Under the pieces are notes generated by a model. That model ran no database searches, was not told where the DNA came from, and was given only the letters and a program-made list of their open reading frames with translations. A program made the position numbers and the translations under genes. Below, in pieces: positions 1 through 64,000 of a stretch of DNA of 64,000 nt. The first letter of the stretch is position 1. Each line of letters begins with the position of its first letter. The stretch is from a candidate division WOR-3 bacterium (GTDB lineage: Bacteria > Hydrothermota > Tepidihabitantia > Tepidihabitantales > Tepidihabitantaceae): positions 633,538 to 697,537 of the forward strand of contig JBDRTY010000001.1 in NCBI GenBank assembly GCA_039801085.1, in the 5' to 3' direction.

Positions 1-209
1 GTGAAGAGGAACTGGATTGCAGTTACAAGGGGGATGAACTGACCGTCGGATTTAACGGCGGTTTTCTGCTGGATATTCTGAACCATATCGGCACCGAGGA
101 ATTGACGATTGAGCTGTCAACTCCGATGTCGCCGGTAATGCTCAAGCCGGTATCAGAAGAGCAGAACGGGGAAGAGCTGTTCATTATGATGCCGGTGCGG
201 CTGGATTAG
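1..209 (+). CDS. dnaN: DNA polymerase III beta subunit (sliding clamp), C-terminal fragment
   Basis: The gene runs in from the left edge; only about 68 codons are visible, read from base 3 and ending at TAG 207-209. The fragment contains 'GDELTVGFNGGFLLDIL', 'ELSTPMSPVMLKP' and ends 'FIMMPVRLD', which matches the C-terminal third domain of the beta clamp (family ending around 'LIMPVRL'). The clamp encircles DNA and tethers the replicative polymerase. Nothing can be said about its start or promoter. The next gene begins 44 bases later with its own strong ribosome-binding site. Confidence 0.88.
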   Translation, partial: EEELDCSYKGDELTVGFNGGFLLDILNHIGTEELTIELSTPMSPVMLKPVSEEQNGEELFIMMPVRLD

Positions 210-253
210 TCAGTCCGGTTTGCGGTTATTGTAACAAAAGGAGGGAGGTCGGC

Positions 254-1096
254 ATGAAAGGAAAAACTGATTACCGGAAAAGTTTAGTTCCGGTCCTGAT
301 CGGTCTGGGGGGGATGGTGTTAGTTTCAGTGCTGATTGTCGGATGCCAACAGCACGACCCGAACTATTCCGAGCCGATGATCAATGGCTACCTTTACCGC
401 GGTGAGTACTATAACTATGCGGTCGAATATGAACGGTATGTTGAGGTGTTTGACCCCAAGGGGTTGAGGATGGTGCCGGTGGTCAGGCTGAATAATGAGG
501 AGCTGAAGCCCTATTATTACACCTGGACGAAGTACGGTTATGGAGACAGCATGCATTTTGCGGATAATCAGTCTTATGAGCTGGAGGTAATTCATTATTT
601 TGGCAGGGCGGGTGCAAGAGTGACAATGCCGGGCAACTTTACTGTTGTCACACCCCCTGAAGGCTATATTCTGGATCTGGATTCCACGCTTAATATTCAG
701 TGGACCAGATCTGCCGGTGCGGAATGGTACTGGGTGGAGATCGATGTCGATTATGACTACCGGGATACGCTCGGAGAGGAGGACAACTTCAGTCTCCGGC
801 TGGATACAATGCTGCAGGATACCTCGCTGGTACTGCCGCCGGAACGGATCTTCCCGGGATACATTCTTGATGTTTACGAGGGTGATGCCTGCGTGATGGT
901 CTGGTCTGGCAACGGACCGGCGATTGAGCCCGGTGACCGGGGCAATATCACTGGTGCCGGCTTCGGGTTCTTTAATGCGATCAACGAACCGCGCGAAAAG
1001 TATTTCTTTGTCGGAGCACCGATTGCCACCCGGCGCTGTCCGGACGGCAAGATTTTGCGGTCGAATATGCTCCAGCGGTTGAAATCTCGAATATGA
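254..1096 (+). CDS. Predicted lipoprotein of unknown function
   Basis: 280 residues starting at ATG 254 behind a strong AAAGGAGGGAGG ribosome-binding site. The N-terminus has a positively charged stretch, a hydrophobic segment (about residues 12-29) and a lipobox 'LIVGC' with Cys at about 31, so it should be exported and lipid-anchored. The mature part is rich in Tyr, Asp and Glu, with 'TPPEGYILDLDSTLNIQW' in the middle that resembles an Ig-like/fibronectin-type strand pattern. I recognise no family and no catalytic motif. It sits between dnaN and gdhA and looks like a single-gene unit. Confidence 0.7.
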   Translation: MKGKTDYRKSLVPVLIGLGGMVLVSVLIVGCQQHDPNYSEPMINGYLYRGEYYNYAVEYERYVEVFDPKGLRMVPVVRLNNEELKPYYYTWTKYGYGDSMHFADNQSYELEVIHYFGRAGARVTMPGNFTVVTPPEGYILDLDSTLNIQWTRSAGAEWYWVEIDVDYDYRDTLGEEDNFSLRLDTMLQDTSLVLPPERIFPGYILDVYEGDACVMVWSGNGPAIEPGDRGNITGAGFGFFNAINEPREKYFFVGAPIATRRCPDGKILRSNMLQRLKSRI

Positions 1097-1151
1097 CTGG
1101 GGAATAATTTACCAGCAAAAGGGGAAATTTTTACCATCCAACCTGCAACTG

Positions 1152-1179
1152 TTGACCAGCGAAGCTGATTTAATATAAT
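1152..1179 (+). promoter_or_regulatory. Housekeeping-type promoter for gdhA
   Basis: TTGACC (1152-1157), a 16-base spacer and TATAAT (1174-1179) form a near-consensus sigma70-type promoter. Transcription should start near 1186, leaving a leader of about 65 bases that ends in an AAAAAGGAGG site in front of ATG 1253. Confidence 0.75.
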
Positions 1180-1185
1180 CTTCAT

Positions 1186-1205
1186 CGGCATTTTAATTAA
1201 TGCCG
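1186..1205. promoter_or_regulatory. Operator-like inverted repeat at the gdhA transcription start
   Basis: CGGCATT (1186-1192) and AATGCCG (1199-1205) are perfect 7-base inverted arms separated by TTAATT. The element lies exactly where the promoter upstream predicts +1 to +20, so it could be a repressor operator or a 5' mRNA stem. The binding protein is unknown. Confidence 0.5.
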
Positions 1206-1249
1206 GTTAAATAAAAGGTAAATACAATAAAATAAAAAAGGAGGATTAA

Positions 1250-2614
<1,365 letters not shown>

Positions 2615-2629
2615 AAGTAGCAGTTGATA

Positions 2630-2657
2630 TTGACATAACCTGTAAACCGGTTAGAAT
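2630..2657 (+). promoter_or_regulatory. Promoter of the tmRNA gene
   Basis: TTGACA (2630-2635), 16-base spacer, TAGAAT (2652-2657). The predicted start near 2664 leaves about 25 bases upstream of the mature tmRNA 5' end, to be removed by RNase P. Confidence 0.7.
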
Positions 2658-2688
2658 ATAAAGCGCTGGTAGCTCTCAGGGCATAGTC

Positions 2689-3040
2689 GGGGGCGAATGG
2701 CTTCGACGGAGTGCCTGAGGGGCTCAGGGGCATAGCGAGGCTCCTCTGTTGCCTCGTTAATACTAACAGAGGAACTACAGCTGCCAATAGCAGCTACGCA
2801 CTGGCTGCCTAAAAAGGGCAGTCCCTGGACCGGCGAGTTTCACCCGGCGCCGGCTCCGGGTCTAATAGGGTGATCAAGACCGAACTTGTGTCTCAGGGGT
2901 TTGGTTGGATTACAAACTGAGGCTGGTCTGTCACCGCCTGTCAGTCGGCTAAGTGCCAGATGAGATGAAAATGACTGACTAACTATGTAGAACCTGGGCT
3001 CTGAACGCTTCGGACGCGGGTTCAATTCCCGCCGCCTCCA
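2689..3040 (+). ncRNA. ssrA: tmRNA (transfer-messenger RNA)
   Basis: About 352 bases. The 5' end GGGGGCG (2689-2695) pairs with CGCCTCC (3033-3039) to make a 7-bp acceptor stem containing the G3-U70 wobble that alanyl-tRNA synthetase recognises; A3040 is the discriminator. The T arm 'GGTTCAATTCC' is near the 3' end. The 5' part has the family hallmark 'GGCTTCGACGG'. The tag reading frame (about 2780-2812) reads Ala-Ala-Asn-Ser-Ser-Tyr-Ala-Leu-Ala-Ala then TAA, with the canonical 'YALAA' degradation end. The terminal CCA is not encoded (the sequence continues TAACC) and must be added by a nucleotidyltransferase. It rescues stalled ribosomes. Confidence 0.95.
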
Positions 3041-3061
3041 TAACCGGAAACTTACAAATTG

Positions 3062-4792
3062 ATGGTCAATCATTCACCGCGAACACCAAGACGACGGGGC
3101 TATAGCCGGAAACTTGCCGAAGAGTTTTGTGCGTTATCCCGACGGATCCTGCGGGAGGCGAATTCGGGTGTTGCCCGGGACGAATTTACGAGAATGGTAT
3201 TGAGTGAGTTCATTGAGTTTTCTGGCTGCGATGAGGTGGAAATGCGGGTAAATGAAGGGTCGCGATATTATCGCGGAGTTTTAAAAACCGGACCGGATGG
3301 AAAATTCAAATTCAGACTGAAAACAAAGGAATGTTCGCAAGCGCAGGAGGTTTTTCTGGGAGACGAATCAGAAGATCCCGATGTTACGATGATGTTCCAG
3401 AAGCTGGCTACGGGCGACTGTGATCCAAAGCAGCCGGGGTTTACAACTAATGGAGCTTTTCTGATAACCGACTGTTCCCACCCTGTCCGATTCGAGGGCC
3501 GGGAGATAAATATCCGGACCATGTATCAGTCCTTGGCGATTTTGCCGTTTACTATTGCTGATAACAGTCACGGTCTGATAATTCTTAAGAGCTGTCAGCC
3601 CGGTTTTTTCCGGGAGCTGGAGGTCGAGTTTTATCAGGGTGTTGCTCAGAGTCTGGGAGTCGCTTTTGCCGACCGGCGTGCTCAGGCGGCCTTACGGGAG
3701 CGGGTTAAGGAACTTACCTGTCTTTACGAGCTGGACCGGGTTCTGAGCCGGGAGGAAGGGGAGCTCGGTGAAATCATGAGAGCAGCAGTGAAAAAGCTGC
3801 CCCCCGCCTGGCTGCATTCAGATATCGCCGCTGCCTGTATTGAACTGGATGGCATGAGGTATGAGACCCCCGGTTTTGAGAACGCTGTGCACCGGCAGTC
3901 GGCAGTCATCAGCGTTCATGGTATTCACCGGGGCAGAGTTGAAGTGGTTTACCGTGAACCCCGGCCAGTCTTGGATGAGGGCCCTTTCCTGAAGGAGGAG
4001 CGGAACCTGATTGAAGCGGTTGCGGGCGAGATCGGACGGTTTATTGAGCGCTGGGAAGCCAAACAGGAGAAAAAAAAGCTGGAACAGCAGCTGCGTCATG
4101 CCGACCGGCTGGCGACCATCGGTCAGCTGGCAGCAGGAATTGCCCACGAATTAAACGAGCCTTTAGCCAGCATTCTCGGTTTTTCCCAGTTGCTGCAGAA
4201 GATGCCGGATCTGCCGGAGCAGGCAGTAAGAGACCTCGAGCGGATTGTCAAGGCTACATTGCATGCCCGCGGAGTTATTAGTAAACTGATGTTTTTTGCC
4301 CGTCCGCGTCCGCCCCAGCAGATGTCCATCTCAGTGAATCAGCTGATTACTGAAAGCATGTATTTTGTCCAGAGCCGCTGTGCGAAGGCCGGGGTGCAGG
4401 TTGTATATGACCTCGCGCCTGATTTGCCGATGATTAATGCTGACCCGACTCAACTGCAGCAGGTAGTTATTAATCTTGCAGTGAATGCGATTCAAGCGAT
4501 GCCTGGAGGGGGAACACTGACTCTGGCAACGAGGAAAAAAGATGGATTTATTGCGTTGATTGTTGAGGATACCGGTATCGGCATGAGTGAAGAGGTTAAG
4601 GCTCAGATATTCCTGCCCTTTTTCACGACAAAACCGGCTGGTGAGGGGACCGGTCTCGGACTGTCGGTTGTTCATGGTATTATCACTGCCCATGGCGGGC
4701 GAATAAATGTTGAATCTGTTCCTGGAAAAGGCAGCCGGTTTGAGGTGCTCCTGCCGCTTAACGGTCCCAGAGAGTCTCAGGAGGGTAGATGA
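3062..4792 (+). CDS. Sensor histidine kinase (GAF-like sensor, HisKA, HATPase)
   Basis: About 576 residues from ATG 3062 (TTG 3059 is also possible; no clear ribosome-binding site). No transmembrane segment is seen, so it is a soluble sensor. Roughly the first 320 residues look like GAF-type sensor domains separated by a short helix. The H-box 'GIAHELNEPLASILGF' near residue 362 carries the phospho-accepting His, followed by the ATPase domain with N-box 'NLAVNAIQAM', G1 'VEDTGIGM' and G2 'GTGLGLSV'. This NtrB-like architecture pairs with the NtrC-type regulator that overlaps it by four bases (ATGA). The signal is unknown; the adjacent glutamate dehydrogenases suggest nitrogen or amino-acid status. 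Confidence 0.9.
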   Translation: MVNHSPRTPRRRGYSRKLAEEFCALSRRILREANSGVARDEFTRMVLSEFIEFSGCDEVEMRVNEGSRYYRGVLKTGPDGKFKFRLKTKECSQAQEVFLGDESEDPDVTMMFQKLATGDCDPKQPGFTTNGAFLITDCSHPVRFEGREINIRTMYQSLAILPFTIADNSHGLIILKSCQPGFFRELEVEFYQGVAQSLGVAFADRRAQAALRERVKELTCLYELDRVLSREEGELGEIMRAAVKKLPPAWLHSDIAAACIELDGMRYETPGFENAVHRQSAVISVHGIHRGRVEVVYREPRPVLDEGPFLKEERNLIEAVAGEIGRFIERWEAKQEKKKLEQQLRHADRLATIGQLAAGIAHELNEPLASILGFSQLLQKMPDLPEQAVRDLERIVKATLHARGVISKLMFFARPRPPQQMSISVNQLITESMYFVQSRCAKAGVQVVYDLAPDLPMINADPTQLQQVVINLAVNAIQAMPGGGTLTLATRKKDGFIALIVEDTGIGMSEEVKAQIFLPFFTTKPAGEGTGLGLSVVHGIITAHGGRINVESVPGKGSRFEVLLPLNGPRESQEGR

Positions 4793-6132
4793 GAAAAGAT
4801 TACGAGGCGACGATACTCGTGGTCGATGACAATGTCGAAACGCTCGAAGTACTGGAACGCAATCTGAAAGCTGCCAATTATCAGGTCAAAACCGCTGTGA
4901 ATGTTGCTGATGCGGTGAAGCTGCTGGAGAATGAGCAGTTTGATGTCGTGGTCACCGATATGAAAATGCCCGGGGCATCAGGATTGGATTTGATAAAATA
5001 TGTGCGGGAAAATTTGAGTGATACCGAGGTGATGGTGATTACCGGTTATGCAACGGTGGAAAGTGCGGTTCAGGCGGTGAAGATTGGCGCTGAGGAGTAT
5101 TTACCCAAGCCCTTCACCGACGAGGAACTGTTGAATGCGGTAAGAAGGGTGCTGGAAAAACTCAGAATGCGGCGGGCAGCTGAAGCTAGCAGAATTGCAA
5201 TTCAGAAGGTTTATCCCGGGCTTCTGGGTGAATCGCCAGCGATGAAAAAAGTGTTCAATGCAATCGAGCGGGCAGCACAGGTATCGGCAACGGTGTTGAT
5301 TACCGGCGAAAGCGGTACTGGCAAGGAGTTGGTGGCGCGAGCAATCCATTATGCGAGCAAGAGGGCATCAGCTCCGTTTGTGCCGGTTAACTGCGGTGGT
5401 ATTCCCGAGACTCTGCTGGAGAGTGAGCTGTTCGGTTATGTTAAAGGGGCTTTTACCGGCGCCACTGAGACCCGTGCGGGATTTTTTCAGACCGCAGAAG
5501 GCGGCTCAATATTCCTGGATGAAATCAGCGAGACCAGTCCGTCGATGCAGGTAAAACTGCTGCGTGTGCTTCAGGATAAAGAGGTTAGGATGCTGGGAGA
5601 CTCCCGCGCTTACCGGGTTGATGTGCGAATAATGGCAGCTACCAACAAGGATTTACTGGCGTTGGTTCAGAAGGGCGCGTTCCGTGAGGATCTGTTCTTC
5701 CGCCTGAATGTGCTGAATATTTCCGTTCCGCCGCTCCGGGAAAGGGGTGAGGATATCTTCCTGCTGGCACGCTACTTCGTTGAGAAGTTTGCCCGGGAGA
5801 TGGGGCGTTCAGTCCCGCATTTTACAGATAAGGCACTTGATGCGTTGCGCCGTTACGAGTGGCCCGGTAATGTCCGGGAGCTGGAAAATCTGATTCAGCG
5901 GCTCCTAGTTATGGTTGATGGGGACAAGATCGATATCACCGATCTGCCATCACATATGCGGTTTTCAGTTGCTGCCAGAGTTGACCTGAGCCGGACTTTA
6001 AAGGAAGTAGAGTGTGAATATATCCTGCAGGTCCTTAAAAGCGTCGGCGGTAATTTAACCCGGGCTGCCCAGATTCTCGGGATTGACCGCAAAACCCTTA
6101 GAAATAAACTGAAAGGCAGCACGCCCGCATAA
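4789..6132 (+). CDS. NtrC-family sigma54-dependent response regulator
   Basis: 447 residues. The receiver domain (1-120) has the acidic pocket 'VVDD' and phospho-accepting Asp57 in 'VVTDMKMPG'. The AAA+ activator domain (about 145-385) has Walker A 'GESGTGKE', the sigma54-contacting loop 'GAFTGA' and 'GGSIFLDEI' (Walker B). A Fis-type helix-turn-helix ends the protein ('LTRAAQILGIDRKTLRNKLK'). It should bind an upstream enhancer and drive open-complex formation by RNA polymerase-sigma54 when phosphorylated by the preceding kinase. A sigma54-type promoter sits 166 bases downstream of its stop. Confidence 0.95.
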   Translation: MRKDYEATILVVDDNVETLEVLERNLKAANYQVKTAVNVADAVKLLENEQFDVVVTDMKMPGASGLDLIKYVRENLSDTEVMVITGYATVESAVQAVKIGAEEYLPKPFTDEELLNAVRRVLEKLRMRRAAEASRIAIQKVYPGLLGESPAMKKVFNAIERAAQVSATVLITGESGTGKELVARAIHYASKRASAPFVPVNCGGIPETLLESELFGYVKGAFTGATETRAGFFQTAEGGSIFLDEISETSPSMQVKLLRVLQDKEVRMLGDSRAYRVDVRIMAATNKDLLALVQKGAFREDLFFRLNVLNISVPPLRERGEDIFLLARYFVEKFAREMGRSVPHFTDKALDALRRYEWPGNVRELENLIQRLLVMVDGDKIDITDLPSHMRFSVAARVDLSRTLKEVECEYILQVLKSVGGNLTRAAQILGIDRKTLRNKLKGSTPA

Positions 6133-6143
6133 AATATTCAGAC

Positions 6144-6178
6144 CGGGGAAAAATTACCCTGCGGGTATTTTTACCCCG
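6144..6178 (+). terminator. Hairpin after the kinase/regulator operon, probable terminator
   Basis: CGGGG (6144-6148) pairs with CCCCG (6174-6178), and an inner stem of A-run plus TACCC (6155-6159) pairs with GGGTA plus a T-run (6163-6172) around a TGC loop. The inner stem followed by ATTTTT is terminator-like. The near-symmetric layout would work on either strand. Confidence 0.5.
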
Positions 6179-6203
6179 AATTTGATTCTGAAATTAAACC
6201 ATT

Positions 6204-6286
6204 GAAAATTTATTTTAATTCGAACCCGCATCGTTATCCCACTGTTAAATAATAGCTTACATCAATATGCGAATTTAACAATTTTC
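6204..6286. promoter_or_regulatory. Imperfect inverted repeat upstream of the sigma54 promoter, possible enhancer
   Basis: The left arm GAAAATT..TTAATTCG (6204-6222) is mirrored by the right arm CGAATTTAA.AATTTTC (6270-6286). It lies 10-95 bases upstream of the candidate -24 element. NtrC-family activators bind dyads upstream of such promoters, so this is a candidate site, but the match to any known operator is not established. Confidence 0.3.
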
Positions 6287-6297
6287 TGAGCGTCTCC

Positions 6298-6311
6298 GGC
6301 ATACATCGTGC
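6298..6311 (+). promoter_or_regulatory. Candidate sigma54 (-24/-12) promoter
   Basis: CGGCATACATCGTGCAT contains the invariant GG (6298-6299) and GC (6310-6311) separated by exactly ten bases, as in the TGGCAC-N5-TTGC consensus; flanking bases CAT and TGCAT also agree. Transcription would start near 6323. Its position directly after an NtrC-type activator operon and before the Cys-motif gene and the second glutamate dehydrogenase supports it. Confidence 0.6.
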
Positions 6312-6375
6312 ATATTAATAAAGTGCGATTATGGATTAAGCAGTGGAACTGAAACTTAAAAAAGGAGGAACAATT

Positions 6376-6723
6376 ATGGCAGTATCCACTAAGGTTGCCA
6401 AAAAGGCTTTAAAAAAGAGGCAGTTAACAGCACAAAAAATCAGGAAGACTGAGGATGAGGTTCAAGGTTTATGTATAACCTGCAACCATGCAGTGGCATG
6501 TGTCTTTCGCCGGCACAACAGTAAACCGGTTCTGTTCTGCGAGGAGTTTGATTCCAGTGTGCCGACAGTTGAAGAGTCGATTACGGCAGAGTCGTATCCT
6601 ACTGCGGAAGCGATCCGGGAATGGGAAGAGTTCAAGGGGTTATGTGTGAACTGTGAAAATCGCACCGATTGTGTGATTCGCAACCGCGAAATCGGTGTCT
6701 GGCACTGTGAAGAATATCGCTAA
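6376..6723 (+). CDS. Small protein with two CxxC...C...C motifs, probable metal-binding
   Basis: 115 residues from ATG 6376, chosen because AAAAAGGAGG lies just upstream; a longer in-frame start at 6343 has no such site. After a Lys-rich N-terminus come two copies of one motif: 'CITCNHAVACVFRR' ending 'FCEEF', and 'CVNCENRTDCVIRN' ending 'HCEEY'. The eight cysteines fit two Zn or Fe-S binding knuckles. I know no characterised family with this duplication. The gene is 9 bases upstream of the second glutamate dehydrogenase and behind the candidate sigma54 promoter, so it may be an accessory or sensor for that enzyme; this is inference. Confidence 0.75.
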   Translation: MAVSTKVAKKALKKRQLTAQKIRKTEDEVQGLCITCNHAVACVFRRHNSKPVLFCEEFDSSVPTVEESITAESYPTAEAIREWEEFKGLCVNCENRTDCVIRNREIGVWHCEEYR

Positions 6724-6732
6724 GGAGGACGG

Positions 6733-8055
6733 ATGGCAGTAAGTACACGAAGTTCAGTCCGTATTAAACCGGTGTCAAAGCCGGTCACTCCCGAAAAGAA
6801 ACGCCGCAGTGTTTATGAAGATGTAGTCAGTCAGTTCAACCGTGCGGCGGATATCATGAATCTCGATTCCGGCGTCCGGAAGATACTGGGAACGACCATG
6901 AACGAAGTGGTGGTCCATTTTCCCGTGAAGATGGATGACGGGCGGATTGAGGTGTTTACCGGTTATCGAGTCCAGCACAACAACGCACTTGGTCCGTTTA
7001 AGGGCGGATTGAGATACCATCCGGCAGTGGATATTGATGAGGTGCGGGCGCTGGCAACTTGGATGACCTGGAAATCGGCGATTGTCAATATTCCTTTTGG
7101 CGGTGCCAAGGGCGGGATCCAGCTGGATCCGACAAATTATTCCATGGCTGAGCTGGAGCGGATTACCCGGCGGTTCACCTATGCGCTGGGTAATACGATT
7201 GGTCCCGATTATGACATACCTGCACCCGATGTCAATACCAATCCCCAAATTATGGCGTGGATTCTTGATACCTATCAGTCGATGATGCCCGCCTTTGAGC
7301 GGCACCGCTGTCTGGGTGTCGTTACCGGCAAGCCGATTGAATCCGGTGGCAGTGTCGGTCGGGACAAGGCAACCGGTCAGGGTGTGGTTTTTCTGATCCG
7401 TGAGTGGGCAAAGGACCACAATTTTGATCTCAAGCAGGCGACCTATACCGTTCAGGGGTTTGGCAATGTCGGTTCGTGGTCAGCCCGGCTGATGAAACCG
7501 CTGGGAGCAAAACTGATTGCGGTTGAGGATGTTACCGGTGCGATTGGCAATCCGGACGGCATTGATCCGGAAGATTTGACCCGGTATGTGCTTGAGAACC
7601 GTGGTGTCAAGGGGTACCCGGGAGCAAAGCCGATTTCGCATATTGAATTTCTCCGCACCCGGGCTGACATCTTCATTCCCGCAGCGCTGGAAAATCAGAT
7701 TACCGCAGAAACCGCGCCACTGCTTAATGTCCGGCTGGTGGCGGAAGGTGCTAACGGACCGACCGATCCGGATGGAGATGCAATCCTTGGCCAGCGGGGT
7801 ATTGATGTGCTGCCCGATATTCTCTGCAATTCCGGTGGCGTGATCGTCAGTTACTTCGAATGGCTGCAGAATAAGCGGAGTGAATTCTGGGATCTTCAGG
7901 AGGTTGACTGCAAGCTGTACAAGAAGATTGTTGGGGGTTACCAGCGGGTAAAGGAGGCGGTCAGCAAGTACCGGGTTAACTGGCGGACCGCGGCGTATAT
8001 CGTCGCGCTGGCACGACTGGAAAAGGTATACAAGGAAAGGGGTATTTTCCCGTAA
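6733..8055 (+). CDS. Glutamate dehydrogenase, subfamily II type
   Basis: 440 residues, ATG 6733 with TAAGGAGGA upstream. It resembles the archaeal/Thermotoga-type enzymes more than the first copy: 'GPFKGGLRYHP', catalytic lysine in 'PFGGAKGGIQLDP', 'DIPAPDVNTN' with the catalytic Asp, the nucleotide loop 'VQGFGNVGSW' and the C-terminal 'NSGGVIVSYFEWLQN'. It catalyses reversible oxidative deamination of glutamate in the cytosol. An N-terminal extension of about 25 residues is basic and Ser-rich. It is co-transcribed with the Cys-motif gene, and the unit ends in a strong terminator. This subfamily often uses NAD in the catabolic direction. Confidence 0.95.
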   Translation: MAVSTRSSVRIKPVSKPVTPEKKRRSVYEDVVSQFNRAADIMNLDSGVRKILGTTMNEVVVHFPVKMDDGRIEVFTGYRVQHNNALGPFKGGLRYHPAVDIDEVRALATWMTWKSAIVNIPFGGAKGGIQLDPTNYSMAELERITRRFTYALGNTIGPDYDIPAPDVNTNPQIMAWILDTYQSMMPAFERHRCLGVVTGKPIESGGSVGRDKATGQGVVFLIREWAKDHNFDLKQATYTVQGFGNVGSWSARLMKPLGAKLIAVEDVTGAIGNPDGIDPEDLTRYVLENRGVKGYPGAKPISHIEFLRTRADIFIPAALENQITAETAPLLNVRLVAEGANGPTDPDGDAILGQRGIDVLPDILCNSGGVIVSYFEWLQNKRSEFWDLQEVDCKLYKKIVGGYQRVKEAVSKYRVNWRTAAYIVALARLEKVYKERGIFP

Positions 8056-8084
8056 TACCCTTTGCCCGATCATTTTAGGGAACG

Positions 8085-8119
8085 GTGCGTCCGGGGTTTT
8101 CCCGGACGCACGCTTTTTG
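8085..8119 (+). terminator. Rho-independent terminator after the second glutamate dehydrogenase
   Basis: GTGCGTCCGGG (8085-8095) and CCCGGACGCAC (8101-8111) form a perfect 11-bp stem with a GTTTT loop, followed by GCTTTTTGA. Confidence 0.93.
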
Positions 8120-8143
8120 AGTCGGGTTGACTTGCGATTAGAA

Positions 8144-8152
8144 TGTTATACA
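8144..8152 (+). promoter_or_regulatory. Extended -10 promoter element for the M23-like gene
   Basis: TGTTATACA matches an extended -10 (TGn then TATACA 8147-8152), with TTGACT at 8127-8132 a little close. It ends 8 bases before ATG 8161, so the mRNA could be leaderless, although AAGGA also lies between. Confidence 0.45.
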
Positions 8153-8160
8153 AGGAATAA

Positions 8161-8700
8161 ATGCAGTTCTCGTGCCAGATTGTGTGTGCAGTTATGACTG
8201 GTGTGCTCCTTAATTGTGGCTCATTGTACACCACCCAGCCCCGTTTCAGCCGGGGTCGAGCGGTCGTCAGGAAGAGACCGGTTGCACCATCTGCACCGTC
8301 ACCGGTAAGACATCCGATGGATGTCTACAAGGGCAGGCTTGCCTGGCCTGTGTCCGGAACGGTGATCTCCGGATTTGGCGTGCAGGTGGAGCCGAAATAC
8401 GGCACCAGGGTGAAAAATTCCGGGATTGACATCAGCTGTGCGAAGGGCAGTCCGGTGCGGGCGGTCTGGGAAGGCACGGTCTCCTATGCGGATGTGTTCA
8501 TGGGGCAGGGGCTGATGGTGATTTTAGAACATGGTGGCGGTTATTACACGGTTTACAGCCGGCTGAGTGAGATCAGGGTGAAGCCGGGGGCGAGAATAAA
8601 AAAGGGCGAAGTTCTGGGGTTTAGCGGTGAGGTACTGCATTTTGAGTTCCGGATCGGCGGCAAGGCGGTTGATCCCCAGGACTGGCTGGAAAAGAGGTAG
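8161..8700 (+). CDS. M23 (LytM)-fold protein with degenerate metal site, probable lipoprotein
   Basis: 179 residues. A signal segment ends in 'VLLNCG', a plausible lipobox (Cys about 20), so it is likely anchored in the envelope. Residues about 60-178 form a LytM/peptidase M23 domain: 'GTVISGFGVQ', 'SGIDISCAKGSPVRAVWEG', 'VILEHGGGYYTVYSRL' and the end 'VLHFEFRIGGKAVDP'. In active enzymes the first zinc ligand His precedes 'GxD' and the final motif is HxH; here the former is Asn/Ser and the latter reads V-L-H. Loss of these ligands suggests an EnvC/NlpD-like activator of cell-wall amidases rather than a peptidase. It is followed after 3 bases by the C39-like gene. Confidence 0.82.
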   Translation: MQFSCQIVCAVMTGVLLNCGSLYTTQPRFSRGRAVVRKRPVAPSAPSPVRHPMDVYKGRLAWPVSGTVISGFGVQVEPKYGTRVKNSGIDISCAKGSPVRAVWEGTVSYADVFMGQGLMVILEHGGGYYTVYSRLSEIRVKPGARIKKGEVLGFSGEVLHFEFRIGGKAVDPQDWLEKR

Positions 8701-8703
8701 GGG

Positions 8704-9654
8704 ATGACAGTGGAGTTTTTTGGGGAGAGAATTATTGATTTAAATTTTTCACCGCCGAACTGCCTGATCAGCTATCTGGGTGCGGTGACTGCCCTCCTGC
8801 GCAACCGGGGAATCAAGTGTGATCTGACCGATGTTGCCGGGATGAGCGGTTATGCCTTTATCATCAATATCCATCCAGAGCTGCTGCCGACCGGACCGGT
8901 GGCATTTGACTGGGAGGTGCTGATCGAGGGGACGCGGGCACTGGGGATTGAGGTTGAGCTGGTAGCAGTGGCAAGGGGAGATAATGACGAAGCCAATTTT
9001 ACCGAGCTGTTTCAGCGGGTACGCGAAGAGATTGAGGCGGGGCGTCCCTGTATTGTCTGGGGTGCGGGCGACGGACCCCAGTTTGGTCTGGTCACGGGTT
9101 ACCGGCAGGATCGCTATGTTGTTACCGGTGCGAAAGGGAAGAGGGAGGAGATCAACTATGACCAGTTAAAGGCGGTCTGGCGGATTGCAGCTATATTCGC
9201 GGGGGAGCGTTTTGAGCCTGAATACCGGCGGGAGGAGCGCAAGGCGGTGGTGCGGGCGGTGCGACTGCTGCACGGCACCGTTGCCTGCTTTGATGCGGAA
9301 TACTTTTCCGGTGTCCGTGCCTTTTCTGCCTGGGGTGATGCGGTGGCGCGGGGCAGGGCTGATTATGAGGGGCTGATTTACAATCTGCTCTGCTATTATG
9401 AGCTCCAGCTGCTGGCAGCCGGGTTCTGCGTCCGGCTGGCAAAAAAACATCCGCAGGCAGCACCTGATCTGAAGAATGCGGCGCACTGCTTTCAGAACTC
9501 ATTTCACAACTTGGAGCAGGCGGGAAAGCTTGCCTCCAGTCCCGCGGAAGTCAGGCAGAATTCGGAACCGATCGCAAGACTGCTGCGGGCATGCGGGGAA
9601 CAGAATGAGCAGGCAGCAGGGGAGCTGGAGCGGGCGTTCGGGCTGATGGAATAA
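8704..9654 (+). CDS. BtrH-like / C39-type cysteine-fold protein
   Basis: 316 residues, ATG 8704, three bases after the M23-like gene. The first 170 residues have a C39 peptidase-like layout: 'PPNCLISYLGAVTALLRNRG' near residue 19 with the candidate Cys, then 'GRPCIVWGAGDGPQFGLVTGY' style strands (about 115-140), as in the BtrH N-terminal family. The typical His of the triad would lie in that second segment, but the motif here has Q-F-G rather than H-x-G, so activity is doubtful. The C-terminal half is helical with several Cys and no recognisable domain. Function unknown. Confidence 0.55.
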   Translation: MTVEFFGERIIDLNFSPPNCLISYLGAVTALLRNRGIKCDLTDVAGMSGYAFIINIHPELLPTGPVAFDWEVLIEGTRALGIEVELVAVARGDNDEANFTELFQRVREEIEAGRPCIVWGAGDGPQFGLVTGYRQDRYVVTGAKGKREEINYDQLKAVWRIAAIFAGERFEPEYRREERKAVVRAVRLLHGTVACFDAEYFSGVRAFSAWGDAVARGRADYEGLIYNLLCYYELQLLAAGFCVRLAKKHPQAAPDLKNAAHCFQNSFHNLEQAGKLASSPAEVRQNSEPIARLLRACGEQNEQAAGELERAFGLME

Positions 9655-9679
9655 AAAAGGCGGGTCAGGTGACCCGCCT
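9652..9679 (-). terminator. Terminator of the C25 peptidase gene
   Basis: AGGCGGGTCA (9658-9667) and TGACCCGCCT (9670-9679) form a strong hairpin. On the minus strand it is followed by TTTTTTATT, making it a Rho-independent terminator for the leftward gene; the T-run coincides with the stop codon of the rightward gene. Confidence 0.85.
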
Positions 9680-9697
9680 CGGGATGTTTCTCCTCTT

Positions 9698-12600
9698 TTA
9701 ACGGTTCAGCACCGTTTTGACCTTGACTGAGGTTTCCGGAGTTGTGAGTCGGATGAAATAGATACCGCTGGCAACTCTGCTGCCGTTGTCGTCGGTGCCA
9801 TTCCAGCTGGCGGTATAGGTGCCAGCTTTCATTCTGCCGTTAACCAGTGTCCGCACAATTCTGCCACTGGCATCAAACACCCTGAGCTCGGCGCTGCCGT
9901 CCTGAGGAATCTGGTAACGGATTACCGTCGTGCGTCGGAACAGACTGGGGGCAACCGCGAGAATTCTGCCATCTTTAAGCAGGGTTGCGCCATAATCTTC
10001 GGCTATGCCGGTTGGATTGTCGGATGAGAATTTGATTGCATGGCCCGGAACCCAGGGTGAGGCACCGCGGTGATAGGTGCCGTCAAACAGCATCTGGATG
10101 TATTTCGTCTTGGTGTGGTCCTGAATGCCGACGGTGGCAGAACTGCCGGCGCGGTTGGCGGTCAGATACTGAATGACAAACTTGGAGTTGCCGTCCTCGG
10201 CCGCATAAGTGGTATCATAGAGGATGATTTCAAACTTTTCCCACTCTGAGCTGCTGAAATAGTGGACCGAATCCCATTCAATGATGAACCGGTGGTTGGC
10301 GGCATCGTGATAATACCAGACGCTGTCGCCATAGGGTGGATACAAGTCGTCCCAGTTGGCGGCGATCAGTGGTGGCATCTCGGTATTCGGCAGGGCGGTG
10401 TTGGACCAGGTGCTGACCGTGGTATAACCCGGTGCGATCCAGCCGTTGGAGCAGATTGAGATCTGGTTATAGGACTGGCCGTAGAAGATGAAGGGACCGA
10501 ATGCGGGTGGCAGACTGATCTGCACGGTCTGGTCATCAGTGAGCGACAGTCTCGTGCCGATGCCGTAGATTTCCACCCATTCAAAGGTCGGATGTTCAGG
10601 ATAAAGGATGTCCACCTCATCGTAAGCCCAGTAGAGTGGCGGTTCGGAGTTGTCCGGAACCGGGTCAACCTGCCGGATTTCGCCGACGATGATTGTGAAT
10701 GCGGCGGTGCTGGCGTAGCCGTTGTCTGCCGAGATGCAAAGTGTGCAGGGGATCGGGGTTTCGGGCAGGATTGCGCTGGAGGCGTAGACAGTGAAGTGGT
10801 CGCTGAAGTTGGTGGCACTGGCGCCAGCCGGGATATTGCCATAGACCGCTTCCGAATCGGTGACGCTCATTCTCGGATCACCGGAGCGCAGGAGTGCCCG
10901 GACATTATAGGCGTTGCCCAGTCCGGAGTTGCTGAGTGTTATTTCCAGATCCGCGGTTTCGTTCGGGTCCAGTCGGCCGTTTGGCTGGGAACCGGTTGAG
11001 TCCTTGACCACATGGTTGACAAAGACGATGCTCGGTGCGCCCACATACAGTGTGAAAAGCGATATCCAGGTGGAGTCCAGCGCATCCTTGCAGACCAGTG
11101 AGCAGTTGATCGGATAGCGGTTGGGCAGACCTGAGGCAACGGTCATGGCAAAGCCTTGGGCGTTGAATGCGGAGTCATTGCCGGCAATGTTGCCGAAAGC
11201 CTTAACTGAATCGGTGATCGTGACACCGGCGGTATGAGTGCGCAGTCGGGCGGTAACACTGTTAGCAGTCAGACTGCCGTAATTTTTGACCCACATCGGA
11301 ATCCGGAACGATTCGCCCGGGTTGATGATGCTGTCGCCATTGCCACCCGGCGGTGCATCGTTGATGTAATGCCGGAGATAGGAAACATATCTGCCGGAGG
11401 ACATCACAACGATGGAGTCAAGATAGGGGATATTACTGGCACCGCTGATTGCGAGCTTGAGAAAGCCCGGAGTCAGACAGGAGACGAGCAGGGTTACCTG
11501 TCCGGAGGCGTTGGTCCAGCCGCGGACAAATGTTTCATTCGGTTTCTGGAGCACAACCATCGCCGATTCCACCGGAGCAAAGCCCGGAGTCTGGACGGTG
11601 ATCGTAACCGGGATGTTGTTGCCGATGTTGATGGCACCGGGTTTTGAGACCACGGGCACAAACGGCCGGGCGCGCCAGATCGGAGTTGCCGGTTCGCCAA
11701 ACAGGTTGCGCTCCATAATCTCCATCCGGTATTTCTGGGAATCAAGAATTACCGGCACCCAGTAGTTTCTGCCATAGGAAATCATCTCGCCCTGATAAAT
11801 CTTGCGGGCGGTGCGGAATCCCAGAAAGCCGTAGCCGATCGCATAGTTCAGCTTCTCCGCAACATTCACCCAGCCGGACTCGTAGTTCATCATGACACCG
11901 ATGAAGCCATTGGGTGCGTGGTTGAACATGTTTTCGGCGATGCAGTCGCCATTCGTTGATCCCAGATCCCACTGGCCGACATTACACGAGACCGCGGTAA
12001 TGCAGTTGAGCCGGTTGGTATTGGTGAGGTTGATCATCATCTGGCTGGTAACACTTCCGTTCAGGTCATAAAGGTCGGGGGAGCCGTGGGCAATCACCGA
12101 GTTGAAGGTGTAGCCGGAGTTGAGCGAATCACAGTAGCGCTGGGGTGTCGGCTGGACCTGGCCGTTCCCGGAGTAATACATTTTCAGGTCAAACCAGGGC
12201 GGGGTGGGCGAGGCATTGGCGATCGAGTCGTTGTAATTGTCTGAGAAGGTGACACCGTTGGGCAGAAGGATTTTATTCCACCAGCCGCCGGTTGTATCCG
12301 GTGCGGTCTCGTAGCGGATAATCTTGCTCCGGACATTGGCGATCTCACTGAACTGATTCAGGGTCATCATGCCGACATGGACATCGGCATAACCGTCAAC
12401 CGAATCGGCGAGCTCACCGAAAATGTTATTGTTGTTCCGGTCCCAGGTGCCATCCAGATCCGAGAAATACATATCGGAGAAGAAGTCATAGCCATAGGAG
12501 CGGGCAACCCGGTAGTAGTTTGCCGGATAGTCAGGACGGGCGATGAAGACAAAGATTGTGCCCCAGGTGGTGTCCGCATCCTTGATGAAGTTGCGCATCT

Positions 12601-13420
12601 TTTCCGCATTGTCCCGTCCCGGATAGGTGGCGCAGATGGACTCCAGAATGACAATCTTTGAGCGCCAGCCGAGCCGGGTGCGCCAGTCCCGCAGCCAGAC
12701 CAGCGAGTCGGCAAACTGCTGACTGGTCATGATGACATGCTCGTAATTGCCGGGCTCAAGGAACCGGGAACCGAAACTGCCGGTTCGCTTCGGCGGGGCA
12801 AAACGGTCAACATCCTCAGGATTGAGCACCAGGTGCTTTACCTGATCGCCGAACATCTTCAGCTGCATTTCGGTGTATGCCGGGGTGTGATGCCGGCCGG
12901 TTTCATAATTGAGCCGGACGGTGATTTCTGAGACGAGATACAGTCTGCCTTCAACCGGATTGTAGCGGACCGGATAGATGAGAAAACTGGCAATCCGGTA
13001 ACCGGACATACTGCCGACATGGGCGAAGCGGGCAGGGTTTTCAGGCCAGATTTTGTTCTGGCTGTAGACGAGCGGATCCGGAGGCACGAACGGTTTCGGC
13101 TCGTAGTTCTTCTTCCAGGGGATCGGATGCTGAGCGGGCAGGACCTTGTAAGTGCCGGGAAGTGCCTCTTCCTTGAACGATACGATTTCCAGACCGGTGA
13201 CTTCGGCGTCTGCCGGAATTGCCACCTGATAGGGCAGGCAGGGCAGATCCGGTTCGCCCAGATTGCTGATATGGGCGGACATGCCGAAGTCCACGGTGGT
13301 ATAGCCGTCCTGACTGCCGAGCTGGACCGCAGCTGCCGGATACTCAAAGCTCCGGGTGAAGCTGGCGCCCAGGGCAATGGTCAGGCAGGCAGAGAGCGTC
13401 AGAAATACAAGACGCTTCAC
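9698..13420 (-). CDS. Secreted C25 (gingipain-type) cysteine peptidase with C-terminal sorting domain
   Basis: About 1240 residues. GTG 13420 is chosen because AAAGGAGG lies four bases upstream and a signal peptide follows at once ('VFLTLSACLTIALGASF'); the ORF could extend to 13555. After a propeptide-like region, the peptidase C25 domain carries the catalytic His in 'NSVIAHGSPD' and Cys in 'ITAVSCNVGQWD'. Next come CARDB/Ig-like domains with 'GDSIINPGESFRIPMWVKN', a beta-rich adhesion-like region and a C-terminal FlgD-like/type A sorting module ('LRVFDASGRIVRTL', 'ASGIYFIRL'). It is likely secreted and surface-bound and degrades proteins outside the cell. It has its own promoter and terminator. 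Confidence 0.92.
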   Translation of the reverse strand: MKRLVFLTLSACLTIALGASFTRSFEYPAAAVQLGSQDGYTTVDFGMSAHISNLGEPDLPCLPYQVAIPADAEVTGLEIVSFKEEALPGTYKVLPAQHPIPWKKNYEPKPFVPPDPLVYSQNKIWPENPARFAHVGSMSGYRIASFLIYPVRYNPVEGRLYLVSEITVRLNYETGRHHTPAYTEMQLKMFGDQVKHLVLNPEDVDRFAPPKRTGSFGSRFLEPGNYEHVIMTSQQFADSLVWLRDWRTRLGWRSKIVILESICATYPGRDNAEKMRNFIKDADTTWGTIFVFIARPDYPANYYRVARSYGYDFFSDMYFSDLDGTWDRNNNNIFGELADSVDGYADVHVGMMTLNQFSEIANVRSKIIRYETAPDTTGGWWNKILLPNGVTFSDNYNDSIANASPTPPWFDLKMYYSGNGQVQPTPQRYCDSLNSGYTFNSVIAHGSPDLYDLNGSVTSQMMINLTNTNRLNCITAVSCNVGQWDLGSTNGDCIAENMFNHAPNGFIGVMMNYESGWVNVAEKLNYAIGYGFLGFRTARKIYQGEMISYGRNYWVPVILDSQKYRMEIMERNLFGEPATPIWRARPFVPVVSKPGAINIGNNIPVTITVQTPGFAPVESAMVVLQKPNETFVRGWTNASGQVTLLVSCLTPGFLKLAISGASNIPYLDSIVVMSSGRYVSYLRHYINDAPPGGNGDSIINPGESFRIPMWVKNYGSLTANSVTARLRTHTAGVTITDSVKAFGNIAGNDSAFNAQGFAMTVASGLPNRYPINCSLVCKDALDSTWISLFTLYVGAPSIVFVNHVVKDSTGSQPNGRLDPNETADLEITLSNSGLGNAYNVRALLRSGDPRMSVTDSEAVYGNIPAGASATNFSDHFTVYASSAILPETPIPCTLCISADNGYASTAAFTIIVGEIRQVDPVPDNSEPPLYWAYDEVDILYPEHPTFEWVEIYGIGTRLSLTDDQTVQISLPPAFGPFIFYGQSYNQISICSNGWIAPGYTTVSTWSNTALPNTEMPPLIAANWDDLYPPYGDSVWYYHDAANHRFIIEWDSVHYFSSSEWEKFEIILYDTTYAAEDGNSKFVIQYLTANRAGSSATVGIQDHTKTKYIQMLFDGTYHRGASPWVPGHAIKFSSDNPTGIAEDYGATLLKDGRILAVAPSLFRRTTVIRYQIPQDGSAELRVFDASGRIVRTLVNGRMKAGTYTASWNGTDDNGSRVASGIYFIRLTTPETSVKVKTVLNR

Positions 13421-13502
13421 TTGACCTCCTTTTTGCTCTGACAGCGTTTTTTTCTGTGTCATAAAGCAGGCCCGAGCCTGGTTCAAACTGACACAATATA
13501 AA

Positions 13503-13530
13503 ATTATCACCCGGCAGGCACCGATGTCAA
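13503..13530 (-). promoter_or_regulatory. Promoter of the C25 peptidase gene
   Basis: On the minus strand TTGACA (13530-13525), 16-base spacer, GATAAT (13508-13503). This gives a leader of about 75 bases ending in AAAGGAGG before GTG 13420. Confidence 0.65.
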
Positions 13531-13543
13531 CAATTAATTTCAT

Positions 13544-13571
13544 TTGACTGGGCAACTTTTGCCGGCAGAAT
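13544..13571 (+). promoter_or_regulatory. Promoter of the class V aminotransferase (leaderless)
   Basis: TTGACT (13544-13549), 16-base spacer, CAGAAT (13566-13571), then 8 bases to GTG 13580. The TTG of this -35 box is also the first codon of the longest possible ORF, which is therefore probably not the real start. Confidence 0.5.
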
Positions 13572-13579
13572 TATCATTT

Positions 13580-14722
13580 GTGCGGGAGTTAACGCTGGAG
13601 AAGGTGCGCCGGCTGTTTCCGGTGACACGCCGGCTGGTCTATTTCAACCATGCGGGTACCGGTCCCCTGCCTTCAACCGCAGTGCGGGCAATGCACGGTT
13701 TCATTCGCAAGGCGGTGCAGGAGGGATGCGTCGCCTACAGTGAGGCGGAGGGGGTGGTGGAAAATACCCGCATGATGGCAGCCCGGCTTCTGGGGGTGAA
13801 GCCGGAAGCGGTTGCCTTTGTCAAGAATACTACCAGCGGTATCATTATCGCCATCGGTTCCATCCCCTGGGAGGATGGGGACAACCTGATCATGATGAAG
13901 GACGCATTTCCCGCAAACACCTATCCCTATCAGCTGTTGCTGCCGGGGGTGGAGAAGCGGTTTGTGACCGCACTGGAGCTGACCGAAGGTCCAGAGTGTG
14001 TGTTCAGGCTCGTGGATGAGCGGACCCGGGTGGTGGCGCTGGACTGGGTCCATTTTCTCTCCGGTGCCCGGTTTGACATCAATGCGATCGGCGCCTTCTG
14101 CCAGCAGCACAATATCTTTTTTATTCTGGATGCGATTCAGGGGTTGGGAGCGGTAAATCACAATTTCAGTTCCACCGGTGCCGACTTTGTTGTTGCCGGC
14201 GGAGGCAAATGGCTGCTGGCACCGCAGGGGATCGGAATTATGTATGTTAATTTAAGAAAACTGCCCCGGCTCAAGCCTTTTAATCTCGGCTGGCTTTCCG
14301 CTAACTGGCAGGAGTTTAACGATATTTTTACCCCCAAACCCCTGAAGAAGACCGCCGCCCGTTTTGAGGAGGGAACAAAGAATTACATCGGCATCTACGG
14401 CCTGGGTGCGGCGCTCAAACTGCTGCTTGATTTCGGACCGGAAAGGGTGGAAGCCCGGGTCCGCCAGCTGACCGGACAGCTGCGGGAACTGCTGAAAGGG
14501 GCGGAGTTTGAGATTATGACTCCGGCGCCGGATGAGAAGCGCGCCGGCATCATCACCTGCCGGAAGCCGGACCGGGATATGGCTGGGATCGGGGCACAGC
14601 TGGAGACCGCAGGTTTTGTCTGTGCGGTGCGGGAGGGCTGGCTGCGGATTTCGCCCCATTTCTACAATACTGAGGAGGAGGTTGAAAGGTTTGTCCGCCA
14701 GCTTAAAATTGTTGCCGGCTGA
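13580..14722 (+). CDS. Class V aminotransferase (cysteine desulfurase/isopenicillin-epimerase superfamily)
   Basis: 380 residues from GTG 13580; an upstream in-frame TTG at 13544 lies in the -35 box of the promoter and has no ribosome-binding site. Family signs are 'RLVYFNHAGTGPLP' near the start, 'FILDAIQGLGAVNHNF' with the Asp that contacts the PLP ring nitrogen, and 'VVAGGGKWLLAPQGIGIMYV' with the Schiff-base lysine. The C-terminal domain ends 'GWLRISPHFYNTEEEVERFV', typical of the fold. The enzyme uses pyridoxal phosphate on an amino acid, but the substrate cannot be assigned; no SufU/IscU partner is adjacent. It is followed after 3 bases by the PEGA-like gene. Confidence 0.88.
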   Translation: MRELTLEKVRRLFPVTRRLVYFNHAGTGPLPSTAVRAMHGFIRKAVQEGCVAYSEAEGVVENTRMMAARLLGVKPEAVAFVKNTTSGIIIAIGSIPWEDGDNLIMMKDAFPANTYPYQLLLPGVEKRFVTALELTEGPECVFRLVDERTRVVALDWVHFLSGARFDINAIGAFCQQHNIFFILDAIQGLGAVNHNFSSTGADFVVAGGGKWLLAPQGIGIMYVNLRKLPRLKPFNLGWLSANWQEFNDIFTPKPLKKTAARFEEGTKNYIGIYGLGAALKLLLDFGPERVEARVRQLTGQLRELLKGAEFEIMTPAPDEKRAGIITCRKPDRDMAGIGAQLETAGFVCAVREGWLRISPHFYNTEEEVERFVRQLKIVAG

Positions 14723-14725
14723 TTT

Positions 14726-15385
14726 ATGGATTTGAGAAAAACGGTCGCCCTACTTCTTTCCGGACTGCTGCTCGTACCACCGGTGCAGGCAGCGGGTGAT
14801 GGTGGTGCCGGTATTATTGACGAAGGGGGCGGCGAGTTCCGGATTGAGGTACCGGTGACGACACCTCAGGAGGATACGGTCCGTCAGGTTCAGCCTCAGA
14901 CTCCGGCAGACCGGTCCGGGCTGTTTGAGGAGTCCGGTGCCGGAATCGGCTATCTCGTGGTTGAGCCGGATGCGGTGCCAGATTCCATCTTCCTTGACGG
15001 CAGGCGGGTGCTGATTGACCGGCAGGACAAGCTGCTTGCGGTCCAGCAGGGCAGACATTATCTGAGCCTGTTTGATGTCCGGGATGTTTATCTGGCGTTC
15101 CGGGATGAGACACCATCAGTTTTCTGGCAGCGGATTGCACCCGGGCTCCAGGTTGACCGGTATGCCCTGATGTCCAGTTATGAACGGGAGGCGGTCCGGA
15201 CAGGGACAAAATGGGTCAGTGTCCTGCCCGAGGACACAATCGCAGTCCGGGTTTCCCGCCAGGAGATAGCGCAGACCTACCGGCGCCATGCCGGCACCGC
15301 AGCACTGACCTTTTTCAGTGTAACTGCAGTGATTGCGGCGGCGATGATCGGCAGTGTGATGTTTATTACCATGGACGGTGAATAG
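14726..15385 (+). CDS. Exported protein with PEGA-like domain and C-terminal membrane segment
   Basis: 219 residues. The N-terminus is a signal peptide ('TVALLLSGLLLVPPVQA', cleavage about residue 23). Residues about 75-120 ('YLVVEPDAVPDSIFLDGRRV') resemble a PEGA domain, a surface-protein module. The last 25 residues are a hydrophobic helix ('FFSVTAVIAAAMIGSVMFI'), so it may be held in the membrane with the bulk outside. No enzyme motif is seen. It lies between the aminotransferase and formate-THF ligase genes, 3 and 12 bases from its neighbours, and is probably co-transcribed. Confidence 0.62.
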   Translation: MDLRKTVALLLSGLLLVPPVQAAGDGGAGIIDEGGGEFRIEVPVTTPQEDTVRQVQPQTPADRSGLFEESGAGIGYLVVEPDAVPDSIFLDGRRVLIDRQDKLLAVQQGRHYLSLFDVRDVYLAFRDETPSVFWQRIAPGLQVDRYALMSSYEREAVRTGTKWVSVLPEDTIAVRVSRQEIAQTYRRHAGTAALTFFSVTAVIAAAMIGSVMFITMDGE

Positions 15386-15397
15386 AAAGGGGGCTTG

Positions 15398-17065
15398 ATG
15401 CCTTCAGATATGGAGATTGCTCAGAGTATCAGACTCCTGCCCATCTGGGAGATCGCCAAGGGGCTCGGGATTACCGATATGGACCTGATTCTGCCCAACG
15501 GCAATTACAAGGCGAAGCTTTCGGTCCGGCTCTTGGAACAGCTCAAGGAGCGACCGACAGGAAGACTGGTTCTCGTCACCGCCATCACCCCGACGAAGTT
15601 CGGTGAGGGCAAGACCACGGTTTCCATCGGGCTGTCAATGGCGCTCAACCGGCTGGGCAAGAAGTCAATTGTGGTGTTGCGTCAGCCATCACTGGGACCG
15701 GTATTCGGCATCAAGGGCGGGGCAGCAGGCGGGGGTTATTCGCAGGTGCTGCCGATGGAGGATATCAACCTGCATTTCACCGGAGATATCCATGCGGTGA
15801 GCTCGGCACACAACCTGCTGTCGGCGATGCTGGACAACTCGCTCCATTTCGGCAATCCGCTCGGGATTGATGAGCGAGAGATCTTCTTTCCCCGGACGAT
15901 TGACATGAACGACCGGGTGATGCGCTCAATGGTGGTCGGGCTGGGCGGCAGGGCGAACGGTCCGGCGCGCGAGGACAGCTGTGTTATTACCGCAGCATCT
16001 GAGGTGATGGCGATTCTCGGGCTGGCGACCGGCCGGGCGGATCTTAAACAGCGGCTTGCCCGGATGCTGGTGGCGCTCAACTTCGACGACAAGCCGATTA
16101 CCGCTCAGGACCTGGGTGCTACCGGTGCGATGGCAGCACTGCTCAAGGATGCGATCAAGCCCAACCTGGTCCAGACGACCGAGAATACGCCTGCCCTGAT
16201 TCATACCGGTCCGTTTGCCAATATCGCCCACGGCACCGCCAGCATCATCGCCACCAACGCATCACTCCGGCTCTGCGACTGGACGGTGATTGAAGCCGGG
16301 TTCGGCTCGGACCTGGGCGCAGAGAAGTTTGTTGACCTGGTGGCACCGCTGGGCGGTTTCAAAATTGAGGGCTGTGTGCTGGTTGCCACCCTGCGCGCGC
16401 TCAAGCATCAGGGCGGGGCGCCCGATGCCCGCAGAGGGATGCTGCGTCATCTCTGGCTCGGGCTGGAGAATCTGCACCGGCACATTGAGAATTGCCGGAC
16501 TCTGGGTATGGAACCGGTGGTGGCGCTCAACCGGTTTGAGGGTGATGCTGACGATGAGCTGAAACTGGTGCTCAAGGCGTGTGAGGAGCAGGGCACAAAG
16601 GCGGTGATCTGTGCTCCACACAGTGCGGGCGGCAGGGGGTGTGAGGAACTGGCACAGGCGGTCCTGGAGCAGGCGGAGCAGAAGCCCGGTGCCAACCGGC
16701 CGGTCTATGACTGGAACAGCCGGGTTGAGGACAAGATTGAGGCGGTGGCAAGGAAGGTTTATCATGCCGGACAGGTGGTCTATACCCCGCGTGCCGAGCG
16801 CGATCTGAAGCGGATTTACCAGCTCGGTTATGACAAACTGCCGATCTGCATCGCCAAGACTCCGCTTTCGCTCAGCGATGACCCGGAATGTCTGGGCGCC
16901 TGCAGCGGGTTCAAGATTACCATTTCCGCAATCCACATCCGTGCCGGTGCCGGGTATCTGGTGCCGGTCGCCGGCGAGATGGAACTTCTGCCCGGACTGG
17001 GCAAGAAGCCGAATGCGCTCAAGATTGACATCATGGATGACGGCAGGATTGTCGGACTCTCCTGA
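15398..17065 (+). CDS. fhs: Formate-tetrahydrofolate ligase
   Basis: 555 residues from ATG 15398 with AAAGGGGG upstream (TTG 15395 is one codon earlier). It makes 10-formyl-THF from formate, THF and ATP in the cytoplasm. The ATP-binding loop is 'TPTKFGEGKTTVSIGL'; other conserved stretches are 'RQPSLGPVFGIKGGAAGGGY', 'NLHFTGDIHAV', 'FANIAHG', 'EAGFGSDLGAEKF' and 'GEMELLPGLGKKPNA'. Length is standard for the family. With the glycine-cleavage operon at 57-61.6 kb it completes a one-carbon/THF branch; in this kind of organism it could run either towards formate and ATP or towards biosynthesis. Confidence 0.97.
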   Translation: MPSDMEIAQSIRLLPIWEIAKGLGITDMDLILPNGNYKAKLSVRLLEQLKERPTGRLVLVTAITPTKFGEGKTTVSIGLSMALNRLGKKSIVVLRQPSLGPVFGIKGGAAGGGYSQVLPMEDINLHFTGDIHAVSSAHNLLSAMLDNSLHFGNPLGIDEREIFFPRTIDMNDRVMRSMVVGLGGRANGPAREDSCVITAASEVMAILGLATGRADLKQRLARMLVALNFDDKPITAQDLGATGAMAALLKDAIKPNLVQTTENTPALIHTGPFANIAHGTASIIATNASLRLCDWTVIEAGFGSDLGAEKFVDLVAPLGGFKIEGCVLVATLRALKHQGGAPDARRGMLRHLWLGLENLHRHIENCRTLGMEPVVALNRFEGDADDELKLVLKACEEQGTKAVICAPHSAGGRGCEELAQAVLEQAEQKPGANRPVYDWNSRVEDKIEAVARKVYHAGQVVYTPRAERDLKRIYQLGYDKLPICIAKTPLSLSDDPECLGACSGFKITISAIHIRAGAGYLVPVAGEMELLPGLGKKPNALKIDIMDDGRIVGLS

Positions 17066-17068
17066 AGC

Positions 17069-17404
17069 CTAAGGACCGGCTTCCAGCGTTGTCCGCAGAG
17101 CAATCAGCTCCTTCTTGAGCCAGAGCAGAACCTCCCGTCCGTCTTTTGCCTGCGGGACCTCACCGCTCCGGCTGTTCATCGCCTGCAGTTTCTTCTTTGC
17201 TCCCTTGATTGTCATCTTTTCCCGGTGGAGCAGATGCTGAATCAGCTCCAGCTTTCTCAACTGCTCATCGGAGATGATCCGTCTGCCCGCAGAGTTGCGC
17301 TCAAACTTGAACTCAAACTCCTTTTCCCAGTAGCGCAGGGTGTATGCCGGCACCCGCAGAATCCGGCAGGCTTCAGACAGGGAATAAAACTTTTTCTCCT
17401 TCAT
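17069..17404 (-). CDS. MerR-family transcriptional regulator
   Basis: 111 residues. The N-terminal winged helix is typical: 'FYSLSEACRILRVPAYTLRYWEKEF' followed by 'RRIISDEQLRKLELIQHLL' and 'KMTIKGAKKKL'. A short C-terminal helix region follows; there is no metal-binding Cys. It starts inside the gpsA stop codon (TGATG), so it is translated with gpsA as the last gene of plsY-gpsA-merR. The placement suggests control of phospholipid genes, but that is inference. Confidence 0.9.
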   Translation of the reverse strand: MKEKKFYSLSEACRILRVPAYTLRYWEKEFEFKFERNSAGRRIISDEQLRKLELIQHLLHREKMTIKGAKKKLQAMNSRSGEVPQAKDGREVLLWLKKELIALRTTLEAGP

Positions 17405-18399
17405 CAGTAAAACTCCTTCTTTACCGGCCTTTTCAAAAGCCGTTCAATACTGTTCTCCGGCTTTTCGCCCTGATAAAGTATTTTATAAACTTCTTCAGTT
17501 ATTGGCAAGTCAATCCGCAGTTTGCGGGCAAGCTCCAGACCGGCGGGTGCGGTCCAGTAGCCCTCAGCAACTCCGCCGAGCTGATCGAGTGCGGTCGCGG
17601 GTGGTATGCCTCTGCCGATCGCCATTCCCAGCCGGTGGTTTCTGGACCGCTCGGAAAAGGCGGTAACAATCAGGTCGCCCATGCCTGCCAGTCCGGCAAA
17701 GGTGAGCGGATTGGCGTTGAGTGCCAGACCGAGCCGGGTGATCTCTGCCAGACCGCGGGTCAGCAGTGCTGATTTGGCATTGATTCCCAGACCGATGCCG
17801 TCCGCAATGCCGGCAGCGATCGCAATCACATTCTTGAATGCGGCAGCGATCTCTACACCGGTTACATCGGTATGGGAATAGACCCGCAGGTTACGCACGG
17901 TAAATGTGTCCCGGACCAGCCGGGCAGCAGACTCATCCTCGCTGACCGCTACGAGTGAGGTCGGATCCCCGGCTGCCACCTCATACGGAATTCCCGGACC
18001 GGCAAGCACCACGACCGGCGGTCCGGGCAGATGTTCCTTCAGCACCACTGAGAGCCGTTTCTTCGTTTCCGGGTCAATGCCCTTGGTTACTGAGACGAGC
18101 ACCTGACAGTCTGAGGGGATAAGCTTTTTTACCATTTCGGCTGCCTCTGCCAGCACCCGGGAAGGGGTGGCAAAGACGATGGTATCGCTCCGGTCAAGCA
18201 CAACTCCGGGGTCGGAACTGACGGTGATGGCATCAGGTATCGGGACCGATTCGGGCAGGTCCGGATGGTGCCGGGTTGCCAGCAGCCGGGCAAGCGCCTG
18301 CCCGTCCGGTTCATAAAGGGCAACGGTCAGCCCCTTTTCGTGCAGTTTCAGCGCCAGCGCCAGCGCCCAGCGGCCCGCCCCGATGAATCCTGCTTTCAT
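17404..18399 (-). CDS. gpsA: Glycerol-3-phosphate dehydrogenase [NAD(P)+]
   Basis: 331 residues. It reduces dihydroxyacetone phosphate to sn-glycerol-3-phosphate for phospholipid synthesis. The N-terminal nucleotide motif is 'GFIGAGRWALALALKL', with 'FATPSRVLAE', 'SVTKGID', 'VLAGPGIPYEV' and the catalytic lysine region 'AAFKNVIAIAAGIADGIG', plus 'ARGLAEI'-type 'TRGLAEITRLG' in the C-terminal domain. Length is normal. Gene order plsY-gpsA is common in bacteria. It is separated from plsY by 187 bases that contain a palindromic repeat. Confidence 0.96.
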   Translation of the reverse strand: MKAGFIGAGRWALALALKLHEKGLTVALYEPDGQALARLLATRHHPDLPESVPIPDAITVSSDPGVVLDRSDTIVFATPSRVLAEAAEMVKKLIPSDCQVLVSVTKGIDPETKKRLSVVLKEHLPGPPVVVLAGPGIPYEVAAGDPTSLVAVSEDESAARLVRDTFTVRNLRVYSHTDVTGVEIAAAFKNVIAIAAGIADGIGLGINAKSALLTRGLAEITRLGLALNANPLTFAGLAGMGDLIVTAFSERSRNHRLGMAIGRGIPPATALDQLGGVAEGYWTAPAGLELARKLRIDLPITEEVYKILYQGEKPENSIERLLKRPVKKEFY

Positions 18400-18461
18400 C
18401 GGGCGCCTCCAGTCGGTTTTGTGTCGGCCCTCACCGTCTGGTCTGTCATTTTTCTTCTATT

Positions 18462-18549
18462 GGTCATTCCGAACGGAGTCGAGGAATCCCTTTTCAACTC
18501 GGAAAGCAGAGTGATTTCTCCACTTCGCTGCGCTCCGGTCGAAATGACC
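18462..18549. repeat. 88-base palindromic repeat element inside the plsY-gpsA operon
   Basis: The left end GGTCATTCCGAACGGAG (18462-18478) and the right end, read as its complement, GGTCATTTCGACCGGAG (18549-18533), are inverted with only two mismatches; the interior carries 'GAGGAATCCC' and 'GATTTCTCCACTTCGCT'. This pattern resembles dispersed palindromic repeats (REP/MITE-like) I recall from other bacterial genomes. The 60 bases before it (18400-18461) and 37 after hold nothing else I can identify. Confidence 0.65.
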
Positions 18550-18586
18550 GGAGAAAAACGGTTGCCCGATGACCAGCCCAGCAGGT

Positions 18587-19198
18587 TCACTCCGTCCTCC
18601 TGCGAAAAAGCTTAAGCCACAGCCCGAACTTCGGCTCTGTGCCCGCGGTCAGCCTCCGGATGTTCGGAATGTGCCGGATAATGATGAGCATACCGGTTAA
18701 CAGTGTAAAGATCAGCAGGGTCCGGTCAAACCGGTAGAAAAGCAGGGTAAGGAACGGCAGACTGATGGCAAAGGAGATTGAGGAAAGTGAGACAAAGCCG
18801 GAGACAAGAAGCACAAGCAGAAAGACCGCAATTGCGGGCAGAAAGGCACGGGGACACAGAACCGCGGTTACGCCGATGGTGGTGGCGACCCCCTTTCCGC
18901 CGTTAAACCCGAGCCAGGGACAGAAGATATGACCACAAATCGCGCCCAGCCCGACCATTGCCGGCAGAAGACCGAACCGCTCTGCCAGCAGGACCGGCAC
19001 GATTCCCTTGGCAAGGTCCAGCACCAGCACCGGAACCGCCCAGCCCAGCCCCAGCACCCGCTGGACATTGGTGAAGCCGATGTTGCCCGAGCCGTGTTTG
19101 CGGATGTCAATCCCCTTCAGCCTGCCGGCAAGATAGCCGGACGGAATCGAGCCGAATAAAAACCCGGACAGGAGCGCAGCGATTAATTTTCCGTACAT
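18587..19198 (-). CDS. plsY: Acyl-phosphate:glycerol-3-phosphate acyltransferase
   Basis: 203 residues from ATG 19198; the ORF is open to 19279, but the family's start context ('GKLIAALLSGFLFGSIPSGY') favours this one. It is an inner-membrane enzyme with five predicted helices that transfers an acyl group from acyl-phosphate to glycerol-3-phosphate, the first step of phospholipid synthesis. Conserved motifs are 'GSIPSGYLAGRLKGIDIRKH', 'GSGNIGFTNV' and 'FNGGKGVATTIG'. The substrate comes from GpsA, encoded next in the same operon. Confidence 0.96.
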   Translation of the reverse strand: MYGKLIAALLSGFLFGSIPSGYLAGRLKGIDIRKHGSGNIGFTNVQRVLGLGWAVPVLVLDLAKGIVPVLLAERFGLLPAMVGLGAICGHIFCPWLGFNGGKGVATTIGVTAVLCPRAFLPAIAVFLLVLLVSGFVSLSSISFAISLPFLTLLFYRFDRTLLIFTLLTGMLIIIRHIPNIRRLTAGTEPKFGLWLKLFRRRTE

Positions 19199-19211
19199 GA
19201 TGTTTTCTTTC

Positions 19212-19239
19212 AAGTTATCCAAATAGGGATAATTGTCAA
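19212..19239 (-). promoter_or_regulatory. Candidate promoter for plsY-gpsA-merR
   Basis: On the minus strand TTGACA (19239-19234), 16-base spacer, TAACTT (19217-19212). The -10 is weak, and it ends 13 bases before ATG 19198. Confidence 0.45.
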
Positions 19240-19342
19240 CGATATTTATGACACATGTTCGTGTGAGGAAGGTGCGCACGCCGGTTTACCCATTAAACCG
19301 TGGCGGTTGGTACCGCTCCGGCAAACATGGCTGATGGGCGAT

Positions 19343-19447
19343 ATCGGACAGATATACCCCGTTAATTTAGAGTCCGATTTGAGCACTGATTTCACTACCC
19401 CCAGTGGGGCAGAAAGGGCGGTTTCTGCGTAAGTGATTTTTTTGCAA
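19343..19447 (+). ncRNA. Possible structured RNA with terminator-like end
   Basis: In the 458-base gap 19199-19656, three stems lie in tandem: ATCGGAC (19343-19349) with GTCCGAT (19372-19378); CCCC-AGT-GGGG (19399-19409); GCAGAAA (19409-19415) with TTTCTGC (19422-19428). CACT (19393-19396) and AGTG (19432-19435) could close the last two into a three-way junction, followed by ATTTTTTT. No protein of reasonable length is encoded and no known RNA family is recognised. A clear promoter in front was not found. Confidence 0.35.
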
Positions 19448-19607
19448 GGGGTTGGCGAGTAAGTTTTAAAACCGGATAAGAGCAGAGGCTATACCCCGGG
19501 CAGTTCCCCTTACCGTGCGGGCAGGGAAGATGCTGGTAATTGATGATGGCGGTGGGTTTGCCGTTATGGTGGTGCCGGTGACACCGGACCGGAGTGCAAG
19601 GTCAGGT

Positions 19608-19636
19608 TTGACAAGCAGGTCTGGCGTCAATATCCT
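19608..19636 (+). promoter_or_regulatory. Promoter for the 19657 gene
   Basis: TTGACA (19608-19613), 17-base spacer, TATCCT (19631-19636). The start would be near 19643, leaving about 14 bases before ATG 19657 and no clear Shine-Dalgarno sequence. Confidence 0.55.
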
Positions 19637-19656
19637 TATTTAGACAGGCCCGGTCT

Positions 19657-20466
19657 ATGAATCAATTTCAATCCCCACTTGAACCTCAGCCGTTAAGGTT
19701 TGAGCCGGATGAGAAGCGGCTTGCCCGGCTCGCCCGTTTCCGCCGGATTGTGCTGTTGAGCACGCTCGGGGTGATGGTGGTGGCACTGGTGCTGGTGCTT
19801 TTAATGCCGTCAAGGGTGATGGTGATGAGCGGAGAGGGGACGGCACTACCGGAGTCAGAACCGGTTTCCCAGGCACCGGTCGCCCGTTCCGCCGGTGATA
19901 ATGAGCCGTCAGCGGTGATTCCCGCGCCGGCAGTCAGCCGGGCGCCGGCAGGAGAACCGGTAAGGGCAGATCCGCAGGCTGAGGCATGGGGGCTGGTGCG
20001 GACAGTTGATTCCTGTGGAAGTCTGGCGCGGGAGCAGTGGATGCGGGCAGGAGTAATGGTTACTGCAATCACGGTCCGGCTGGAGAATGTGCCGGAGATT
20101 CTGAAGCGGATTGGAATTGCCCGGGCGATAACAGACAGCGCGCAGGCACGGCTATCGCAGGCTGAGGCAACGCTGGAGCAGTTGAAGGGGTTGCTGCGGG
20201 TTTCCGGGGTCGCGGGGACGCGGATTAATGCCGCCTATGCGGCTGCCCGGGAGTATGTGAGTCTGATAAGCGAGGAGGCAGGCGACCGGCAGGGCTGGCT
20301 TGACAGCTATGAGCAGGCGATCCGGGCGCTGGGCGATAATGACTCCGCCCAGTTTGAGATCAAGATGAATGTGGCGGGCGCCTACGAGCGGAAGTCGGAT
20401 GTCCGGCAGAAGCGGCTCAACCGGGCAGAGGCAGCGTTGCGCTCCGCGGCTGAGGGGCTGAAATGA
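19657..20466 (+). CDS. Membrane-anchored protein with coiled coil, unknown function
   Basis: 269 residues. A Pro/Arg-rich cytoplasmic start is followed by one transmembrane helix (about 31-51, 'IVLLSTLGVMVVALVLVLLM'), a low-complexity Ala/Pro/Glu linker (about 60-105) and an Ala/Gln/Glu-rich helical region to the end, probably a coiled coil. There is no enzyme motif and I recognise no family. It has its own promoter and is followed after 59 bases by apgM, which has a separate promoter. High content of GCA/CGG codons matches neighbours. Confidence 0.6.
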   Translation: MNQFQSPLEPQPLRFEPDEKRLARLARFRRIVLLSTLGVMVVALVLVLLMPSRVMVMSGEGTALPESEPVSQAPVARSAGDNEPSAVIPAPAVSRAPAGEPVRADPQAEAWGLVRTVDSCGSLAREQWMRAGVMVTAITVRLENVPEILKRIGIARAITDSAQARLSQAEATLEQLKGLLRVSGVAGTRINAAYAAAREYVSLISEEAGDRQGWLDSYEQAIRALGDNDSAQFEIKMNVAGAYERKSDVRQKRLNRAEAALRSAAEGLK

Positions 20467-20492
20467 TGCGGGTGTTGGAGTTTTCAGGATGT

Positions 20493-20520
20493 TTGACAAT
20501 TTAATCAACGGAGGTATGAT
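20493..20520 (+). promoter_or_regulatory. Promoter of apgM (near-leaderless)
   Basis: TTGACA (20493-20498), 16-base spacer, TATGAT (20515-20520), then only 5 bases to ATG 20526. A GGAGG in the spacer would lie upstream of the transcript. Confidence 0.6.
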
Positions 20521-20525
20521 GTCCT

Positions 20526-21743
20526 ATGTTTGATTACCGTCTGGTGCCGATTGAACCGAATGACAAAAAGATTGTGCTGGTAATTCTGGACGGGCTGGGT
20601 GGTCTGCCGTTGAAGGATAAGACCGAGCTGGAGACCGCCTGGGTGCCGAATCTGGATCAGTTGGCGGTGAAGTCGGCGCTGGGCAAGATGGTGCCAATTG
20701 CGCGCGGTGTGACCCCGGGTTCCGGTGCTGCCCATCTGGCGATCTTCGGGTATGATCCAGTGCAGTATCCGGTTGGCAGGGGGGTGCTGGAGGCGCTGGG
20801 GTGCGGTTTGAATCCCGGCGCTGAGGATCTGTGCGCCCGGGCAAATTTTGCCACCGTGGATGAGAATGGTGTGATTACCGACCGCCGGGCAAAGGAGAAC
20901 GGGGAGCGGATGCGGGATCAGGAGTGTGCGGAGCTGTGTGAGCTGTTGCAGGAGGAGATTGCCGAGATTGATGGAGTGAAGGTAACGATTGTGCCGGGGA
21001 AGGGGCACCGGTTTGTGGTGATGTTTTCCGGTCCGGGGCTGGCAGATGGTCTGAGCGATTCCGACCCGGGGAAGGAAGGGAAGGCACCTCTGCCGGTGCA
21101 GGCGCTGAAGCCCGAGGCGGCGAGGTCGGCGCAGGTTGCCAACCGGTTTATTGAGCTGGCTGCCGGGGTGCTGAAAGGACGGAAAAGGGCGAATTATGTG
21201 CTTTTGCGCGGGCTGGCACTGCCACCAAGGCTGCCCAATTTTCAGGAGCGCTATCAGCTGCGGGCGGCAGCAATCGCCGCCTATCCGATGTACCGGGGTC
21301 TGGCAAGGCTGGTGGGAATGCGGGTTCTGCCGTGCGGGGAGACCTGGGAGTCGGAAATTGAGACGCTGGAGAAGAACTATGCCCATTACGACTTTTTCTA
21401 TATCCATTTCAAGGAGTTTGATCAGGCGGGTGAGGACGGGGATTTTGAGCGCAAGGTGGAGCTGCTGGAGCAGTTTGATGAGCGGATTGTGCCCCGGCTG
21501 GTGAAGTTGAATCCGGATGTGCTGTGCATTACCGGTGATCATTCCACGCCGGCAGTGCTCAAGGGGCATTCGTGGCATACGGTGCCGCTGCTGATTCATT
21601 CACCCTGGGTCCGGGTCCATTCCTATGCCGAGGAGTTCGGGGAACGGGCATGTATCCGCGGGAGTATCGGGCTGATTTTCGGTGTGGAGATTATGCCGCT
21701 GCTTATGGCAAATGCCCAGCGGTTCGGGAAGTTCGGGGCTTAG
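20526..21743 (+). CDS. apgM: 2,3-bisphosphoglycerate-independent phosphoglycerate mutase, archaeal type
   Basis: 405 residues, the length of the archaeal-type (ApgM) enzymes rather than the ~510 of GpmI. It interconverts 3- and 2-phosphoglycerate in glycolysis/gluconeogenesis. Alkaline-phosphatase-superfamily signs are 'VLVILDGLGG' with a metal-binding Asp, 'VTPGSGAAHLAIFGYDP' with the serine that is phosphorylated, 'HFKEFDQAGEDGD' and 'CITGDHSTP' (metal ligands Asp/His), and a late 'KGHSWHTVP'. ATG 20526 is set by the family start. The purH-like gene begins one base after its stop. Confidence 0.95.
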   Translation: MFDYRLVPIEPNDKKIVLVILDGLGGLPLKDKTELETAWVPNLDQLAVKSALGKMVPIARGVTPGSGAAHLAIFGYDPVQYPVGRGVLEALGCGLNPGAEDLCARANFATVDENGVITDRRAKENGERMRDQECAELCELLQEEIAEIDGVKVTIVPGKGHRFVVMFSGPGLADGLSDSDPGKEGKAPLPVQALKPEAARSAQVANRFIELAAGVLKGRKRANYVLLRGLALPPRLPNFQERYQLRAAAIAAYPMYRGLARLVGMRVLPCGETWESEIETLEKNYAHYDFFYIHFKEFDQAGEDGDFERKVELLEQFDERIVPRLVKLNPDVLCITGDHSTPAVLKGHSWHTVPLLIHSPWVRVHSYAEEFGERACIRGSIGLIFGVEIMPLLMANAQRFGKFGA

Positions 21744-21744
21744 C

Positions 21745-22311
21745 TTGAAACACTGGGCGCTCATTTCGGTCTGGGATAAGCGCGGTCTGAAGGAACTGGC
21801 AGAGGCACTGCAGGAGGCAGGGCTGGGGATTCTGTCAACCGCACGGACCGCAGTGGTGCTGCGGGATGCCGGTATTCCGGTGACCGAGATCGCCGAGTGG
21901 ACCGGTGCACCGGAGATTCTGGGGGGAAGGGTCAAGACGCTCCATCCGAAGGTGGCGGCCGGGATTCTCTGCCGGCGCACCGAGCCCGGAATTGAGCCGG
22001 TGGATGTGGTGGTGTGTAATCTGTATCCGTTTGCTGAGGGTCTGCGTCAGGGGCTGAAGGTTGAGGAGATGGTGGAGCTGATTGACATCGGCGGGGTGAC
22101 ACTCCTGCGTGCCGCAGCCAAGAACTGGGAGTTTGTGACGCCGGTGCCGGCACCGGAATATTATCCGCGGGTGATTGAGGAGCTGAGACAGAACCGGCAG
22201 GTGCGGCGCCAGGTGCGGCTGGAGCTGGCAGGCGCAGCGTTTGCGTTGACAAGTGAGTATGACCGGCTGATCGCCGGTTATCTTAAGCAATTGTTGACAG
22301 ACCATCAGTAA
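21745..22311 (+). CDS. purH: Stand-alone IMP cyclohydrolase (N-terminal half of PurH)
   Basis: 188 residues from TTG 21745, one base after apgM; the longer ORF start at 21682 would lie inside apgM. The sequence matches the MGS-like IMP cyclohydrolase domain of PurH: 'ALISVWDKRGLKELAEAL', 'ILSTARTAVVLRDAGIPV', 'EILGGRVKTLHPKVAAGIL', 'VVCNLYPF' and 'IDIGGVTLLRAAAKN'. Normal PurH continues with a ~320-residue AICAR formyltransferase domain, absent here; the gene ends in TAA before the rpsM promoter. It should close the purine ring of FAICAR to IMP. The formyltransferase step must be encoded elsewhere. Confidence 0.9.
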   Translation: MKHWALISVWDKRGLKELAEALQEAGLGILSTARTAVVLRDAGIPVTEIAEWTGAPEILGGRVKTLHPKVAAGILCRRTEPGIEPVDVVVCNLYPFAEGLRQGLKVEEMVELIDIGGVTLLRAAAKNWEFVTPVPAPEYYPRVIEELRQNRQVRRQVRLELAGAAFALTSEYDRLIAGYLKQLLTDHQ

Positions 22312-22323
22312 ATTTTGTATAAT
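22294..22323 (+). promoter_or_regulatory. Promoter of the alpha ribosomal protein operon
   Basis: TTGACA (22294-22299), 18-base spacer, TATAAT (22318-22323): both hexamers are consensus. The -35 lies within the 3' end of the purH-like gene. The leader of about 55 bases ends in CAGGAGGA before GTG 22384. Confidence 0.85.
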
Positions 22324-22383
22324 TGTTGTTGTTTGCTGAATTTTCACTTTTAGGGAAAGTTTAACTGTTTTTCAGGAGGATAA

Positions 22384-22773
22384 GTGGCACGAATTGTTGG
22401 TGTTGATCTGCCGGATGGCAAGAAGGTGCTTTATGCCCTGCCCGCAATCTACGGGATCGGGCTGTCATCGGCAAGGAAGTTGTTAGCCGCCACCGGCATT
22501 GCCCCGGATAAGAGGGTCGGAGAACTCTCCGATGAGGAACTGGCAAGGCTGCGGCAGGAGATCGAAAGCCGGTTCAAGGTTGAGGGTGAACTCCGGGCAG
22601 AGGTGGCAGCGAATATCAAGCGGCTGATGGAGATCAGCTGTTATCGCGGATTGCGGCACCGGGCACGCCTGCCGGTGCGCGGTCAGCGGACGAGGACCAA
22701 TGCCCGGACCCGGAAGGGACCGCGCAAGACTTCAGGCGTGATCAAGGTAAAGTCAAGTGCACCGAAGGAGTAA
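22384..22773 (+). CDS. rpsM: 30S ribosomal protein S13
   Basis: 129 residues, GTG start 22384 behind CAGGAGGA. S13 sits in the 30S head and contacts 16S rRNA, P-site tRNA and L5. Typical text: '[20 protein letters not shown]', '[12 protein letters not shown]', '[19 protein letters not shown]' and '[12 protein letters not shown]' near the basic C-terminus. First gene of the alpha operon here; no rpmJ or infA precedes it. Confidence 0.98.
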
Positions 22774-22776
22774 GAG

Positions 22777-23151
22777 GTGGCAAGGAAGTCTTCAAGGAAA
22801 CGGGCGTCACCGGTGTGTGTGGCGCATATCAATACCACATTTAATAATACAATTGTAACCATTGCCGAGCCGGACGGTTCGGTGATCTGCTGGTCGTCGG
22901 CGGGCAAGGTCGGGTTCAAGGGTGCGAAGAAGGGGACACCCTATGCTGCCGGTCAGGCGGCAGAGAGCGCCGGCAAGGAGGCAGTGGCACTCGGGGTGCG
23001 CAAGGTTGAGGTTCAGGTGTGCGGACCCGGACCGGGCAGGGAGGCGGCGATCCGCTCACTGCAGAATGCCGGGCTGGACATCGTATCCATCCGCGATGTC
23101 ACCCCGATTCCCCATAACGGATGCCGGCCGCCGAAGCAGCGCCGGGTGTGA
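22777..23151 (+). CDS. rpsK: 30S ribosomal protein S11
   Basis: 124 residues, GTG start 22777, three bases after rpsM. S11 lies in the 30S platform. It shows '[20 protein letters not shown]', '[19 protein letters not shown]', '[20 protein letters not shown]' and '[18 protein letters not shown]' at the C-terminus, all diagnostic for the family. Confidence 0.98.
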
Positions 23152-23158
23152 GGTTTAA

Positions 23159-23186
23159 TTGACTGTCAGGTGGAAAGGATTATAAT
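23159..23186 (+). promoter_or_regulatory. Internal promoter before rpsD
   Basis: TTGACT (23159-23164), 16-base spacer, TATAAT (23181-23186), then 12 bases to ATG 23199. It fills the 47-base gap after rpsK, the largest in this operon. The transcript would have only about 5 untranslated bases. Confidence 0.65.
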
Positions 23187-23198
23187 CACAAACAGGTT

Positions 23199-23813
23199 AT
23201 GGCAAGAGATATAGGACCTAAATGCAAGCGCTGTCGCCGGGCAAGGGAGAAGCTGTTCCTGCGCGGCAACAAGTGTATTTCGGATAGCTGTGTGCTGATG
23301 AAACGCGGAGAGGAGGCTGAGGGTGCGGCGCGACGCCGGATTTCTGCCTATGCGATTCAGCTGCGGGAGAAGCAGAAACTGCGGATGATGTATGGCATTC
23401 TGGAGACTCAGTTCCGGAACTATTTTGAGCGGGCAGCCAAGAGCCCGAATACCGCCGCCGCCCTGCTGACCCTGCTGGAGACCAGGCTGGATAATGTGGT
23501 CTTCCGGCTGGGGTTTGCCGATTCCCGTGCTCAGGCGCGGCAGCTGGTGCGCCACGGTCACATCACCGTTGACGGCCGGCGGGTAGACATTCCTTCCTAT
23601 CAGGTGCGACCCGGTCAGGTGATTGCCGTCGGCAGTGAAAAGGGAAAAAAGCTGGTGAGTGCGATTGTCGCCGCCAAGGAACCAGGAGTGGTACCATGGC
23701 TGAGCGCAAATCATCAGCAGCTGACCGGACAGGTTCTCAGACTGCCGAATCAGGAGGATTTGAAGGATGTTCCATGTAATATGCAGTTAATCGTGGAGTT
23801 TTATTCAAAATGA
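23199..23813 (+). CDS. rpsD: 30S ribosomal protein S4 (zinc-binding form)
   Basis: 204 residues, ATG 23199. S4 nucleates 16S rRNA folding and often represses its own operon. The N-terminus has four cysteines ('CKRCR' at 9-12, then 'KCISDSC' at about 26-31), the zinc-binding 'C+' version. The S4 RNA-binding domain follows ('LETRLDNVVFRLGFADSRAQ', 'ARQLVRHGHITVDGRRV'). It overlaps rpoA by four bases (ATGA). A private promoter is predicted just upstream. Confidence 0.98.
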   Translation: MARDIGPKCKRCRRAREKLFLRGNKCISDSCVLMKRGEEAEGAARRRISAYAIQLREKQKLRMMYGILETQFRNYFERAAKSPNTAAALLTLLETRLDNVVFRLGFADSRAQARQLVRHGHITVDGRRVDIPSYQVRPGQVIAVGSEKGKKLVSAIVAAKEPGVVPWLSANHQQLTGQVLRLPNQEDLKDVPCNMQLIVEFYSK

Positions 23814-24853
23814 GACTGAAACCTTTTATCATGCCGGAAAAGTATGAGCTGGAAGCCGCTACCGCTTCCGACAGTTACGGGAAATTTATCATTGCGCCGC
23901 TGGAACGGGGCTGGGGCACAACGATCGGAAATGCCCTGCGCCGGGCACTGCTTTCCTCCGTCCAGGGAGCAGCGGTTGTTGAGGTGCGGATTGACGGGGT
24001 GTCGCATGAGTTTACCACGATTGATGATGTGGTGGAGGATGTGCCGGAGATTATTCTGAATATCAAGAAGCTCCGGTTCCGACTCTGGTCCGAAACTCCG
24101 AAGCTGTGCCATCTCTATGCAAAAGGGAAGCGGGAATACTATGCCCGGGATATGACCGTGCCACCGGAGCTGGTGGTTGCCAATCCGGATCAGAAGATTC
24201 TCACGATTGCCGACAGCCGGAAGTCGCTGACGATTGAGATGATGGTGGAGAATGGCCGGGGTTATGTCCGGGCGGAGCGGTTGAAGCGGGGACGGACCGC
24301 GCCCGAAGGCACGATCTTTCTTGACGCTTTCTTCTCACCGGTGAAACGGGTGAATTACTGGGTTGAGAGTATGCGGGTCGGTGACCGGACCGATTTTGAA
24401 CGGGTGATATGTGAGGTCTGGACCGATGCTACTGTGACCCCGGAGGAGGCGCTGATTCAGTCAGCAACGATTCTGCGGAATCACATGGCGGCGCTGATCC
24501 CGCAGGAGAAGGAGCCGGAGTTCATTCAGGAGGAGAAGGTTCTGAAAGATCAGGACCGGCTTGCAGAGCTGCTGGGGATGGATATCGATGAACTGGAGCT
24601 GTCTAACCGGGCGCTCAACTGTCTGAAGCGGGGCAGATCGAAGCGGACCGGCGAGCGGATTTCAATCCAGACCGTCGCCGATCTGGTGCAGAAGAGCGAA
24701 CGGGAGATCATGGAAATTGAGAACTTCGGCCGGAAGTCACTCGAGGAGCTGAAGAAGGTGCTTGAGGATCTGGGGTTGACGCTGGGAATGGACATATCCG
24801 GTATCCCCGTGCGGACTCCAACCGGGGAGAATGAAGAGAAAGAGCAGGAGTAA
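23810..24853 (+). CDS. rpoA: RNA polymerase alpha subunit
   Basis: 347 residues. The N-terminal dimerisation domain carries 'GKFIIAPLERGWGTTIGNAL', 'RRALLSSVQGAAVVEVRIDG' and 'HEFTTIDDVVEDVPEIILNI'; the C-terminal DNA/activator-binding domain (about 265-335) includes 'LSNRALNCLKRG' and 'NFGRKSLEELKKVLEDLGL'. A charged linker connects them. Standard length and place between rpsD and rplQ. Confidence 0.98.
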   Translation: MRLKPFIMPEKYELEAATASDSYGKFIIAPLERGWGTTIGNALRRALLSSVQGAAVVEVRIDGVSHEFTTIDDVVEDVPEIILNIKKLRFRLWSETPKLCHLYAKGKREYYARDMTVPPELVVANPDQKILTIADSRKSLTIEMMVENGRGYVRAERLKRGRTAPEGTIFLDAFFSPVKRVNYWVESMRVGDRTDFERVICEVWTDATVTPEEALIQSATILRNHMAALIPQEKEPEFIQEEKVLKDQDRLAELLGMDIDELELSNRALNCLKRGRSKRTGERISIQTVADLVQKSEREIMEIENFGRKSLEELKKVLEDLGLTLGMDISGIPVRTPTGENEEKEQE

Positions 24854-24864
24854 AAGGAGCGGCT

Positions 24865-25329
24865 GTGCGACACGGTGATCGAGTGAAAAAACTAGGCAGA
24901 AAATATGAGCACCGGCGGGCGCTGATGCGGAATCTGATTGCCGCCCTGATCCGGTATGAGCGGATCCGGACTACGGTGGCGAAGGCGAAGGAGGCACGCC
25001 GCCACGCCGAGCGGCTGGTCCGGTTTGCGATATCCGGCACACTGGCAGACCGGCGACAGGTGGCAAGAATGGTTTCCGAACCGGCGCTGGTGCGCAAGCT
25101 GTTTAATGAGATTGCACCGCGGCTGGCGGACCGTCAGGGTGGATATACGCGGATTCACCGGCTTGGATACCGTCCCGGCGATTCCGCCGAGATGGCGTAT
25201 CTTGAGTTTGTTGTGCGTTCGGAAAAGCCGGCTGCGGAGGAGAAGGAAAAGAAACAGCCGAAGAAGCAGAGGGAGACAAAGGCGAAGGGCGCTTCGAAGA
25301 AACCGGCAAAGAAGAAGGAGTCAGCATAA
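24865..25329 (+). CDS. rplQ: 50S ribosomal protein L17
   Basis: 154 residues, GTG start 24865 behind AAAAGGAG. The family core covers residues 1-118 ('KKLGRKYEHRRALMRNLIAA', 'GGYTRIHRLGYRPGDSAEMA'). About 35 extra residues at the C-terminus are almost only Lys, Glu, Ala and Gln, a low-complexity tail seen in some lineages. Last ribosomal gene of the operon; panD follows 13 bases on. Confidence 0.97.
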   Translation: MRHGDRVKKLGRKYEHRRALMRNLIAALIRYERIRTTVAKAKEARRHAERLVRFAISGTLADRRQVARMVSEPALVRKLFNEIAPRLADRQGGYTRIHRLGYRPGDSAEMAYLEFVVRSEKPAAEEKEKKQPKKQRETKAKGASKKPAKKKESA

Positions 25330-25342
25330 GCCGGGCCGGGTG

Positions 25343-25711
25343 ATGCAGCGTAAACTGCTGAAGTCAAAGATTCAGGGGCTGAGGATTACCGGTAAGGAGC
25401 TGTATTACGAAGGCAGTCTGCAGGTAGATGCAGCCCTGCTGGAGGCTGCCGGAATTGTCCCGGGAGAGATGGTTCAGGTTGTTAATATAAATAACGGGGA
25501 ACGGTTTGAAACTTATGTGATTCCGGCAGGCGCCGGTTCCGGGGTGTGCTGCCTCAAGGGAGCCGCTGCCCGGCTGGGTGAAGTTGGGGATCAGGTGATT
25601 GTGATGAGTATGGCTTATGTTGAGGAGAGTGAACTCAGTCGGCACCGGATCGTCCGGGTGAAGGTTGACGAGAACAACCGGATCATTAAAGAGGAAGCTG
25701 ATGGCAAATAA
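25343..25711 (+). CDS. panD: Aspartate 1-decarboxylase proenzyme
   Basis: 122 residues. It makes beta-alanine from aspartate for pantothenate/CoA synthesis and self-cleaves to form a pyruvoyl cofactor. With ATG 25343 the cleavage pair falls at Gly24-Ser25 in 'YYEGSLQVD', the same numbering as in E. coli PanD, which supports this start (GTG 25340 is adjacent). Other motifs: 'MVQVVNINNGERFETY', 'GSGVCCLKGAAARL' and 'VIVMSMAY'. It follows rplQ closely and overlaps the next gene by 11 bases, so it appears to be part of the long ribosomal operon. Confidence 0.93.
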   Translation: MQRKLLKSKIQGLRITGKELYYEGSLQVDAALLEAAGIVPGEMVQVVNINNGERFETYVIPAGAGSGVCCLKGAAARLGEVGDQVIVMSMAYVEESELSRHRIVRVKVDENNRIIKEEADGK

Positions 25712-26183
25712 GGGGAATTGCGCTCCCCTGATTTGCTTGATTGATCAGAATTATCCCATTATACTTGTTCTGATAATTACTCTCTTTTTTGCGGTTTCGG
25801 CTTGCCGGCCTTCTTCGGCAAAGGCGGAGGTTGAGGTTCCCAAGGTGAAGCTGGAGGTGCTTAATGGTGCGGGAGTGCACCGTCTGGGACGGGCAGTGGA
25901 GCGGGAGCTGCTCGCCCGAGGGTTCGATGTCTATCGGGTAGGTGATGTTGACAGCAGTTATGAACAGACGATGGTGGTGGATCTGCGGGACCCACAGGGA
26001 ATGAACGCCCAAGCCATTGCCGCGGCGCTGGCGGTACGGAGAAAGCTTTTCTGGTTTTATCAGCCGGAGGTGAAACTTCCGCTCGTCCGGGTTGCGGTTG
26101 ACTCCGGCAGTTTTTATGAGGTGCGATTGATTCTCGGCCGGGATTACCGGCAGTTTTTCCCGCAGGCAATGATTCTATACTGA
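25701..26183 (+). CDS. LytR_C-domain lipoprotein
   Basis: 160 residues from ATG 25701 (GAGGA upstream). A hydrophobic signal segment (about 19-35) ends in a lipobox 'AVSAC', so it should be a lipoprotein. The rest contains the LytR C-terminal fold, starting 'VKLEVLNGAGVHRLGRAVER' and 'LLARGFDVYRVGDVD', ending with the typical 'ILGRDYRQFFPQA'. In other bacteria this domain follows LytR-CpsA-Psr phosphotransferases and its gene often precedes rsfS, as here. The exact role is unknown. Confidence 0.8.
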   Translation: MANKGNCAPLICLIDQNYPIILVLIITLFFAVSACRPSSAKAEVEVPKVKLEVLNGAGVHRLGRAVERELLARGFDVYRVGDVDSSYEQTMVVDLRDPQGMNAQAIAAALAVRRKLFWFYQPEVKLPLVRVAVDSGSFYEVRLILGRDYRQFFPQAMILY

Positions 26184-26542
26184 TGGCAGATTCAATGAAA
26201 TTTGCCGAGCGGCTGGCAAGGCTGATTGATCGGAAACTGGGAGAGGATATTCTGATTCTGGATCTCCGGGCAGCATCGGCACTGGCTGATTTTTTTGTGA
26301 TCACAACTGCAAATTCTGCGGTTCACGCTCAAGCGATCGCCAGGGCGCTTTTGGAAAAGAGCAAAAGCCGCGGTTTTACTTCTCCGCATCATGTGGAAGG
26401 AATGGACACGGCGCAGTGGATTCTGATTGATTATCTTGATGTGATTGTTCATATATTTCTCGGCGAAGTGCGGGAATTTTACGGGCTGGAACGGCTGTGG
26501 GGTGATGTGCCGCAGAAAAGGCTGGATAACCGGAAAAGATAG
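26183..26542 (+). CDS. rsfS: Ribosomal silencing factor RsfS
   Basis: 119 residues, ATG overlapping the previous stop (TGATG). RsfS binds L14 on the 50S subunit and blocks subunit joining when nutrients are low. Family text: 'ILDLRAASALADFFVITTA', 'SAVHAQAIARALLEK', 'QWILIDYLDVIVHIFLGE' and 'REFYGLERLWGD'. Confidence 0.96.
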   Translation: MADSMKFAERLARLIDRKLGEDILILDLRAASALADFFVITTANSAVHAQAIARALLEKSKSRGFTSPHHVEGMDTAQWILIDYLDVIVHIFLGEVREFYGLERLWGDVPQKRLDNRKR

Positions 26543-26581
26543 GCTCGGAGATATGGGCAGGAGTTTCAAAGGAGGTGTGAT

Positions 26582-27040
26582 TTGAATTTAACATCATTGT
26601 TACGGGCGGACCGGATTAATCTGGAGCTGAAGAGTAAAAGGAAACCGGAGGTGCTGCGGGAGCTGGTGCTGATGATACGCAGTGGCGATACCGCGGAGCA
26701 GCTGCTGCAGACCTTGCAGAAGCGTGAAGAGCTGGGGTCAACCGGGATCGGCAGGGGGATTGCCATTCCCCACGGCAGGTCGCTCTTGCTGGATAAACTG
26801 GAGATTGCGGTTGGCAGGTCAACAAAGGGAGTGGAGTTTGATGCAATTGACAAAAAGCCGGTTCATCTCTTCTTTCTGGTAATGGCACCACCGCAGGACC
26901 CCGGCAACCAGTATCTCATTACTCTGGGCCGGATCGCCCTCGTGTGTCAGGAGCTGACGAAACGCCGGCAGCTGTTTGATCCGCAGACTCCGGAGGAGTT
27001 CATCGAACTGGTGCGCAGTCTTGAGGAGAAGGTGAAATGA
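26582..27040 (+). CDS. PTS EIIA-type protein (fructose/nitrogen family)
   Basis: 152 residues, TTG start 26582 behind AAAGGAGGTG. A single PTS EIIA type-2 domain with the phospho-accepting His in 'GIGRGIAIPHGR' (about residue 63). Related to PtsN and to the EIIA domain of fructose PTS. No EIIB/EIIC gene is near, so it is more likely regulatory (PtsN-like) than a sugar transporter component. It overlaps the zinc-ribbon gene by four bases. Confidence 0.88.
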   Translation: MNLTSLLRADRINLELKSKRKPEVLRELVLMIRSGDTAEQLLQTLQKREELGSTGIGRGIAIPHGRSLLLDKLEIAVGRSTKGVEFDAIDKKPVHLFFLVMAPPQDPGNQYLITLGRIALVCQELTKRRQLFDPQTPEEFIELVRSLEEKVK

Positions 27041-27387
27041 ACCCCAAGATCGAGGCGCTGCGATCGCTCGAGGAGTTCGATCATATTCTGCGGGATATTG
27101 AAAGTGATAAATATCCGGATGACAGTTTCAAGGGGTTGAAGGCATCAGAGCAGTTTATCAAGATTGCCGAAAAGGAGCGGGCAAAACTCACCAGAAAGAT
27201 CGATCCGAAGGTGCTGGCGCAGTATGAGCGGATCATGAAACGATACGGGGGCCGGGTAGTGGTGCAGGTGATCAGGGAGTTCTGTGGCGGATGTTATATC
27301 CGGCTTCCCTCCGAGCTGGTGGTCAGGTGCCGGACAGAACTGGTCACCTGTCCCAACTGCGGACGGTTTCTGTACTGGGTTAAGTAA
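27037..27387 (+). CDS. Small protein with C-terminal C4 zinc ribbon
   Basis: 116 residues. The N-terminal two thirds are helical and charged; the end has 'CGGCYIRLP' and 'CPNCGRFLYWV', four cysteines forming a zinc ribbon like that at the end of the CdsZ/zf-RING_7 family of coiled-coil proteins. It is shorter than typical members (about 240 residues). Start ATG 27037 overlaps the EIIA stop. Role unknown; possibly RNA- or ribosome-linked given the operon. Confidence 0.72.
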   Translation: MNPKIEALRSLEEFDHILRDIESDKYPDDSFKGLKASEQFIKIAEKERAKLTRKIDPKVLAQYERIMKRYGGRVVVQVIREFCGGCYIRLPSELVVRCRTELVTCPNCGRFLYWVK

Positions 27388-27406
27388 TAACTGCTATCAC
27401 AGCTGA

Positions 27407-28183
27407 GTGGTACATTTTCTTCTGTTAGTTGTTATCAATGCATTTGATTTTCTTCTGCTCAGCGGAACTGCCAGCGGCATTGGTGCGGGCACCGGGGTTG
27501 CCGACTGGCAACAGGCACTGATATATAATCCGGCACAGACGATGCCTTCCGAGCGGGCAGGACTGAGTATAGTCTATGCCCGTCCTTATGGCGTGCCGGA
27601 GTTGAACTGTGCGCGGTTAGGCGCCGGATACTCCATCAACCGTATAAATCTGAATGCCGGGATGCAGCTGCTGGGAATTGAAGGGTATGGGGAGTATGAT
27701 TTTGGGGTGGGGCTCGGGCTGGCGATAACAGATGAAGTGATCACCGGAGTTGCGGTTCACGGACTGCTGATGAGGATGCCGACTGCAGGATGGTTGTTTG
27801 TGCCCGCTTTTGACGGGGGAATTTTATGGTCAATATCCAAGTTCCGCCTGGGAACGGCAGTTCAGAATTTCAACCGGCCCAAGTTTGATAATGGCGATGA
27901 GGTGCTACCCCGGCTGCGCGCCGGGGTTGCTTGGGAGCCGGTGGAACCGCTGCTGCTGGCGGTAGATTTTGGAAAACAGGGCGAAAGCGAGCGGTTACTG
28001 GCGGGGATTGAAGTCCGTATTTTTCCTGAATTAAAGTTGCGAGCCGGTATGGAAACCGCACCCTGGTGTATCCGTGCGGGGTGTGGGCTGAAATTCAAGC
28101 ATCTGGGGATAGATTATGGATATCACTACCTGCCGGAGCTTGGGGGCACGCATATGATCGGTGTTAATTACACGTGGAATTAA
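27407..28183 (+). CDS. Predicted outer-membrane beta-barrel protein (PorV/PorQ-like)
   Basis: About 258 residues; GTG 27407 is the earliest start and a later one is possible. A signal-like hydrophobic stretch precedes 'GIGAGTGVADWQQALIYNPA', the type of opening seen in PorV/PorQ-like barrels. Then come alternating short strands rich in Gly, Tyr and aromatic ends ('GLGLAITDEVITGVAVHGLL', 'YGYHYLPELGG') and a terminal 'IGVNYTWN', as expected for a barrel C-terminus. The family call is tentative. The next gene overlaps by ten bases and is also a predicted barrel. Confidence 0.6.
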   Translation: MVHFLLLVVINAFDFLLLSGTASGIGAGTGVADWQQALIYNPAQTMPSERAGLSIVYARPYGVPELNCARLGAGYSINRINLNAGMQLLGIEGYGEYDFGVGLGLAITDEVITGVAVHGLLMRMPTAGWLFVPAFDGGILWSISKFRLGTAVQNFNRPKFDNGDEVLPRLRAGVAWEPVEPLLLAVDFGKQGESERLLAGIEVRIFPELKLRAGMETAPWCIRAGCGLKFKHLGIDYGYHYLPELGGTHMIGVNYTWN

Positions 28184-29733
28184 TTCTGATCTTTTTGTGC
28201 TGGGGAATTATTTCTCCGGAGCTGATTCCGGACTGGCCTGTTACTCCTGATGATGATGAAATCTATGAGCTGGTTGAAGACAGTATTGCCGGTGTTGAAA
28301 AACGGCCTGGCGCGGGGTTGCACAATTACCGTGCAGTCTGGCGTCTGAAGACAGAATCACTTGCGGAAGCACCGTTGTCATTGGGCAGTTTTCTGCGGCT
28401 GCAACTGCAGCGGGAAAATTGTGCTGGGGTTGTGGTCATAGAAAAGGATCCCGGTGAAACCGGCTGGGCCGATTTCTGGGGTGCTGGGTTGACATTCAGA
28501 CATAACCGGTGGCGTTTTACTGCCGGCGATTATGTTCTGAACTTTGGCCGGGGACTGATTCTGGCTGGCCCCGGGGTTCGTTCCGGTTTCGCTCAGCTGG
28601 AGACGCTCCGCGATGATGTCCTCGCCCGTTCAGCCCAGGAGAATCGTAATTGGCGTGGACTGAGAGTAGATTATCAGACTGGAGGGCGGTTTCTATTTAC
28701 ATTTGCCGGCAGTTACACCCGGCGCGATGCTCAACTGAATCCGGATGGCACGGTTGCTAAACTGTTGTTTTCCGGTTATCACCGGGATTCGGCGGCTGTT
28801 GCCGCAAAGGGGAGTACCGGTCAGCTGTTAACCGGGGTGATTATGCAGCTGAAATTAAGTGATGTCTGTCGGGCAGGAGTAGCGGTAAATGGCACCCGTT
28901 ATGATCGGATGCTGGTATCAGGGGATACGTTTTATTCATTTTCCGGACAGAATCTGGCCGCAGGAAGTATCTTTTGTGCGCTCGGCAGCTCCCGGCGCGG
29001 CGGCGAGATTGAGTTTGCCCGTTCCTTTCCCGGCGGTTTCGCCGGTGCCGTCCGGGTCAATCTCCACGAGCAGGGCTGGAATGTAGTGCTTAACGGTCTC
29101 TTAACCAGTGACCGGTTTTTCTCACCAGCAGGGCGCAGCCCCGTACTGACAAACCGGAAAGCAAGAGGTCAACTTACCGGCCGTCTGGGCTGGAGAAACA
29201 GAGGCCTGACCCTGCGGGTGGGCGGGAATACCTATTATGACTATCTGATGGATTCGATTCCTGCCCGGTTTGAGATTGCTGCCGGATACGAGTTCGGGAG
29301 ATTTGGATTTGATATCAAAACAGCGAGAAAATTCCGCCTGGAACAGGAACGCTTCCGTGAGACCCGCCTTGAGCTGAAGTTTGAGATGCGTCAACTCGCG
29401 GTGTCGGTTTACGGTGGTGATGAATATCATGATTATTCTGTTTCCCGTGCCCGCGTCGCCGGTATCAACCTGAAATTGAATCTGAATCCGGTTGATCTGC
29501 GGCTGGCCGGCGCTGTTAGCTCGGTTCGCGGCACGGGAATTACATTTGCAGTTCCTGACCCCGGTGTGACGTACACAGAGGCAAGTTACAATTTTCGTTC
29601 TTCCGCAACGAGGCTTGCACTGGCGGCAGGAATAAAGCTGAGCAGAACGGTGAGGCTGGCAATCAAGTTGGGAATGACACATCACCGATGCTGGGATCAG
29701 GATTGGGCAATGCAGCTGGAGTTACTGAATTAG
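28174..29733 (+). CDS. Predicted outer-membrane beta-barrel protein, unknown function
   Basis: 519 residues, GTG start 28174 overlapping the preceding gene. A short hydrophobic leader is followed by an acidic region ('PDDDEIYELVEDSIAGVEKR') and then repeated amphipathic strands ('GAGLTFRHNRWRFTAGDY', 'LNFGRGLILAGPG', 'RFLFTFAGSYTRRDAQLN') up to the C-terminus. The pattern is that of a large barrel such as those found with helix-hairpin-helix leaders in Bacteroidetes, but I cannot name the family. Confidence 0.6.
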   Translation: MELILIFLCWGIISPELIPDWPVTPDDDEIYELVEDSIAGVEKRPGAGLHNYRAVWRLKTESLAEAPLSLGSFLRLQLQRENCAGVVVIEKDPGETGWADFWGAGLTFRHNRWRFTAGDYVLNFGRGLILAGPGVRSGFAQLETLRDDVLARSAQENRNWRGLRVDYQTGGRFLFTFAGSYTRRDAQLNPDGTVAKLLFSGYHRDSAAVAAKGSTGQLLTGVIMQLKLSDVCRAGVAVNGTRYDRMLVSGDTFYSFSGQNLAAGSIFCALGSSRRGGEIEFARSFPGGFAGAVRVNLHEQGWNVVLNGLLTSDRFFSPAGRSPVLTNRKARGQLTGRLGWRNRGLTLRVGGNTYYDYLMDSIPARFEIAAGYEFGRFGFDIKTARKFRLEQERFRETRLELKFEMRQLAVSVYGGDEYHDYSVSRARVAGINLKLNLNPVDLRLAGAVSSVRGTGITFAVPDPGVTYTEASYNFRSSATRLALAAGIKLSRTVRLAIKLGMTHHRCWDQDWAMQLELLN

Positions 29734-29734
29734 G

Positions 29735-30571
29735 ATGTTGGATTATCATATTCATCCCGATTTTTCCCCTGATGCTCAGGGCAGTATCGAGCAGTTCTGC
29801 GGGCGGGCGGTAGCGATCGGAATGCAGGAAGTCTGTTTTACTACTCATTATGAGCCGGACCCCGTAAGGGCAGGGATTGAGCGGGTCATTGTTCAGGGTA
29901 ATCCGGTGGCGGTTGATTCTGACTGGCCCGAACGCTACCTGGAAGAGATTGAACGGTGTCGCCGGCGGTTTCCAGAGTTGACAATTGTCTCGGGCGTAGA
30001 GGTGGGCTATGAACTGGGACTGGAGGGAAAGATTGCCGACTTTCTCAGCCGCTACCGGTTTGATTTCGTCCTGGGGGCAATACACTGTCTTGATCATGTG
30101 GCGATTACATCGCGGAAGGAACTTGATGATTTCCAGATGCGTTTAAAACCCCTTGGTGCCGGCTATCTTGCCCGGCGCTATTTTGAATATGTCCGGGCAG
30201 CTGCCGGTTCCCGGTTGTTTGACTGCCTGGCCCATCTTGATATCTGGAGAAAATATATCAGTTCCGGGATCGGTGCTGAATTTGAATCTGCAATTCAACC
30301 GTGGGTCACCCCGATGCTCGAGGCGATTGTCCGGAGCGGTGTGGGGCTGGAAATTAACACCTCCGCATTGCGTCGGGGAGATAGTGAACCTTATCCGGCA
30401 GCGGCGATCGTGTGGCAGGCAGTAAAGCTGGGGGTCCGGGTATTTACCCTCGGTTCGGACGCGCACCGCCCGGAGGAGCTGGGCGATGGCATAGACTGCG
30501 CTTATCAGCTGCTGAAAAGTTCCGGAATGAAGCCGGCCCGGTTTCGTGACCGTCAGCCCATTTATGATTAG
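29735..30571 (+). CDS. PHP-domain phosphatase, histidinol-phosphatase family
   Basis: 278 residues, ATG 29735 one base after the previous stop. The PHP metal-site motifs are in order: 'DYHIHPDFSPDA', 'FTTHYEPDP', 'SGVEVGYE', 'GAIHCLD', 'CLAHLDIW' and 'LGSDAHRPEELG'. This is the HisK/HisJ-like branch that removes phosphate from histidinol phosphate; other PHP substrates are possible because no his genes are nearby. Cytoplasmic, likely three-metal enzyme. Confidence 0.87.
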   Translation: MLDYHIHPDFSPDAQGSIEQFCGRAVAIGMQEVCFTTHYEPDPVRAGIERVIVQGNPVAVDSDWPERYLEEIERCRRRFPELTIVSGVEVGYELGLEGKIADFLSRYRFDFVLGAIHCLDHVAITSRKELDDFQMRLKPLGAGYLARRYFEYVRAAAGSRLFDCLAHLDIWRKYISSGIGAEFESAIQPWVTPMLEAIVRSGVGLEINTSALRRGDSEPYPAAAIVWQAVKLGVRVFTLGSDAHRPEELGDGIDCAYQLLKSSGMKPARFRDRQPIYD

Positions 30572-30608
30572 TTAATCAATCTTGATTTTGCTCGGTATAA
30601 CAGCCGTC

Positions 30609-30636
30609 TTGATTTGAAGGTAGTGCAGTTTAAAAT
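30609..30636 (+). promoter_or_regulatory. Promoter of the DUF763 gene (near-leaderless)
   Basis: TTGATT (30609-30614), 16-base spacer, TAAAAT (30631-30636), then five bases to ATG 30642; no Shine-Dalgarno sequence. Confidence 0.5.
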
Positions 30637-30641
30637 TTAGT

Positions 30642-31721
30642 ATGCGCCGGGGTGTCGTTGATCTGCCTCTGCATTCCGGCCACGCTCCGGGCTGGCTGTT
30701 TGAGCGCATGAAACGGCTGGTGCGCAGTGTGGCGGAAGCGATTGTCCTTGAGTTCGGGGCGCTTGAGCTTCTGCGCCGCCTTTCTGATCCGGTATGGTTT
30801 CAGAGTCTGGGATGTGTTGCTGGCTTTGACTGGCATTCGAGCGGTTTGACGACAACGGTGTGTGGTGCGCTGAAGGAGGGGATCAGAGGAATGGAGCGGG
30901 AGCTGGGAGTTTTTGTCTGTGGCGGCAAGGGGCGGGCATCACGCCGGACCCCGGAGGAGATCGGCTTTTTTGCTGAGCAGTTCAGCCTCGATGGTGATAA
31001 ACTGATTCAGACCAGCAGGCTGGTAGCCAAAGTAGACAGCAGTGCCCTGCAGGACGGGTATCAGATTTACCATCATCTTTTTATCGGGACAATTGATGGA
31101 AATTGGGCGGTGATCCAGCAGGGAATGAATGAGGTAACGGGCTGGGCACGACGCTACCACTGGTTTTCGGAAGGTCTGGAAAGTTTTGTCGTCGAACCCC
31201 ATACCGGCATTGCCGGCCCTGCCGGAGGCACGGTGCTGAATCTGACCGCACGCGAGGCAGAATCTGCCCGGGAAACTGCGACGTTTATTGCCCGACAATT
31301 TCCCGGCAAGACGATTAAAGAATTCATGCAGATAAGACTGCCAGCCCGGCATCCAGTTTCGATCCAGGATATTTCGCCCGATTATCTTAAAAAGGTGCTG
31401 ATAAAAACTTACGAACAGCCACCAGCCGATTTTGCCTCACTGCTGCTGGTTCCGGGTGTGGGTCCGAAGACCGTCCGGGCGCTGGCACTGGTTGCCGATG
31501 TGATTTACGGCGCCCCGCTGTCCTTCCGGGATCCGGTAACCTATACCTTTGCCCACGGTGGTAAGGATGGTTATCCCTATCCTGTAAACCGGAGTGAATA
31601 TGATCGGTCTCTTTTATTTCTAGAGAAGGGAATAAAGGAAGCACGAATCGGGCGCCGGGAAAAGCTGGAGGCACTACGACGGCTGGAGCAGTGGTCAAGG
31701 ATGCTGGTGAAGACGATATGA
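30642..31721 (+). CDS. DUF763 family protein
   Basis: 359 residues. The start 'RRGVVDLPLHSGHAPGWLF' and the later 'GCVAGFDWHSSGLTTTVCGA', 'VFVCGGKGRASRRTPEEI' and 'FTHGGKDG'-like 'FAHGGKDGYPYPVN' identify DUF763, a family of unknown function mostly seen in archaea and thermophilic bacteria. Residues about 265-290 contain a helix-hairpin-helix-like 'LLVPGVGPKTVRALALVADV', suggesting DNA contact. The next gene, an RNA methyltransferase, overlaps by four bases (ATGA). Confidence 0.88.
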   Translation: MRRGVVDLPLHSGHAPGWLFERMKRLVRSVAEAIVLEFGALELLRRLSDPVWFQSLGCVAGFDWHSSGLTTTVCGALKEGIRGMERELGVFVCGGKGRASRRTPEEIGFFAEQFSLDGDKLIQTSRLVAKVDSSALQDGYQIYHHLFIGTIDGNWAVIQQGMNEVTGWARRYHWFSEGLESFVVEPHTGIAGPAGGTVLNLTAREAESARETATFIARQFPGKTIKEFMQIRLPARHPVSIQDISPDYLKKVLIKTYEQPPADFASLLLVPGVGPKTVRALALVADVIYGAPLSFRDPVTYTFAHGGKDGYPYPVNRSEYDRSLLFLEKGIKEARIGRREKLEALRRLEQWSRMLVKTI

Positions 31722-32662
31722 ACGGAGTTCGAAAGTTTTTTCCGGATGAGTTCTGCCGCCGGTATGAACAGTTTATTCCCGATTTCGATCTATTTCTGGA
31801 GGCGATGCTTACCCCATTACCCAAGGTTTTCCGTGTTAACACACTCAAGGCAGAACCGGAGGAGGTAATGCCGTTACTCGCGGAGCTTGATCCCGAGCCT
31901 CTGCCTTACCTGCAATTTGCATATACGGTCAGGAATGGCCGGGGTTTGGGGAGACAGCTGGCGCATTTTCTGGGTTTGATTTACATTCAGGAAGCGGCGT
32001 CAATGATTCCACCGGTGGTTCTTGATCCTCGGCCCGGTGACAAGGTTCTGGATCTGGCAGCTGCTCCAGGGTCAAAGACTACGCAGATGGCGGCGCTGAT
32101 GAAAAATCGGGGGCTGATTATCGCCAATGATCTCTCTCTTGAACGGCTTCGGGGACTGATCGGAAATATTGACCGTATGGGCTGTCTTAATGTTGTGGTC
32201 TGTCGGGCGGACGGAATTGTACTTGGCCGGAAGCTTACCGCCAGTTGCGACCGCGTCCTGGTAGATGCACCGTGTTCGTCTGAAGGAACGATCAGGAAGA
32301 CTGAGGAGGCGTTGCGACGCTGGTCGGTGCAGGGGATTGCGAATTTCAGCCGAGTGCAGAAGGGGTTGATTTGTGCTGGATATCAGGCCCTGAGACCCGG
32401 CGGACAGATGGTCTATTCGACCTGCACAATCGCACCGGAGGAAAACGAAGCGGTGGTTGCTTATCTGCTGAAGAGATTTCCCGAAGCCGAAATTCTGCCC
32501 GTAGAGCTTGATAATTTCGTCATGAGACCGGCATTGACAGAATGGGAGGGAGATACTTTTCCATCAGCAATAAGACGCTGTCGCCGGATTCTCCCTCAGG
32601 ATAATAATACCGAGGCGTTCTTCGTTGCGTTAATCAGAAAACCTGATGATGTCGCCAGTTGA
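31718..32662 (+). CDS. RsmB/RsmF-type (NOL1/NOP2/sun) RNA m5C methyltransferase
   Basis: 314 residues from ATG 31718. It methylates cytosine-5 in rRNA or tRNA using S-adenosylmethionine. Motifs: 'VLDLAAAPGSKTTQMAAL' (SAM), 'IANDLSLERL', 'VLVDAPCSSEGTIRKTEEAL' with one catalytic Cys and 'MVYSTCTIAPEENEAVV' with the second. The N-terminal PUA-adjacent region 'FRVNTLKAEP' is present. RsmF relatives carry an extra C-terminal domain in the same chain; here that part is encoded by the next, overlapping ORF in another frame. Confidence 0.93.
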   Translation: MNGVRKFFPDEFCRRYEQFIPDFDLFLEAMLTPLPKVFRVNTLKAEPEEVMPLLAELDPEPLPYLQFAYTVRNGRGLGRQLAHFLGLIYIQEAASMIPPVVLDPRPGDKVLDLAAAPGSKTTQMAALMKNRGLIIANDLSLERLRGLIGNIDRMGCLNVVVCRADGIVLGRKLTASCDRVLVDAPCSSEGTIRKTEEALRRWSVQGIANFSRVQKGLICAGYQALRPGGQMVYSTCTIAPEENEAVVAYLLKRFPEAEILPVELDNFVMRPALTEWEGDTFPSAIRRCRRILPQDNNTEAFFVALIRKPDDVAS

Positions 32663-33059
32663 GTTTCTGCGCAACCGGTTCGGTCTCCCGGAAGAATGGC
32701 TTCAGGGTCTTGAAACCGTTACAGAACAGGCAACAGTTTTTATCGGGACACCGGAAGTAATCAGGTTTAACGTAGTGAAGCCGCTGCGGCGGGGTCTGCG
32801 TCTGTGCCGGATTTTCCCGCATTCCGTCAAGCCAACAACATTTGCGATGCAGCTTCTTGGCCGGAAAGCGACTGCCAACCAGATCGAAGTTGACGAACAA
32901 CAGGCAAAACAGCTGATCAATGGCGGAACGGTAGAGACTGCTGCCGATGTGGAAAACGGTTTTGTGCTTATCAGTTGGCGGAGTTTTATCATTGGTGTCG
33001 GTATCTACAAGCGGCCGGTGCTGAAGTCCTGTATTCCCAGATTCAGACCGGTGGACTGA
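32646..33059 (+). CDS. Detached C-terminal (RsmF/PUA-like) domain of the methyltransferase
   Basis: 137 residues from ATG 32646, overlapping the methyltransferase by 17 bases in a different frame. The text 'FNVVKPLRRGLRLCRIF', 'AMQLLGRKATANQIEVDEQQ' and 'GFVLISWRSFIIGVGIYK' fits the RNA-binding domain that ends RsmF-type methyltransferases (and PUA-like domains of similar enzymes). Either the two parts act as a heterodimer or one frameshift split one gene. It overlaps the convergent TrmH-like gene by 17 bases. Confidence 0.7.
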   Translation: MMSPVEFLRNRFGLPEEWLQGLETVTEQATVFIGTPEVIRFNVVKPLRRGLRLCRIFPHSVKPTTFAMQLLGRKATANQIEVDEQQAKQLINGGTVETAADVENGFVLISWRSFIIGVGIYKRPVLKSCIPRFRPVD

Positions 33060-33630
33060 GCCAGTTACCCTGGCGCAGAAGTTCATAAAGCATGACCGCA
33101 GCAGCAGTGGCAACATTGAGTGAGTTCTTGAAGCCGAACACCGGTATTTCTACTAATTCGTCGCAGAGGCGCAGCGCCGGCTGAGATACACCAAGCGCCT
33201 CATTGCCCAAGACGACTGCTACGGGAAAATGATAGGTGACTGCATAGTATGGTCTGGCACCGACAACGGTTTCCAGCCCGATGATCTGTACCTGCTTCAG
33301 TTTCAATTCCTGCAGTGCCTCCGTGATGGAATCATAGTGACAGGTGGGAACGGTGTTGATGGTTCCCAGTGCAGTCTGCGCCAGCTTCCGATGCGGCGGA
33401 TGTGCAGTGTAACCACAGGTAATTACCATCTGGGCGCGGGTGGCATCAGCCAGTCGGAAAATAGCCCCGACATTAAAGGCGCTGCGGAGATTGTCAAGAA
33501 CAATGTAAACCGGGCGGCGGGGTAAGCGCAGAAACTCTTCCTGAGGCAGATTAGAATCGCGGGACCGAACCTCATAGAATGTTTCAATTCCGTCTGGCGC
33601 AGGAAGATGTTTCGGGTGTTTATTTTCCAC
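33043..33630 (-). CDS. TrmH/SpoU-family RNA 2'-O-methyltransferase
   Basis: 195 residues. The knotted SPOUT fold is shown by motif 1 'VYIVLDNLRSAFNVGAIFRL', motif 2 'VVLGNEALGVS' and motif 3 'IPVFGFKNSLNVATAAAVML'. It transfers a methyl group from SAM to a ribose 2'-OH in tRNA or rRNA; the exact site cannot be assigned. There is no extra N-terminal substrate domain. It overlaps the upstream aldolase gene by 11 bases and is the second gene of that unit. Confidence 0.93.
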   Translation of the reverse strand: MENKHPKHLPAPDGIETFYEVRSRDSNLPQEEFLRLPRRPVYIVLDNLRSAFNVGAIFRLADATRAQMVITCGYTAHPPHRKLAQTALGTINTVPTCHYDSITEALQELKLKQVQIIGLETVVGARPYYAVTYHFPVAVVLGNEALGVSQPALRLCDELVEIPVFGFKNSLNVATAAAVMLYELLRQGNWLSPPV

Positions 33631-34246
33631 TGGCAGCTACCTTCCTGATTTGTTCGTTAACAGTTTTGATGCGTTCAAAAGCTGTATGCAGAGATTTCCC
33701 AGAGGCAATGGCACCATGACCGCACCAGATGATTACTCGGGCGTATCGGAATGCCTTCGCGGTGGCACGGGCAAGCTGTTTTGAGCCCGCTGGAAAGAAG
33801 GGAATTGCGGATACTGCGAGCGCGCGCTGCCGTTTTAAAACCGACTCCACTGTGACGGGGGTGTGTTCAAGAGAAAATCTGATTATAGCTCCGGGGTGGG
33901 AGTGGAGTATCCATTTTTCCTGAGGGCGATATCGAGCGATAATCCGCTGGGAGAGAATGTGAGCGCAGATTTCTTCAGTGGGCAACGCATCTGCGGGTTT
34001 GACGGTGAAACGGCAGCCGGTGTGTGCCGGATAGACCAGGCAGAGATAGGGCAGAGGATTGTGGTAAATCTGTTGCATTCGAGCACCGGAAATTTTGGTT
34101 AGTAACACTTGACCAAGACGCAGAGAAAAATTGCCGGCATGAGACGGCGCCCATTTCAAACGGTGAAGCAAACCGGCAACTTCTGATATCTGCCGGATAA
34201 CAGAAAGATTAATAGTCCCGTCACTCAGATAATTGATCAAATTCAC
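33620..34246 (-). CDS. Class II aldolase/adducin-family protein
   Basis: 208 residues, GTG start 34246. Family signs are 'WAPSHAGNFSLRLG' (phosphate-binding), 'LLTKISGARMQQI', the zinc-binding 'HSHP' in 'KWILHSHPGAIIRFS', and a later 'IIWCGHGAIASGKSLHTAF' with the third His. Members include fuculose-1-phosphate and rhamnulose-1-phosphate aldolases and methylthioribulose-phosphate dehydratase; the substrate is not determinable here. Confidence 0.83.
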   Translation of the reverse strand: MNLINYLSDGTINLSVIRQISEVAGLLHRLKWAPSHAGNFSLRLGQVLLTKISGARMQQIYHNPLPYLCLVYPAHTGCRFTVKPADALPTEEICAHILSQRIIARYRPQEKWILHSHPGAIIRFSLEHTPVTVESVLKRQRALAVSAIPFFPAGSKQLARATAKAFRYARVIIWCGHGAIASGKSLHTAFERIKTVNEQIRKVAASGK

Positions 34247-34257
34247 CGATTAATATG

Positions 34258-34285
34258 ATGTTAAATTTTTAAGGCAGATGGTCAA
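34258..34285 (-). promoter_or_regulatory. Candidate promoter for aldolase-trmH
   Basis: On the minus strand TTGACC (34285-34280), 16-base spacer, TAACAT (34263-34258), ending 11 bases before GTG 34246. The gap 34247-34339 also holds TTGACT..AGTCAA (34306-34323), a possible -35 or dyad for the divergent LpxB-like gene. Confidence 0.4.
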
Positions 34286-34339
34286 GATTGAATGTCGGCA
34301 CGGCGTTGACTTGAATCAGTCAATCGTTAGTTTTTTGAT

Positions 34340-35410
34340 ATGCGCGTGCTGATAGCTGCGGGGGAAAAGTCAGGGTTTGTGCTTGCAGATCTGCTCAGCC
34401 AAAAAATCAGAGATATATGTAGTGAGATTGAAATTTGCTACCTTAATCTCACTGATGTAGCCGGTGATGCCTTCGGATTCACTCCCAGGGTACTGTCGAA
34501 ACTGCTTCAGGGAGGGAGATTAATTAATCAGCTGCTGACATCAGTCCGCAATATTCACCCGGATTTGGCAGTGCTGATATCCTGCCCCGGTGTTAACCTG
34601 CCTTTGGGAAAGAAACTCCGCGCTGCGGGGGTGGTTACAATAATCGTTGGGCCGCCTCAATGCTGGGCGTGGGGTAAATGGCGGGCGAAGTTGCTGCAGC
34701 AGGCTGCAGATCAGGTAATATGTTTATTCAGGTTTGAAGAACAGTTTTTCCGGCGGGCTGGTATACAAGCGGTATATTTCGGTTATCCGTTCTACGACGC
34801 ATTGCAGTTGCAGATGAGCAGAAGGCAGGTATACGAAACGCTGGGAATTCCGGAAGGGGAAGAATATATCATTTTACTGCCGGGGACAAGAAAGGATGAA
34901 GTAGATTTTCATCAACCGCTCTTTATCCGTGCATTTCAGCATTTACAAACGAGGCATCCGAGACTTCATGGTGTCATCGTGGGTGGCAGGGAAAGCGTAT
35001 TGCCACCGGGTATAGTGCAGGCCGGACCGCAACACCGTTATGATGTCTTTTCCCAAGCCCGGGCAGCTCTGACAGTCTCGGGTACAGTGACAGCAGAACT
35101 GGCGATTCTGGGGATCCCGATGGTGGTGTCTTATCACCTGGAGACGGTGAGCAGGTTTCTTGTCCGGCTTTTCGTCCGAATTCCTTATTTTGCACTGCCC
35201 AATATCATTGCCGGGGAGTCAGTTGTTCCGGAATATCTGAACCCGGATCAGGGACAGTTGATCAGCCAGATTTCCCGACTGCTTGATGAATGCGATTATC
35301 GTCAGACAGTAATTGCAAAGTTGGAGGCAGTCAGAAGGAAACTTGAACCTGCAGGTGCTACCGGGCGGATCGCCCGGCTGATTGTCAACCTGTTATCGAA
35401 AAAAATTTGA
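34340..35410 (+). CDS. lpxB: LpxB-like lipid-A-disaccharide synthase
   Basis: 356 residues. LpxB joins UDP-diacylglucosamine to lipid X at the inner membrane. Family text: 'PPQCWAWGKWRAKLL', 'ADQVICLFRFEEQFFRRAG', 'GYPFYDAL', 'ILLPGTRKDEV', and 'ALTVSGTVTAELAILGIPMV'. The opening motif, usually GEASGD, is here 'GEKSGF', so the conserved Asp is lost, and the 'DSPDFN' region is replaced by 'SCPGVNLPLG'. It may act on a modified lipid. No other lpx gene is present. The UbiA-family gene follows. Confidence 0.82.
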   Translation: MRVLIAAGEKSGFVLADLLSQKIRDICSEIEICYLNLTDVAGDAFGFTPRVLSKLLQGGRLINQLLTSVRNIHPDLAVLISCPGVNLPLGKKLRAAGVVTIIVGPPQCWAWGKWRAKLLQQAADQVICLFRFEEQFFRRAGIQAVYFGYPFYDALQLQMSRRQVYETLGIPEGEEYIILLPGTRKDEVDFHQPLFIRAFQHLQTRHPRLHGVIVGGRESVLPPGIVQAGPQHRYDVFSQARAALTVSGTVTAELAILGIPMVVSYHLETVSRFLVRLFVRIPYFALPNIIAGESVVPEYLNPDQGQLISQISRLLDECDYRQTVIAKLEAVRRKLEPAGATGRIARLIVNLLSKKI

Positions 35411-35455
35411 GGAGTTGTTTGACATTACTTTGATTATCAGTAGTTATTGTGTGTA

Positions 35456-36325
35456 ATGTTCAAGCACATTGTTAAATCAATGCGTCCGAAGCAGTGGGTG
35501 AAGAACCTGCTGGTTTTTGCGGCGCTGATCTTTTCTGAAAATCTGCTTGTCTGGGATAAGGTGATGCGGACCGCAGCTGCCTTTATATTCTTCTGCCTTG
35601 TATCTGGTGCGGTTTATATTATCAATGATGTTGTTGACCGTGAGAATGACCGTACTCATCCAAAGAAGCGTCTCCGGCCGATCGCTGCTGGAGAATTGCC
35701 AATCCTGCCCGCGCTGATGGCAGCGGTGCTGGCGGTTGCAGTTGGTGTCGGGGGCGGTTTTTACCTGAATTGGCGGTTCGGGCTGGTGATTGCTATTTAC
35801 TTTTTACTCCAGCTGGCATACTCATTCGTACTCAAGAAAATTGTAGTGCTGGATGTGATGGTGGTTGCAGCCGGGTTTGCCCTGCGGGCAATTTCGGGTA
35901 CTTATGTGATTGCAGTTCAGATTTCTCCCTGGCTTTTTGTCTGTACTATTCTCCTTGCTCTTTTTCTGGCACTTGCCAAACGACGGCACGAACTGCTCTT
36001 TCTGGAAGGCGGGGGAATTTCCCACCGCAGTGTGCTGGGCAAGTATTCAGAGACGCTTCTGGATCAGATGATTGCCGTGGCAACTTCAGCCACGGTAATT
36101 ACCTACTGTCTTTATACCATTGCACCCGAAACCGTGCATAAATTCGGTACCCACAACCTGATTCTGACCATGCCATTTGTACTCTATGGTATTTACCGGT
36201 ATCTGTATCTGGTTTACCGGCGGGAGGAAGGAGGGGCACCGGAGAAGGTGCTTTTTACCGATCTGCCACTGATCATTGATGTGCTTTTGTGGATGATAAG
36301 CGTGGTGCTGATCCTTTATTTTTGA
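35456..36325 (+). CDS. UbiA-family prenyltransferase, DPPR-synthase-like
   Basis: 289 residues from ATG 35456 (TTG 35447 also in frame). An integral membrane protein with about eight helices. 'MRPKQWVKNLLVFAAL' and the Mg-diphosphate motif 'NDVVDRENDRTHPKKRLRPI' match decaprenyl-phosphate phosphoribosyltransferase-like members, with a second Asp motif around 'VLDVMVVAAGFALRAISGTY'. These put phosphoribose on a polyprenyl phosphate, a step towards cell-surface glycans. TTGACA at 35419 may be its -35. The 3' end overlaps the convergent YfhO gene by 53 bases. Confidence 0.87.
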   Translation: MFKHIVKSMRPKQWVKNLLVFAALIFSENLLVWDKVMRTAAAFIFFCLVSGAVYIINDVVDRENDRTHPKKRLRPIAAGELPILPALMAAVLAVAVGVGGGFYLNWRFGLVIAIYFLLQLAYSFVLKKIVVLDVMVVAAGFALRAISGTYVIAVQISPWLFVCTILLALFLALAKRRHELLFLEGGGISHRSVLGKYSETLLDQMIAVATSATVITYCLYTIAPETVHKFGTHNLILTMPFVLYGIYRYLYLVYRREEGGAPEKVLFTDLPLIIDVLLWMISVVLILYF

Positions 36326-38603
36326 ACCGGAAAGAAATAAATAAAGTTGCAGCTACTGCCAGCAGAGTCAGGATGCTGATGAGGATTCCGATGTTGAGCA
36401 ACCCCCGGTCGTAGTAGAGAATAACTGTATGAGTTCCGGCAGGAAGAGCTAATGCGCGCAGACAGTAATCTGCCCGGAGGATTTCTGCCGGCTGACCGTC
36501 AATGGTCGCGCGCCACTCCGGATAGAATATTTCGGATATCATCAGCAGTGCCGCCCGTTTGAGTTCCCCGCGGAGTGTCAGCTTTTCCGGCTGACGCTGA
36601 ACAATTGTGATTGAACCGGCAGGTAAACTGTCTGGTTCAGGCAGCGGTTCTGGGGGTTTTTCCAGTACAGCAATCCGACGGTAATCAAAATCCGGTTCGC
36701 TGAGTCTGGTCAGAATCTCTCGACGGTCGTTTACCACTACAAAGGTATCGGTCAGCCAGACACGGGGAAGGGCATCAGAATTCGGCACTAATCCGGCAGT
36801 ACGGTTGACTGAGTCTACCATTATCTGATACCGGACATTGAGCAGGTTGTTCTTACGTTGCTGGGGTATGTCAAAGGTTACATAGTCAGTGAGTTTTAAT
36901 GGTGTGTATCCTTCCAGCAGTTCCAGTTGCCAGAGCAGGCCTTCGTTGCGTTGCAGGATCATATACTGCCCCGCCCGGGCATTGATCCGGAAGGGGGAAG
37001 TACGGGATTCCTGAACCAGCTGGTCGATGAATGGACGTCGGGGATAGAACTCTTCCGGTCCTACTGAGCTCTGGTTAAACCGGTGTCCGAACTGGTAAAG
37101 GTCAAGAAAGCTCACCACGAGTAGAATGGCGGCAAAGCCGCTGCTTTTTTCCCGGTTACGGATTGTCAGCCAGCTGAAGAGAAGCGCTGCTGTGACAAGC
37201 AGAACAAACAATAGTGACTGCTTGATGGCGTTGCTGAAGATAGAAGTTTCATTCAGTGCCGGAAATATCCGGTTAAAGGTGCCGGCCAAGAGGGCAAGGT
37301 TGAAGACAATCGCACACGCCAGCAGACCGAAACCCGGCGTCAGCAGCCGTTTAACCGGCAGTTTTGAATTCAGAAGCACGTCGATTCCCTGCCCGGCAAA
37401 GAAAGCAAAGGCAACAGTAAAGAGATTTATGAACCGTGCCGGTATTCGGAAGCGGTTAAATCCGGGCAGGAGTTCAAAAGTCAGCCGGTAAAACGGGGTG
37501 TATTTTCCGAGTGCCAACAGCAGGGCGACCAATGCCAGCAGGGCGAAGTGCCAGCGAAGCCGGTGTTTACTGAAGGCAATACCGAGAATACCCAGGAAGA
37601 AAGGGATAATGCCGAAATAAACAGCGGTTTCCCAGTAGCTGTAGGCAGCGGGATTGCCCCAGAATTCTACAGTATCGGTGCCACTGCCGGTAATACTTCC
37701 GAAGAATTTGGGTATGAATATTGTGATAAAAAATGATGGCGGCAGGGACAGTTCAGCAGATTCTGCATAGGTCATCAGCTCTCGCACTGTAAAGGAAGAA
37801 AACCGGTATGAGGGAAGGTAGGCGCAGGCGGCAAGGGCAAAGCCGGTGAGAATGCTCAGAAGGAACAGTGGCAGGTGAGTGGTGAGAATAAGCCGGCGTT
37901 CAACACGCCAGCTGGAAATAATGTGAAGCAGAAATAAAAATCCCAGAGTATATACCATATGTAATGTCATCTGGGGATGACCGGCAAGATTGGCGATGCC
38001 GAGAAGTACTCCATCTACCAGTGCATCTCTGATTTGCCGCGAACTGAGCGTCCGGTAAAAGAACAGCAGAATCAGCGGAAACCAGGCAAAGGTGCTGATC
38101 AGAGTCAGATGGATGATATGCATGATCATGAAGCCGGAAAAGGCAAAGGTCATTCCGCTGACGAGACCGGCAAGGGGTGATGCCCGGAGTTCCCGCATCA
38201 GGAGATAGAATCCAACTCCTCCGAGCAGGATGTGTAAAATACATTTGAATTCCACGAACCAGAAGACTAGGCGCTGACTGCTGCTGGAAAGAAATGCCAA
38301 CAGCCAGTTCAGAGGATAGAATACCTGGGTCTGAATATCGGCAAGAAACGGCATTCCGCTAAACATGTACGGGTTCCAAACCGGGATTGTCAACTGGCGC
38401 AGCTGGTTAAAAAGGAAGTAGTGAAATGGATAATACTGATAAAGAATATCCTCCCAGAAAAAACTTCTGCCATTAAGAATGTTCCAGAAATAGACCAAGA
38501 CCGCAAGGCTGAATATCAGATAGGGCAAGAATTTCCGGATCAAACCGGTGTTTCTGACCGGAATTGATGGTCGGACCGGAGATCCGCGGCTCCGGCGTTT
38601 CAT
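36273..38603 (-). CDS. YfhO-family membrane protein
   Basis: 776 residues with about a dozen transmembrane helices, like GT-C glycosyltransferases. Family opening: 'GRSFFWEDILYQYYPFHYFL', then 'IPVWNPYMFSGMPFLADIQT' and 'FYPLNWLLAF'. A soluble C-terminal region ('DFDYRRIAVLEKPP', 'EIFYPEWRATIDGQPAEIL', 'LPAGTHTVILYYD') and a last helix complete it. In Gram-positives YfhO glycosylates lipoteichoic acid; here it probably modifies surface polymers with a polyprenyl-linked sugar, perhaps from the neighbouring UbiA pathway. It overlaps the FAD gene by four bases. Confidence 0.88.
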   Translation of the reverse strand: MKRRSRGSPVRPSIPVRNTGLIRKFLPYLIFSLAVLVYFWNILNGRSFFWEDILYQYYPFHYFLFNQLRQLTIPVWNPYMFSGMPFLADIQTQVFYPLNWLLAFLSSSSQRLVFWFVEFKCILHILLGGVGFYLLMRELRASPLAGLVSGMTFAFSGFMIMHIIHLTLISTFAWFPLILLFFYRTLSSRQIRDALVDGVLLGIANLAGHPQMTLHMVYTLGFLFLLHIISSWRVERRLILTTHLPLFLLSILTGFALAACAYLPSYRFSSFTVRELMTYAESAELSLPPSFFITIFIPKFFGSITGSGTDTVEFWGNPAAYSYWETAVYFGIIPFFLGILGIAFSKHRLRWHFALLALVALLLALGKYTPFYRLTFELLPGFNRFRIPARFINLFTVAFAFFAGQGIDVLLNSKLPVKRLLTPGFGLLACAIVFNLALLAGTFNRIFPALNETSIFSNAIKQSLLFVLLVTAALLFSWLTIRNREKSSGFAAILLVVSFLDLYQFGHRFNQSSVGPEEFYPRRPFIDQLVQESRTSPFRINARAGQYMILQRNEGLLWQLELLEGYTPLKLTDYVTFDIPQQRKNNLLNVRYQIMVDSVNRTAGLVPNSDALPRVWLTDTFVVVNDRREILTRLSEPDFDYRRIAVLEKPPEPLPEPDSLPAGSITIVQRQPEKLTLRGELKRAALLMISEIFYPEWRATIDGQPAEILRADYCLRALALPAGTHTVILYYDRGLLNIGILISILTLLAVAATLFISFRFKNKGSAPRLSSTKAHQ

Positions 38604-39709
38604 TGCGGTATAACCGGACGAGCTGGTGAATACTGCTGCAGCTGTTTTTTGCCCCGGGCGGCTTTCTCTCCGAATGGACCCTGGCGAATTACTGCCAGTT
38701 CCTGCCGGGCATCGTGGATAATCGCCTCTGCCTCCGGATTGGCGTCCCTGCCTTTCAGGGACAGAAAGGCATGGGCACCGGCAATTCTGCCTTCGAGAAT
38801 CGCGGTGGATGCCTCTTCAATTCCGCTGACATCACCGGCGACGTAGACTCCGGGGACACTGGTCTGCAGGTTTTCATCGTGCCAGGCAACCAAGCCTCCC
38901 AGTTCCGGGATATACACGAGATAACAGTCGATTTGAGATAACAATTCTATCAGTGGGGAGAGTCCTACTGCCAGACAGATCGTATCAACCTTAAGTCTTT
39001 TCTCTGATCCCTTTATCGGACGGAATTTCCGGTTCACTCTGCAGATAACCGCACCGGTGACATACTCTTTTCCCAGTGCAGCTTTGATCGTATGGGAGGT
39101 CAGGATTGGTACACCACAGCGGCGGAGTTTAGCCGCATGGACATGATACCCGCCAATATAGGGGAGTGCTTCAACAACTGCGGCAACTTCCACATCAGCC
39201 TGGAGCAGCTGATAGGAAACAATCAGGCCGATATTACCCGAACCGACCATCAGTACCCTTCTGCCCGGTCTGATGCCGTAAACATTCATCAGCGTCTGAA
39301 CTGCACCCGCACCGTAAACTCCTGGAAGGTCATTGTTTTCAAACAGAACGTTATTTTCATAGGCACCGGTCGCAATGATCAGCCGGTCATAGGTAAGTTT
39401 GGTAAACTGCTGACTGCTGGCGAGTCCGAGGATGTTCGGCTGAAAATGGCCGATCACAGTGGTGTTAAGGACAATCTCGGCACCGGTTTTGCGCAGTTCC
39501 TGTTCGAGAATGGCGGCGATGTCAACCCCTCTGGTTCCACAGTAATGTGTTCGGGAACCGAAGAATTTGTGGGTTTGTTTGATCAGCTGGCCACCAAGCC
39601 GGGAGTTATCATCAATTACGGTTACCTGCGCGCCGAGCCGAGCAGCAACAATTCCTGCTGACAGTCCGGCCGGTCCGCCGCCCACAATTGCGATTTCCAT
39701 GTGTTTCAC
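38600..39709 (-). CDS. FAD/NAD(P)-dependent oxidoreductase (HcnB/proline dehydrogenase alpha-like)
   Basis: 369 residues from GTG 39709, with AAGGAGG four bases upstream; ATG 39700 is an alternative. The FAD motif is 'IAIVGGGPAGLSAGIVAARL' followed by 'GGQLIKQTHKFFG', and a second nucleotide motif is 'VLMVGSGNIGLIVSYQLLQA'; 'GVYVAGDVSGIEEASTAILEG' ends the fold. This layout is that of the flavin subunit of amino-acid dehydrogenases such as HcnB and dye-linked L-proline dehydrogenase. The next upstream gene supplies the 2Fe-2S subunit. No third (substrate-oxidising) subunit gene is adjacent, so the substrate is open. Confidence 0.87.
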   Translation of the reverse strand: MKHMEIAIVGGGPAGLSAGIVAARLGAQVTVIDDNSRLGGQLIKQTHKFFGSRTHYCGTRGVDIAAILEQELRKTGAEIVLNTTVIGHFQPNILGLASSQQFTKLTYDRLIIATGAYENNVLFENNDLPGVYGAGAVQTLMNVYGIRPGRRVLMVGSGNIGLIVSYQLLQADVEVAAVVEALPYIGGYHVHAAKLRRCGVPILTSHTIKAALGKEYVTGAVICRVNRKFRPIKGSEKRLKVDTICLAVGLSPLIELLSQIDCYLVYIPELGGLVAWHDENLQTSVPGVYVAGDVSGIEEASTAILEGRIAGAHAFLSLKGRDANPEAEAIIHDARQELAVIRQGPFGEKAARGKKQLQQYSPARPVIPQ

Positions 39710-39719
39710 TCTGCCTCCT

Positions 39720-40052
39720 TTACAGTTTTCCCCGGCCGTGCTGACGCTCAACCCGTATCCCCTCCCGGAGCGGTTCCATACACACCATGGTATTCGGCAC
39801 TCCATCCACCACCATCAGACAGGAAGAGCATTTGCCGACTGCGCAGAAAAATCCGCGGGCACGCTTATGCTTTTCGGTATAACGAAAAACCTTGATTCCG
39901 TTGGCGACCAGTGCGGCGGCAATTGTTTCCCCAAGGTAGCCCTGCATCGGCTTGCCTTCAAAATAAAAAGTGACCTTCTTGCCCCGATTAAAGGTTAATA
40001 TCGGGTGATTAGTAATTCTGGTCTCTTTAGGTTCAGAGGTTTTCCTGGACAT
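39720..40052 (-). CDS. 2Fe-2S ferredoxin-like subunit (HcnA/sarcosine oxidase alpha N-terminal type)
   Basis: 110 residues from ATG 40052; the ORF could extend to 40085 inside purQ. It has 'LTFNRGKKVTFYFEGKPMQG' and cysteines in 'FFCAVGKCSSCLMVVDGV' plus 'MVCMEPLREG', the Fer2_4 pattern that binds one 2Fe-2S cluster. Such proteins pass electrons within amine/amino-acid dehydrogenases. Adjacent to and co-oriented with the FAD subunit gene (10 bases apart). Confidence 0.87.
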   Translation of the reverse strand: MSRKTSEPKETRITNHPILTFNRGKKVTFYFEGKPMQGYLGETIAAALVANGIKVFRYTEKHKRARGFFCAVGKCSSCLMVVDGVPNTMVCMEPLREGIRVERQHGRGKL

Positions 40053-40812
40053 AGTTGACCGCATTTTCAAATATGACAATTCCATCCGGTTTTGTCAAAT
40101 TTTCCCGATGCCAGCGGGGATGGTGTTCCCGTCTGGTATAGCGTTCGGGATGGGGCATCAGGCCGAAGATCCTGCCGGTAGGGTCACAGATGCCGGCAAT
40201 GCCTTCGACTGAGCCGTTGGGATTATCAGGATAGCCTGCCCGTTCGCCCCGGGCATTGACATAGCGGAAAACTATCTGTCCGCGGGCATTGAGCTGGCGG
40301 AGAGTCTCCGGTGTATCAACAATGAACTTGCCTTCGCTGTGGGCAACCGGCAGATACACGATCTCAGGCAGGTTGCGGGTGAAAACGCAGGGGGTCGTTT
40401 CAGTTTTTAGATAAACCCAGCGATCCTCATAACGTGCGGAGTCATTGGCATCAAGGGTCACCCGCTGCGGTTCAAAGGGTTTTTCCAGTGCTGGTAACAG
40501 CCCGCTTTTCACCAGCACCTGAAAACCGTTACAGATGCCGAGAATCAGCTTGCCCTCGGCAAGAAACCGCTCGATTTCTTCTGCCAGATTATGTTTAATT
40601 TCATTTGCCAGCACCCGGCCGGAGGCAATATAGTCGCCATAGGAAAATCCGCCGGGAATTACAAAAATCTGATAGTTCCGGAGTAGAGCGGGTTTTTTCT
40701 TCAGCCGGTTAATGTGGACCGTTTCCGGACAGGCTCCGGCAAGTTCAAAGGCATGGGCGGTTTCCTCGTCGCAGTTGATACCGGCAGCAAAGAGCACGCA
40801 CACGCGGACCAT
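40033..40812 (-). CDS. purQ: Phosphoribosylformylglycinamidine synthase, glutaminase subunit
   Basis: 259 residues. PurQ hydrolyses glutamine and channels ammonia to PurL in purine synthesis. The class I amidotransferase nucleophile is in 'ILGICNGFQVLVKSG' and the His/Glu of the triad in 'MPHPERYT'; also 'VIPGGFSYGDYIASGRVLAN'. ATG 40812 follows a promoter by eight bases. It is the first gene of a leftward unit (purQ, ferredoxin, FAD, yfhO). No other pur gene except the IMP cyclohydrolase is in the window. Confidence 0.95.
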   Translation of the reverse strand: MVRVCVLFAAGINCDEETAHAFELAGACPETVHINRLKKKPALLRNYQIFVIPGGFSYGDYIASGRVLANEIKHNLAEEIERFLAEGKLILGICNGFQVLVKSGLLPALEKPFEPQRVTLDANDSARYEDRWVYLKTETTPCVFTRNLPEIVYLPVAHSEGKFIVDTPETLRQLNARGQIVFRYVNARGERAGYPDNPNGSVEGIAGICDPTGRIFGLMPHPERYTRREHHPRWHRENLTKPDGIVIFENAVNYVQENL

Positions 40813-40820
40813 ATTTGTAA

Positions 40821-40848
40821 AGGATAACCGGTTTCAAGCGACTGTCAA
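40821..40848 (-). promoter_or_regulatory. Promoter of purQ (leaderless)
   Basis: On the minus strand TTGACA (40848-40843), 16-base spacer, TATCCT (40826-40821), then eight bases to ATG 40812. No Shine-Dalgarno sequence. Confidence 0.65.
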
Positions 40849-40877
40849 TTGTGGAAAAACGCCGTATCAGCTTGAGC

Positions 40878-40905
40878 TTGATTGCGCCCGGGTATCGGTT
40901 AAAAC
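40878..40905 (+). promoter_or_regulatory. Promoter of the NTF2-like lipoprotein (near-leaderless)
   Basis: TTGATT (40878-40883), 16-base spacer, TAAAAC (40900-40905), then five bases to GTG 40911. It lies back-to-back with the purQ promoter. Confidence 0.5.
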
Positions 40906-40910
40906 ATTAA

Positions 40911-41504
40911 GTGGCAAAAAACTGCTACTGGCTCTTGATATTTGCCGGGTGTGCCGCTGTTCTTGAACCAGCTGATGAGCGTGCAGGTCCATATTTTCGG
41001 GGTTGCGTTAATGTCGAGCGGTTCGTCGAGGGTTTTGGACAGAGGCGTCCCTCACGGCTGCTGGGACTTTTTACCAGTGAACCCGGAATTGAGATCGCCG
41101 GGCTGGGTGTGGTGGCTCAGGGCCGGGCTGAAATCGGCGATTTTCTGGCTTACGGACAGGTGGTGAAAGCCCGGTTGAAGCTGGTTGAACTGCGGATGGA
41201 AGCGGATTCAGTCTTCTGCCGGCTGGAGGAGAAAAACAGCTGGCTTGAACTGCTGGGTTGCAGTCCGCTGCAGTATCAGGCGGTTTTTCTGCTGGAAGAA
41301 GGGAAGATCAACCGGGTGCGCATCCGGCTGGAACCGGCAAGCCGGGCTGAGCTCATCGGCAAGGGGCTCCAGTTTTTTAACTGGCTCAAACATCAGGAAC
41401 CCCAATTGCTTGTTCAGCTGATGCCGGACGGCAGGTTCCGTTTTAACGAAGAGAACGGGAAGAGGTTCTTGGAGCTGATTCGCAACTGGCAGGGGCAGAA
41501 TTGA
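40911..41504 (+). CDS. Predicted lipoprotein with NTF2-like domain
   Basis: 197 residues, GTG 40911. The short signal ends in 'LIFAGC', a lipobox with Cys at about 14. The mature part looks like a SnoaL/NTF2-type cone fold ('LLGLFTSEPGIEIAGLGVVA', 'GRAEIGDFLAYGQV', 'YQAVFLLEEGKINRVRIRLE'). No catalytic residues can be assigned. It is divergent from purQ and 42 bases upstream of the hydroxyacyl-CoA dehydrogenase, which has its own ribosome-binding site. Confidence 0.62.
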   Translation: MAKNCYWLLIFAGCAAVLEPADERAGPYFRGCVNVERFVEGFGQRRPSRLLGLFTSEPGIEIAGLGVVAQGRAEIGDFLAYGQVVKARLKLVELRMEADSVFCRLEEKNSWLELLGCSPLQYQAVFLLEEGKINRVRIRLEPASRAELIGKGLQFFNWLKHQEPQLLVQLMPDGRFRFNEENGKRFLELIRNWQGQN

Positions 41505-41529
41505 CATTAATCATTAAAAAGGTTATTTT
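41501..41529 (+). promoter_or_regulatory. Candidate promoter for the hydroxyacyl-CoA dehydrogenase
   Basis: TTGACA (41501-41506), 17-base spacer, TATTTT (41524-41529). AAAGGAGG follows at about 41536, seven bases after the -10, so part of the ribosome-binding site would lie close to the 5' end. Confidence 0.4.
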
Positions 41530-41546
41530 ACAGAAAAGGAGGCAGA

Positions 41547-42404
41547 TTGAATAATAAAAAAGTTGGTGTAATTGGTGCCGGAACAATGGGGTCCGGCATT
41601 GCCCAGGTTTTTGCTCAGAACGGTTACGAGGTGGTGCTGGTGGATGTGGAACAGCGGCTGATTGATAACGGGCTGGCAGCGATTAAAAAATCCCTCGACA
41701 AACTGGTGGAAAAGGGAAAGATTGATTCCCAGAGTGCGCAGGAGACCGTAAGGCGCATTACTACGAATCTGGAGCTGGCGGCATGCAGGGACTGCGGATT
41801 GGTGGTGGAAGCGGTCACCGAGAATGTGGCGGTGAAGAAGGATATTTTTGCCCGGCTGGATAAGATCTGCAATCCGGATGCGATTCTGACAACGAATACC
41901 TCCACCATTTCGGTCACCCTGCTGGGGGCAGCAACCAGAAGACCGGAGAAGGTAGCGGGGATGCATTTTATGAACCCGGTGCCACTGATGCCGCTGGTGG
42001 AGGTGGTGCGGGGTCTGGCGACTGCAGGGACGGTTATTGAGGAAATTGTTGCCCGGTCCAAAGAACTGGGGAAAGCCCCGGTGGTTGTCAACGATTCGCC
42101 CGGTTTTGTCTCCAACCGGGTGCTGATGCCGATGATTAATGAGGCAATTTTCTGTCTGGAAACTGGGGTGGCGGACCGGGAGGCGATCGACACGGTGATG
42201 AAACTGGGGATGAATCATCCGATGGGTCCACTGGCGCTGGCAGATCTGATCGGTCTGGATGTGGTGCTGGCGATTTTGGAGGTGCTGTATCAGGATCTTG
42301 GAGACCCGAAATACCGTCCCTGTCCGCTGCTGCGCCGGATGGTGGCTGCCGGCTATCTAGGACGCAAGACCGGCAGAGGATTTTATGATTATTCCCGGAA
42401 ATAG
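41547..42404 (+). CDS. 3-hydroxyacyl-CoA (3-hydroxybutyryl-CoA) dehydrogenase
   Basis: 285 residues, TTG start 41547 behind AAAAGGAGG. It oxidises 3-hydroxyacyl-CoA with NAD (or the reverse). NAD-binding '[20 protein letters not shown]'; catalytic His in '[17 protein letters not shown]' paired with Glu in '[14 protein letters not shown]'; and '[19 protein letters not shown]' typical of the dimer domain. Length matches stand-alone Hbd/PaaH enzymes. No thiolase or crotonase neighbours are present, so its pathway is open. Confidence 0.95.
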
Positions 42405-42424
42405 CCGATCCGGTTAGGCAGACA

Positions 42425-43795
42425 GTGGCAACCGCTCCCGCAAGAAAAATCCTGACCGTTTCTCAGGTAAATGCACTCGTTGCCGAGATGCTTGATGAGT
42501 ATTTTTCCGATCTCTGGATTACCGGTGAGGTCTCAAACCTGAACTATCATTCCAGCGGACATATCTATTTTAGACTGAAGGATGAGGGGGCACAAATTGA
42601 TGCCGCCTGCTTCAGGAGCTCAGCTCAGAGGCTGAAATTCCGACTGGAGGAGGGGATGCAGGTTGTTGCCCATGGCCGGTTGGAAATTTATGTTCCTTCG
42701 GGGAGATACCAGATCATTCTTGATACGATCGAGCCCCGGGGCATCGGCGCTCTGCAGCAGGCGTTTGAACAGCTCAAGCGGAAACTGGAAAAGGAAGGGC
42801 TGTTTGCCCCCGAACGCAAACGTCCGCTGCCCAGACTGCCACGGGTGATCGGGATTGTCACCTCCCCTTCCGGTGCGGCGATCCGGGATATGCTCAAGAC
42901 GCTGCGTCTCCACCGGGCGCACTGCCGGGTGCTTCTTTATCCGGTCCAGGTTCAAGGGGAGGGTGCTGCCGAACAGATTGTGCGCGCCCTTGCCGGGCTC
43001 AACCGGCGGGATGATGTGGAGGTAATAATCCTGGGTCGGGGTGGCGGTTCAATTGAGGATCTCTGGCCCTTTAATGAGGAAATTGTCGCCCGGGCGATCG
43101 CTGCCTCGCGAATTCCGGTGGTTACCGGTATTGGCCATGAAGTAGACTACACGATTGCGGACTTTGTTGCCGATTACCGGGCGGCAACTCCGACCGCCGC
43201 TGCTCAGAAAGTGGCACAGGGCTGGCAGGAGCTGGAGCAGCGGTTTGAACAGACAGAAAAGGAACTGGTAATGACTATTCAGGACCTGCTGTTTCATCTG
43301 GAGCAGCGGATTGATGAACTCAGCCGGCACCGGGCATTTGAGCAGGTGGTGCGCCGGGTCCGGGAATTCCATCATCATGCCGAGATCCTGCAGGCGGAGA
43401 TGAGAGACGTCTTCCGCCGGCTGATCAGTGTTAGGAATGAAACCCTCAACCGGCTGAGGGAACGGCTCAGTCATCAGAATCCGGCAGTGAAAATCCGGCA
43501 GGGCATGATTCAGCTGAACGGACTGAAGACCGGATTGCAGCAGGCGATTACCGGTACAGTCACAGGCTTGAGCACCCGGCTGGCGCGTCTTGCCGGCGCA
43601 CTTGAGGCTTTGAGTCCGCTTGCCATTCTCGCACGGGGCTATGCGTTGTGTTTCAGCGCGGATGGGACATTAATCAAGAAGATAAATCAGGTGGAACCTG
43701 GAGAAGAGATGCTGGTTCTGCTCAGTGACGGCAGGTTGAGGTGCGGGGTGCAGGAAAAAATCCCGGGAGGAAAAAATGGGAAACAAGAACAATGA
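42425..43795 (+). CDS. xseA: Exodeoxyribonuclease VII large subunit
   Basis: 456 residues, GTG start 42425. An OB-fold at the N-terminus ('LWITGEVSNLNYHSSGHIYF') is followed by the nuclease core 'GIVTSPSGAAIRDML', 'VEVIILGRGGGSIEDLWPFN', 'ITGIGHEVDYTIADFVADYR' and 'AATPTAAA'. With XseB it degrades single-stranded DNA. The following xseB overlaps by 20 bases. Confidence 0.97.
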   Translation: MATAPARKILTVSQVNALVAEMLDEYFSDLWITGEVSNLNYHSSGHIYFRLKDEGAQIDAACFRSSAQRLKFRLEEGMQVVAHGRLEIYVPSGRYQIILDTIEPRGIGALQQAFEQLKRKLEKEGLFAPERKRPLPRLPRVIGIVTSPSGAAIRDMLKTLRLHRAHCRVLLYPVQVQGEGAAEQIVRALAGLNRRDDVEVIILGRGGGSIEDLWPFNEEIVARAIAASRIPVVTGIGHEVDYTIADFVADYRAATPTAAAQKVAQGWQELEQRFEQTEKELVMTIQDLLFHLEQRIDELSRHRAFEQVVRRVREFHHHAEILQAEMRDVFRRLISVRNETLNRLRERLSHQNPAVKIRQGMIQLNGLKTGLQQAITGTVTGLSTRLARLAGALEALSPLAILARGYALCFSADGTLIKKINQVEPGEEMLVLLSDGRLRCGVQEKIPGGKNGKQEQ

Positions 43796-44024
43796 GGAAA
43801 AAATTGATTTTGAGCAGGCGCTTGCCGAGCTGGAGAAGATAGTCAAGCAGCTGGAGAATGGCAGTCTACCGCTTGAGCAGTCGCTGGCGCTGTTTGAACG
43901 CGGGGTGAAGCTGGCGCGGCAGTGTCGGGAAAAACTGCAGGCGGCAGAGCTCAAGATTAATAAGCTGATTGAGGAGCGGGAAGGGGAGCTGAACGAGGAG
44001 CCGTTTTCCGAAGAACCGGATTAG
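43776..44024 (+). CDS. xseB: Exodeoxyribonuclease VII small subunit
   Basis: 82 residues, ATG 43776 with GGGAGGAAAAA upstream inside xseA. Family text: 'DFEQALAELEKIVKQLENGS', 'LPLEQSLALFERGVKLARQC'. The tail is acidic. Its stop overlaps the stop of a small convergent gene by four bases. Confidence 0.96.
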   Translation: MGNKNNEEKIDFEQALAELEKIVKQLENGSLPLEQSLALFERGVKLARQCREKLQAAELKINKLIEEREGELNEEPFSEEPD

Positions 44025-44188
44025 AACTCGCTCATATCGTAGCCTAGAATCTTGGATTTCTTGAACTCGGCAACCTTGTTGCCCTTGTCATCATAGAGGA
44101 CATAATTCTCGCCCTCTTCTACAATCTTTTCGGCGATGATGTTCACACGGAAAACAGGATTAGAATCCAGATAGATGTGAAAGGTCAT
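44021..44188 (-). CDS. Small acidic protein of 55 residues, unknown
   Basis: ATG 44188 to TAA 44021; too short for routine ORF lists. It reads Met-Thr-Phe-His-Ile-Tyr-Leu-Asp-Ser-Asn, contains 'VEEGENYVLYDDKGNKVAEF' and ends 'YDMSEF'. An AAAGGGG site precedes the start, and a TTGACA promoter lies further upstream, so it looks like an independent gene. The sequence resembles small beta-rich proteins of the type found in such genomes, but I know no named family. Confidence 0.7.
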   Translation of the reverse strand: MTFHIYLDSNPVFRVNIIAEKIVEEGENYVLYDDKGNKVAEFKKSKILGYDMSEF

Positions 44189-44212
44189 AAACCAGCCCCT
44201 TTCTTTTTTATG

Positions 44213-44241
44213 AGCATACCTTTCTTTAGTCCGGCTGTCAA
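44213..44241 (-). promoter_or_regulatory. Promoter of the 55-residue protein gene
   Basis: On the minus strand TTGACA (44241-44236), 17-base spacer, TATGCT (44218-44213), leaving a short leader with AAAGGGG before ATG 44188. Confidence 0.55.
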
Positions 44242-44269
44242 CAACTTCTCCTTACCCGCCCTCCTTCAC

Positions 44270-44490
44270 GGGTCCAGCTGTTCACAGGGCATTCCCGACC
44301 CGAAGCGGGGATGGGTTGGATAAGGTGGAGGGAAATCTGACAACGAAAAGAACCGTATCATCGCACGACATTCCGGAATCAGAGATAAACCTGAGTGCGG
44401 CTCCGGATTACCCGCGGGGAGTTGCGACAGGTCGCATGAACCGGACCGGGCAAAAGCGAACTCCCCAGTTACTCCCGGGTGAACCCCGGG
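44270..44490. other. GC-rich structured intergenic segment, unexplained
   Basis: No gene is convincing here, although both strands stay open for short ORFs. It is rich in inverted repeats: CCCG-AAG-CGGG near 44298-44308; GGGGAGTT (44416-44423) with AACTCCCC (44459-44466), which encloses a GCGAC-AG-GTCGC hairpin (44424-44435); and CCCGGG (44474-44479) with CCCGGG (44485-44490). It could encode a structured RNA or be the remains of an inserted element. Confidence 0.35.
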
Positions 44491-44692
44491 TATGCCCATC
44501 TATTGAGGAGTTATACTATAGTTGTCATAAAATCATAGAGATAAATTTAATTGTTTATAATATTATTTATATGTGCGGGTTTGTGTACATATGCTGTTAC
44601 TGGGGCAGTTCAGATTTGCCGTTTGGGGAAGGTGTTTATCGCATATCAGATGCTGACTGATGGGCGAGTAATATTCCAGCCTTGAATTTTGT
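44491..44692. other. AT-rich intergenic stretch
   Basis: About 200 bases between the structured segment and the HEAT-repeat promoter. Roughly 44500-44580 is strikingly AT-rich (runs such as TTTATAATATTATTTATATG), unlike the surrounding GC-rich DNA. Apart from this I see no gene, known RNA or repeat. Confidence 0.5.
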
Positions 44693-44721
44693 TTGACAAA
44701 ATGCATGCCTGAGTGTATAAT
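44693..44721 (+). promoter_or_regulatory. Consensus promoter of the HEAT-repeat gene
   Basis: TTGACA (44693-44698), 17-base spacer, TATAAT (44716-44721): a perfect housekeeping promoter. The leader of about 40 bases ends in GGAAGGGAGGG before ATG 44767. Confidence 0.88.
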
Positions 44722-44766
44722 TATATCAGGGAAGAAATTTCTGTATAGGAAGGGAGGGAGTCAGTT

Positions 44767-45516
44767 ATGGAGGAAGTTCAAAAACTGATTCAGAATCTGC
44801 GGGATAAAAACCCGTGTGTGCGCAGCGGCGCAGCGTGGGCGCTGGGCGCTGCAAAGGACAGTTGTGCGGTGGAACCGCTGATTGAGGCACTCAAGGATGC
44901 TCACTGGGATGTGCGGCGTGGCGCAGCGATGGCGTTGGGGATGCTTAAGGATGCGCGGGCGGTTGATGCACTGATTGCTGCTTTGAAGGATGAGGACTGG
45001 GATGTGCGCTGGAGTGCAGCGTGGGCGCTGGGTGCGATCAAGGATGCGCGGGCGGTGGAACCGCTGATTGCGGCACTCAAGGATGAGCATGCTTGGGTGC
45101 GCTGTTATGCGGCTGAGGCGCTGGGAAAAATCGGTGATGCGCGGGCGGTTGATGCACTGATTAACGCACTGCAGGATGAGGATGCTGCGGTCCGGCGCAG
45201 CGCTGCCTGGGCACTTGGGACGCTCAAGGATATCCGGTCGGTAGAGTCGCTGATCGCCGTGCTGCGGGATGAGGACCCGGATGCCCGAGAGCGCGCCGCT
45301 TGGGCGCTGGTCAAGCTCGGGTCCCGGATCGTTGAGATGCTGATGACGGCAATGCGGCACAGTGACCCGACGGTCCGTCAGAGTGCTGCCTATGTGCTCC
45401 GCGCGGTGAAGGATGCCAATTCGTTTGAGTCGCTGATGAGTGCATTGCGGGATAATGATTCGGAACTGCGCGATCGGATTGCAGAGGCGCTGAACGCAAT
45501 TGCTCAGATCAGGTAG
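44767..45516 (+). CDS. HEAT/PBS-lyase repeat protein
   Basis: 249 residues composed almost wholly of about eight helical repeats of 31 residues, each like '[20 protein letters not shown]' plus 'SAAWALGAI'. Such repeats form a curved solenoid for protein binding; they also occur in phycocyanobilin lyases, but no such pathway is visible here. The near-identical repeat units give direct DNA repeats (for example around 44948 and 45137). No signal peptide. It has a perfect-consensus promoter, so expression may be high. Confidence 0.92.
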
Positions 45517-45583
45517 GGCGGTTACGGCTGGGGAGTGCAGATTTTCTTATCCGAGCTGAAGGAGCAGCGGTGAGCAATATGAT

Positions 45584-46408
45584 TTACTCCTTGAGTCCGG
45601 CGCGCGCCTGGGACTGGATGATCTGTTTCTGGGCGATGAAGAAGAGGATGACGAGTGGGATGATTGACAGCGTAGTTGCTGCCATCAGCAGGGTGTAGTT
45701 AGTGGACTGCTCACGGGAGAAGTATGCCAGTCCGACCTGCAGGGGACGGATATGATCGGAGTTGGTGACGATCAGTGGCCAGAAGAAGGAGTTCCAGCTG
45801 GAGATGACATTGAAGACGATGATCGTGGCGATCGGCGCCCGGCAAAGAGGAATAATAATCCGGAGGAGGATCTGAAGGGTGGAAAGGCCGTCAATTCTGG
45901 CGGCATCAAACAGGTCCTGCGGCAGCTGACGGATGTGCTGGCGCAGCAGGAAAATGGAGAAGATATTTACAATCCAGGGAACGATCATCGCCGCATAGGT
46001 GTCAATCCAGCCCAGCCGGTAGAGGATCATATAGGACGGGACAAGGTAGACCGGCAGGGGGATCATCATCAGAGCAAGCAGGAGCATAAACAGGACCTCC
46101 CGCCCCGGAAAGCGCAGCCGGGCAAAGGCATAGGCGGCCGGGATACCAGTGAAGAGGATGCCGGCAACCGACAGCAGGGTGATGAACACGGTGTTGCCCA
46201 GATAGCGCCAGAGCGGAATCTGGCGAAATACTTCAAGGTAGTTGCCGAACTGCCATTTTCCCGGTATCCAGGTAGGTGGGAATAAGAGTGCTTCAAGCGG
46301 TGTCTTGAGCGAAGTGACAACCATCCAGTAAAATGGCAGGAGCATGGAGACACTGCCCAGAATCAACAGGAGATGGACCGGCAGGTTGCGGATGGTTCTT
46401 TTAGCCAT
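45584..46408 (-). CDS. ABC sugar transporter permease, MalG/CUT1 type
   Basis: 274 residues, six predicted helices. The cytoplasmic EAA-like loop is 'FDAARIDGLSTLQILLRIII' and the family start is 'LLILGSVSMLLPFYWMVVTS'; 'LLFPPTWIPGKWQFGNYLEV' is typical of CUT1 permeases. It forms a heterodimer with the product of the overlapping upstream gene to move sugars or glycerol-phosphate-like substrates across the inner membrane. No solute-binding protein or ATPase is nearby. Confidence 0.93.
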   Translation of the reverse strand: MAKRTIRNLPVHLLLILGSVSMLLPFYWMVVTSLKTPLEALLFPPTWIPGKWQFGNYLEVFRQIPLWRYLGNTVFITLLSVAGILFTGIPAAYAFARLRFPGREVLFMLLLALMMIPLPVYLVPSYMILYRLGWIDTYAAMIVPWIVNIFSIFLLRQHIRQLPQDLFDAARIDGLSTLQILLRIIIPLCRAPIATIIVFNVISSWNSFFWPLIVTNSDHIRPLQVGLAYFSREQSTNYTLLMAATTLSIIPLVILFFIAQKQIIQSQARAGLKE

Positions 46409-47354
46409 AATGCACCTTTTTCTCCAGAACCACCCGCTGGAGGAGGGTCAGGCAAAGGATGATGATGAAGGCAATAAAGGCAATTGCGGCACCGTAACCG
46501 AGGCGCCAGAGTTCAAAGGCGTTTTCATAGAAATAATACATCACCACCTTGGTCGTACCCAGTGGTCCGCCCGGCGGCGGTCCGGTCATGATCCAGACTT
46601 GGGCGAAGGTTTCAAAGGCGGCAATTGAGCTCATAATCAGAACATAGTAGGTTGTTGGCGAGAGCAGAGGCCAGGTGATTCTCCAGAAGGTTCGGAACCT
46701 GGAGGCGCCGTCAATTCTTGCCGCTTCATAATAGGTCTGGGGAATGTTCTGCAGACCGGCAAGGAAGAGGACTATGTTGTAGCCGAGTGCCTTCCAGATG
46801 CCCATCAGGACAAGCGAGATCAGGGCGACTGAGGGACCGCGCAGAGCATAGGGCAGATTATCGCCATGACTGCCCAGAATCAGCTGGAAGATACCCCGGG
46901 GGTCCTGAAGCCAGCGGATACCAGTGATGCCGGCAAGCGAAAGCAGGTAATTGAAGACGCCGCGTTCCGGATGGAGGAGCCATTTCCAGACAACCGAGAC
47001 AGCGACAATTGAAGTGACCACCGGCAGATAGTAGATGGTGCGGTAAATACTCAAGCCGCGGATCCGCTGGTTGAGCAGCAGGGCGATGAAGAGGGAGAGA
47101 AATATTGTTGCCGGGACTTCAAAAACGATATACCAGCCGGTGTTTATAAGTGATCTGTAAAACATTGGGTCTTTGATGACCTCAAGATAATTACCCAGAC
47201 CGACAAAGGCACGGGGACCAGCCATACCCCAGTCATACAGGCTCATCCGGACTGACAGCAGAATCGGGATTATGCGAAAGGCGATAAGAATGAGGAAGGC
47301 GGGCAGCAGCAGGAGGAGAGCATTGACCGCTTCACGGGCAGAGCGGGAAGGCAT
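46401..47354 (-). CDS. ABC sugar transporter permease, MalF/UgpA type
   Basis: 317 residues from ATG 47354; the longer ORF beginning with TTG 47390 would start in the -35 box of its promoter. Six predicted helices, with 'YEAARIDGASRFRTFWRITW' as the ATPase-contacting EAA loop and 'LFIALLLNQRIRGLSIYRTI' plus 'YYLPVVTSIVAVSVVWKWLL' as family hallmarks. It is the first gene of the permease pair (8-base overlap with the MalG-like gene). Confidence 0.92.
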   Translation of the reverse strand: MPSRSAREAVNALLLLLPAFLILIAFRIIPILLSVRMSLYDWGMAGPRAFVGLGNYLEVIKDPMFYRSLINTGWYIVFEVPATIFLSLFIALLLNQRIRGLSIYRTIYYLPVVTSIVAVSVVWKWLLHPERGVFNYLLSLAGITGIRWLQDPRGIFQLILGSHGDNLPYALRGPSVALISLVLMGIWKALGYNIVLFLAGLQNIPQTYYEAARIDGASRFRTFWRITWPLLSPTTYYVLIMSSIAAFETFAQVWIMTGPPPGGPLGTTKVVMYYFYENAFELWRLGYGAAIAFIAFIIILCLTLLQRVVLEKKVHYG

Positions 47355-47362
47355 TAATTTGT

Positions 47363-47390
47363 ATTTTAGACCGGCGTACGAGTGAGTCAA
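47363..47390 (-). promoter_or_regulatory. Promoter of the ABC permease pair (leaderless)
   Basis: On the minus strand TTGACT (47390-47385), 16-base spacer, TAAAAT (47368-47363), then eight bases to ATG 47354. The annotated-looking TTG at 47390 is the -35 itself. No Shine-Dalgarno sequence precedes ATG 47354. Confidence 0.68.
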
Positions 47391-47463
47391 TTATGCCGTC
47401 TCAAAGCCGGATTTGACTCCAAGCCATTCGAGAATAATCTATGTCTTATCCAGGAGGAACACG

Positions 47464-48039
47464 ATGAGCAGGAAATTGATGCCCGTAATAATATTGAGTG
47501 TCATTTTTCTGACCGGCTGTGGTGGACCGAAGTCAACTGCCTCCTGCCAGCAGAATCTGCCTGCGACTAAAGGTAGACCGGTGCTGGTACTCACCAGTCC
47601 CAATTTTGCTGATGGGGAGACGATTCCCCGGAAATTCACCGGCGATGGCGAGGATGTTTCGCCTGAACTGCGCTGGGATAATGTGCCTTCCGGGACCAGA
47701 AGCTTTGCTTTAATCTGTTCTGACCCGGATGCACCGCTGGGCACATTCATTCACTGGGTGATATATGACCTGCCCGCAGATGTCCGGCACCTGCCTGAGG
47801 GAATGCCGAAAACGGGCGTGCTGGATAATGGTGCCCGACAGGGGGTGAACGGTTTCCGCAACATCGGCTACAACGGACCCAAACCGCCACCCGGCAGACC
47901 GCACCGGTATATTTTCCGGCTTTATGCCTTGGATACCATTTTCGGTGCCGAACCGGGAATTTCTGCCGGCAGGCTCGCCGGAATGATGGAGAATCATATC
48001 ATTGCAACCGCTGAATTGACAAGAATTTATGGGAAGTAG
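47464..48039 (+). CDS. YbhB/YbcL-family (PEBP/Raf kinase inhibitor-like) lipoprotein
   Basis: 191 residues from ATG 47464, chosen for AGGAGG at about 47452; the ORF is open to 47413. The signal ends in a lipobox 'IFLTGC', so it is likely lipid-anchored. PEBP signs: 'FTGDGEDVSPELRWDNVP', 'CSDPDAPLGTFIHWVIYDLP' and 'GFRNIGYNGPKPPPGRPHRY'. The function of bacterial PEBPs is unclear. A TTGACT (47413-47418)/TAATCT (47435-47440) pair may be its promoter, divergent from the permeases. Confidence 0.93.
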   Translation: MSRKLMPVIILSVIFLTGCGGPKSTASCQQNLPATKGRPVLVLTSPNFADGETIPRKFTGDGEDVSPELRWDNVPSGTRSFALICSDPDAPLGTFIHWVIYDLPADVRHLPEGMPKTGVLDNGARQGVNGFRNIGYNGPKPPPGRPHRYIFRLYALDTIFGAEPGISAGRLAGMMENHIIATAELTRIYGK

Positions 48040-48562
48040 TTATAAAGAAAAATATCCCCAGCTTGCAGAACTTAACCGGGATTTTCTGATTTCAATCCTT
48101 GAGGATGCAGCAAAAAACTGGCTGGCGCATGACGGGTTGTGGTTTCAGGGAGTGGAGCGCAGGTTCGGCATGGAAACGGCGATTGAGATTGATGCTGAGG
48201 CGTGGCGGCAGTTCAGTGCAATTGAGGCAAAGCGGATTATGGAGCGGCACGGCATTGCGCCGGGAAACGGAATTTCCGGTCTTGCCAAGGCACTGGGTTT
48301 CCGGCTCTATGCCTTTATCAACCGGCAGGAGATCACCGAGCAGACCCAGAACCGGCTGGTGTTTACGATGAAGGAGTGCCGGGTGCAGGTAGCGCGCAGG
48401 CGCAAGGGGCTTGATGACTTTCCCTGCAAAACTGTCGGTCTGGTTGAATATGAGTGGTTTGCCAGAACAGTTGATGAGCGGATACAGACCCGTTGTCTTT
48501 TCTGCCCGCCGGACCGGCATCCTGATGATGCCTGGTGTTCCTGGGAGTTTGTGATTAAATGA
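48029..48562 (+). CDS. DUF6125-like cytosolic protein
   Basis: 177 residues, ATG 48029 overlapping the preceding gene by 11 bases. Family-like text: 'WLAHDGLWFQGVERRFGMET', 'AIEIDAEAWRQFSAIEAKRI' and the terminal cysteines in 'TRCLFCPPDRHPDDAWCSWE', which may bind a metal. The same kind of protein is annotated as DUF6125; it has no signal peptide. Biochemical role unknown. The following radC begins in its stop codon (ATGA). Confidence 0.72.
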   Translation: MGSSYKEKYPQLAELNRDFLISILEDAAKNWLAHDGLWFQGVERRFGMETAIEIDAEAWRQFSAIEAKRIMERHGIAPGNGISGLAKALGFRLYAFINRQEITEQTQNRLVFTMKECRVQVARRRKGLDDFPCKTVGLVEYEWFARTVDERIQTRCLFCPPDRHPDDAWCSWEFVIK

Positions 48563-49272
48563 ACCGAGCGTCGGAAACCGGTTCCTCCAGACGCTACACG
48601 ATGCGGGATGTGCCGGCAGCGGAACGCCCCCGGGAACGGCTGGTGCGCTATGGTGCGGACAAGCTTTCCGGTGAGGAGCTGCTGGCGGTCCTGATCAGCC
48701 GGGGGACTTCCGGTGTGCCGGTGCGGGAGATTGCCCATGAGCTTCTGGTGCGGTTCGGCTCGGTGGCGCGGATTGCGGAGGCAAGCATTGAGGAGCTGAA
48801 GCGGGTGCCGGGCATCGGTCTGGCAAAGGCCTGTCAGCTCAAGGCGGCATTTGAGCTGGCACGGCGATACTTGGAAAGTCAGGTTCCGGAGCAGCGGCTG
48901 GAACTTGTCTCACCCGAGGCGGTGGTAAAACTGCTGCTGCCGCGCCTGATTGAGAAGAAAAAGGAGTGCTTCTTTACCGTGCTGCTTGACGCCCGGAACC
49001 GGCACATCCGGACCGAACAGGTCTCGGTCGGCAGTCTGGACACCACCCTTGCCCATCCGCGTGAGGTGTTTGATGCGGCGGTCCATGACCATGCACCGGC
49101 GATAATTCTGGTGCACAATCACCCTTCCGGGGACCCGACACCTTCAGATGAGGATATCAGGTTGACGAAACGGCTGGTGGAGGCGGGCAAGCTCCTGGGA
49201 ATCAGGGTTCAGGACCACATAATCATTGCCGGCAGTTCCTATTACAGCTTCCGGAGTCGCGGACTGCTGTAG
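48559..49272 (+). CDS. radC: RadC-family JAB/MPN-domain protein
   Basis: 237 residues. The N-terminal part has 'MRDVPAAERPRERLVRYGAD', 'KLSGEELLAVLISRGTSGVP' and a helix-hairpin-helix 'LKRVPGIGLAKACQLKAAFE'. The C-terminal JAMM-type motif is 'HNHPSGDPTPSDEDI' with the zinc ligands. RadC proteins are widely conserved, but their DNA-repair role is disputed. Co-transcribed with the two preceding genes. Confidence 0.96.
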   Translation: MNRASETGSSRRYTMRDVPAAERPRERLVRYGADKLSGEELLAVLISRGTSGVPVREIAHELLVRFGSVARIAEASIEELKRVPGIGLAKACQLKAAFELARRYLESQVPEQRLELVSPEAVVKLLLPRLIEKKKECFFTVLLDARNRHIRTEQVSVGSLDTTLAHPREVFDAAVHDHAPAIILVHNHPSGDPTPSDEDIRLTKRLVEAGKLLGIRVQDHIIIAGSSYYSFRSRGLL

Positions 49273-49282
49273 AGCCCGGGCT

Positions 49283-49507
49283 TCAGTCTTCCTCAGGCGG
49301 GGGCCAGACCGCCATACAGGCAGGGTTGGCGCAGCGCAGGGTTTCTGCCCGGCAGGCTTTGAGACAGCGGGGGCAGGAGGCGCTGCTGACCCTGCCATCC
49401 GGCTCCAGATAAGCCTCTTCCTCCCAGTTGTAATTGCACTTTTCACAGAAATAGCCGGCAAGGGTTTCATTACGATTGCAGGAGGGGCAGCGGCAGCGAT
49501 TGCTCAT
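49283..49507 (-). CDS. Small zinc-ribbon protein
   Basis: 74 residues with ten cysteines: 'CRCPSC', 'CEKCNYNW', 'CPRCLKACRAETLRCANPAC', enough for two or more zinc ribbons; the tail is acidic ('PPPEED'). A convincing promoter ends eight bases before ATG 49507, which supports it as a real gene despite its size. It converges on radC (10 bases apart). Function unknown; such ribbons often bind nucleic acid or other proteins. Confidence 0.78.
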   Translation of the reverse strand: MSNRCRCPSCNRNETLAGYFCEKCNYNWEEEAYLEPDGRVSSASCPRCLKACRAETLRCANPACMAVWPPPEED

Positions 49508-49515
49508 ACAATAGA

Positions 49516-49544
49516 ATGATAATTTTATTGTCCCAGCATGTCAA
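49516..49544 (-). promoter_or_regulatory. Promoter of the zinc-ribbon gene (leaderless)
   Basis: On the minus strand TTGACA (49544-49539), 17-base spacer, TATCAT (49521-49516), then eight bases to ATG 49507. No Shine-Dalgarno sequence. Confidence 0.68.
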
Positions 49545-49566
49545 TGACGACGGAATGAATGAAAGC

Positions 49567-49595
49567 TTGACAGAAAAATCAAGTTTTTATAAAAT
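49567..49595 (+). promoter_or_regulatory. Promoter of the two secreted-protein genes
   Basis: TTGACA (49567-49572), 17-base spacer, TAAAAT (49590-49595). The leader of about 35 bases ends in AAAAAGGAGG before ATG 49636. Confidence 0.75.
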
Positions 49596-49635
49596 ACAGC
49601 TGGCTGCGGTGAGGATAAATTAAAAAGGAGGAAAA

Positions 49636-51122
49636 ATGAACACCAGTAAAGTAAAGATCACCGCAGGGTTGTTGATTCTGATGCTTGCCGGACAGACCGC
49701 AGGTTCACGCTGGTTTTATTTCCCTACCCCCCCTGGTGTTATACCGGACCGGGTTCGGCACTGACCTACGGGAAAAGGTGGGATGAGCAGTTTGGTAAAA
49801 TTTTTCTCCTCTGCACAGACTATCAAAGCGGACGGTATCGGTTCTTTAGGGCACCGGCATATTTTGATTACAACGGACAGACCGTCTTCTTGAACTGGCA
49901 GGAACTGAAGCCACCGCCCGTTGCCAGCCCAATTCCACCGGCAGATGCTGCACTGTGCTATATGGGTAATCCAGTAAGCTCGGAAGAAAAGGTTCTGGCG
50001 GTATTTTCTGGTGACCGGTATCTCTGGAGTTATGATGTGCCAAGTGATACTTGGTATCAGGAGATACCGATTGGCGGAAGTGATTCGCCGGGTGCTGGAG
50101 CGAGTCTGAAGTTTGGAGGGTTTCGAGTGAAAGAGGGAATTCCCGTCAATACCTTCTACCTGATAAAAGGGGGCAGAAGTTGTGAATTTATGGTTTACAA
50201 TCGGCCTTATGTTCCGGCAAAGGGTGGTTACCCGTCGTTCCCATACTGGGAACTACTTGCTCCATTCATGGGCGGTCAGGGATTCCATGCTGGTGCAGAT
50301 CTGGCGATGTATCATCCTGATCCTTATAAAATTCCGGCACCGGACACGATTTTTGCGATGAGGGGAGATGGAATATATTTCGGACTTTACCGGATCAGCC
50401 AGAATTGTTGGGAGCTGAGAGATAGTATCCTTGACGATGGTGCGTATGCCGGAGGTGCGTTGGTTTCTCATCCGCGCTGGGGTGATATCCGTGATGATGA
50501 TCCGCCGTTTGAGGAGGGGCCTTCATATTCTGTCAATTCCATCCTGCACTGCTTCCGGGGGGAGAACAGGGAGGGAAAACCCACTTATGACTTTGACTGT
50601 TATGATGTCTATTCTTCTGGCAGCGAGCGTTGGAACGGTGATGCGCCCAATCCTGTTTATAAAGTAAGTTCCGGTTCTGATCTCTGTTTTGGCGGAATCT
50701 GGTATCGCTACAACGGACAGATTCGGTTTAAAGAATGTATCTGGGCAAGTTTCGGCGGGAAAATGCCGGTGCCCAACTGGTATATCGGGATTCACTACCG
50801 TAATCCGTTTCTCTGGGAGCAAAACTCTGAACCAGGAGGTTCCCAGTCGGCGATAGCACCGGTCAGGGAGGACGGCAGGATTAAAGTTCTGCCATCGGTT
50901 GCCCGGGATGACATTTTATTTCAGTTGTCCGGCACCGGCACTGGTGAAGTTTGTATTTATTCCGGTTCCGGACAGCTGGTGCGTCATTTACAGCTGAATT
51001 CCGGGAGTGTCACCTGGGATCTCAAGACAGAGGATGGCAAGAAGGTGCCTGCCGGTGTCTACATCTATCAGGTGCAAGCCGGCGGGAAAGAGACAAGAGG
51101 AAAGTTAACCATCAGGAGGTAA
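49636..51122 (+). pseudogene. Secreted beta-propeller-like protein with sorting domain, frameshifted in a C7 tract
   Basis: ATG 49636 has a strong ribosome-binding site and opens a signal peptide ('AGLLILMLAGQTAGS'), but this frame stops at TGA after about 42 codons. The reading continues, in the +1-shifted frame, from 'YTGPGSALTYGKRW' to TAA 51122; the switch point is a run of seven C (49727-49733), and an eighth C would restore one frame of about 496 residues. The body has Kelch/propeller-like repeats and the end is a sorting domain ('EVCIYSGSGQLVRHLQLN', 'VPAGVYIYQVQAGG'). It may be a sequencing error, a phase-variable gene or a real pseudogene. Confidence 0.82.
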
Positions 51123-51126
51123 TGAA

Positions 51127-53592
51127 ATGAACCCTCACCGCAGCCTTTTTATTTTCATTGCTGTAATTTTTTATCGGATTTCAGCATTACCCGCCCCCCT
51201 GCCGGCTCAGCCTTTTAAACTGCTTTATCTTCCGGATTCGCTCGGTGGCTGTGCCGATTTTGGCACACCGTTTTATAACCCGAGAACAAATGAGGTTTAT
51301 GTCTGGTCCGGACGGGCAGGAAACCTCGGGGTTCTTGACGCTTCTACGGGCGAACGGAAGCGTCCCTGGGTGTTGGATCCTCCTTATTATCTTACCTGGA
51401 ATCAGTTTGCCCTCAATCCGGTAACGAACCGGATGTATACCGCCCGGACTTATGGTGGCAGGCGTGATGATGACACATTTGCAGTTGTATATGACTGTTC
51501 AACCCGCAGCCCGGTTGAAACACTTTTTGTTAACAGGAACGGCATGGAGTTTCAGAGTAATTATCTTTCAGTGAATACCGCCTCAGATCAGTTCTTCTGG
51601 AGTGTCAGTCTGGGCGGGGTGAATCGGACATACATATTTGATGCCCAGACCGGCGAGTTGAGAAAAATCGGCCCGGCAGGACCGTTTATTCAGCATCCCT
51701 GCCGGCCGGTTGCCTATCAGGGTCATTATTCATATTCAATCACAGTCTGGGATTGCACCACCGATTCAATTATTGATTCTATCGCTGCGCCCCCGGGATT
51801 CCGTCGTTTCAACTTTTTGGTCTCGATGATTGCTCCGGATTCGGAGTTGCTGTTTGTTGCCGGAGATTCAGAGTGGATGATCGCACAACATTTATTTGTG
51901 ATCAGCTGTCGCAACAATCAAATCATCGGCCGGCTCAGGTTTGCTGACCAGCTGGCATCATGGGCGTGTTGTGATTACAATCCATTCAACAATAAGCTCT
52001 ATGTTGCGACTAACACGAAAACATTTGTGATTGACCCGGTCAGGTGCCAGATTGTTGATTCGCTGGGGGATAGGGGCGCGTTGTATTACAATCCGGTGCA
52101 CAATCTTCTGTTCCGAGCTACGGTGGCAAGTGATTTTATTGATGTTTTTGATGGTGCTACCAATCAGCTGGTCGCTCAGATTCAGGCACCGGGCAGCGAT
52201 GGAGTGATGATTCCGGAAGTTGACAAACTGTTTCTTAGAGAGGGAGGGGGTAATATTGTGATGGTTGACTGTTGCCGCCTGCAGCTGGAACGGTATTTCA
52301 AAATGGGTTATGGGAATCAGGCGCTGACCCTGAACCCCAATACAGAACGGCTTTATGTAAACGATGTCATGAGGGATACGATGTCCTCAATTCTGGTGGT
52401 ATACGACGCCCATACGCTCCAGCCGCTGGGTGTCCGGGATTACCGGCATCAAGTTGATCCGGCTGAATGGTTTTACGACCTCTGTCCCGCACCTCCGGAG
52501 AACAAAATCTATCTGACTTCGGGCAAGGGGCTGGGGGTTTATGTTATAAATGGCGAACAGGATTCGCTGATTCATCTTATCCCCTGCGATGCGGGCGGAC
52601 ATCAGCTGGTTTACAGCTGGCGGTCTAACCGGATGTTTGTCTGTCCGTTTACCCAGTCGGGCTATCTTCACATCATTGACTGTGCTGATGACCGGGTTGT
52701 CGCCAGTTACTGGATTGACGAAGGACCGGTTGACGGCTATCTTAATTCTTTTAATGAACTGCTTTATTGCCCCACCGGCACCAACCCCTCCTTTCTCTGT
52801 CTGTTTGACACCTGTGGTACGATGCTGAAGCGGATCCGGGGCTTGGGTAATCCGGTTGTCTTTCGCAACCGGAGTGATATTCATCAGGTATATATTGCCG
52901 CTCACCAGGATACCTGCTTGTATGTCTTTGACCCTTCACTTGTCAATGTGATTGACACTGTTCAGAATGTCCCTGTTTACGAGCGTAACTTTGCCTATTA
53001 TGACTCCATTGATGATCGCATTTACTACCCAGCTGGTAATCCGCTGCGAATGCTGGTGATTGACTGCGGGTTGAACAAGGTGGTAGATTCAATAATGTTT
53101 CCTCCAGATTATGGCAACGACAATTTTGCGATTTTTTACGATATCGGATTCTGGAATCCGGTGTCAAACCGGTTGTATTGGCTGGGCAGTATCATTGATT
53201 GCCGGACGAACCGGATTATTGCTGAGATTCCGGTGCTGGCGCCTACCAGAACAGCCTGGAATGAAGCCGATAATATCGTTTTTGTCAATGACCACTGGCG
53301 GGCAAAGGTAGTGGCGGTAAGGGATAATCTGATTGGCTGTGATGAAAGGGGCACCGATGATATTATTAGCAGCGTCGCACTGCTCTTACCATCTCTGGGT
53401 AATAGGTTCGTCCGGGGTCCGGGCATTACCGGTGAAATAAGGGTATTTGATGCTGCCGGAAGGGCGGTGAAAAATATCAGACCAAAACAGCAGGTATTTG
53501 ATGCCCGGAGTTTTGTGCCCGGAATTTACTTTGCGACTGCGACCGGATTTGACGGCACCCGCAGGGTGCAGAAGTTTACTGTCATCAGATAA
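51127..53592 (+). CDS. Secreted YVTN-type beta-propeller protein with C-terminal sorting domain
   Basis: 821 residues, ATG 51127, four bases after the previous stop and with AGGAGGTAATGA upstream. After a signal peptide come many short repeats such as 'FYNPRTNEVYVWSG', 'LNPVTNRMYTARTY' and 'YNPFNNKLYVATN', the pattern of YVTN/Lactonase-like propeller blades. The last 60 residues form a sorting module ('EIRVFDAAGRAVKNI', 'FVPGIYFATATGFDG'). It should be exported and held on the surface or released, like its neighbour and the C25 peptidase. Substrate or partner unknown. Confidence 0.88.
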   Translation: MNPHRSLFIFIAVIFYRISALPAPLPAQPFKLLYLPDSLGGCADFGTPFYNPRTNEVYVWSGRAGNLGVLDASTGERKRPWVLDPPYYLTWNQFALNPVTNRMYTARTYGGRRDDDTFAVVYDCSTRSPVETLFVNRNGMEFQSNYLSVNTASDQFFWSVSLGGVNRTYIFDAQTGELRKIGPAGPFIQHPCRPVAYQGHYSYSITVWDCTTDSIIDSIAAPPGFRRFNFLVSMIAPDSELLFVAGDSEWMIAQHLFVISCRNNQIIGRLRFADQLASWACCDYNPFNNKLYVATNTKTFVIDPVRCQIVDSLGDRGALYYNPVHNLLFRATVASDFIDVFDGATNQLVAQIQAPGSDGVMIPEVDKLFLREGGGNIVMVDCCRLQLERYFKMGYGNQALTLNPNTERLYVNDVMRDTMSSILVVYDAHTLQPLGVRDYRHQVDPAEWFYDLCPAPPENKIYLTSGKGLGVYVINGEQDSLIHLIPCDAGGHQLVYSWRSNRMFVCPFTQSGYLHIIDCADDRVVASYWIDEGPVDGYLNSFNELLYCPTGTNPSFLCLFDTCGTMLKRIRGLGNPVVFRNRSDIHQVYIAAHQDTCLYVFDPSLVNVIDTVQNVPVYERNFAYYDSIDDRIYYPAGNPLRMLVIDCGLNKVVDSIMFPPDYGNDNFAIFYDIGFWNPVSNRLYWLGSIIDCRTNRIIAEIPVLAPTRTAWNEADNIVFVNDHWRAKVVAVRDNLIGCDERGTDDIISSVALLLPSLGNRFVRGPGITGEIRVFDAAGRAVKNIRPKQQVFDARSFVPGIYFATATGFDGTRRVQKFTVIR

Positions 53593-53676
53593 GGGTTTAA
53601 TCACTGATCCCCGGTTGCCGGATAACTGAGCAACCCGGTGTTGTCACAGCCGATAATTGGATGTGAAAAAACTGCC

Positions 53677-53704
53677 TTGCCTTTCCGGTTTCGAAGTTTA
53701 AACT
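53677..53704 (+). promoter_or_regulatory. Candidate promoter of rmlD-nudix (leaderless)
   Basis: TTGCCT (53677-53682), 16-base spacer, TAAACT (53699-53704), then eight bases to ATG 53713. Hexamers are weak, but the spacing matches other leaderless genes here. Confidence 0.4.
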
Positions 53705-53712
53705 GTTAATGA

Positions 53713-54576
53713 ATGAAGAAGGTGCTGGTAACAGGCTCTGGCGGGCTTTTGGGCAGGGAGCTGATGCGTTTTCTTGAAGCAACGGGTGAACCGGTTACCG
53801 GCTGGGACCTGCCGGAGCATGATATTACCCGGATTGAGGAGTGTATTAACGCCATCCACGAGGAAAATCCGGAGGTGATCTTTCATCTCGCCGCCTGGAC
53901 CGATGTTGACGGCTGTGAGGCGGAGCCGGCGCGGGCGCTGGCGGTAAATTTTCAGGGGACCTGGGCGGTGGCGCTCGGTGCGGCGGAAACAGGGTGTAAA
54001 CTGGTGTATTTATCAACCGATTATGTTTTTGATGGCAGGAAGCGGAAACCCTACCGGGAGAGCGACAAGCCCAATCCGCTTTCGGTCTACGGCAGAAGCA
54101 AATACCTGGGGGAGCAGGTGGTGATGAAGAACTGCCGGCGGTATTTTATTGTCCGGACGAGCCGGCTTTTCGGCCGACACGGCAGAAATTTTGTCAATAC
54201 GATTCTCAGCCGGGCAAAGGTGGACGATGAGCTGCGGGTGGTCAATGACCAGACCGGTTCGCCGACCTATGCGAAAGATCTGTGTCTGCCACTGGTGCGG
54301 CTTGCTCGCTCCGAACATTACGGTATCTATCATCTGACCAATTCCGGTCAGTGCACTTGGTTCGAGTTTGCCCGGGAGATTGTCAGGCTTGCCGGCTTGA
54401 ACTGCGAGGTCATACCGATTACGACCGCCGAAAGCGGGCGCCGGGCACCAAGGCCCGCATATTCGGTGCTGGACAATCATCATTACCGGCGCCGGTTCGG
54501 TTTGGAGTTGAGACCCTGGCAGGAGGCATTAAGGAGTTATCTGGATGAGATACAGGCAGCCGAAACTGGCGGTTGA
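53713..54576 (+). CDS. rfbD: dTDP-4-dehydrorhamnose reductase family protein
   Basis: 287 residues. Short-chain dehydrogenase fold with 'VLVTGSGGLLGRELMRFL' (NAD(P)), 'VIFHLAAWTDVDGCEAEPAR', 'VYLSTDYVFDGRKRKPYRES' and the catalytic 'YGRSKYLGE' (YxxxK). RmlD reduces dTDP-4-keto-rhamnose in the last step of dTDP-rhamnose synthesis for surface glycans. rmlA-C are not in the window, so another NDP-sugar is possible. Confidence 0.93.
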   Translation: MKKVLVTGSGGLLGRELMRFLEATGEPVTGWDLPEHDITRIEECINAIHEENPEVIFHLAAWTDVDGCEAEPARALAVNFQGTWAVALGAAETGCKLVYLSTDYVFDGRKRKPYRESDKPNPLSVYGRSKYLGEQVVMKNCRRYFIVRTSRLFGRHGRNFVNTILSRAKVDDELRVVNDQTGSPTYAKDLCLPLVRLARSEHYGIYHLTNSGQCTWFEFAREIVRLAGLNCEVIPITTAESGRRAPRPAYSVLDNHHYRRRFGLELRPWQEALRSYLDEIQAAETGG

Positions 54577-54961
54577 CTGCATAATCCGGCTACAGGACCG
54601 GGTGGTGCTGATTTACCGACGTAATGAGCCGAAGGGCTGGGCACTGCCGGGCGGTTTTGTGAACTACGGCGAGACGGTGGAGCAGGCGGTGGTGCGGGAG
54701 GTCCGGGAGGAAACCGATCTGGAGCTGGATAATCTCCAGCAGTTTCATGTCTATTCTGATCCGAAGCGGGATCCGCGCGGGCATTGCGTTTCAGTGGTCT
54801 TTACCGCTGAGGGCAGAGGTGAACCCCGTGCCGGTGATGATGCGGGTAAAGTCATGCTGCTGGAGCTGGACCAGCTGGATGAAGTTAATTTAGTTTTTGA
54901 CCACCGGCAGATTCTTGAGGATTACCGTCGGCGGTGCGGTGCTAATCCGGATAGGCGTTAA
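54545..54961 (+). CDS. Nudix hydrolase
   Basis: 138 residues, ATG 54545 overlapping rfbD by 32 bases. The Nudix box G-x5-E-x7-REVREET is present within 'GGFVNYGETVEQAVVREV' and what follows. The family cleaves nucleoside diphosphates linked to another group, here perhaps ADP-ribose or a NDP-sugar. Its 3' end overlaps the convergent GlmL-like gene by 20 bases. Confidence 0.93.
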   Translation: MRYRQPKLAVDCIIRLQDRVVLIYRRNEPKGWALPGGFVNYGETVEQAVVREVREETDLELDNLQQFHVYSDPKRDPRGHCVSVVFTAEGRGEPRAGDDAGKVMLLELDQLDEVNLVFDHRQILEDYRRRCGANPDRR

Positions 54962-56756
54962 GCTGCTTTGCCCATTTGTTGAGCTGCTGGCGCCGGGTGT
55001 TGTCATCTTCGGGCAAAACCAGCGGCCGGCCGCGAGCGTCAATTATCACTCCGGATAATCCGCCTTCCACTTCTGCTTCAACGGTCTTACCCGAGCCGGC
55101 ACCGACATCAAACCCCCGCTCTGGAGTGATCACTGCCTTTGCTTTTTCACCTACCGGGAGTGGCAGGCACTGAATGTCACCGAAGTTAACCTTTGCCTCC
55201 AGTGTTTCTCCATTATTCTTGATTATCCTGACATGAACACAGGTTTTGCCTTCCTTGCCCTGGCCCGCCGGTGCGATGCTCGTGCCGAGGTGAATCAGAC
55301 AGTCTTTTTCAAAGACTTCCTGTGCCGCCTCCGAATGGACTTCAGTCAGCACCCCGAGATGAGGCATCATGAAGATGGAGTCGACGGTGAGCCGGGTGAC
55401 TCCTTCGGGTTGAAATGCGTCCAAAAGCATCATTGCCGCCTGCGCCCGGCGCGGGGCATGGGAAAGAGCACCGCCGGAGCCGACGATCAGCGCCAGTTCC
55501 ATCATATTGACAAGCGTTTCACCGGTGCGCGCCTGCGCAAAGGCATCGGAAATGGTTCGCTCCTGCTGGACACCCTTGAGTCCGACCGCCATCGATTTGT
55601 GGTGTTGAAGTGCCAGACGCAGGGCTTCGCGGGCAATTGCCTGCTCCAGCTTCAGGTCCTCCAAAGTTGAAGGAATAGTAGTAGGCCGGATCATCTTGTT
55701 GCGAATCCGGTTCCGGACCTCGCTTGTCGGGATGTCGAGGGGCAGCCAGCGGATGATGTTCCTTTCTCCGGCTTCAGCCAGCACATTGGAGACGGAATAG
55801 GACATTCCGAGGTTGGCGGAGACGGTGCGGTTGAAGATGCCCTGAAATACGCTGAAGACATCGGTGGTGGCACCGCCGATGTCCACCCCCAGAACTGCAA
55901 TCCCCTGACTCTTGCCGATGTTTTCAATCAGCAGTCCGACCGCACCCGGTGTGGGCATGATCGGGACATCGGTCCATTCCATCAGTTTCCGGTAGCCGGG
56001 TGCGTGTGCCATCACATGTTCCATGAACAGGTCATGGATCTTGTGCCGTGCTGGTCCGAGATTTTCCCGCTCAAGCACGGGCCGGATGTTTTCCACAATC
56101 ACCAGACTGGTTTTATCCTTCAATGTCTTGAGAACCAGCTCCCGGGCGTCCTTGTTGCCGGCATAGATAACCGGCAGGTTGTAGCCGATACCGAAACGGG
56201 GTTTGGGATCGGCCGCGGCGATCAGTTCTGCCAGTTCTACAACATGGGAAACGGTGCCGCCATCAACCCCGCCGGAGAGCAGAATCATGTCCGGCCGGAG
56301 GGTCCGGATGCGCTCGATCTTTTCGTGAGGAAGCCGGCCGTCGTTGGAGGCGATGACATCCATGACGATGGCGCCGGCACCCAGCGCTGCCCGCGCCGCA
56401 CTCTCTCCGGTCATCGTGAGTACGACACCGGCAACCATCATCTGCAAGCCGCCACCAGCTGAGGAGGTGGAAATGTAGATGTCGGTTCCTTCCTTTTCAC
56501 TCGCTTTGGGTTTGTAGATGCCTTCACCCTTGACCAGTTTAACACCCGAAAGTTCTTCCACCTCCATCACCGAATTGAGCACACCTTTGGTTACATCTTC
56601 AAACGGGGCTTCGACTGTCGTCGGCGCCTCGCCCCGGACGATCAGCCGGTATTCACTGCCCCGTTTCTCAATCAGAATTGCCTTGGTGGTAGTGGAGCCA
56701 CAGTCAGTGGCAAGGATACGGGTAATCTTTGTTTTATCAAACTTTGGTTTGTCCAT
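54942..56756 (-). CDS. glmL: GlmL/MutL-family protein (coenzyme B12 mutase reactivase-like)
   Basis: 604 residues from ATG 56756 (GAGGG upstream). The ASKHA ATPase start 'ILATDCGSTTTKAILIEK' and later 'STSSAGGGLQMMVAGVVL', 'LLSGGVDGGTVSHVVELAEL', 'MPTPGAVGLLIENIG', 'VLGVDIGGATTDVFSVF' and 'LIVGSGGALSHAPR' match the glutamate-mutase-associated MutL/GlmL family. Such proteins are thought to reactivate adenosylcobalamin mutases. No mutase subunits (glmS/glmE) are in the window; it is the last gene of the glycine-cleavage operon instead. Confidence 0.9.
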   Translation of the reverse strand: MDKPKFDKTKITRILATDCGSTTTKAILIEKRGSEYRLIVRGEAPTTVEAPFEDVTKGVLNSVMEVEELSGVKLVKGEGIYKPKASEKEGTDIYISTSSAGGGLQMMVAGVVLTMTGESAARAALGAGAIVMDVIASNDGRLPHEKIERIRTLRPDMILLSGGVDGGTVSHVVELAELIAAADPKPRFGIGYNLPVIYAGNKDARELVLKTLKDKTSLVIVENIRPVLERENLGPARHKIHDLFMEHVMAHAPGYRKLMEWTDVPIMPTPGAVGLLIENIGKSQGIAVLGVDIGGATTDVFSVFQGIFNRTVSANLGMSYSVSNVLAEAGERNIIRWLPLDIPTSEVRNRIRNKMIRPTTIPSTLEDLKLEQAIAREALRLALQHHKSMAVGLKGVQQERTISDAFAQARTGETLVNMMELALIVGSGGALSHAPRRAQAAMMLLDAFQPEGVTRLTVDSIFMMPHLGVLTEVHSEAAQEVFEKDCLIHLGTSIAPAGQGKEGKTCVHVRIIKNNGETLEAKVNFGDIQCLPLPVGEKAKAVITPERGFDVGAGSGKTVEAEVEGGLSGVIIDARGRPLVLPEDDNTRRQQLNKWAKQLNAYPD

Positions 56757-57063
56757 TTTCACCCTCACTTTCAGTTTTAGGCTTTCGGCGTTCCTCTTCC
56801 AGCTGTTCAATCGTCTGAATCAGAATTTCAATGTTATTGCGGTCCTCTAACAGGGCGGCAATTTCGTCATACTGGTGGAAGGGAAACAGCGCCATGATGA
56901 TTGGCTGAAAAAAAACCATCAGCTGGGAGCCGACAAAGGAAAGTGGTTTGGTTGATTCCAGGAGGACAACTGCCACCGGCGTAAGCCGGAGCTCGACCGT
57001 CTTGCGGGCGATTCGGGTCAGAATCTCAGTCTTGCGTTCGGGGGTAATATCAGAGGCAAACAT
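56737..57063 (-). CDS. Hypothetical protein between gcvPB and glmL
   Basis: 108 residues; its ATG directly abuts the gcvPB stop and it overlaps glmL by 20 bases, so it is firmly part of the operon. The middle is hydrophobic ('SFVGSQLMVFFQPIIMALFP') and may form one membrane-associated helix; the end is acidic and Lys-rich ('EQLEEERRKPKTESEGENG'). I recognise no family. Confidence 0.72.
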   Translation of the reverse strand: MFASDITPERKTEILTRIARKTVELRLTPVAVVLLESTKPLSFVGSQLMVFFQPIIMALFPFHQYDEIAALLEDRNNIEILIQTIEQLEEERRKPKTESEGENGQTKV

Positions 57064-58509
57064 CTATTCCTGATAGTTGACATCCAGCAATCTTGACGCC
57101 CGTGCCTCATCAAGCCGGCGCACCGGAGTGGTGTGGGGAGCATTGTGGAGAATTTCCGGTTGCGTCCGGGCTTCTTCAGCGATCTGTTTCATTGTCCTGA
57201 TAAATTCATCGAGTGATTCCCGGGATTCGGTTTCGGTCGGTTCAATCATTAGTGCCTCCGGTACGATCAACGGAAAGTAGACGGTGGGTGCATGCAGGCC
57301 GAAATCAAGCAGCCGTTTCGCCACATCCAGCGTCCGGACGCCGTGCTGTTTGAGGTTGTTGCCGGAAAAGACCACTTCATGCAGGGACCGCCGGGCGTAG
57401 GGAAGTTCATAAATTCCTTCCAGTTCACGGCGGATGTAGTTGGCGTTGAGCACCGCACATTCGGCGACCCGCTTCAGACCTTCGGCACCGAGCATGCGGA
57501 TGTAGGTGTAGGCGCGGACCAGAACCAAAAACTGGCCCAGGGAACCCAGAACCCTGCCGATAGAATCAGGACGGTCATATTCCAGCCTGTAACCCTTTTC
57601 GCCTTTGACAATTACCGGCCGGGGCAGAAATGGCTCTAGGTGTTTTTTGACTGCAACCGGTCCGGCACCCGGTCCGCCCCCACCGTGCGGAGTGGAGAAG
57701 GTTTTGTGCAGATTGATGTGCATCAGATCAAACCCGGCATCAGCCGGGCGGTGAATTCCTAGATAGGCGTTGAGGTTGGCACCATCAAGATAGACGAGCG
57801 CACCCTGTTCGTGCATGATTTCACAAATCCGTTTGATCTCCGACTCAAACAGTCCGAGGGTGTTGGGATTGGTCACCATCAGGCAGGCGACACAGCTGTT
57901 GCAGGTACGCACCAGTTCCTGCGGGTCAATCAGTCCTTGGTCATTGGATTTGATCTGGACCGCCTGAAATCCGGAAAGCACTACTGAAGCGGGGTTGGTG
58001 CCGTGTGCCGAGTCGGGCACAAGCACAAGATTACGGTTCTCGCCATTTTTTTCAAAATACTTGCGTACCATCATGATGCCGGTGAGTTCACCGTGGGCAC
58101 CGGCAGCGGGCTGCAAGGTTACAGCATCAAATCCGGTAATCTCCTTCAGAAATTCTCCGAGTTCAAACATCAGCTGGAGCGCACCCTGAATCAGCGTTTC
58201 CGGTTCGTAGGGATGAAGGCTGGTAAAGCCGGGTAACCTGCTGGTCAGTTCGTTGACTTTGGGGTTGTATTTCATCGTGCAGGAGCCCAGCGGATAGAAA
58301 CCTTTATCTACATGGTGGTTCAGCGTGGAGAGCCGGGTGAAATGGCGGATGATGTCAATTTCCGACAGTTCGGGGAGGCGATTATCAGCCCGAACCATAT
58401 CAGAACCGAAGACGGCAGCCGGGTCAATTGCAGGAACATCAAGCTCCGGCAGAGACCAGGCGCATCTGCCCGGACAGGAAAGTTCAAAGAGCGATTTTTC
58501 CGGTTTCAT
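57064..58509 (-). CDS. gcvPB: Glycine dehydrogenase (decarboxylating) subunit 2
   Basis: 481 residues. The PLP half of two-subunit glycine decarboxylase: 'GFYPLGSCTMKYNPKVNEL', 'QPAAGAHGELTGIMMVRKYF', 'DSAHGTNPASVV' and the PLP lysine in 'NLHKTFSTPHGGGGPGAGPV'. With GcvPA it decarboxylates glycine and loads the aminomethyl group onto lipoyl-GcvH. It begins in the stop codon of the DUF6485 gene (ATGA). Confidence 0.97.
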   Translation of the reverse strand: MKPEKSLFELSCPGRCAWSLPELDVPAIDPAAVFGSDMVRADNRLPELSEIDIIRHFTRLSTLNHHVDKGFYPLGSCTMKYNPKVNELTSRLPGFTSLHPYEPETLIQGALQLMFELGEFLKEITGFDAVTLQPAAGAHGELTGIMMVRKYFEKNGENRNLVLVPDSAHGTNPASVVLSGFQAVQIKSNDQGLIDPQELVRTCNSCVACLMVTNPNTLGLFESEIKRICEIMHEQGALVYLDGANLNAYLGIHRPADAGFDLMHINLHKTFSTPHGGGGPGAGPVAVKKHLEPFLPRPVIVKGEKGYRLEYDRPDSIGRVLGSLGQFLVLVRAYTYIRMLGAEGLKRVAECAVLNANYIRRELEGIYELPYARRSLHEVVFSGNNLKQHGVRTLDVAKRLLDFGLHAPTVYFPLIVPEALMIEPTETESRESLDEFIRTMKQIAEEARTQPEILHNAPHTTPVRRLDEARASRLLDVNYQE

Positions 58510-58703
58510 TTCTTCCTCATACTGGTGATCAGCCGGTCAATCGACCGGTCATAGGTTCTTTCTGCTTCCGGGGAAAAGAAGCAGCCGGGAATTTCCCCGT
58601 GCTGACGGTGATAGGCGACACATTCACAGCAGCGTCCTTTCCGCGCGCACGGTTCATAGGTGCAGGTGCAATTTTTGCGGTTTGCCTTCAGGTTACATTC
58701 CAT
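58506..58703 (-). CDS. DUF6485-like Cys-rich protein inserted in the gcv operon
   Basis: 65 residues from ATG 58703, overlapping gcvPA by 11 bases and gcvPB by four. It holds seven cysteines in 'NCTCTYEPCARKGRCCECVA' and 'IPGCFF'. The longer ORF in this frame (to 59171) runs inside gcvPA and is spurious. This matches small Cys-rich proteins (DUF6485) seen in anaerobes; its placement between the two decarboxylase subunit genes suggests a redox or metal role there. Confidence 0.8.
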   Translation of the reverse strand: MECNLKANRKNCTCTYEPCARKGRCCECVAYHRQHGEIPGCFFSPEAERTYDRSIDRLITSMRKK

Positions 58704-60048
58704 AGTTGCTCCTGAACTTTTTGATGAATGATAGATACTGATCAAGTTCCTGACGGGTGCGTTTTTCCGTGACCGCAACGAGCAGCCGGTTCTGCCACTG
58801 CGGGTTGAACTGCCCGAGATCAACTCCAGGGAGAATTCCCTTCTGGACACCGGCGGCGATAATTTCATCTGCCGGGGCAGGGGTTTCAACGACAAATTCC
58901 TTAAAGCAGGGGGCAGAGGCGGGCAGCTTAAAGCCCGGAATTCCTGCAATAGCAGTGGCAAGATATGTTGTCTTTGCCAGACACTGCCGGGCAACCTCCT
59001 TAATTCCCTCTTTGCCCATCCAGGCAAGATAAACGGTGGCAGCCAGTGCACACAGCGCCTGATTGGTGCAGATGTTGGAGGTGGCACGTTCGCGCCGGAT
59101 ATGCTGTTCCCGAGTCTGAAGCGCCAGCACATAGCCAGTTCTGCCTTCAACATCAACTGTGCGGGCGGCAATCCTGCCCGGCATATGACGGATGTATTTC
59201 TTCTTGGCAGTCAAAATTCCGAGATATGGTCCGCCTAGGGAAAGGGGAATACCCAGCCCCTGACCTTCTGCGACCGCAATGTCGGCATCATAGGCGCCGG
59301 GTGGTTGAAGGATACCGAGGGATATCGGGTCAACGGCAACAATAAGCAGTCCACCAGTTTCGTGAATCAGCCGGCCGATTTCCTGAACCGGTTCCAGCGC
59401 GCCGAAGAAATTCGGATGCTGAATGATCACTGCCGCGGTATCGGTGTTGAGCAGTTTCTGGAGTGCATTGAGATCGGTGAGCAGGTTATTGTCCGGAATG
59501 GCGACAATCGGGACATTCAAGCCATGGGCATAGGTGTTAATCACCTCCCGGTAAACCGGATTGACAGTATTACTGACGAGCACCTGAGCACGACCGGTAA
59601 TGTCCCGTGCCATGTGAACTGTCTCCGCGAGGGCAGAGGCGCAGTCATACATGGAGGCATTGGCAACCTCCATTTCAAACAACCGGCAGACAAGGGACTG
59701 GAATTCATAGATTGACTGGAGTGTCCCCTGACTGACTTCAGCCTGATAGGGGGTATACGCGGTATAGAATTCAGGCCGGGAGATGATCGTATCGATAAGT
59801 GCCGGCCGGTAATGGTCATAGGCACCTGCCCCGGCAAAACAGACCAGCTGGTCCGTGCCGGCGTTGAGGCTGGCGAGCCGGCTGAGTTCGCTGATTACTT
59901 CGGGTTCGGAAAGAGGTCGGGGAAGGTTAAACCGGTGCCGGTATTTGAGTTCTTCCGGGATAGTGTCAAAAAGTTCCTCAATGTTTTTAACGCCGATGCG
60001 GTCCAGCATCTGGCGAATATCTTCCGGAGTATGGGGCGTGTAATTCAA
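58693..60048 (-). CDS. gcvPA: Glycine dehydrogenase (decarboxylating) subunit 1
   Basis: 451 residues, ATG 60048 overlapping the gcvH stop. Family text: 'YTPHTPEDIRQMLDRIGVKN', 'CFAGAGAYDHYRPALIDTII', 'YTAYTPYQAEVSQGTLQSIY', 'EFQSLVCRLFEMEVANASMY' and 'LAALAATVYLAWMGKEG'-like 'LAATVYLAWMGKEGI'. It is the non-PLP-lysine half of the glycine decarboxylase heterotetramer, typical of thermophiles and Firmicutes. Confidence 0.97.
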   Translation of the reverse strand: MNYTPHTPEDIRQMLDRIGVKNIEELFDTIPEELKYRHRFNLPRPLSEPEVISELSRLASLNAGTDQLVCFAGAGAYDHYRPALIDTIISRPEFYTAYTPYQAEVSQGTLQSIYEFQSLVCRLFEMEVANASMYDCASALAETVHMARDITGRAQVLVSNTVNPVYREVINTYAHGLNVPIVAIPDNNLLTDLNALQKLLNTDTAAVIIQHPNFFGALEPVQEIGRLIHETGGLLIVAVDPISLGILQPPGAYDADIAVAEGQGLGIPLSLGGPYLGILTAKKKYIRHMPGRIAARTVDVEGRTGYVLALQTREQHIRRERATSNICTNQALCALAATVYLAWMGKEGIKEVARQCLAKTTYLATAIAGIPGFKLPASAPCFKEFVVETPAPADEIIAAGVQKGILPGVDLGQFNPQWQNRLLVAVTEKRTRQELDQYLSFIKKFRSNYGM

Positions 60049-60452
60049 TGATGCTCCGATCTTTTTACCAGTTCGGCGTAGGCGGTATGGTCCAGCAGGC
60101 TGTTGATCTCTTCCGGGTTGGAGATTTTAATCCGGCAGAGCCAGCCCTGACCATACGGATCACGGTTGACCATTGCCGGCGCCTCGCCTTCCGCCTTGTG
60201 GATTTGAGTATTGGCTTCAATTACTTCTCCCGAGAGTGGGGCGTAAATATCCGATGTTGCCTTGACCGCTTCGATAAAGCCGATCGGATCGTTCTGTCTG
60301 ACCGTTTTGCCGAGCGCGGTGATTTCCACGTAGACAACATCGGAAAGTTCGTGCTGAGCGAAATCGGTAATTCCCACAGTGGCAATATTGCCTTCAATTC
60401 TTACCCACTCGTGGGTTTTTGTATATTTCAGATCCTCGGGAATTTGTGCCAT
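60045..60452 (-). CDS. gcvH: Glycine cleavage system H protein
   Basis: 135 residues, ATG 60452 with AAGGAGGATATAA upstream. The lipoyl domain has the modified lysine in 'GFIEAVKATSDIYAPLSGEV' and begins 'DLKYTKTHEWVRIEGNIATV'. It shuttles the aminomethyl group between GcvP and GcvT. Confidence 0.98.
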   Translation of the reverse strand: MAQIPEDLKYTKTHEWVRIEGNIATVGITDFAQHELSDVVYVEITALGKTVRQNDPIGFIEAVKATSDIYAPLSGEVIEANTQIHKAEGEAPAMVNRDPYGQGWLCRIKISNPEEINSLLDHTAYAELVKRSEHH

Positions 60453-60463
60453 TTATATCCTCC

Positions 60464-61561
60464 TTATTTCTTTCTTGAGCCGGATTTGTAAAATGGTGGG
60501 GGAACTACAACCGCTCTTGCCCGGTGGTTGCGGATTTCTATCGTCAGCTCGGTCCCGGATGATGAAAACTGCCGCTGGACATAGGCAAGGGCGATTCCCT
60601 TGTTCAGCGAAGGGGACATCGTCCCTGAGGTCGTAATGCCAATCTGATTGCCATCGGCAAAGACCGGCAGGTGGGGGCGGGGAATTGCTTTTTCCAGCAT
60701 CTCCAGGCAGACGAGACGGCGTGCCGGTTTTTCCCGTGCCACCTGCTTTAATACCTCGGAACCGATAAATCCCCCCGGCTTATCCAGCTTAACGACGAAG
60801 CCGAGTCCGGCTTCGAGCGGGTTGGTGGTCTGGTCAATGTCATTGCCGTAGAGACAGTATTTCATTTCTAGCCGTAGGGTGTCACGGGCACCAAGTCCGA
60901 TCGGTTCAATTTCAAACTCCCTGCCTGCTTCCATCAGTGCATCCCAGACTGCAAGTGCGTTTCGTGCGGGGATATAGAGTTCAAATCCGTCTTCCCCGGT
61001 ATAGCCGGTACGGGAGATGAGGCAGTCAATGCCAGCAATTTTGCCTTCGGCTGCCCAGTAGAACCCTACAGGTGCAAGATTAATTGAGCAGATTTTCTGC
61101 AAACAGGGTTCGGCTTTTGGTCCCTGAATCGCCAGCTGTGCCACAGCTTCCGTAATGTTTTCAATCCGGACATCGCCGTTGCAGTGTTCAAGCAGCCACC
61201 GGGTATCCTTTTCATTATTGGCGCCGTTGACTACGAGTAGATAGTGATCTGGCAGGCGGTAAACTACCAGATCGTCGACAATTCCCCCGTCGGGATAACA
61301 CATGATTGAATACTGTGCCTGATAAACCGCCAATGTTGATGCATCGTTAGTGGTCATATGATTGATAAACCGGAGTGCGTCGCTTCCCGAGATGCGGATT
61401 CTGCCCATATGAGAAACATCAAATACACCTACTTTCGTGCGCACGTGGTGATGTTCGGGGATTATGCCCTTAAATTGAACGGGTAGATGATAGCCGGCAA
61501 ACTCGACGATTTTGCCGCCGGCACTCAGATGACGCGGATAGAATGGAGTCTGTTTTATCAT
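60464..61561 (-). CDS. gcvT: Aminomethyltransferase (glycine cleavage T protein)
   Basis: 365 residues. It transfers the aminomethyl carbon to THF, giving methylene-THF and ammonia. Typical: 'GKIVEFAGYHLPVQF', 'VGVFDVSHMGRIRISG', 'GYTGEDGFELYIP' and 'GLGARDTLRLEMKYCLYGND'. First gene of the operon; the promoter leaves no leader, so a glycine riboswitch, common before gcvT, is not possible here. Confidence 0.97.
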   Translation of the reverse strand: MIKQTPFYPRHLSAGGKIVEFAGYHLPVQFKGIIPEHHHVRTKVGVFDVSHMGRIRISGSDALRFINHMTTNDASTLAVYQAQYSIMCYPDGGIVDDLVVYRLPDHYLLVVNGANNEKDTRWLLEHCNGDVRIENITEAVAQLAIQGPKAEPCLQKICSINLAPVGFYWAAEGKIAGIDCLISRTGYTGEDGFELYIPARNALAVWDALMEAGREFEIEPIGLGARDTLRLEMKYCLYGNDIDQTTNPLEAGLGFVVKLDKPGGFIGSEVLKQVAREKPARRLVCLEMLEKAIPRPHLPVFADGNQIGITTSGTMSPSLNKGIALAYVQRQFSSSGTELTIEIRNHRARAVVVPPPFYKSGSRKK

Positions 61562-61569
61562 GGACAGAT

Positions 61570-61598
61570 ATCTTAATCGTAACGGTCAGAAAAGTCAA
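61570..61598 (-). promoter_or_regulatory. Promoter of the gcv operon (leaderless)
   Basis: On the minus strand TTGACT (61598-61593), 17-base spacer, TAAGAT (61575-61570), then eight bases to ATG 61561. No Shine-Dalgarno sequence and no leader for a riboswitch. Confidence 0.6.
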
Positions 61599-61609
61599 GA
61601 AAATGCGAT

Positions 61610-61637
61610 TTGACACGAGCCCCAGAAACAATAAGAT
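61610..61637 (+). promoter_or_regulatory. Candidate promoter of the PLD-family gene
   Basis: TTGACA (61610-61615), 16-base spacer, TAAGAT (61632-61637), ending 11 bases before ATG 61649, with AAGAGG between. It is divergent from the gcv promoter. Confidence 0.5.
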
Positions 61638-61648
61638 AAGAGGAATTA

Positions 61649-62878
61649 ATGCTGCTCTTGATAATCCAGCTCCTCGTGAGTCAGATTGGAGGAGGAGAAA
61701 TACGCGCAGTATATTTTGCCGCCGACAGTCTGGGGAGAAAACTTGTGGACTTTCTTGATGGTGCGACTGTTTCAATCGACTACTGCTTTTACAATTCGTC
61801 CCGGAGTGATGTAGTTCAGGCGCTGATTCGGGCACACGGCCGCGGGGTCCGGGTACGGGTGATTACTGATGACAGCCGGATGGATGATGAGTGGGTAATG
61901 CAGCTGCGCCATTCCGGAATCACCGTCTGGTCCGATTCCGGTTTCCCCGGGGCCGGCTTTTACATGCACAACAAGTTTGCTGTGCGCGATCTGGCTGATG
62001 ATGATAGCTTGAATGATCTGCTATGGACCGGTTCCTATAACCCCAATCAGGATGAACTCAATGCCGATTTTGCGATTGAAATTGCTCATTCCGGCATTGC
62101 CCGGGCATATCTTGATGAATTTAATCAGATGTGGGGTTCATCAGGCGGTCTGCCAGTCCGGGACAGTGCCCGGTTTCACAGCCGGAAGCAGGATGTTTTG
62201 ACTGCCCACCGTTTTATGGTTGAAGGTTGCCCAGTATATGTCTATTTTGCACCTCAGGACCGGGTGGTTGATTCCATCACCGACTTAGTCCGACAAGCAC
62301 GCCAGGAGGTCTTCTTTGCCATCTTTTCCTTTACCTATCAGTCATTGGGGACGGCGATGATTGAACGCCGGCAGAATGGGATTACGGTCCTAGGCGTCAT
62401 TGACAAATCCGGGGCAAATGACCCTGCTTCTCAGTATCCGGTGCTCAAGAGCAGCGGTATCCCGGTACTGATTGATTCGGTGCCGTTCGGCAGCAAGGTC
62501 CTGCACGAAAAGGTAATGATCCTTGACCGGTCACGAGTTGTTGCCGGTTCTGCCAACTGGTCCAATAACGCCAATTTCAACAATGACGAGAATGTGCTTT
62601 TTATTTTCAGCTCGAATGTTGCCAAGCGGTTCTATCCCGAGCTGATAGTCCGGTATCGGGAAAGTGGGGGGGCACTGCCCCCAGGGATCAGGGAAGGAGA
62701 GAAAGAAAGACCGGTGATTCGGTTCTGGCGGGCAAGGAGCAGATTCCGTTCTGCCCTCGGAGACGTTATTTATGATTCTGCAGGCAGAAGAATTGCGCCG
62801 GGGGGGATCATGACTTCCGGTTTGTATTTTCAGCTGGCACCGGATAGTGGTAGTTTCCGGCTTGTCTTTCTACATTAG
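61649..62878 (+). CDS. Secreted phospholipase D-family protein
   Basis: 409 residues. A short hydrophobic leader ('MLLLIIQLLVSQIGGG') is followed by two PLD domains, each with an HxK motif: 'MHNKFAVRD...GSYN' (about residue 110) and 'LHEKVMILDRSRVVAGSANW' (about 290). Such enzymes cut phosphodiester bonds in lipids or DNA. The C-terminal end ('IYDSAGRRIAPGGIMTSGLY', then 'FQLAPDSGS') resembles the last strands of the sorting domains found on other exported proteins here. The substrate is unknown. Confidence 0.87.
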   Translation: MLLLIIQLLVSQIGGGEIRAVYFAADSLGRKLVDFLDGATVSIDYCFYNSSRSDVVQALIRAHGRGVRVRVITDDSRMDDEWVMQLRHSGITVWSDSGFPGAGFYMHNKFAVRDLADDDSLNDLLWTGSYNPNQDELNADFAIEIAHSGIARAYLDEFNQMWGSSGGLPVRDSARFHSRKQDVLTAHRFMVEGCPVYVYFAPQDRVVDSITDLVRQARQEVFFAIFSFTYQSLGTAMIERRQNGITVLGVIDKSGANDPASQYPVLKSSGIPVLIDSVPFGSKVLHEKVMILDRSRVVAGSANWSNNANFNNDENVLFIFSSNVAKRFYPELIVRYRESGGALPPGIREGEKERPVIRFWRARSRFRSALGDVIYDSAGRRIAPGGIMTSGLYFQLAPDSGSFRLVFLH

Positions 62879-62979
62879 AGTTTGTTAATATTCCGAACAA
62901 TTTTCTGCTAAAACTGCTCCGGCAGGACATAGAAAAACATGGTAAACACTGGACCCGAAATGAATGGGGCAAATTAAAT

Positions 62980-63007
62980 TTGACTTCTCTGCACCCGGAT
63001 ATATAAT
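62980..63007 (+). promoter_or_regulatory. Promoter of the M14 carboxypeptidase
   Basis: TTGACT (62980-62985), 16-base spacer, TATAAT (63002-63007). The leader of about 60 bases ends in AAAAAGGAG before GTG 63076. The rest of the gap 62879-62979 shows nothing recognisable. Confidence 0.7.
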
Positions 63008-63075
63008 TAATATCAATCTAAATTACGATGGCTCGGTCAAAGTCACCAAGTTTTATAACCAAAAAGGAGTTCAAG

Positions 63076-64000
63076 GTGAGAAATGTCCGTTATTTGATCA
63101 TTGCTGTCGTACTGCTGTCGGCGTTAATTTTTTTCACCCCGGCAGTGCAGGCACGGCAGATGATTGTCCGGGTCGATGTGCCGGACTATCCCACGCTTTA
63201 TCAGCATATTCCCTTCAAGGGAACTTCAGTTGAAATTGCCGGCGCCCAACCCGGTAAGTCCTATGACCTGCTGCTGGATGAAAGTGATCTGCCGCTGGTG
63301 CTCAATTCCGGGCTCAAGTCCACAGTTGTAGTGGCAGACCTTGAGGCACAGAAGCGGGAGGCGATGGCGTTCGGATTTTACTGCTCCTACGATTCGCTCG
63401 TATCGATTATGCGTAACTGGGCAGCAAATTATCCCTCGATCTGCCGGCTGGAGTCAATCGGTCAGACTTATCAGGGGCGCTGGATTTACGGAGTCAAAAT
63501 TTCAGATAATGTGCATCTGGATGAGGATGAGCCCGAGGTACTGCTGGAGGCGATGCACCATTCCCGGGAATGGGCAACACCGCAGGCGGCAAGGTATTTT
63601 GCTGATACGATTCTGCGAAACTACACAACCAATCCCGCTTTTCAGAATTTTGTGGACAATCACGAGCTTTGGGTTTTCCCGGTTATAAATGTTGACGGTT
63701 ATGTCTATGACTATCCCAGCCAGCGCAGCTGGCGCAAGAACCGTCAGCCCTACGGTTCGGCAATCGGCTGTGATCCGAACCGGGATTACAACGGTGCCTG
63801 CAATGGTTCCAGAATGGCAGACTGGGGAGCGCTAGTTCCTGGTTCACGGTCTTCACACCTGCCTTCGGATGAAACATTCATGGGCGGATATGGTGCTTGG
63901 GGTTATGAGGTGAATGCTTTGTGTAACTTCTTTAAACAGCGGACATTTCTGGCGGATATTTCTCTGCATTCATATTCTGAACTGGTGCTCTGGCCCTATG
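63076..64000 (+). CDS. M14-family zinc carboxypeptidase, secreted, cut at the window edge
   Basis: 308 codons are visible from GTG 63076 (AAAAAGGAG seven bases upstream); the gene runs off the right edge. A signal peptide is present ('YLIIAVVLLSALIFFTPAVQ'-like; cleavage after 'VQA'). M14 motifs: 'EAMHHSREWATPQAARYFAD' with the HxxE zinc ligands, 'VFPVINVDGYVYDY', 'RKNRQ', 'GCDPNRDYN' and 'DISLHSYSELVLWPY' with the third zinc His. It removes C-terminal residues from peptides outside the cell. The missing C-terminal part may carry a sorting domain. Confidence 0.93.
   Translation, partial: MRNVRYLIIAVVLLSALIFFTPAVQARQMIVRVDVPDYPTLYQHIPFKGTSVEIAGAQPGKSYDLLLDESDLPLVLNSGLKSTVVVADLEAQKREAMAFGFYCSYDSLVSIMRNWAANYPSICRLESIGQTYQGRWIYGVKISDNVHLDEDEPEVLLEAMHHSREWATPQAARYFADTILRNYTTNPAFQNFVDNHELWVFPVINVDGYVYDYPSQRSWRKNRQPYGSAIGCDPNRDYNGACNGSRMADWGALVPGSRSSHLPSDETFMGGYGAWGYEVNALCNFFKQRTFLADISLHSYSELVLWPY

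Follow-up and report, generated by a model that had tools for sequence, protein, structure and literature searches.

In the opa genes of Neisseria, pentanucleotide repeats lie in the coding part, and the reading frame depends on a repeat in the region of the signal peptide. Translational phase variation through poly-G/C tracts is described for the Neisseria haemoglobin receptors HmbR and HpuAB in the accessible part of one report (PMC3786947), and the cut-off given for poly-G/C phase variation in the accessible part of another is at least seven G/C (PMC6321876). A survey of evolutionarily conserved frame transitions covered 1106 complete prokaryotic genomes, and its accessible text states that simple-repeat phase variation has been studied chiefly in pathogens (PMC3711429). 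In the open-licence literature, including the matches listed by broader searches, we found no report of phase variation in WOR-3, and the phrase is absent from PMC12542636 and from PMC12285271, which deals with a cultured WOR-3 strain; open-licence papers yielded nothing on repeats in metagenome-assembled genomes. Here we analysed a 64,000-nucleotide stretch (referred to as the window in the rest of the text) from a candidate division WOR-3 bacterium, and we propose, from sequence comparison and with a probability of about two in three, that secreted proteins of WOR-3 undergo slipped-strand phase variation.

Anatomy of the window gene

The genome that contains the window (G000) measures 1.91 Mb in seven contigs. 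A preliminary description of the window had placed the ATG, the Shine-Dalgarno sequence and the signal peptide of one gene in one frame and the remainder in another, with the change at exactly seven C. Reading the frames confirmed this arrangement. The start at 49636, the AGGAGG (recognized by eye) and the signal peptide share a frame, MNTSKVKITAGLLILMLAGQTAGSRWFYFPTPPGVIPDRVRH, that stops at 49762-49764, while the body frame is free of stops from 49650 to its stop codon at 51120-51122. No ATG, GTG or TTG occurs in the body frame before 49890, where the first start codon lies. The body does occupy a separate frame, but its length, previously given as 450 residues, is slightly greater (466 residues, counted from 49722). 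The features of the locus, all on the plus strand, are as follows.

49567-49595, plus strand: promoter-like pair TTGACA (49567-49572) and TAAAAT (49590-49595), spacer 17, recognized by eye
49626-49631, plus strand: ribosome-binding site AGGAGG, read from the sequence
49636-49764, plus strand: start codon and signal-peptide frame, 42 codons closed by TGA, read from the sequence
49727-49733, plus strand: C7 run, junction of the two frames; homologues have C8, C8 and C6 at the equivalent place
49722-51122, plus strand: body frame, 466 residues and stop, with an all-beta, propeller-like model (pLDDT 66; Foldseek); homologues 43-45% identical
50901-51113, plus strand: C-terminal type IX-type sorting or FlgD Ig-like domain, body residues 394-464 (TIGR04183, FlgD_ig)
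51127-53592, plus strand: next gene, coding for a secreted beta-propeller-like protein (821 aa), its start 4 bases past the body stop

The C7 run reaches the cut-off of seven or more G/C given in the accessible part of the published account (PMC6321876). The three other G7 or C7 runs of the window (at 307, 62666 and 62800) all lie within stop-free frames of 327-412 codons.

The body scored 26.3 bits against TIGR04183 (type IX sorting domain), above the curated cut-off of 23, and 24.2 bits against Pfam FlgD_ig, under the cut-off of 27; a paralogue in the same genome (L002) reached 13.0 bits against TIGR04183, under the same cut-off of 23. A structure model of the body, built from three sequences, is all beta with a mean pLDDT of 66, and the top Foldseek ranks were PorZ and six-bladed lectin propellers, at low TM-scores. 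Our guess is that the product may be a secreted beta-propeller, perhaps sugar-binding, a reading that stays tentative because the structure model is weak. The 821 aa neighbour contains a YncE-like stretch (35.3 bits, far under the model cut-off of 400), and since it starts 4 bases after the body stop, it may be co-regulated with the window gene. The bodies of L002 and of the homologues L014 and L013 (see below) are likewise followed by a gene similar to this neighbour, and TTGACA/TANNNT pairs similar to that of the window gene were seen 5' of all three.

C runs and other simple repeats at secreted-protein genes

Homologues were sought in 100 genomes, with matches ordered by E-value, and by a profile search over the 28 genomes of the order; the congeners compared were two other species, G001 and G002. 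Full-length members numbered four, namely the window gene, its paralogue L002, L014 in G001 and L013 in G002, and profile searching of the order added no other of full length. A search of genome contigs matched the locus in G001 and, weakly, a planctomycete. In all four members the break coincides with one and the same C run, which lies directly past the signal peptide (sequence context F-(N/P)-(T/A)-P) and measures C7 in the window gene, C8 in L002 and L014, and C6 in L013; every member has a ribosome site, a start codon and a signal peptide in a frame other than that of the body. The shift needed by the window gene is opposite to that needed by the other three. The comparison with related genomes advised in the preliminary description has revealed same-site breaks in both congeners and in the paralogue. 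Because all four full-length homologues are broken at the same place, the break in the window gene is more than chance, and since three assemblies share it, a lone error is unlikely. One TGA stop lies inside the L014 body. Between L002 and L014, the bodies gave dS 0.27, dN 0.074 and dN/dS 0.28, and the signal-peptide part (27 codons) a ratio of 0.35.

A second secreted family came to light from the C8+ runs in G000, G001 and G002, as two tandem G000 genes with the run within the signal peptide. This family is unrelated to that of the window gene, is present in G000 and in another genus, and has no match in Pfam or NCBIfam. Searching the 28 genomes located it at 15 places in 7 genomes. A C run lies inside the signal peptide at six of the 15 places and every one of these is out of frame (L142 judged by eye), with lengths of C8, C10, C7 and C7 in G000 and of C9 and C10 in G003, from another genus. 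At five places the signal peptide is in frame and a run is absent (L135, L138, L139, L141 and L147). The remaining places without a run are L143, at a contig end, L137, for which the script chose another frame, L140 of G001, whose leader is lost, and L136 of G024, which by eye has a ribosome site and a signal-like frame but no ATG at the expected place. Promoter, leader and signal-peptide DNA are nearly the same in the four G000 copies L134, L142, L145 and L148, while most of their bodies have strongly diverged, a pattern as if the 5' part had been copied between paralogues. The run lengths of these four copies differ despite the near-shared 5' DNA, where L142 has a short deletion. In this family dN/dS was 0.096 for L142/L140 and 0.118 for L142/L148; several of the 21 pairs compared had saturated dS, and others gave ratios of up to 0.61 at dS > 1.4. 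The bodies of both families are under purifying selection, where measurable.

Distinct C8+ runs numbered 23 in G000, 21 in G001 and 9 in G002, and outside the two families no convincing frame break was seen at any of them. Under a permissive test, which accepted a frame on either strand and from which family copies were taken out by hand, a stop-free frame of 300 nt or more encloses 18 of the 20 non-family runs of G000 and all 20 of those of G001; these figures arise because the raw totals (19 of 23 and 21 of 21) each count one family copy as inside. L048 and L072 were rejected as frame breaks since they resemble ordinary gene junctions, and so were L044 and L068, which sit 5' of opposite-strand signal-peptide genes (L068 by eye). 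The L068 run (1496-1508, minus strand; G002:C60) is a C13 close to the end of its contig, and no longer run was seen in G000, G001 or G002; on the opposite strand the C13 adjoins by eye a TATAAT 5' of the apparent signal-peptide gene. Another candidate for length variation is the C11 of L074 (5906-5916; G000:C2:340478-340488), which lies in an open frame, is in frame in the assembly and is followed by a hydrophobic segment.

An order-wide scan for a ribosome site, an ATG and C7, with a hydrophobic start and a long frame behind the run, returned eight out-of-frame cases, all from the two families, and three in frame (L157, L184 and L191). Extending the scan to C8 in 147 genomes added L219, which is in frame, and L203, a doubtful case of 119 codons. 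Neither L142 nor L013 is matched by the scan patterns. In four unrelated signal-peptide genes a C7-C9 run close to the start is in frame, and these genes may be ordinary.

Five members of the second family without a C run carry another repeat upstream (L131, L139, L147, L135 and L141). L131 of G014, assigned to the family by E-values of 7e-33 with L139 and 2e-8 with L135, has G10 between TTGACA and TATAAT, and L139 of G005 has eight AG units as its promoter spacer. CTACT-type pentanucleotide arrays occupy the leaders of L147 in G000 (5 copies, 1222-1246) and L135 in G003 (6 copies, 2239-2268), both about 140 nt 5' of the start, and of L141 in G003 (about 3 copies, by eye). Scanning 728,911 bases (the loci and the window) for units of 2-7 bases gave 10 arrays over threshold, three of them upstream of genes of this family. 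At L012 (3111-3158; G000:C2), four GGAAAG units are immediately followed by four GGATAG units.

Poly-G promoter spacers (TTGACA, G7, TANNNT) gave 39 rows, corresponding to 37 places, in 13 of the 28 genomes of the order, compared with one hit for a reversed and five for a poly-C control pattern in the same genomes. All genomes with such spacers belong to the bacterial family of the window, and the pattern was not found in G000 or G001. A signal-peptide gene lies within 250 nt downstream at 16 of the 28 places examined (out of 37), compared with 490 of 5600 random positions in the same loci, a weak control relative to ordinary promoters, which would be stricter; the spacer measures 16-18 in 23 of the 28. 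The poly-G promoter-like pairs of L105-L133, with spacers containing at least G7, may form a set of switchable promoters. At L132 (1501-1579; G015), five TTCTG units follow such a pair within about 30 nt.

Proposed phase variation and its rivals

We propose that the C run directly after the signal peptide would lose or gain C's by slipped-strand mispairing during replication. A run length that joins the frames of signal peptide and body would allow the secreted protein to be made, and at other lengths translation would end shortly past the signal peptide. The run would vary within the population, in-frame cells would exist, and the window consensus would represent an off majority. Recurrent out-of-frame runs, their differing lengths, the second family, selection on the bodies and the other upstream repeats all support this reading. 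At least seven G/C stand in the reading frame in the window gene and in nine of the ten run-bearing copies overall, L013 with C6 falling short. The bodies are intact and selected (dN/dS 0.28, 0.096 and 0.118), with the TGA of L014 as the exception, and run lengths range over C6-C8 in the first family and C7-C10 in the second, differences among paralogues and species, not strains. Against phase variation count the absence of any in-frame copy among the ten in these consensus assemblies and the offset common to eight of them, which would have chances of 0.017 (if one-third were on and the copies independent) and 0.0034, respectively; both figures overstate the case because independence of the copies does not hold, L002 and L014 being orthologues and the G000 copies of the second family sharing 5' DNA. 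Also counting against it are the C6 of L013, below the usual cut-off, the equal lengths of L002 and L014 in two species, the stop inside the L014 body, the four unrelated C7-C9 genes that are in frame, and the absence of poly-G promoters from G000 and G001.

Since no copy is in frame and eight of ten share one offset, programmed recoding has to be kept as a rival, in which the ribosome (+1 at CCC-C) or RNA polymerase slips and an out-of-frame gene yields a steady share of full-length product. Those eight copies need the same +1 reading, a slippery CCC-C is present in the zero frame (by eye), and CCC-C is described, in a source accessible in part, as a known +1 frameshift-prone proline site. 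However, the directions are mixed: the window gene and L134 need -1, and L134 differs in this from L145, its near-identical tandem neighbour. Folding of the downstream RNA as nested secondary structure, in six of the ten copies, gave z values of +0.73 to -1.5, arguing against a stimulatory structure; runs of 7-10 would exceed what a +1 site requires, and recoding cannot account for the promoter and leader repeats of the relatives. We consider it unlikely. Still less probable is an obligatory form, in which the DNA would never hold signal peptide and body in a shared frame, and production would depend each time on slippage of the ribosome or RNA polymerase at the C run; secretion would then be gated, with a low and possibly regulated secreted output.

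Gene decay, whereby the run broke genes that now drift as pseudogenes, would fit the lack of in-frame copies, the additional stop in the L014 body and the missing leader of the G001 relative L140. It is nevertheless quite improbable: the bodies are otherwise open, the three closest usable comparisons gave the low dN/dS ratios cited above (many other pairs of the second family being uninformative through saturated dS), signal-peptide frames are retained in all ten copies, and each of the two families is broken repeatedly at a single place. The preliminary description had left the choice between phase variation and error; comparison supports the former, and sequencing error is unlikely as the same break stands in three assemblies. 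Homopolymer length is commonly miscalled, but the three genomes are broken at the same site, the permissive frame test placed nearly all non-family C8+ runs of G000 and G001 in stop-free frames, and the G001 record has contig names that we take to be SPAdes-style, with a coverage of 25.5. A miscalled run length is thus very improbable.

Comparison with known systems

If phase variation is the correct reading, the several kinds of slippery repeat at secreted-protein genes of uncultured WOR-3 would point to phages, grazers or changing surfaces as agents selecting for switching in that lineage as well. As in opa, the repeat lies in the signal-peptide region, but here it consists of C's, and the pentanucleotide arrays of CTACT type are found in leaders. 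The poly-G/C systems of Campylobacter and Neisseria, as set out in the accessible part of PMC6321876, likewise have at least seven G/C in the frame of an exposed or secreted protein, and a change in length shifts the frame. In contrast to those systems, the lineage studied here is uncultured and non-pathogenic-looking, the run falls within the signal peptide or at its end, and all ten copies are out of frame in consensus assemblies. The porA promoter of Neisseria meningitidis, in the accessible part of PMC3639595, has poly-G between the -35 and -10 elements at genes for exposed proteins, as predicted from sequence for 13 of the 28 genomes of the order; here, however, such spacers are absent at the window gene and mostly measure 16-18. 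The clusters described in the accessible part of PMC3711429 consist, as here, of homologous genes with a frame break beside a repeat, many of them coding for surface or secreted proteins.
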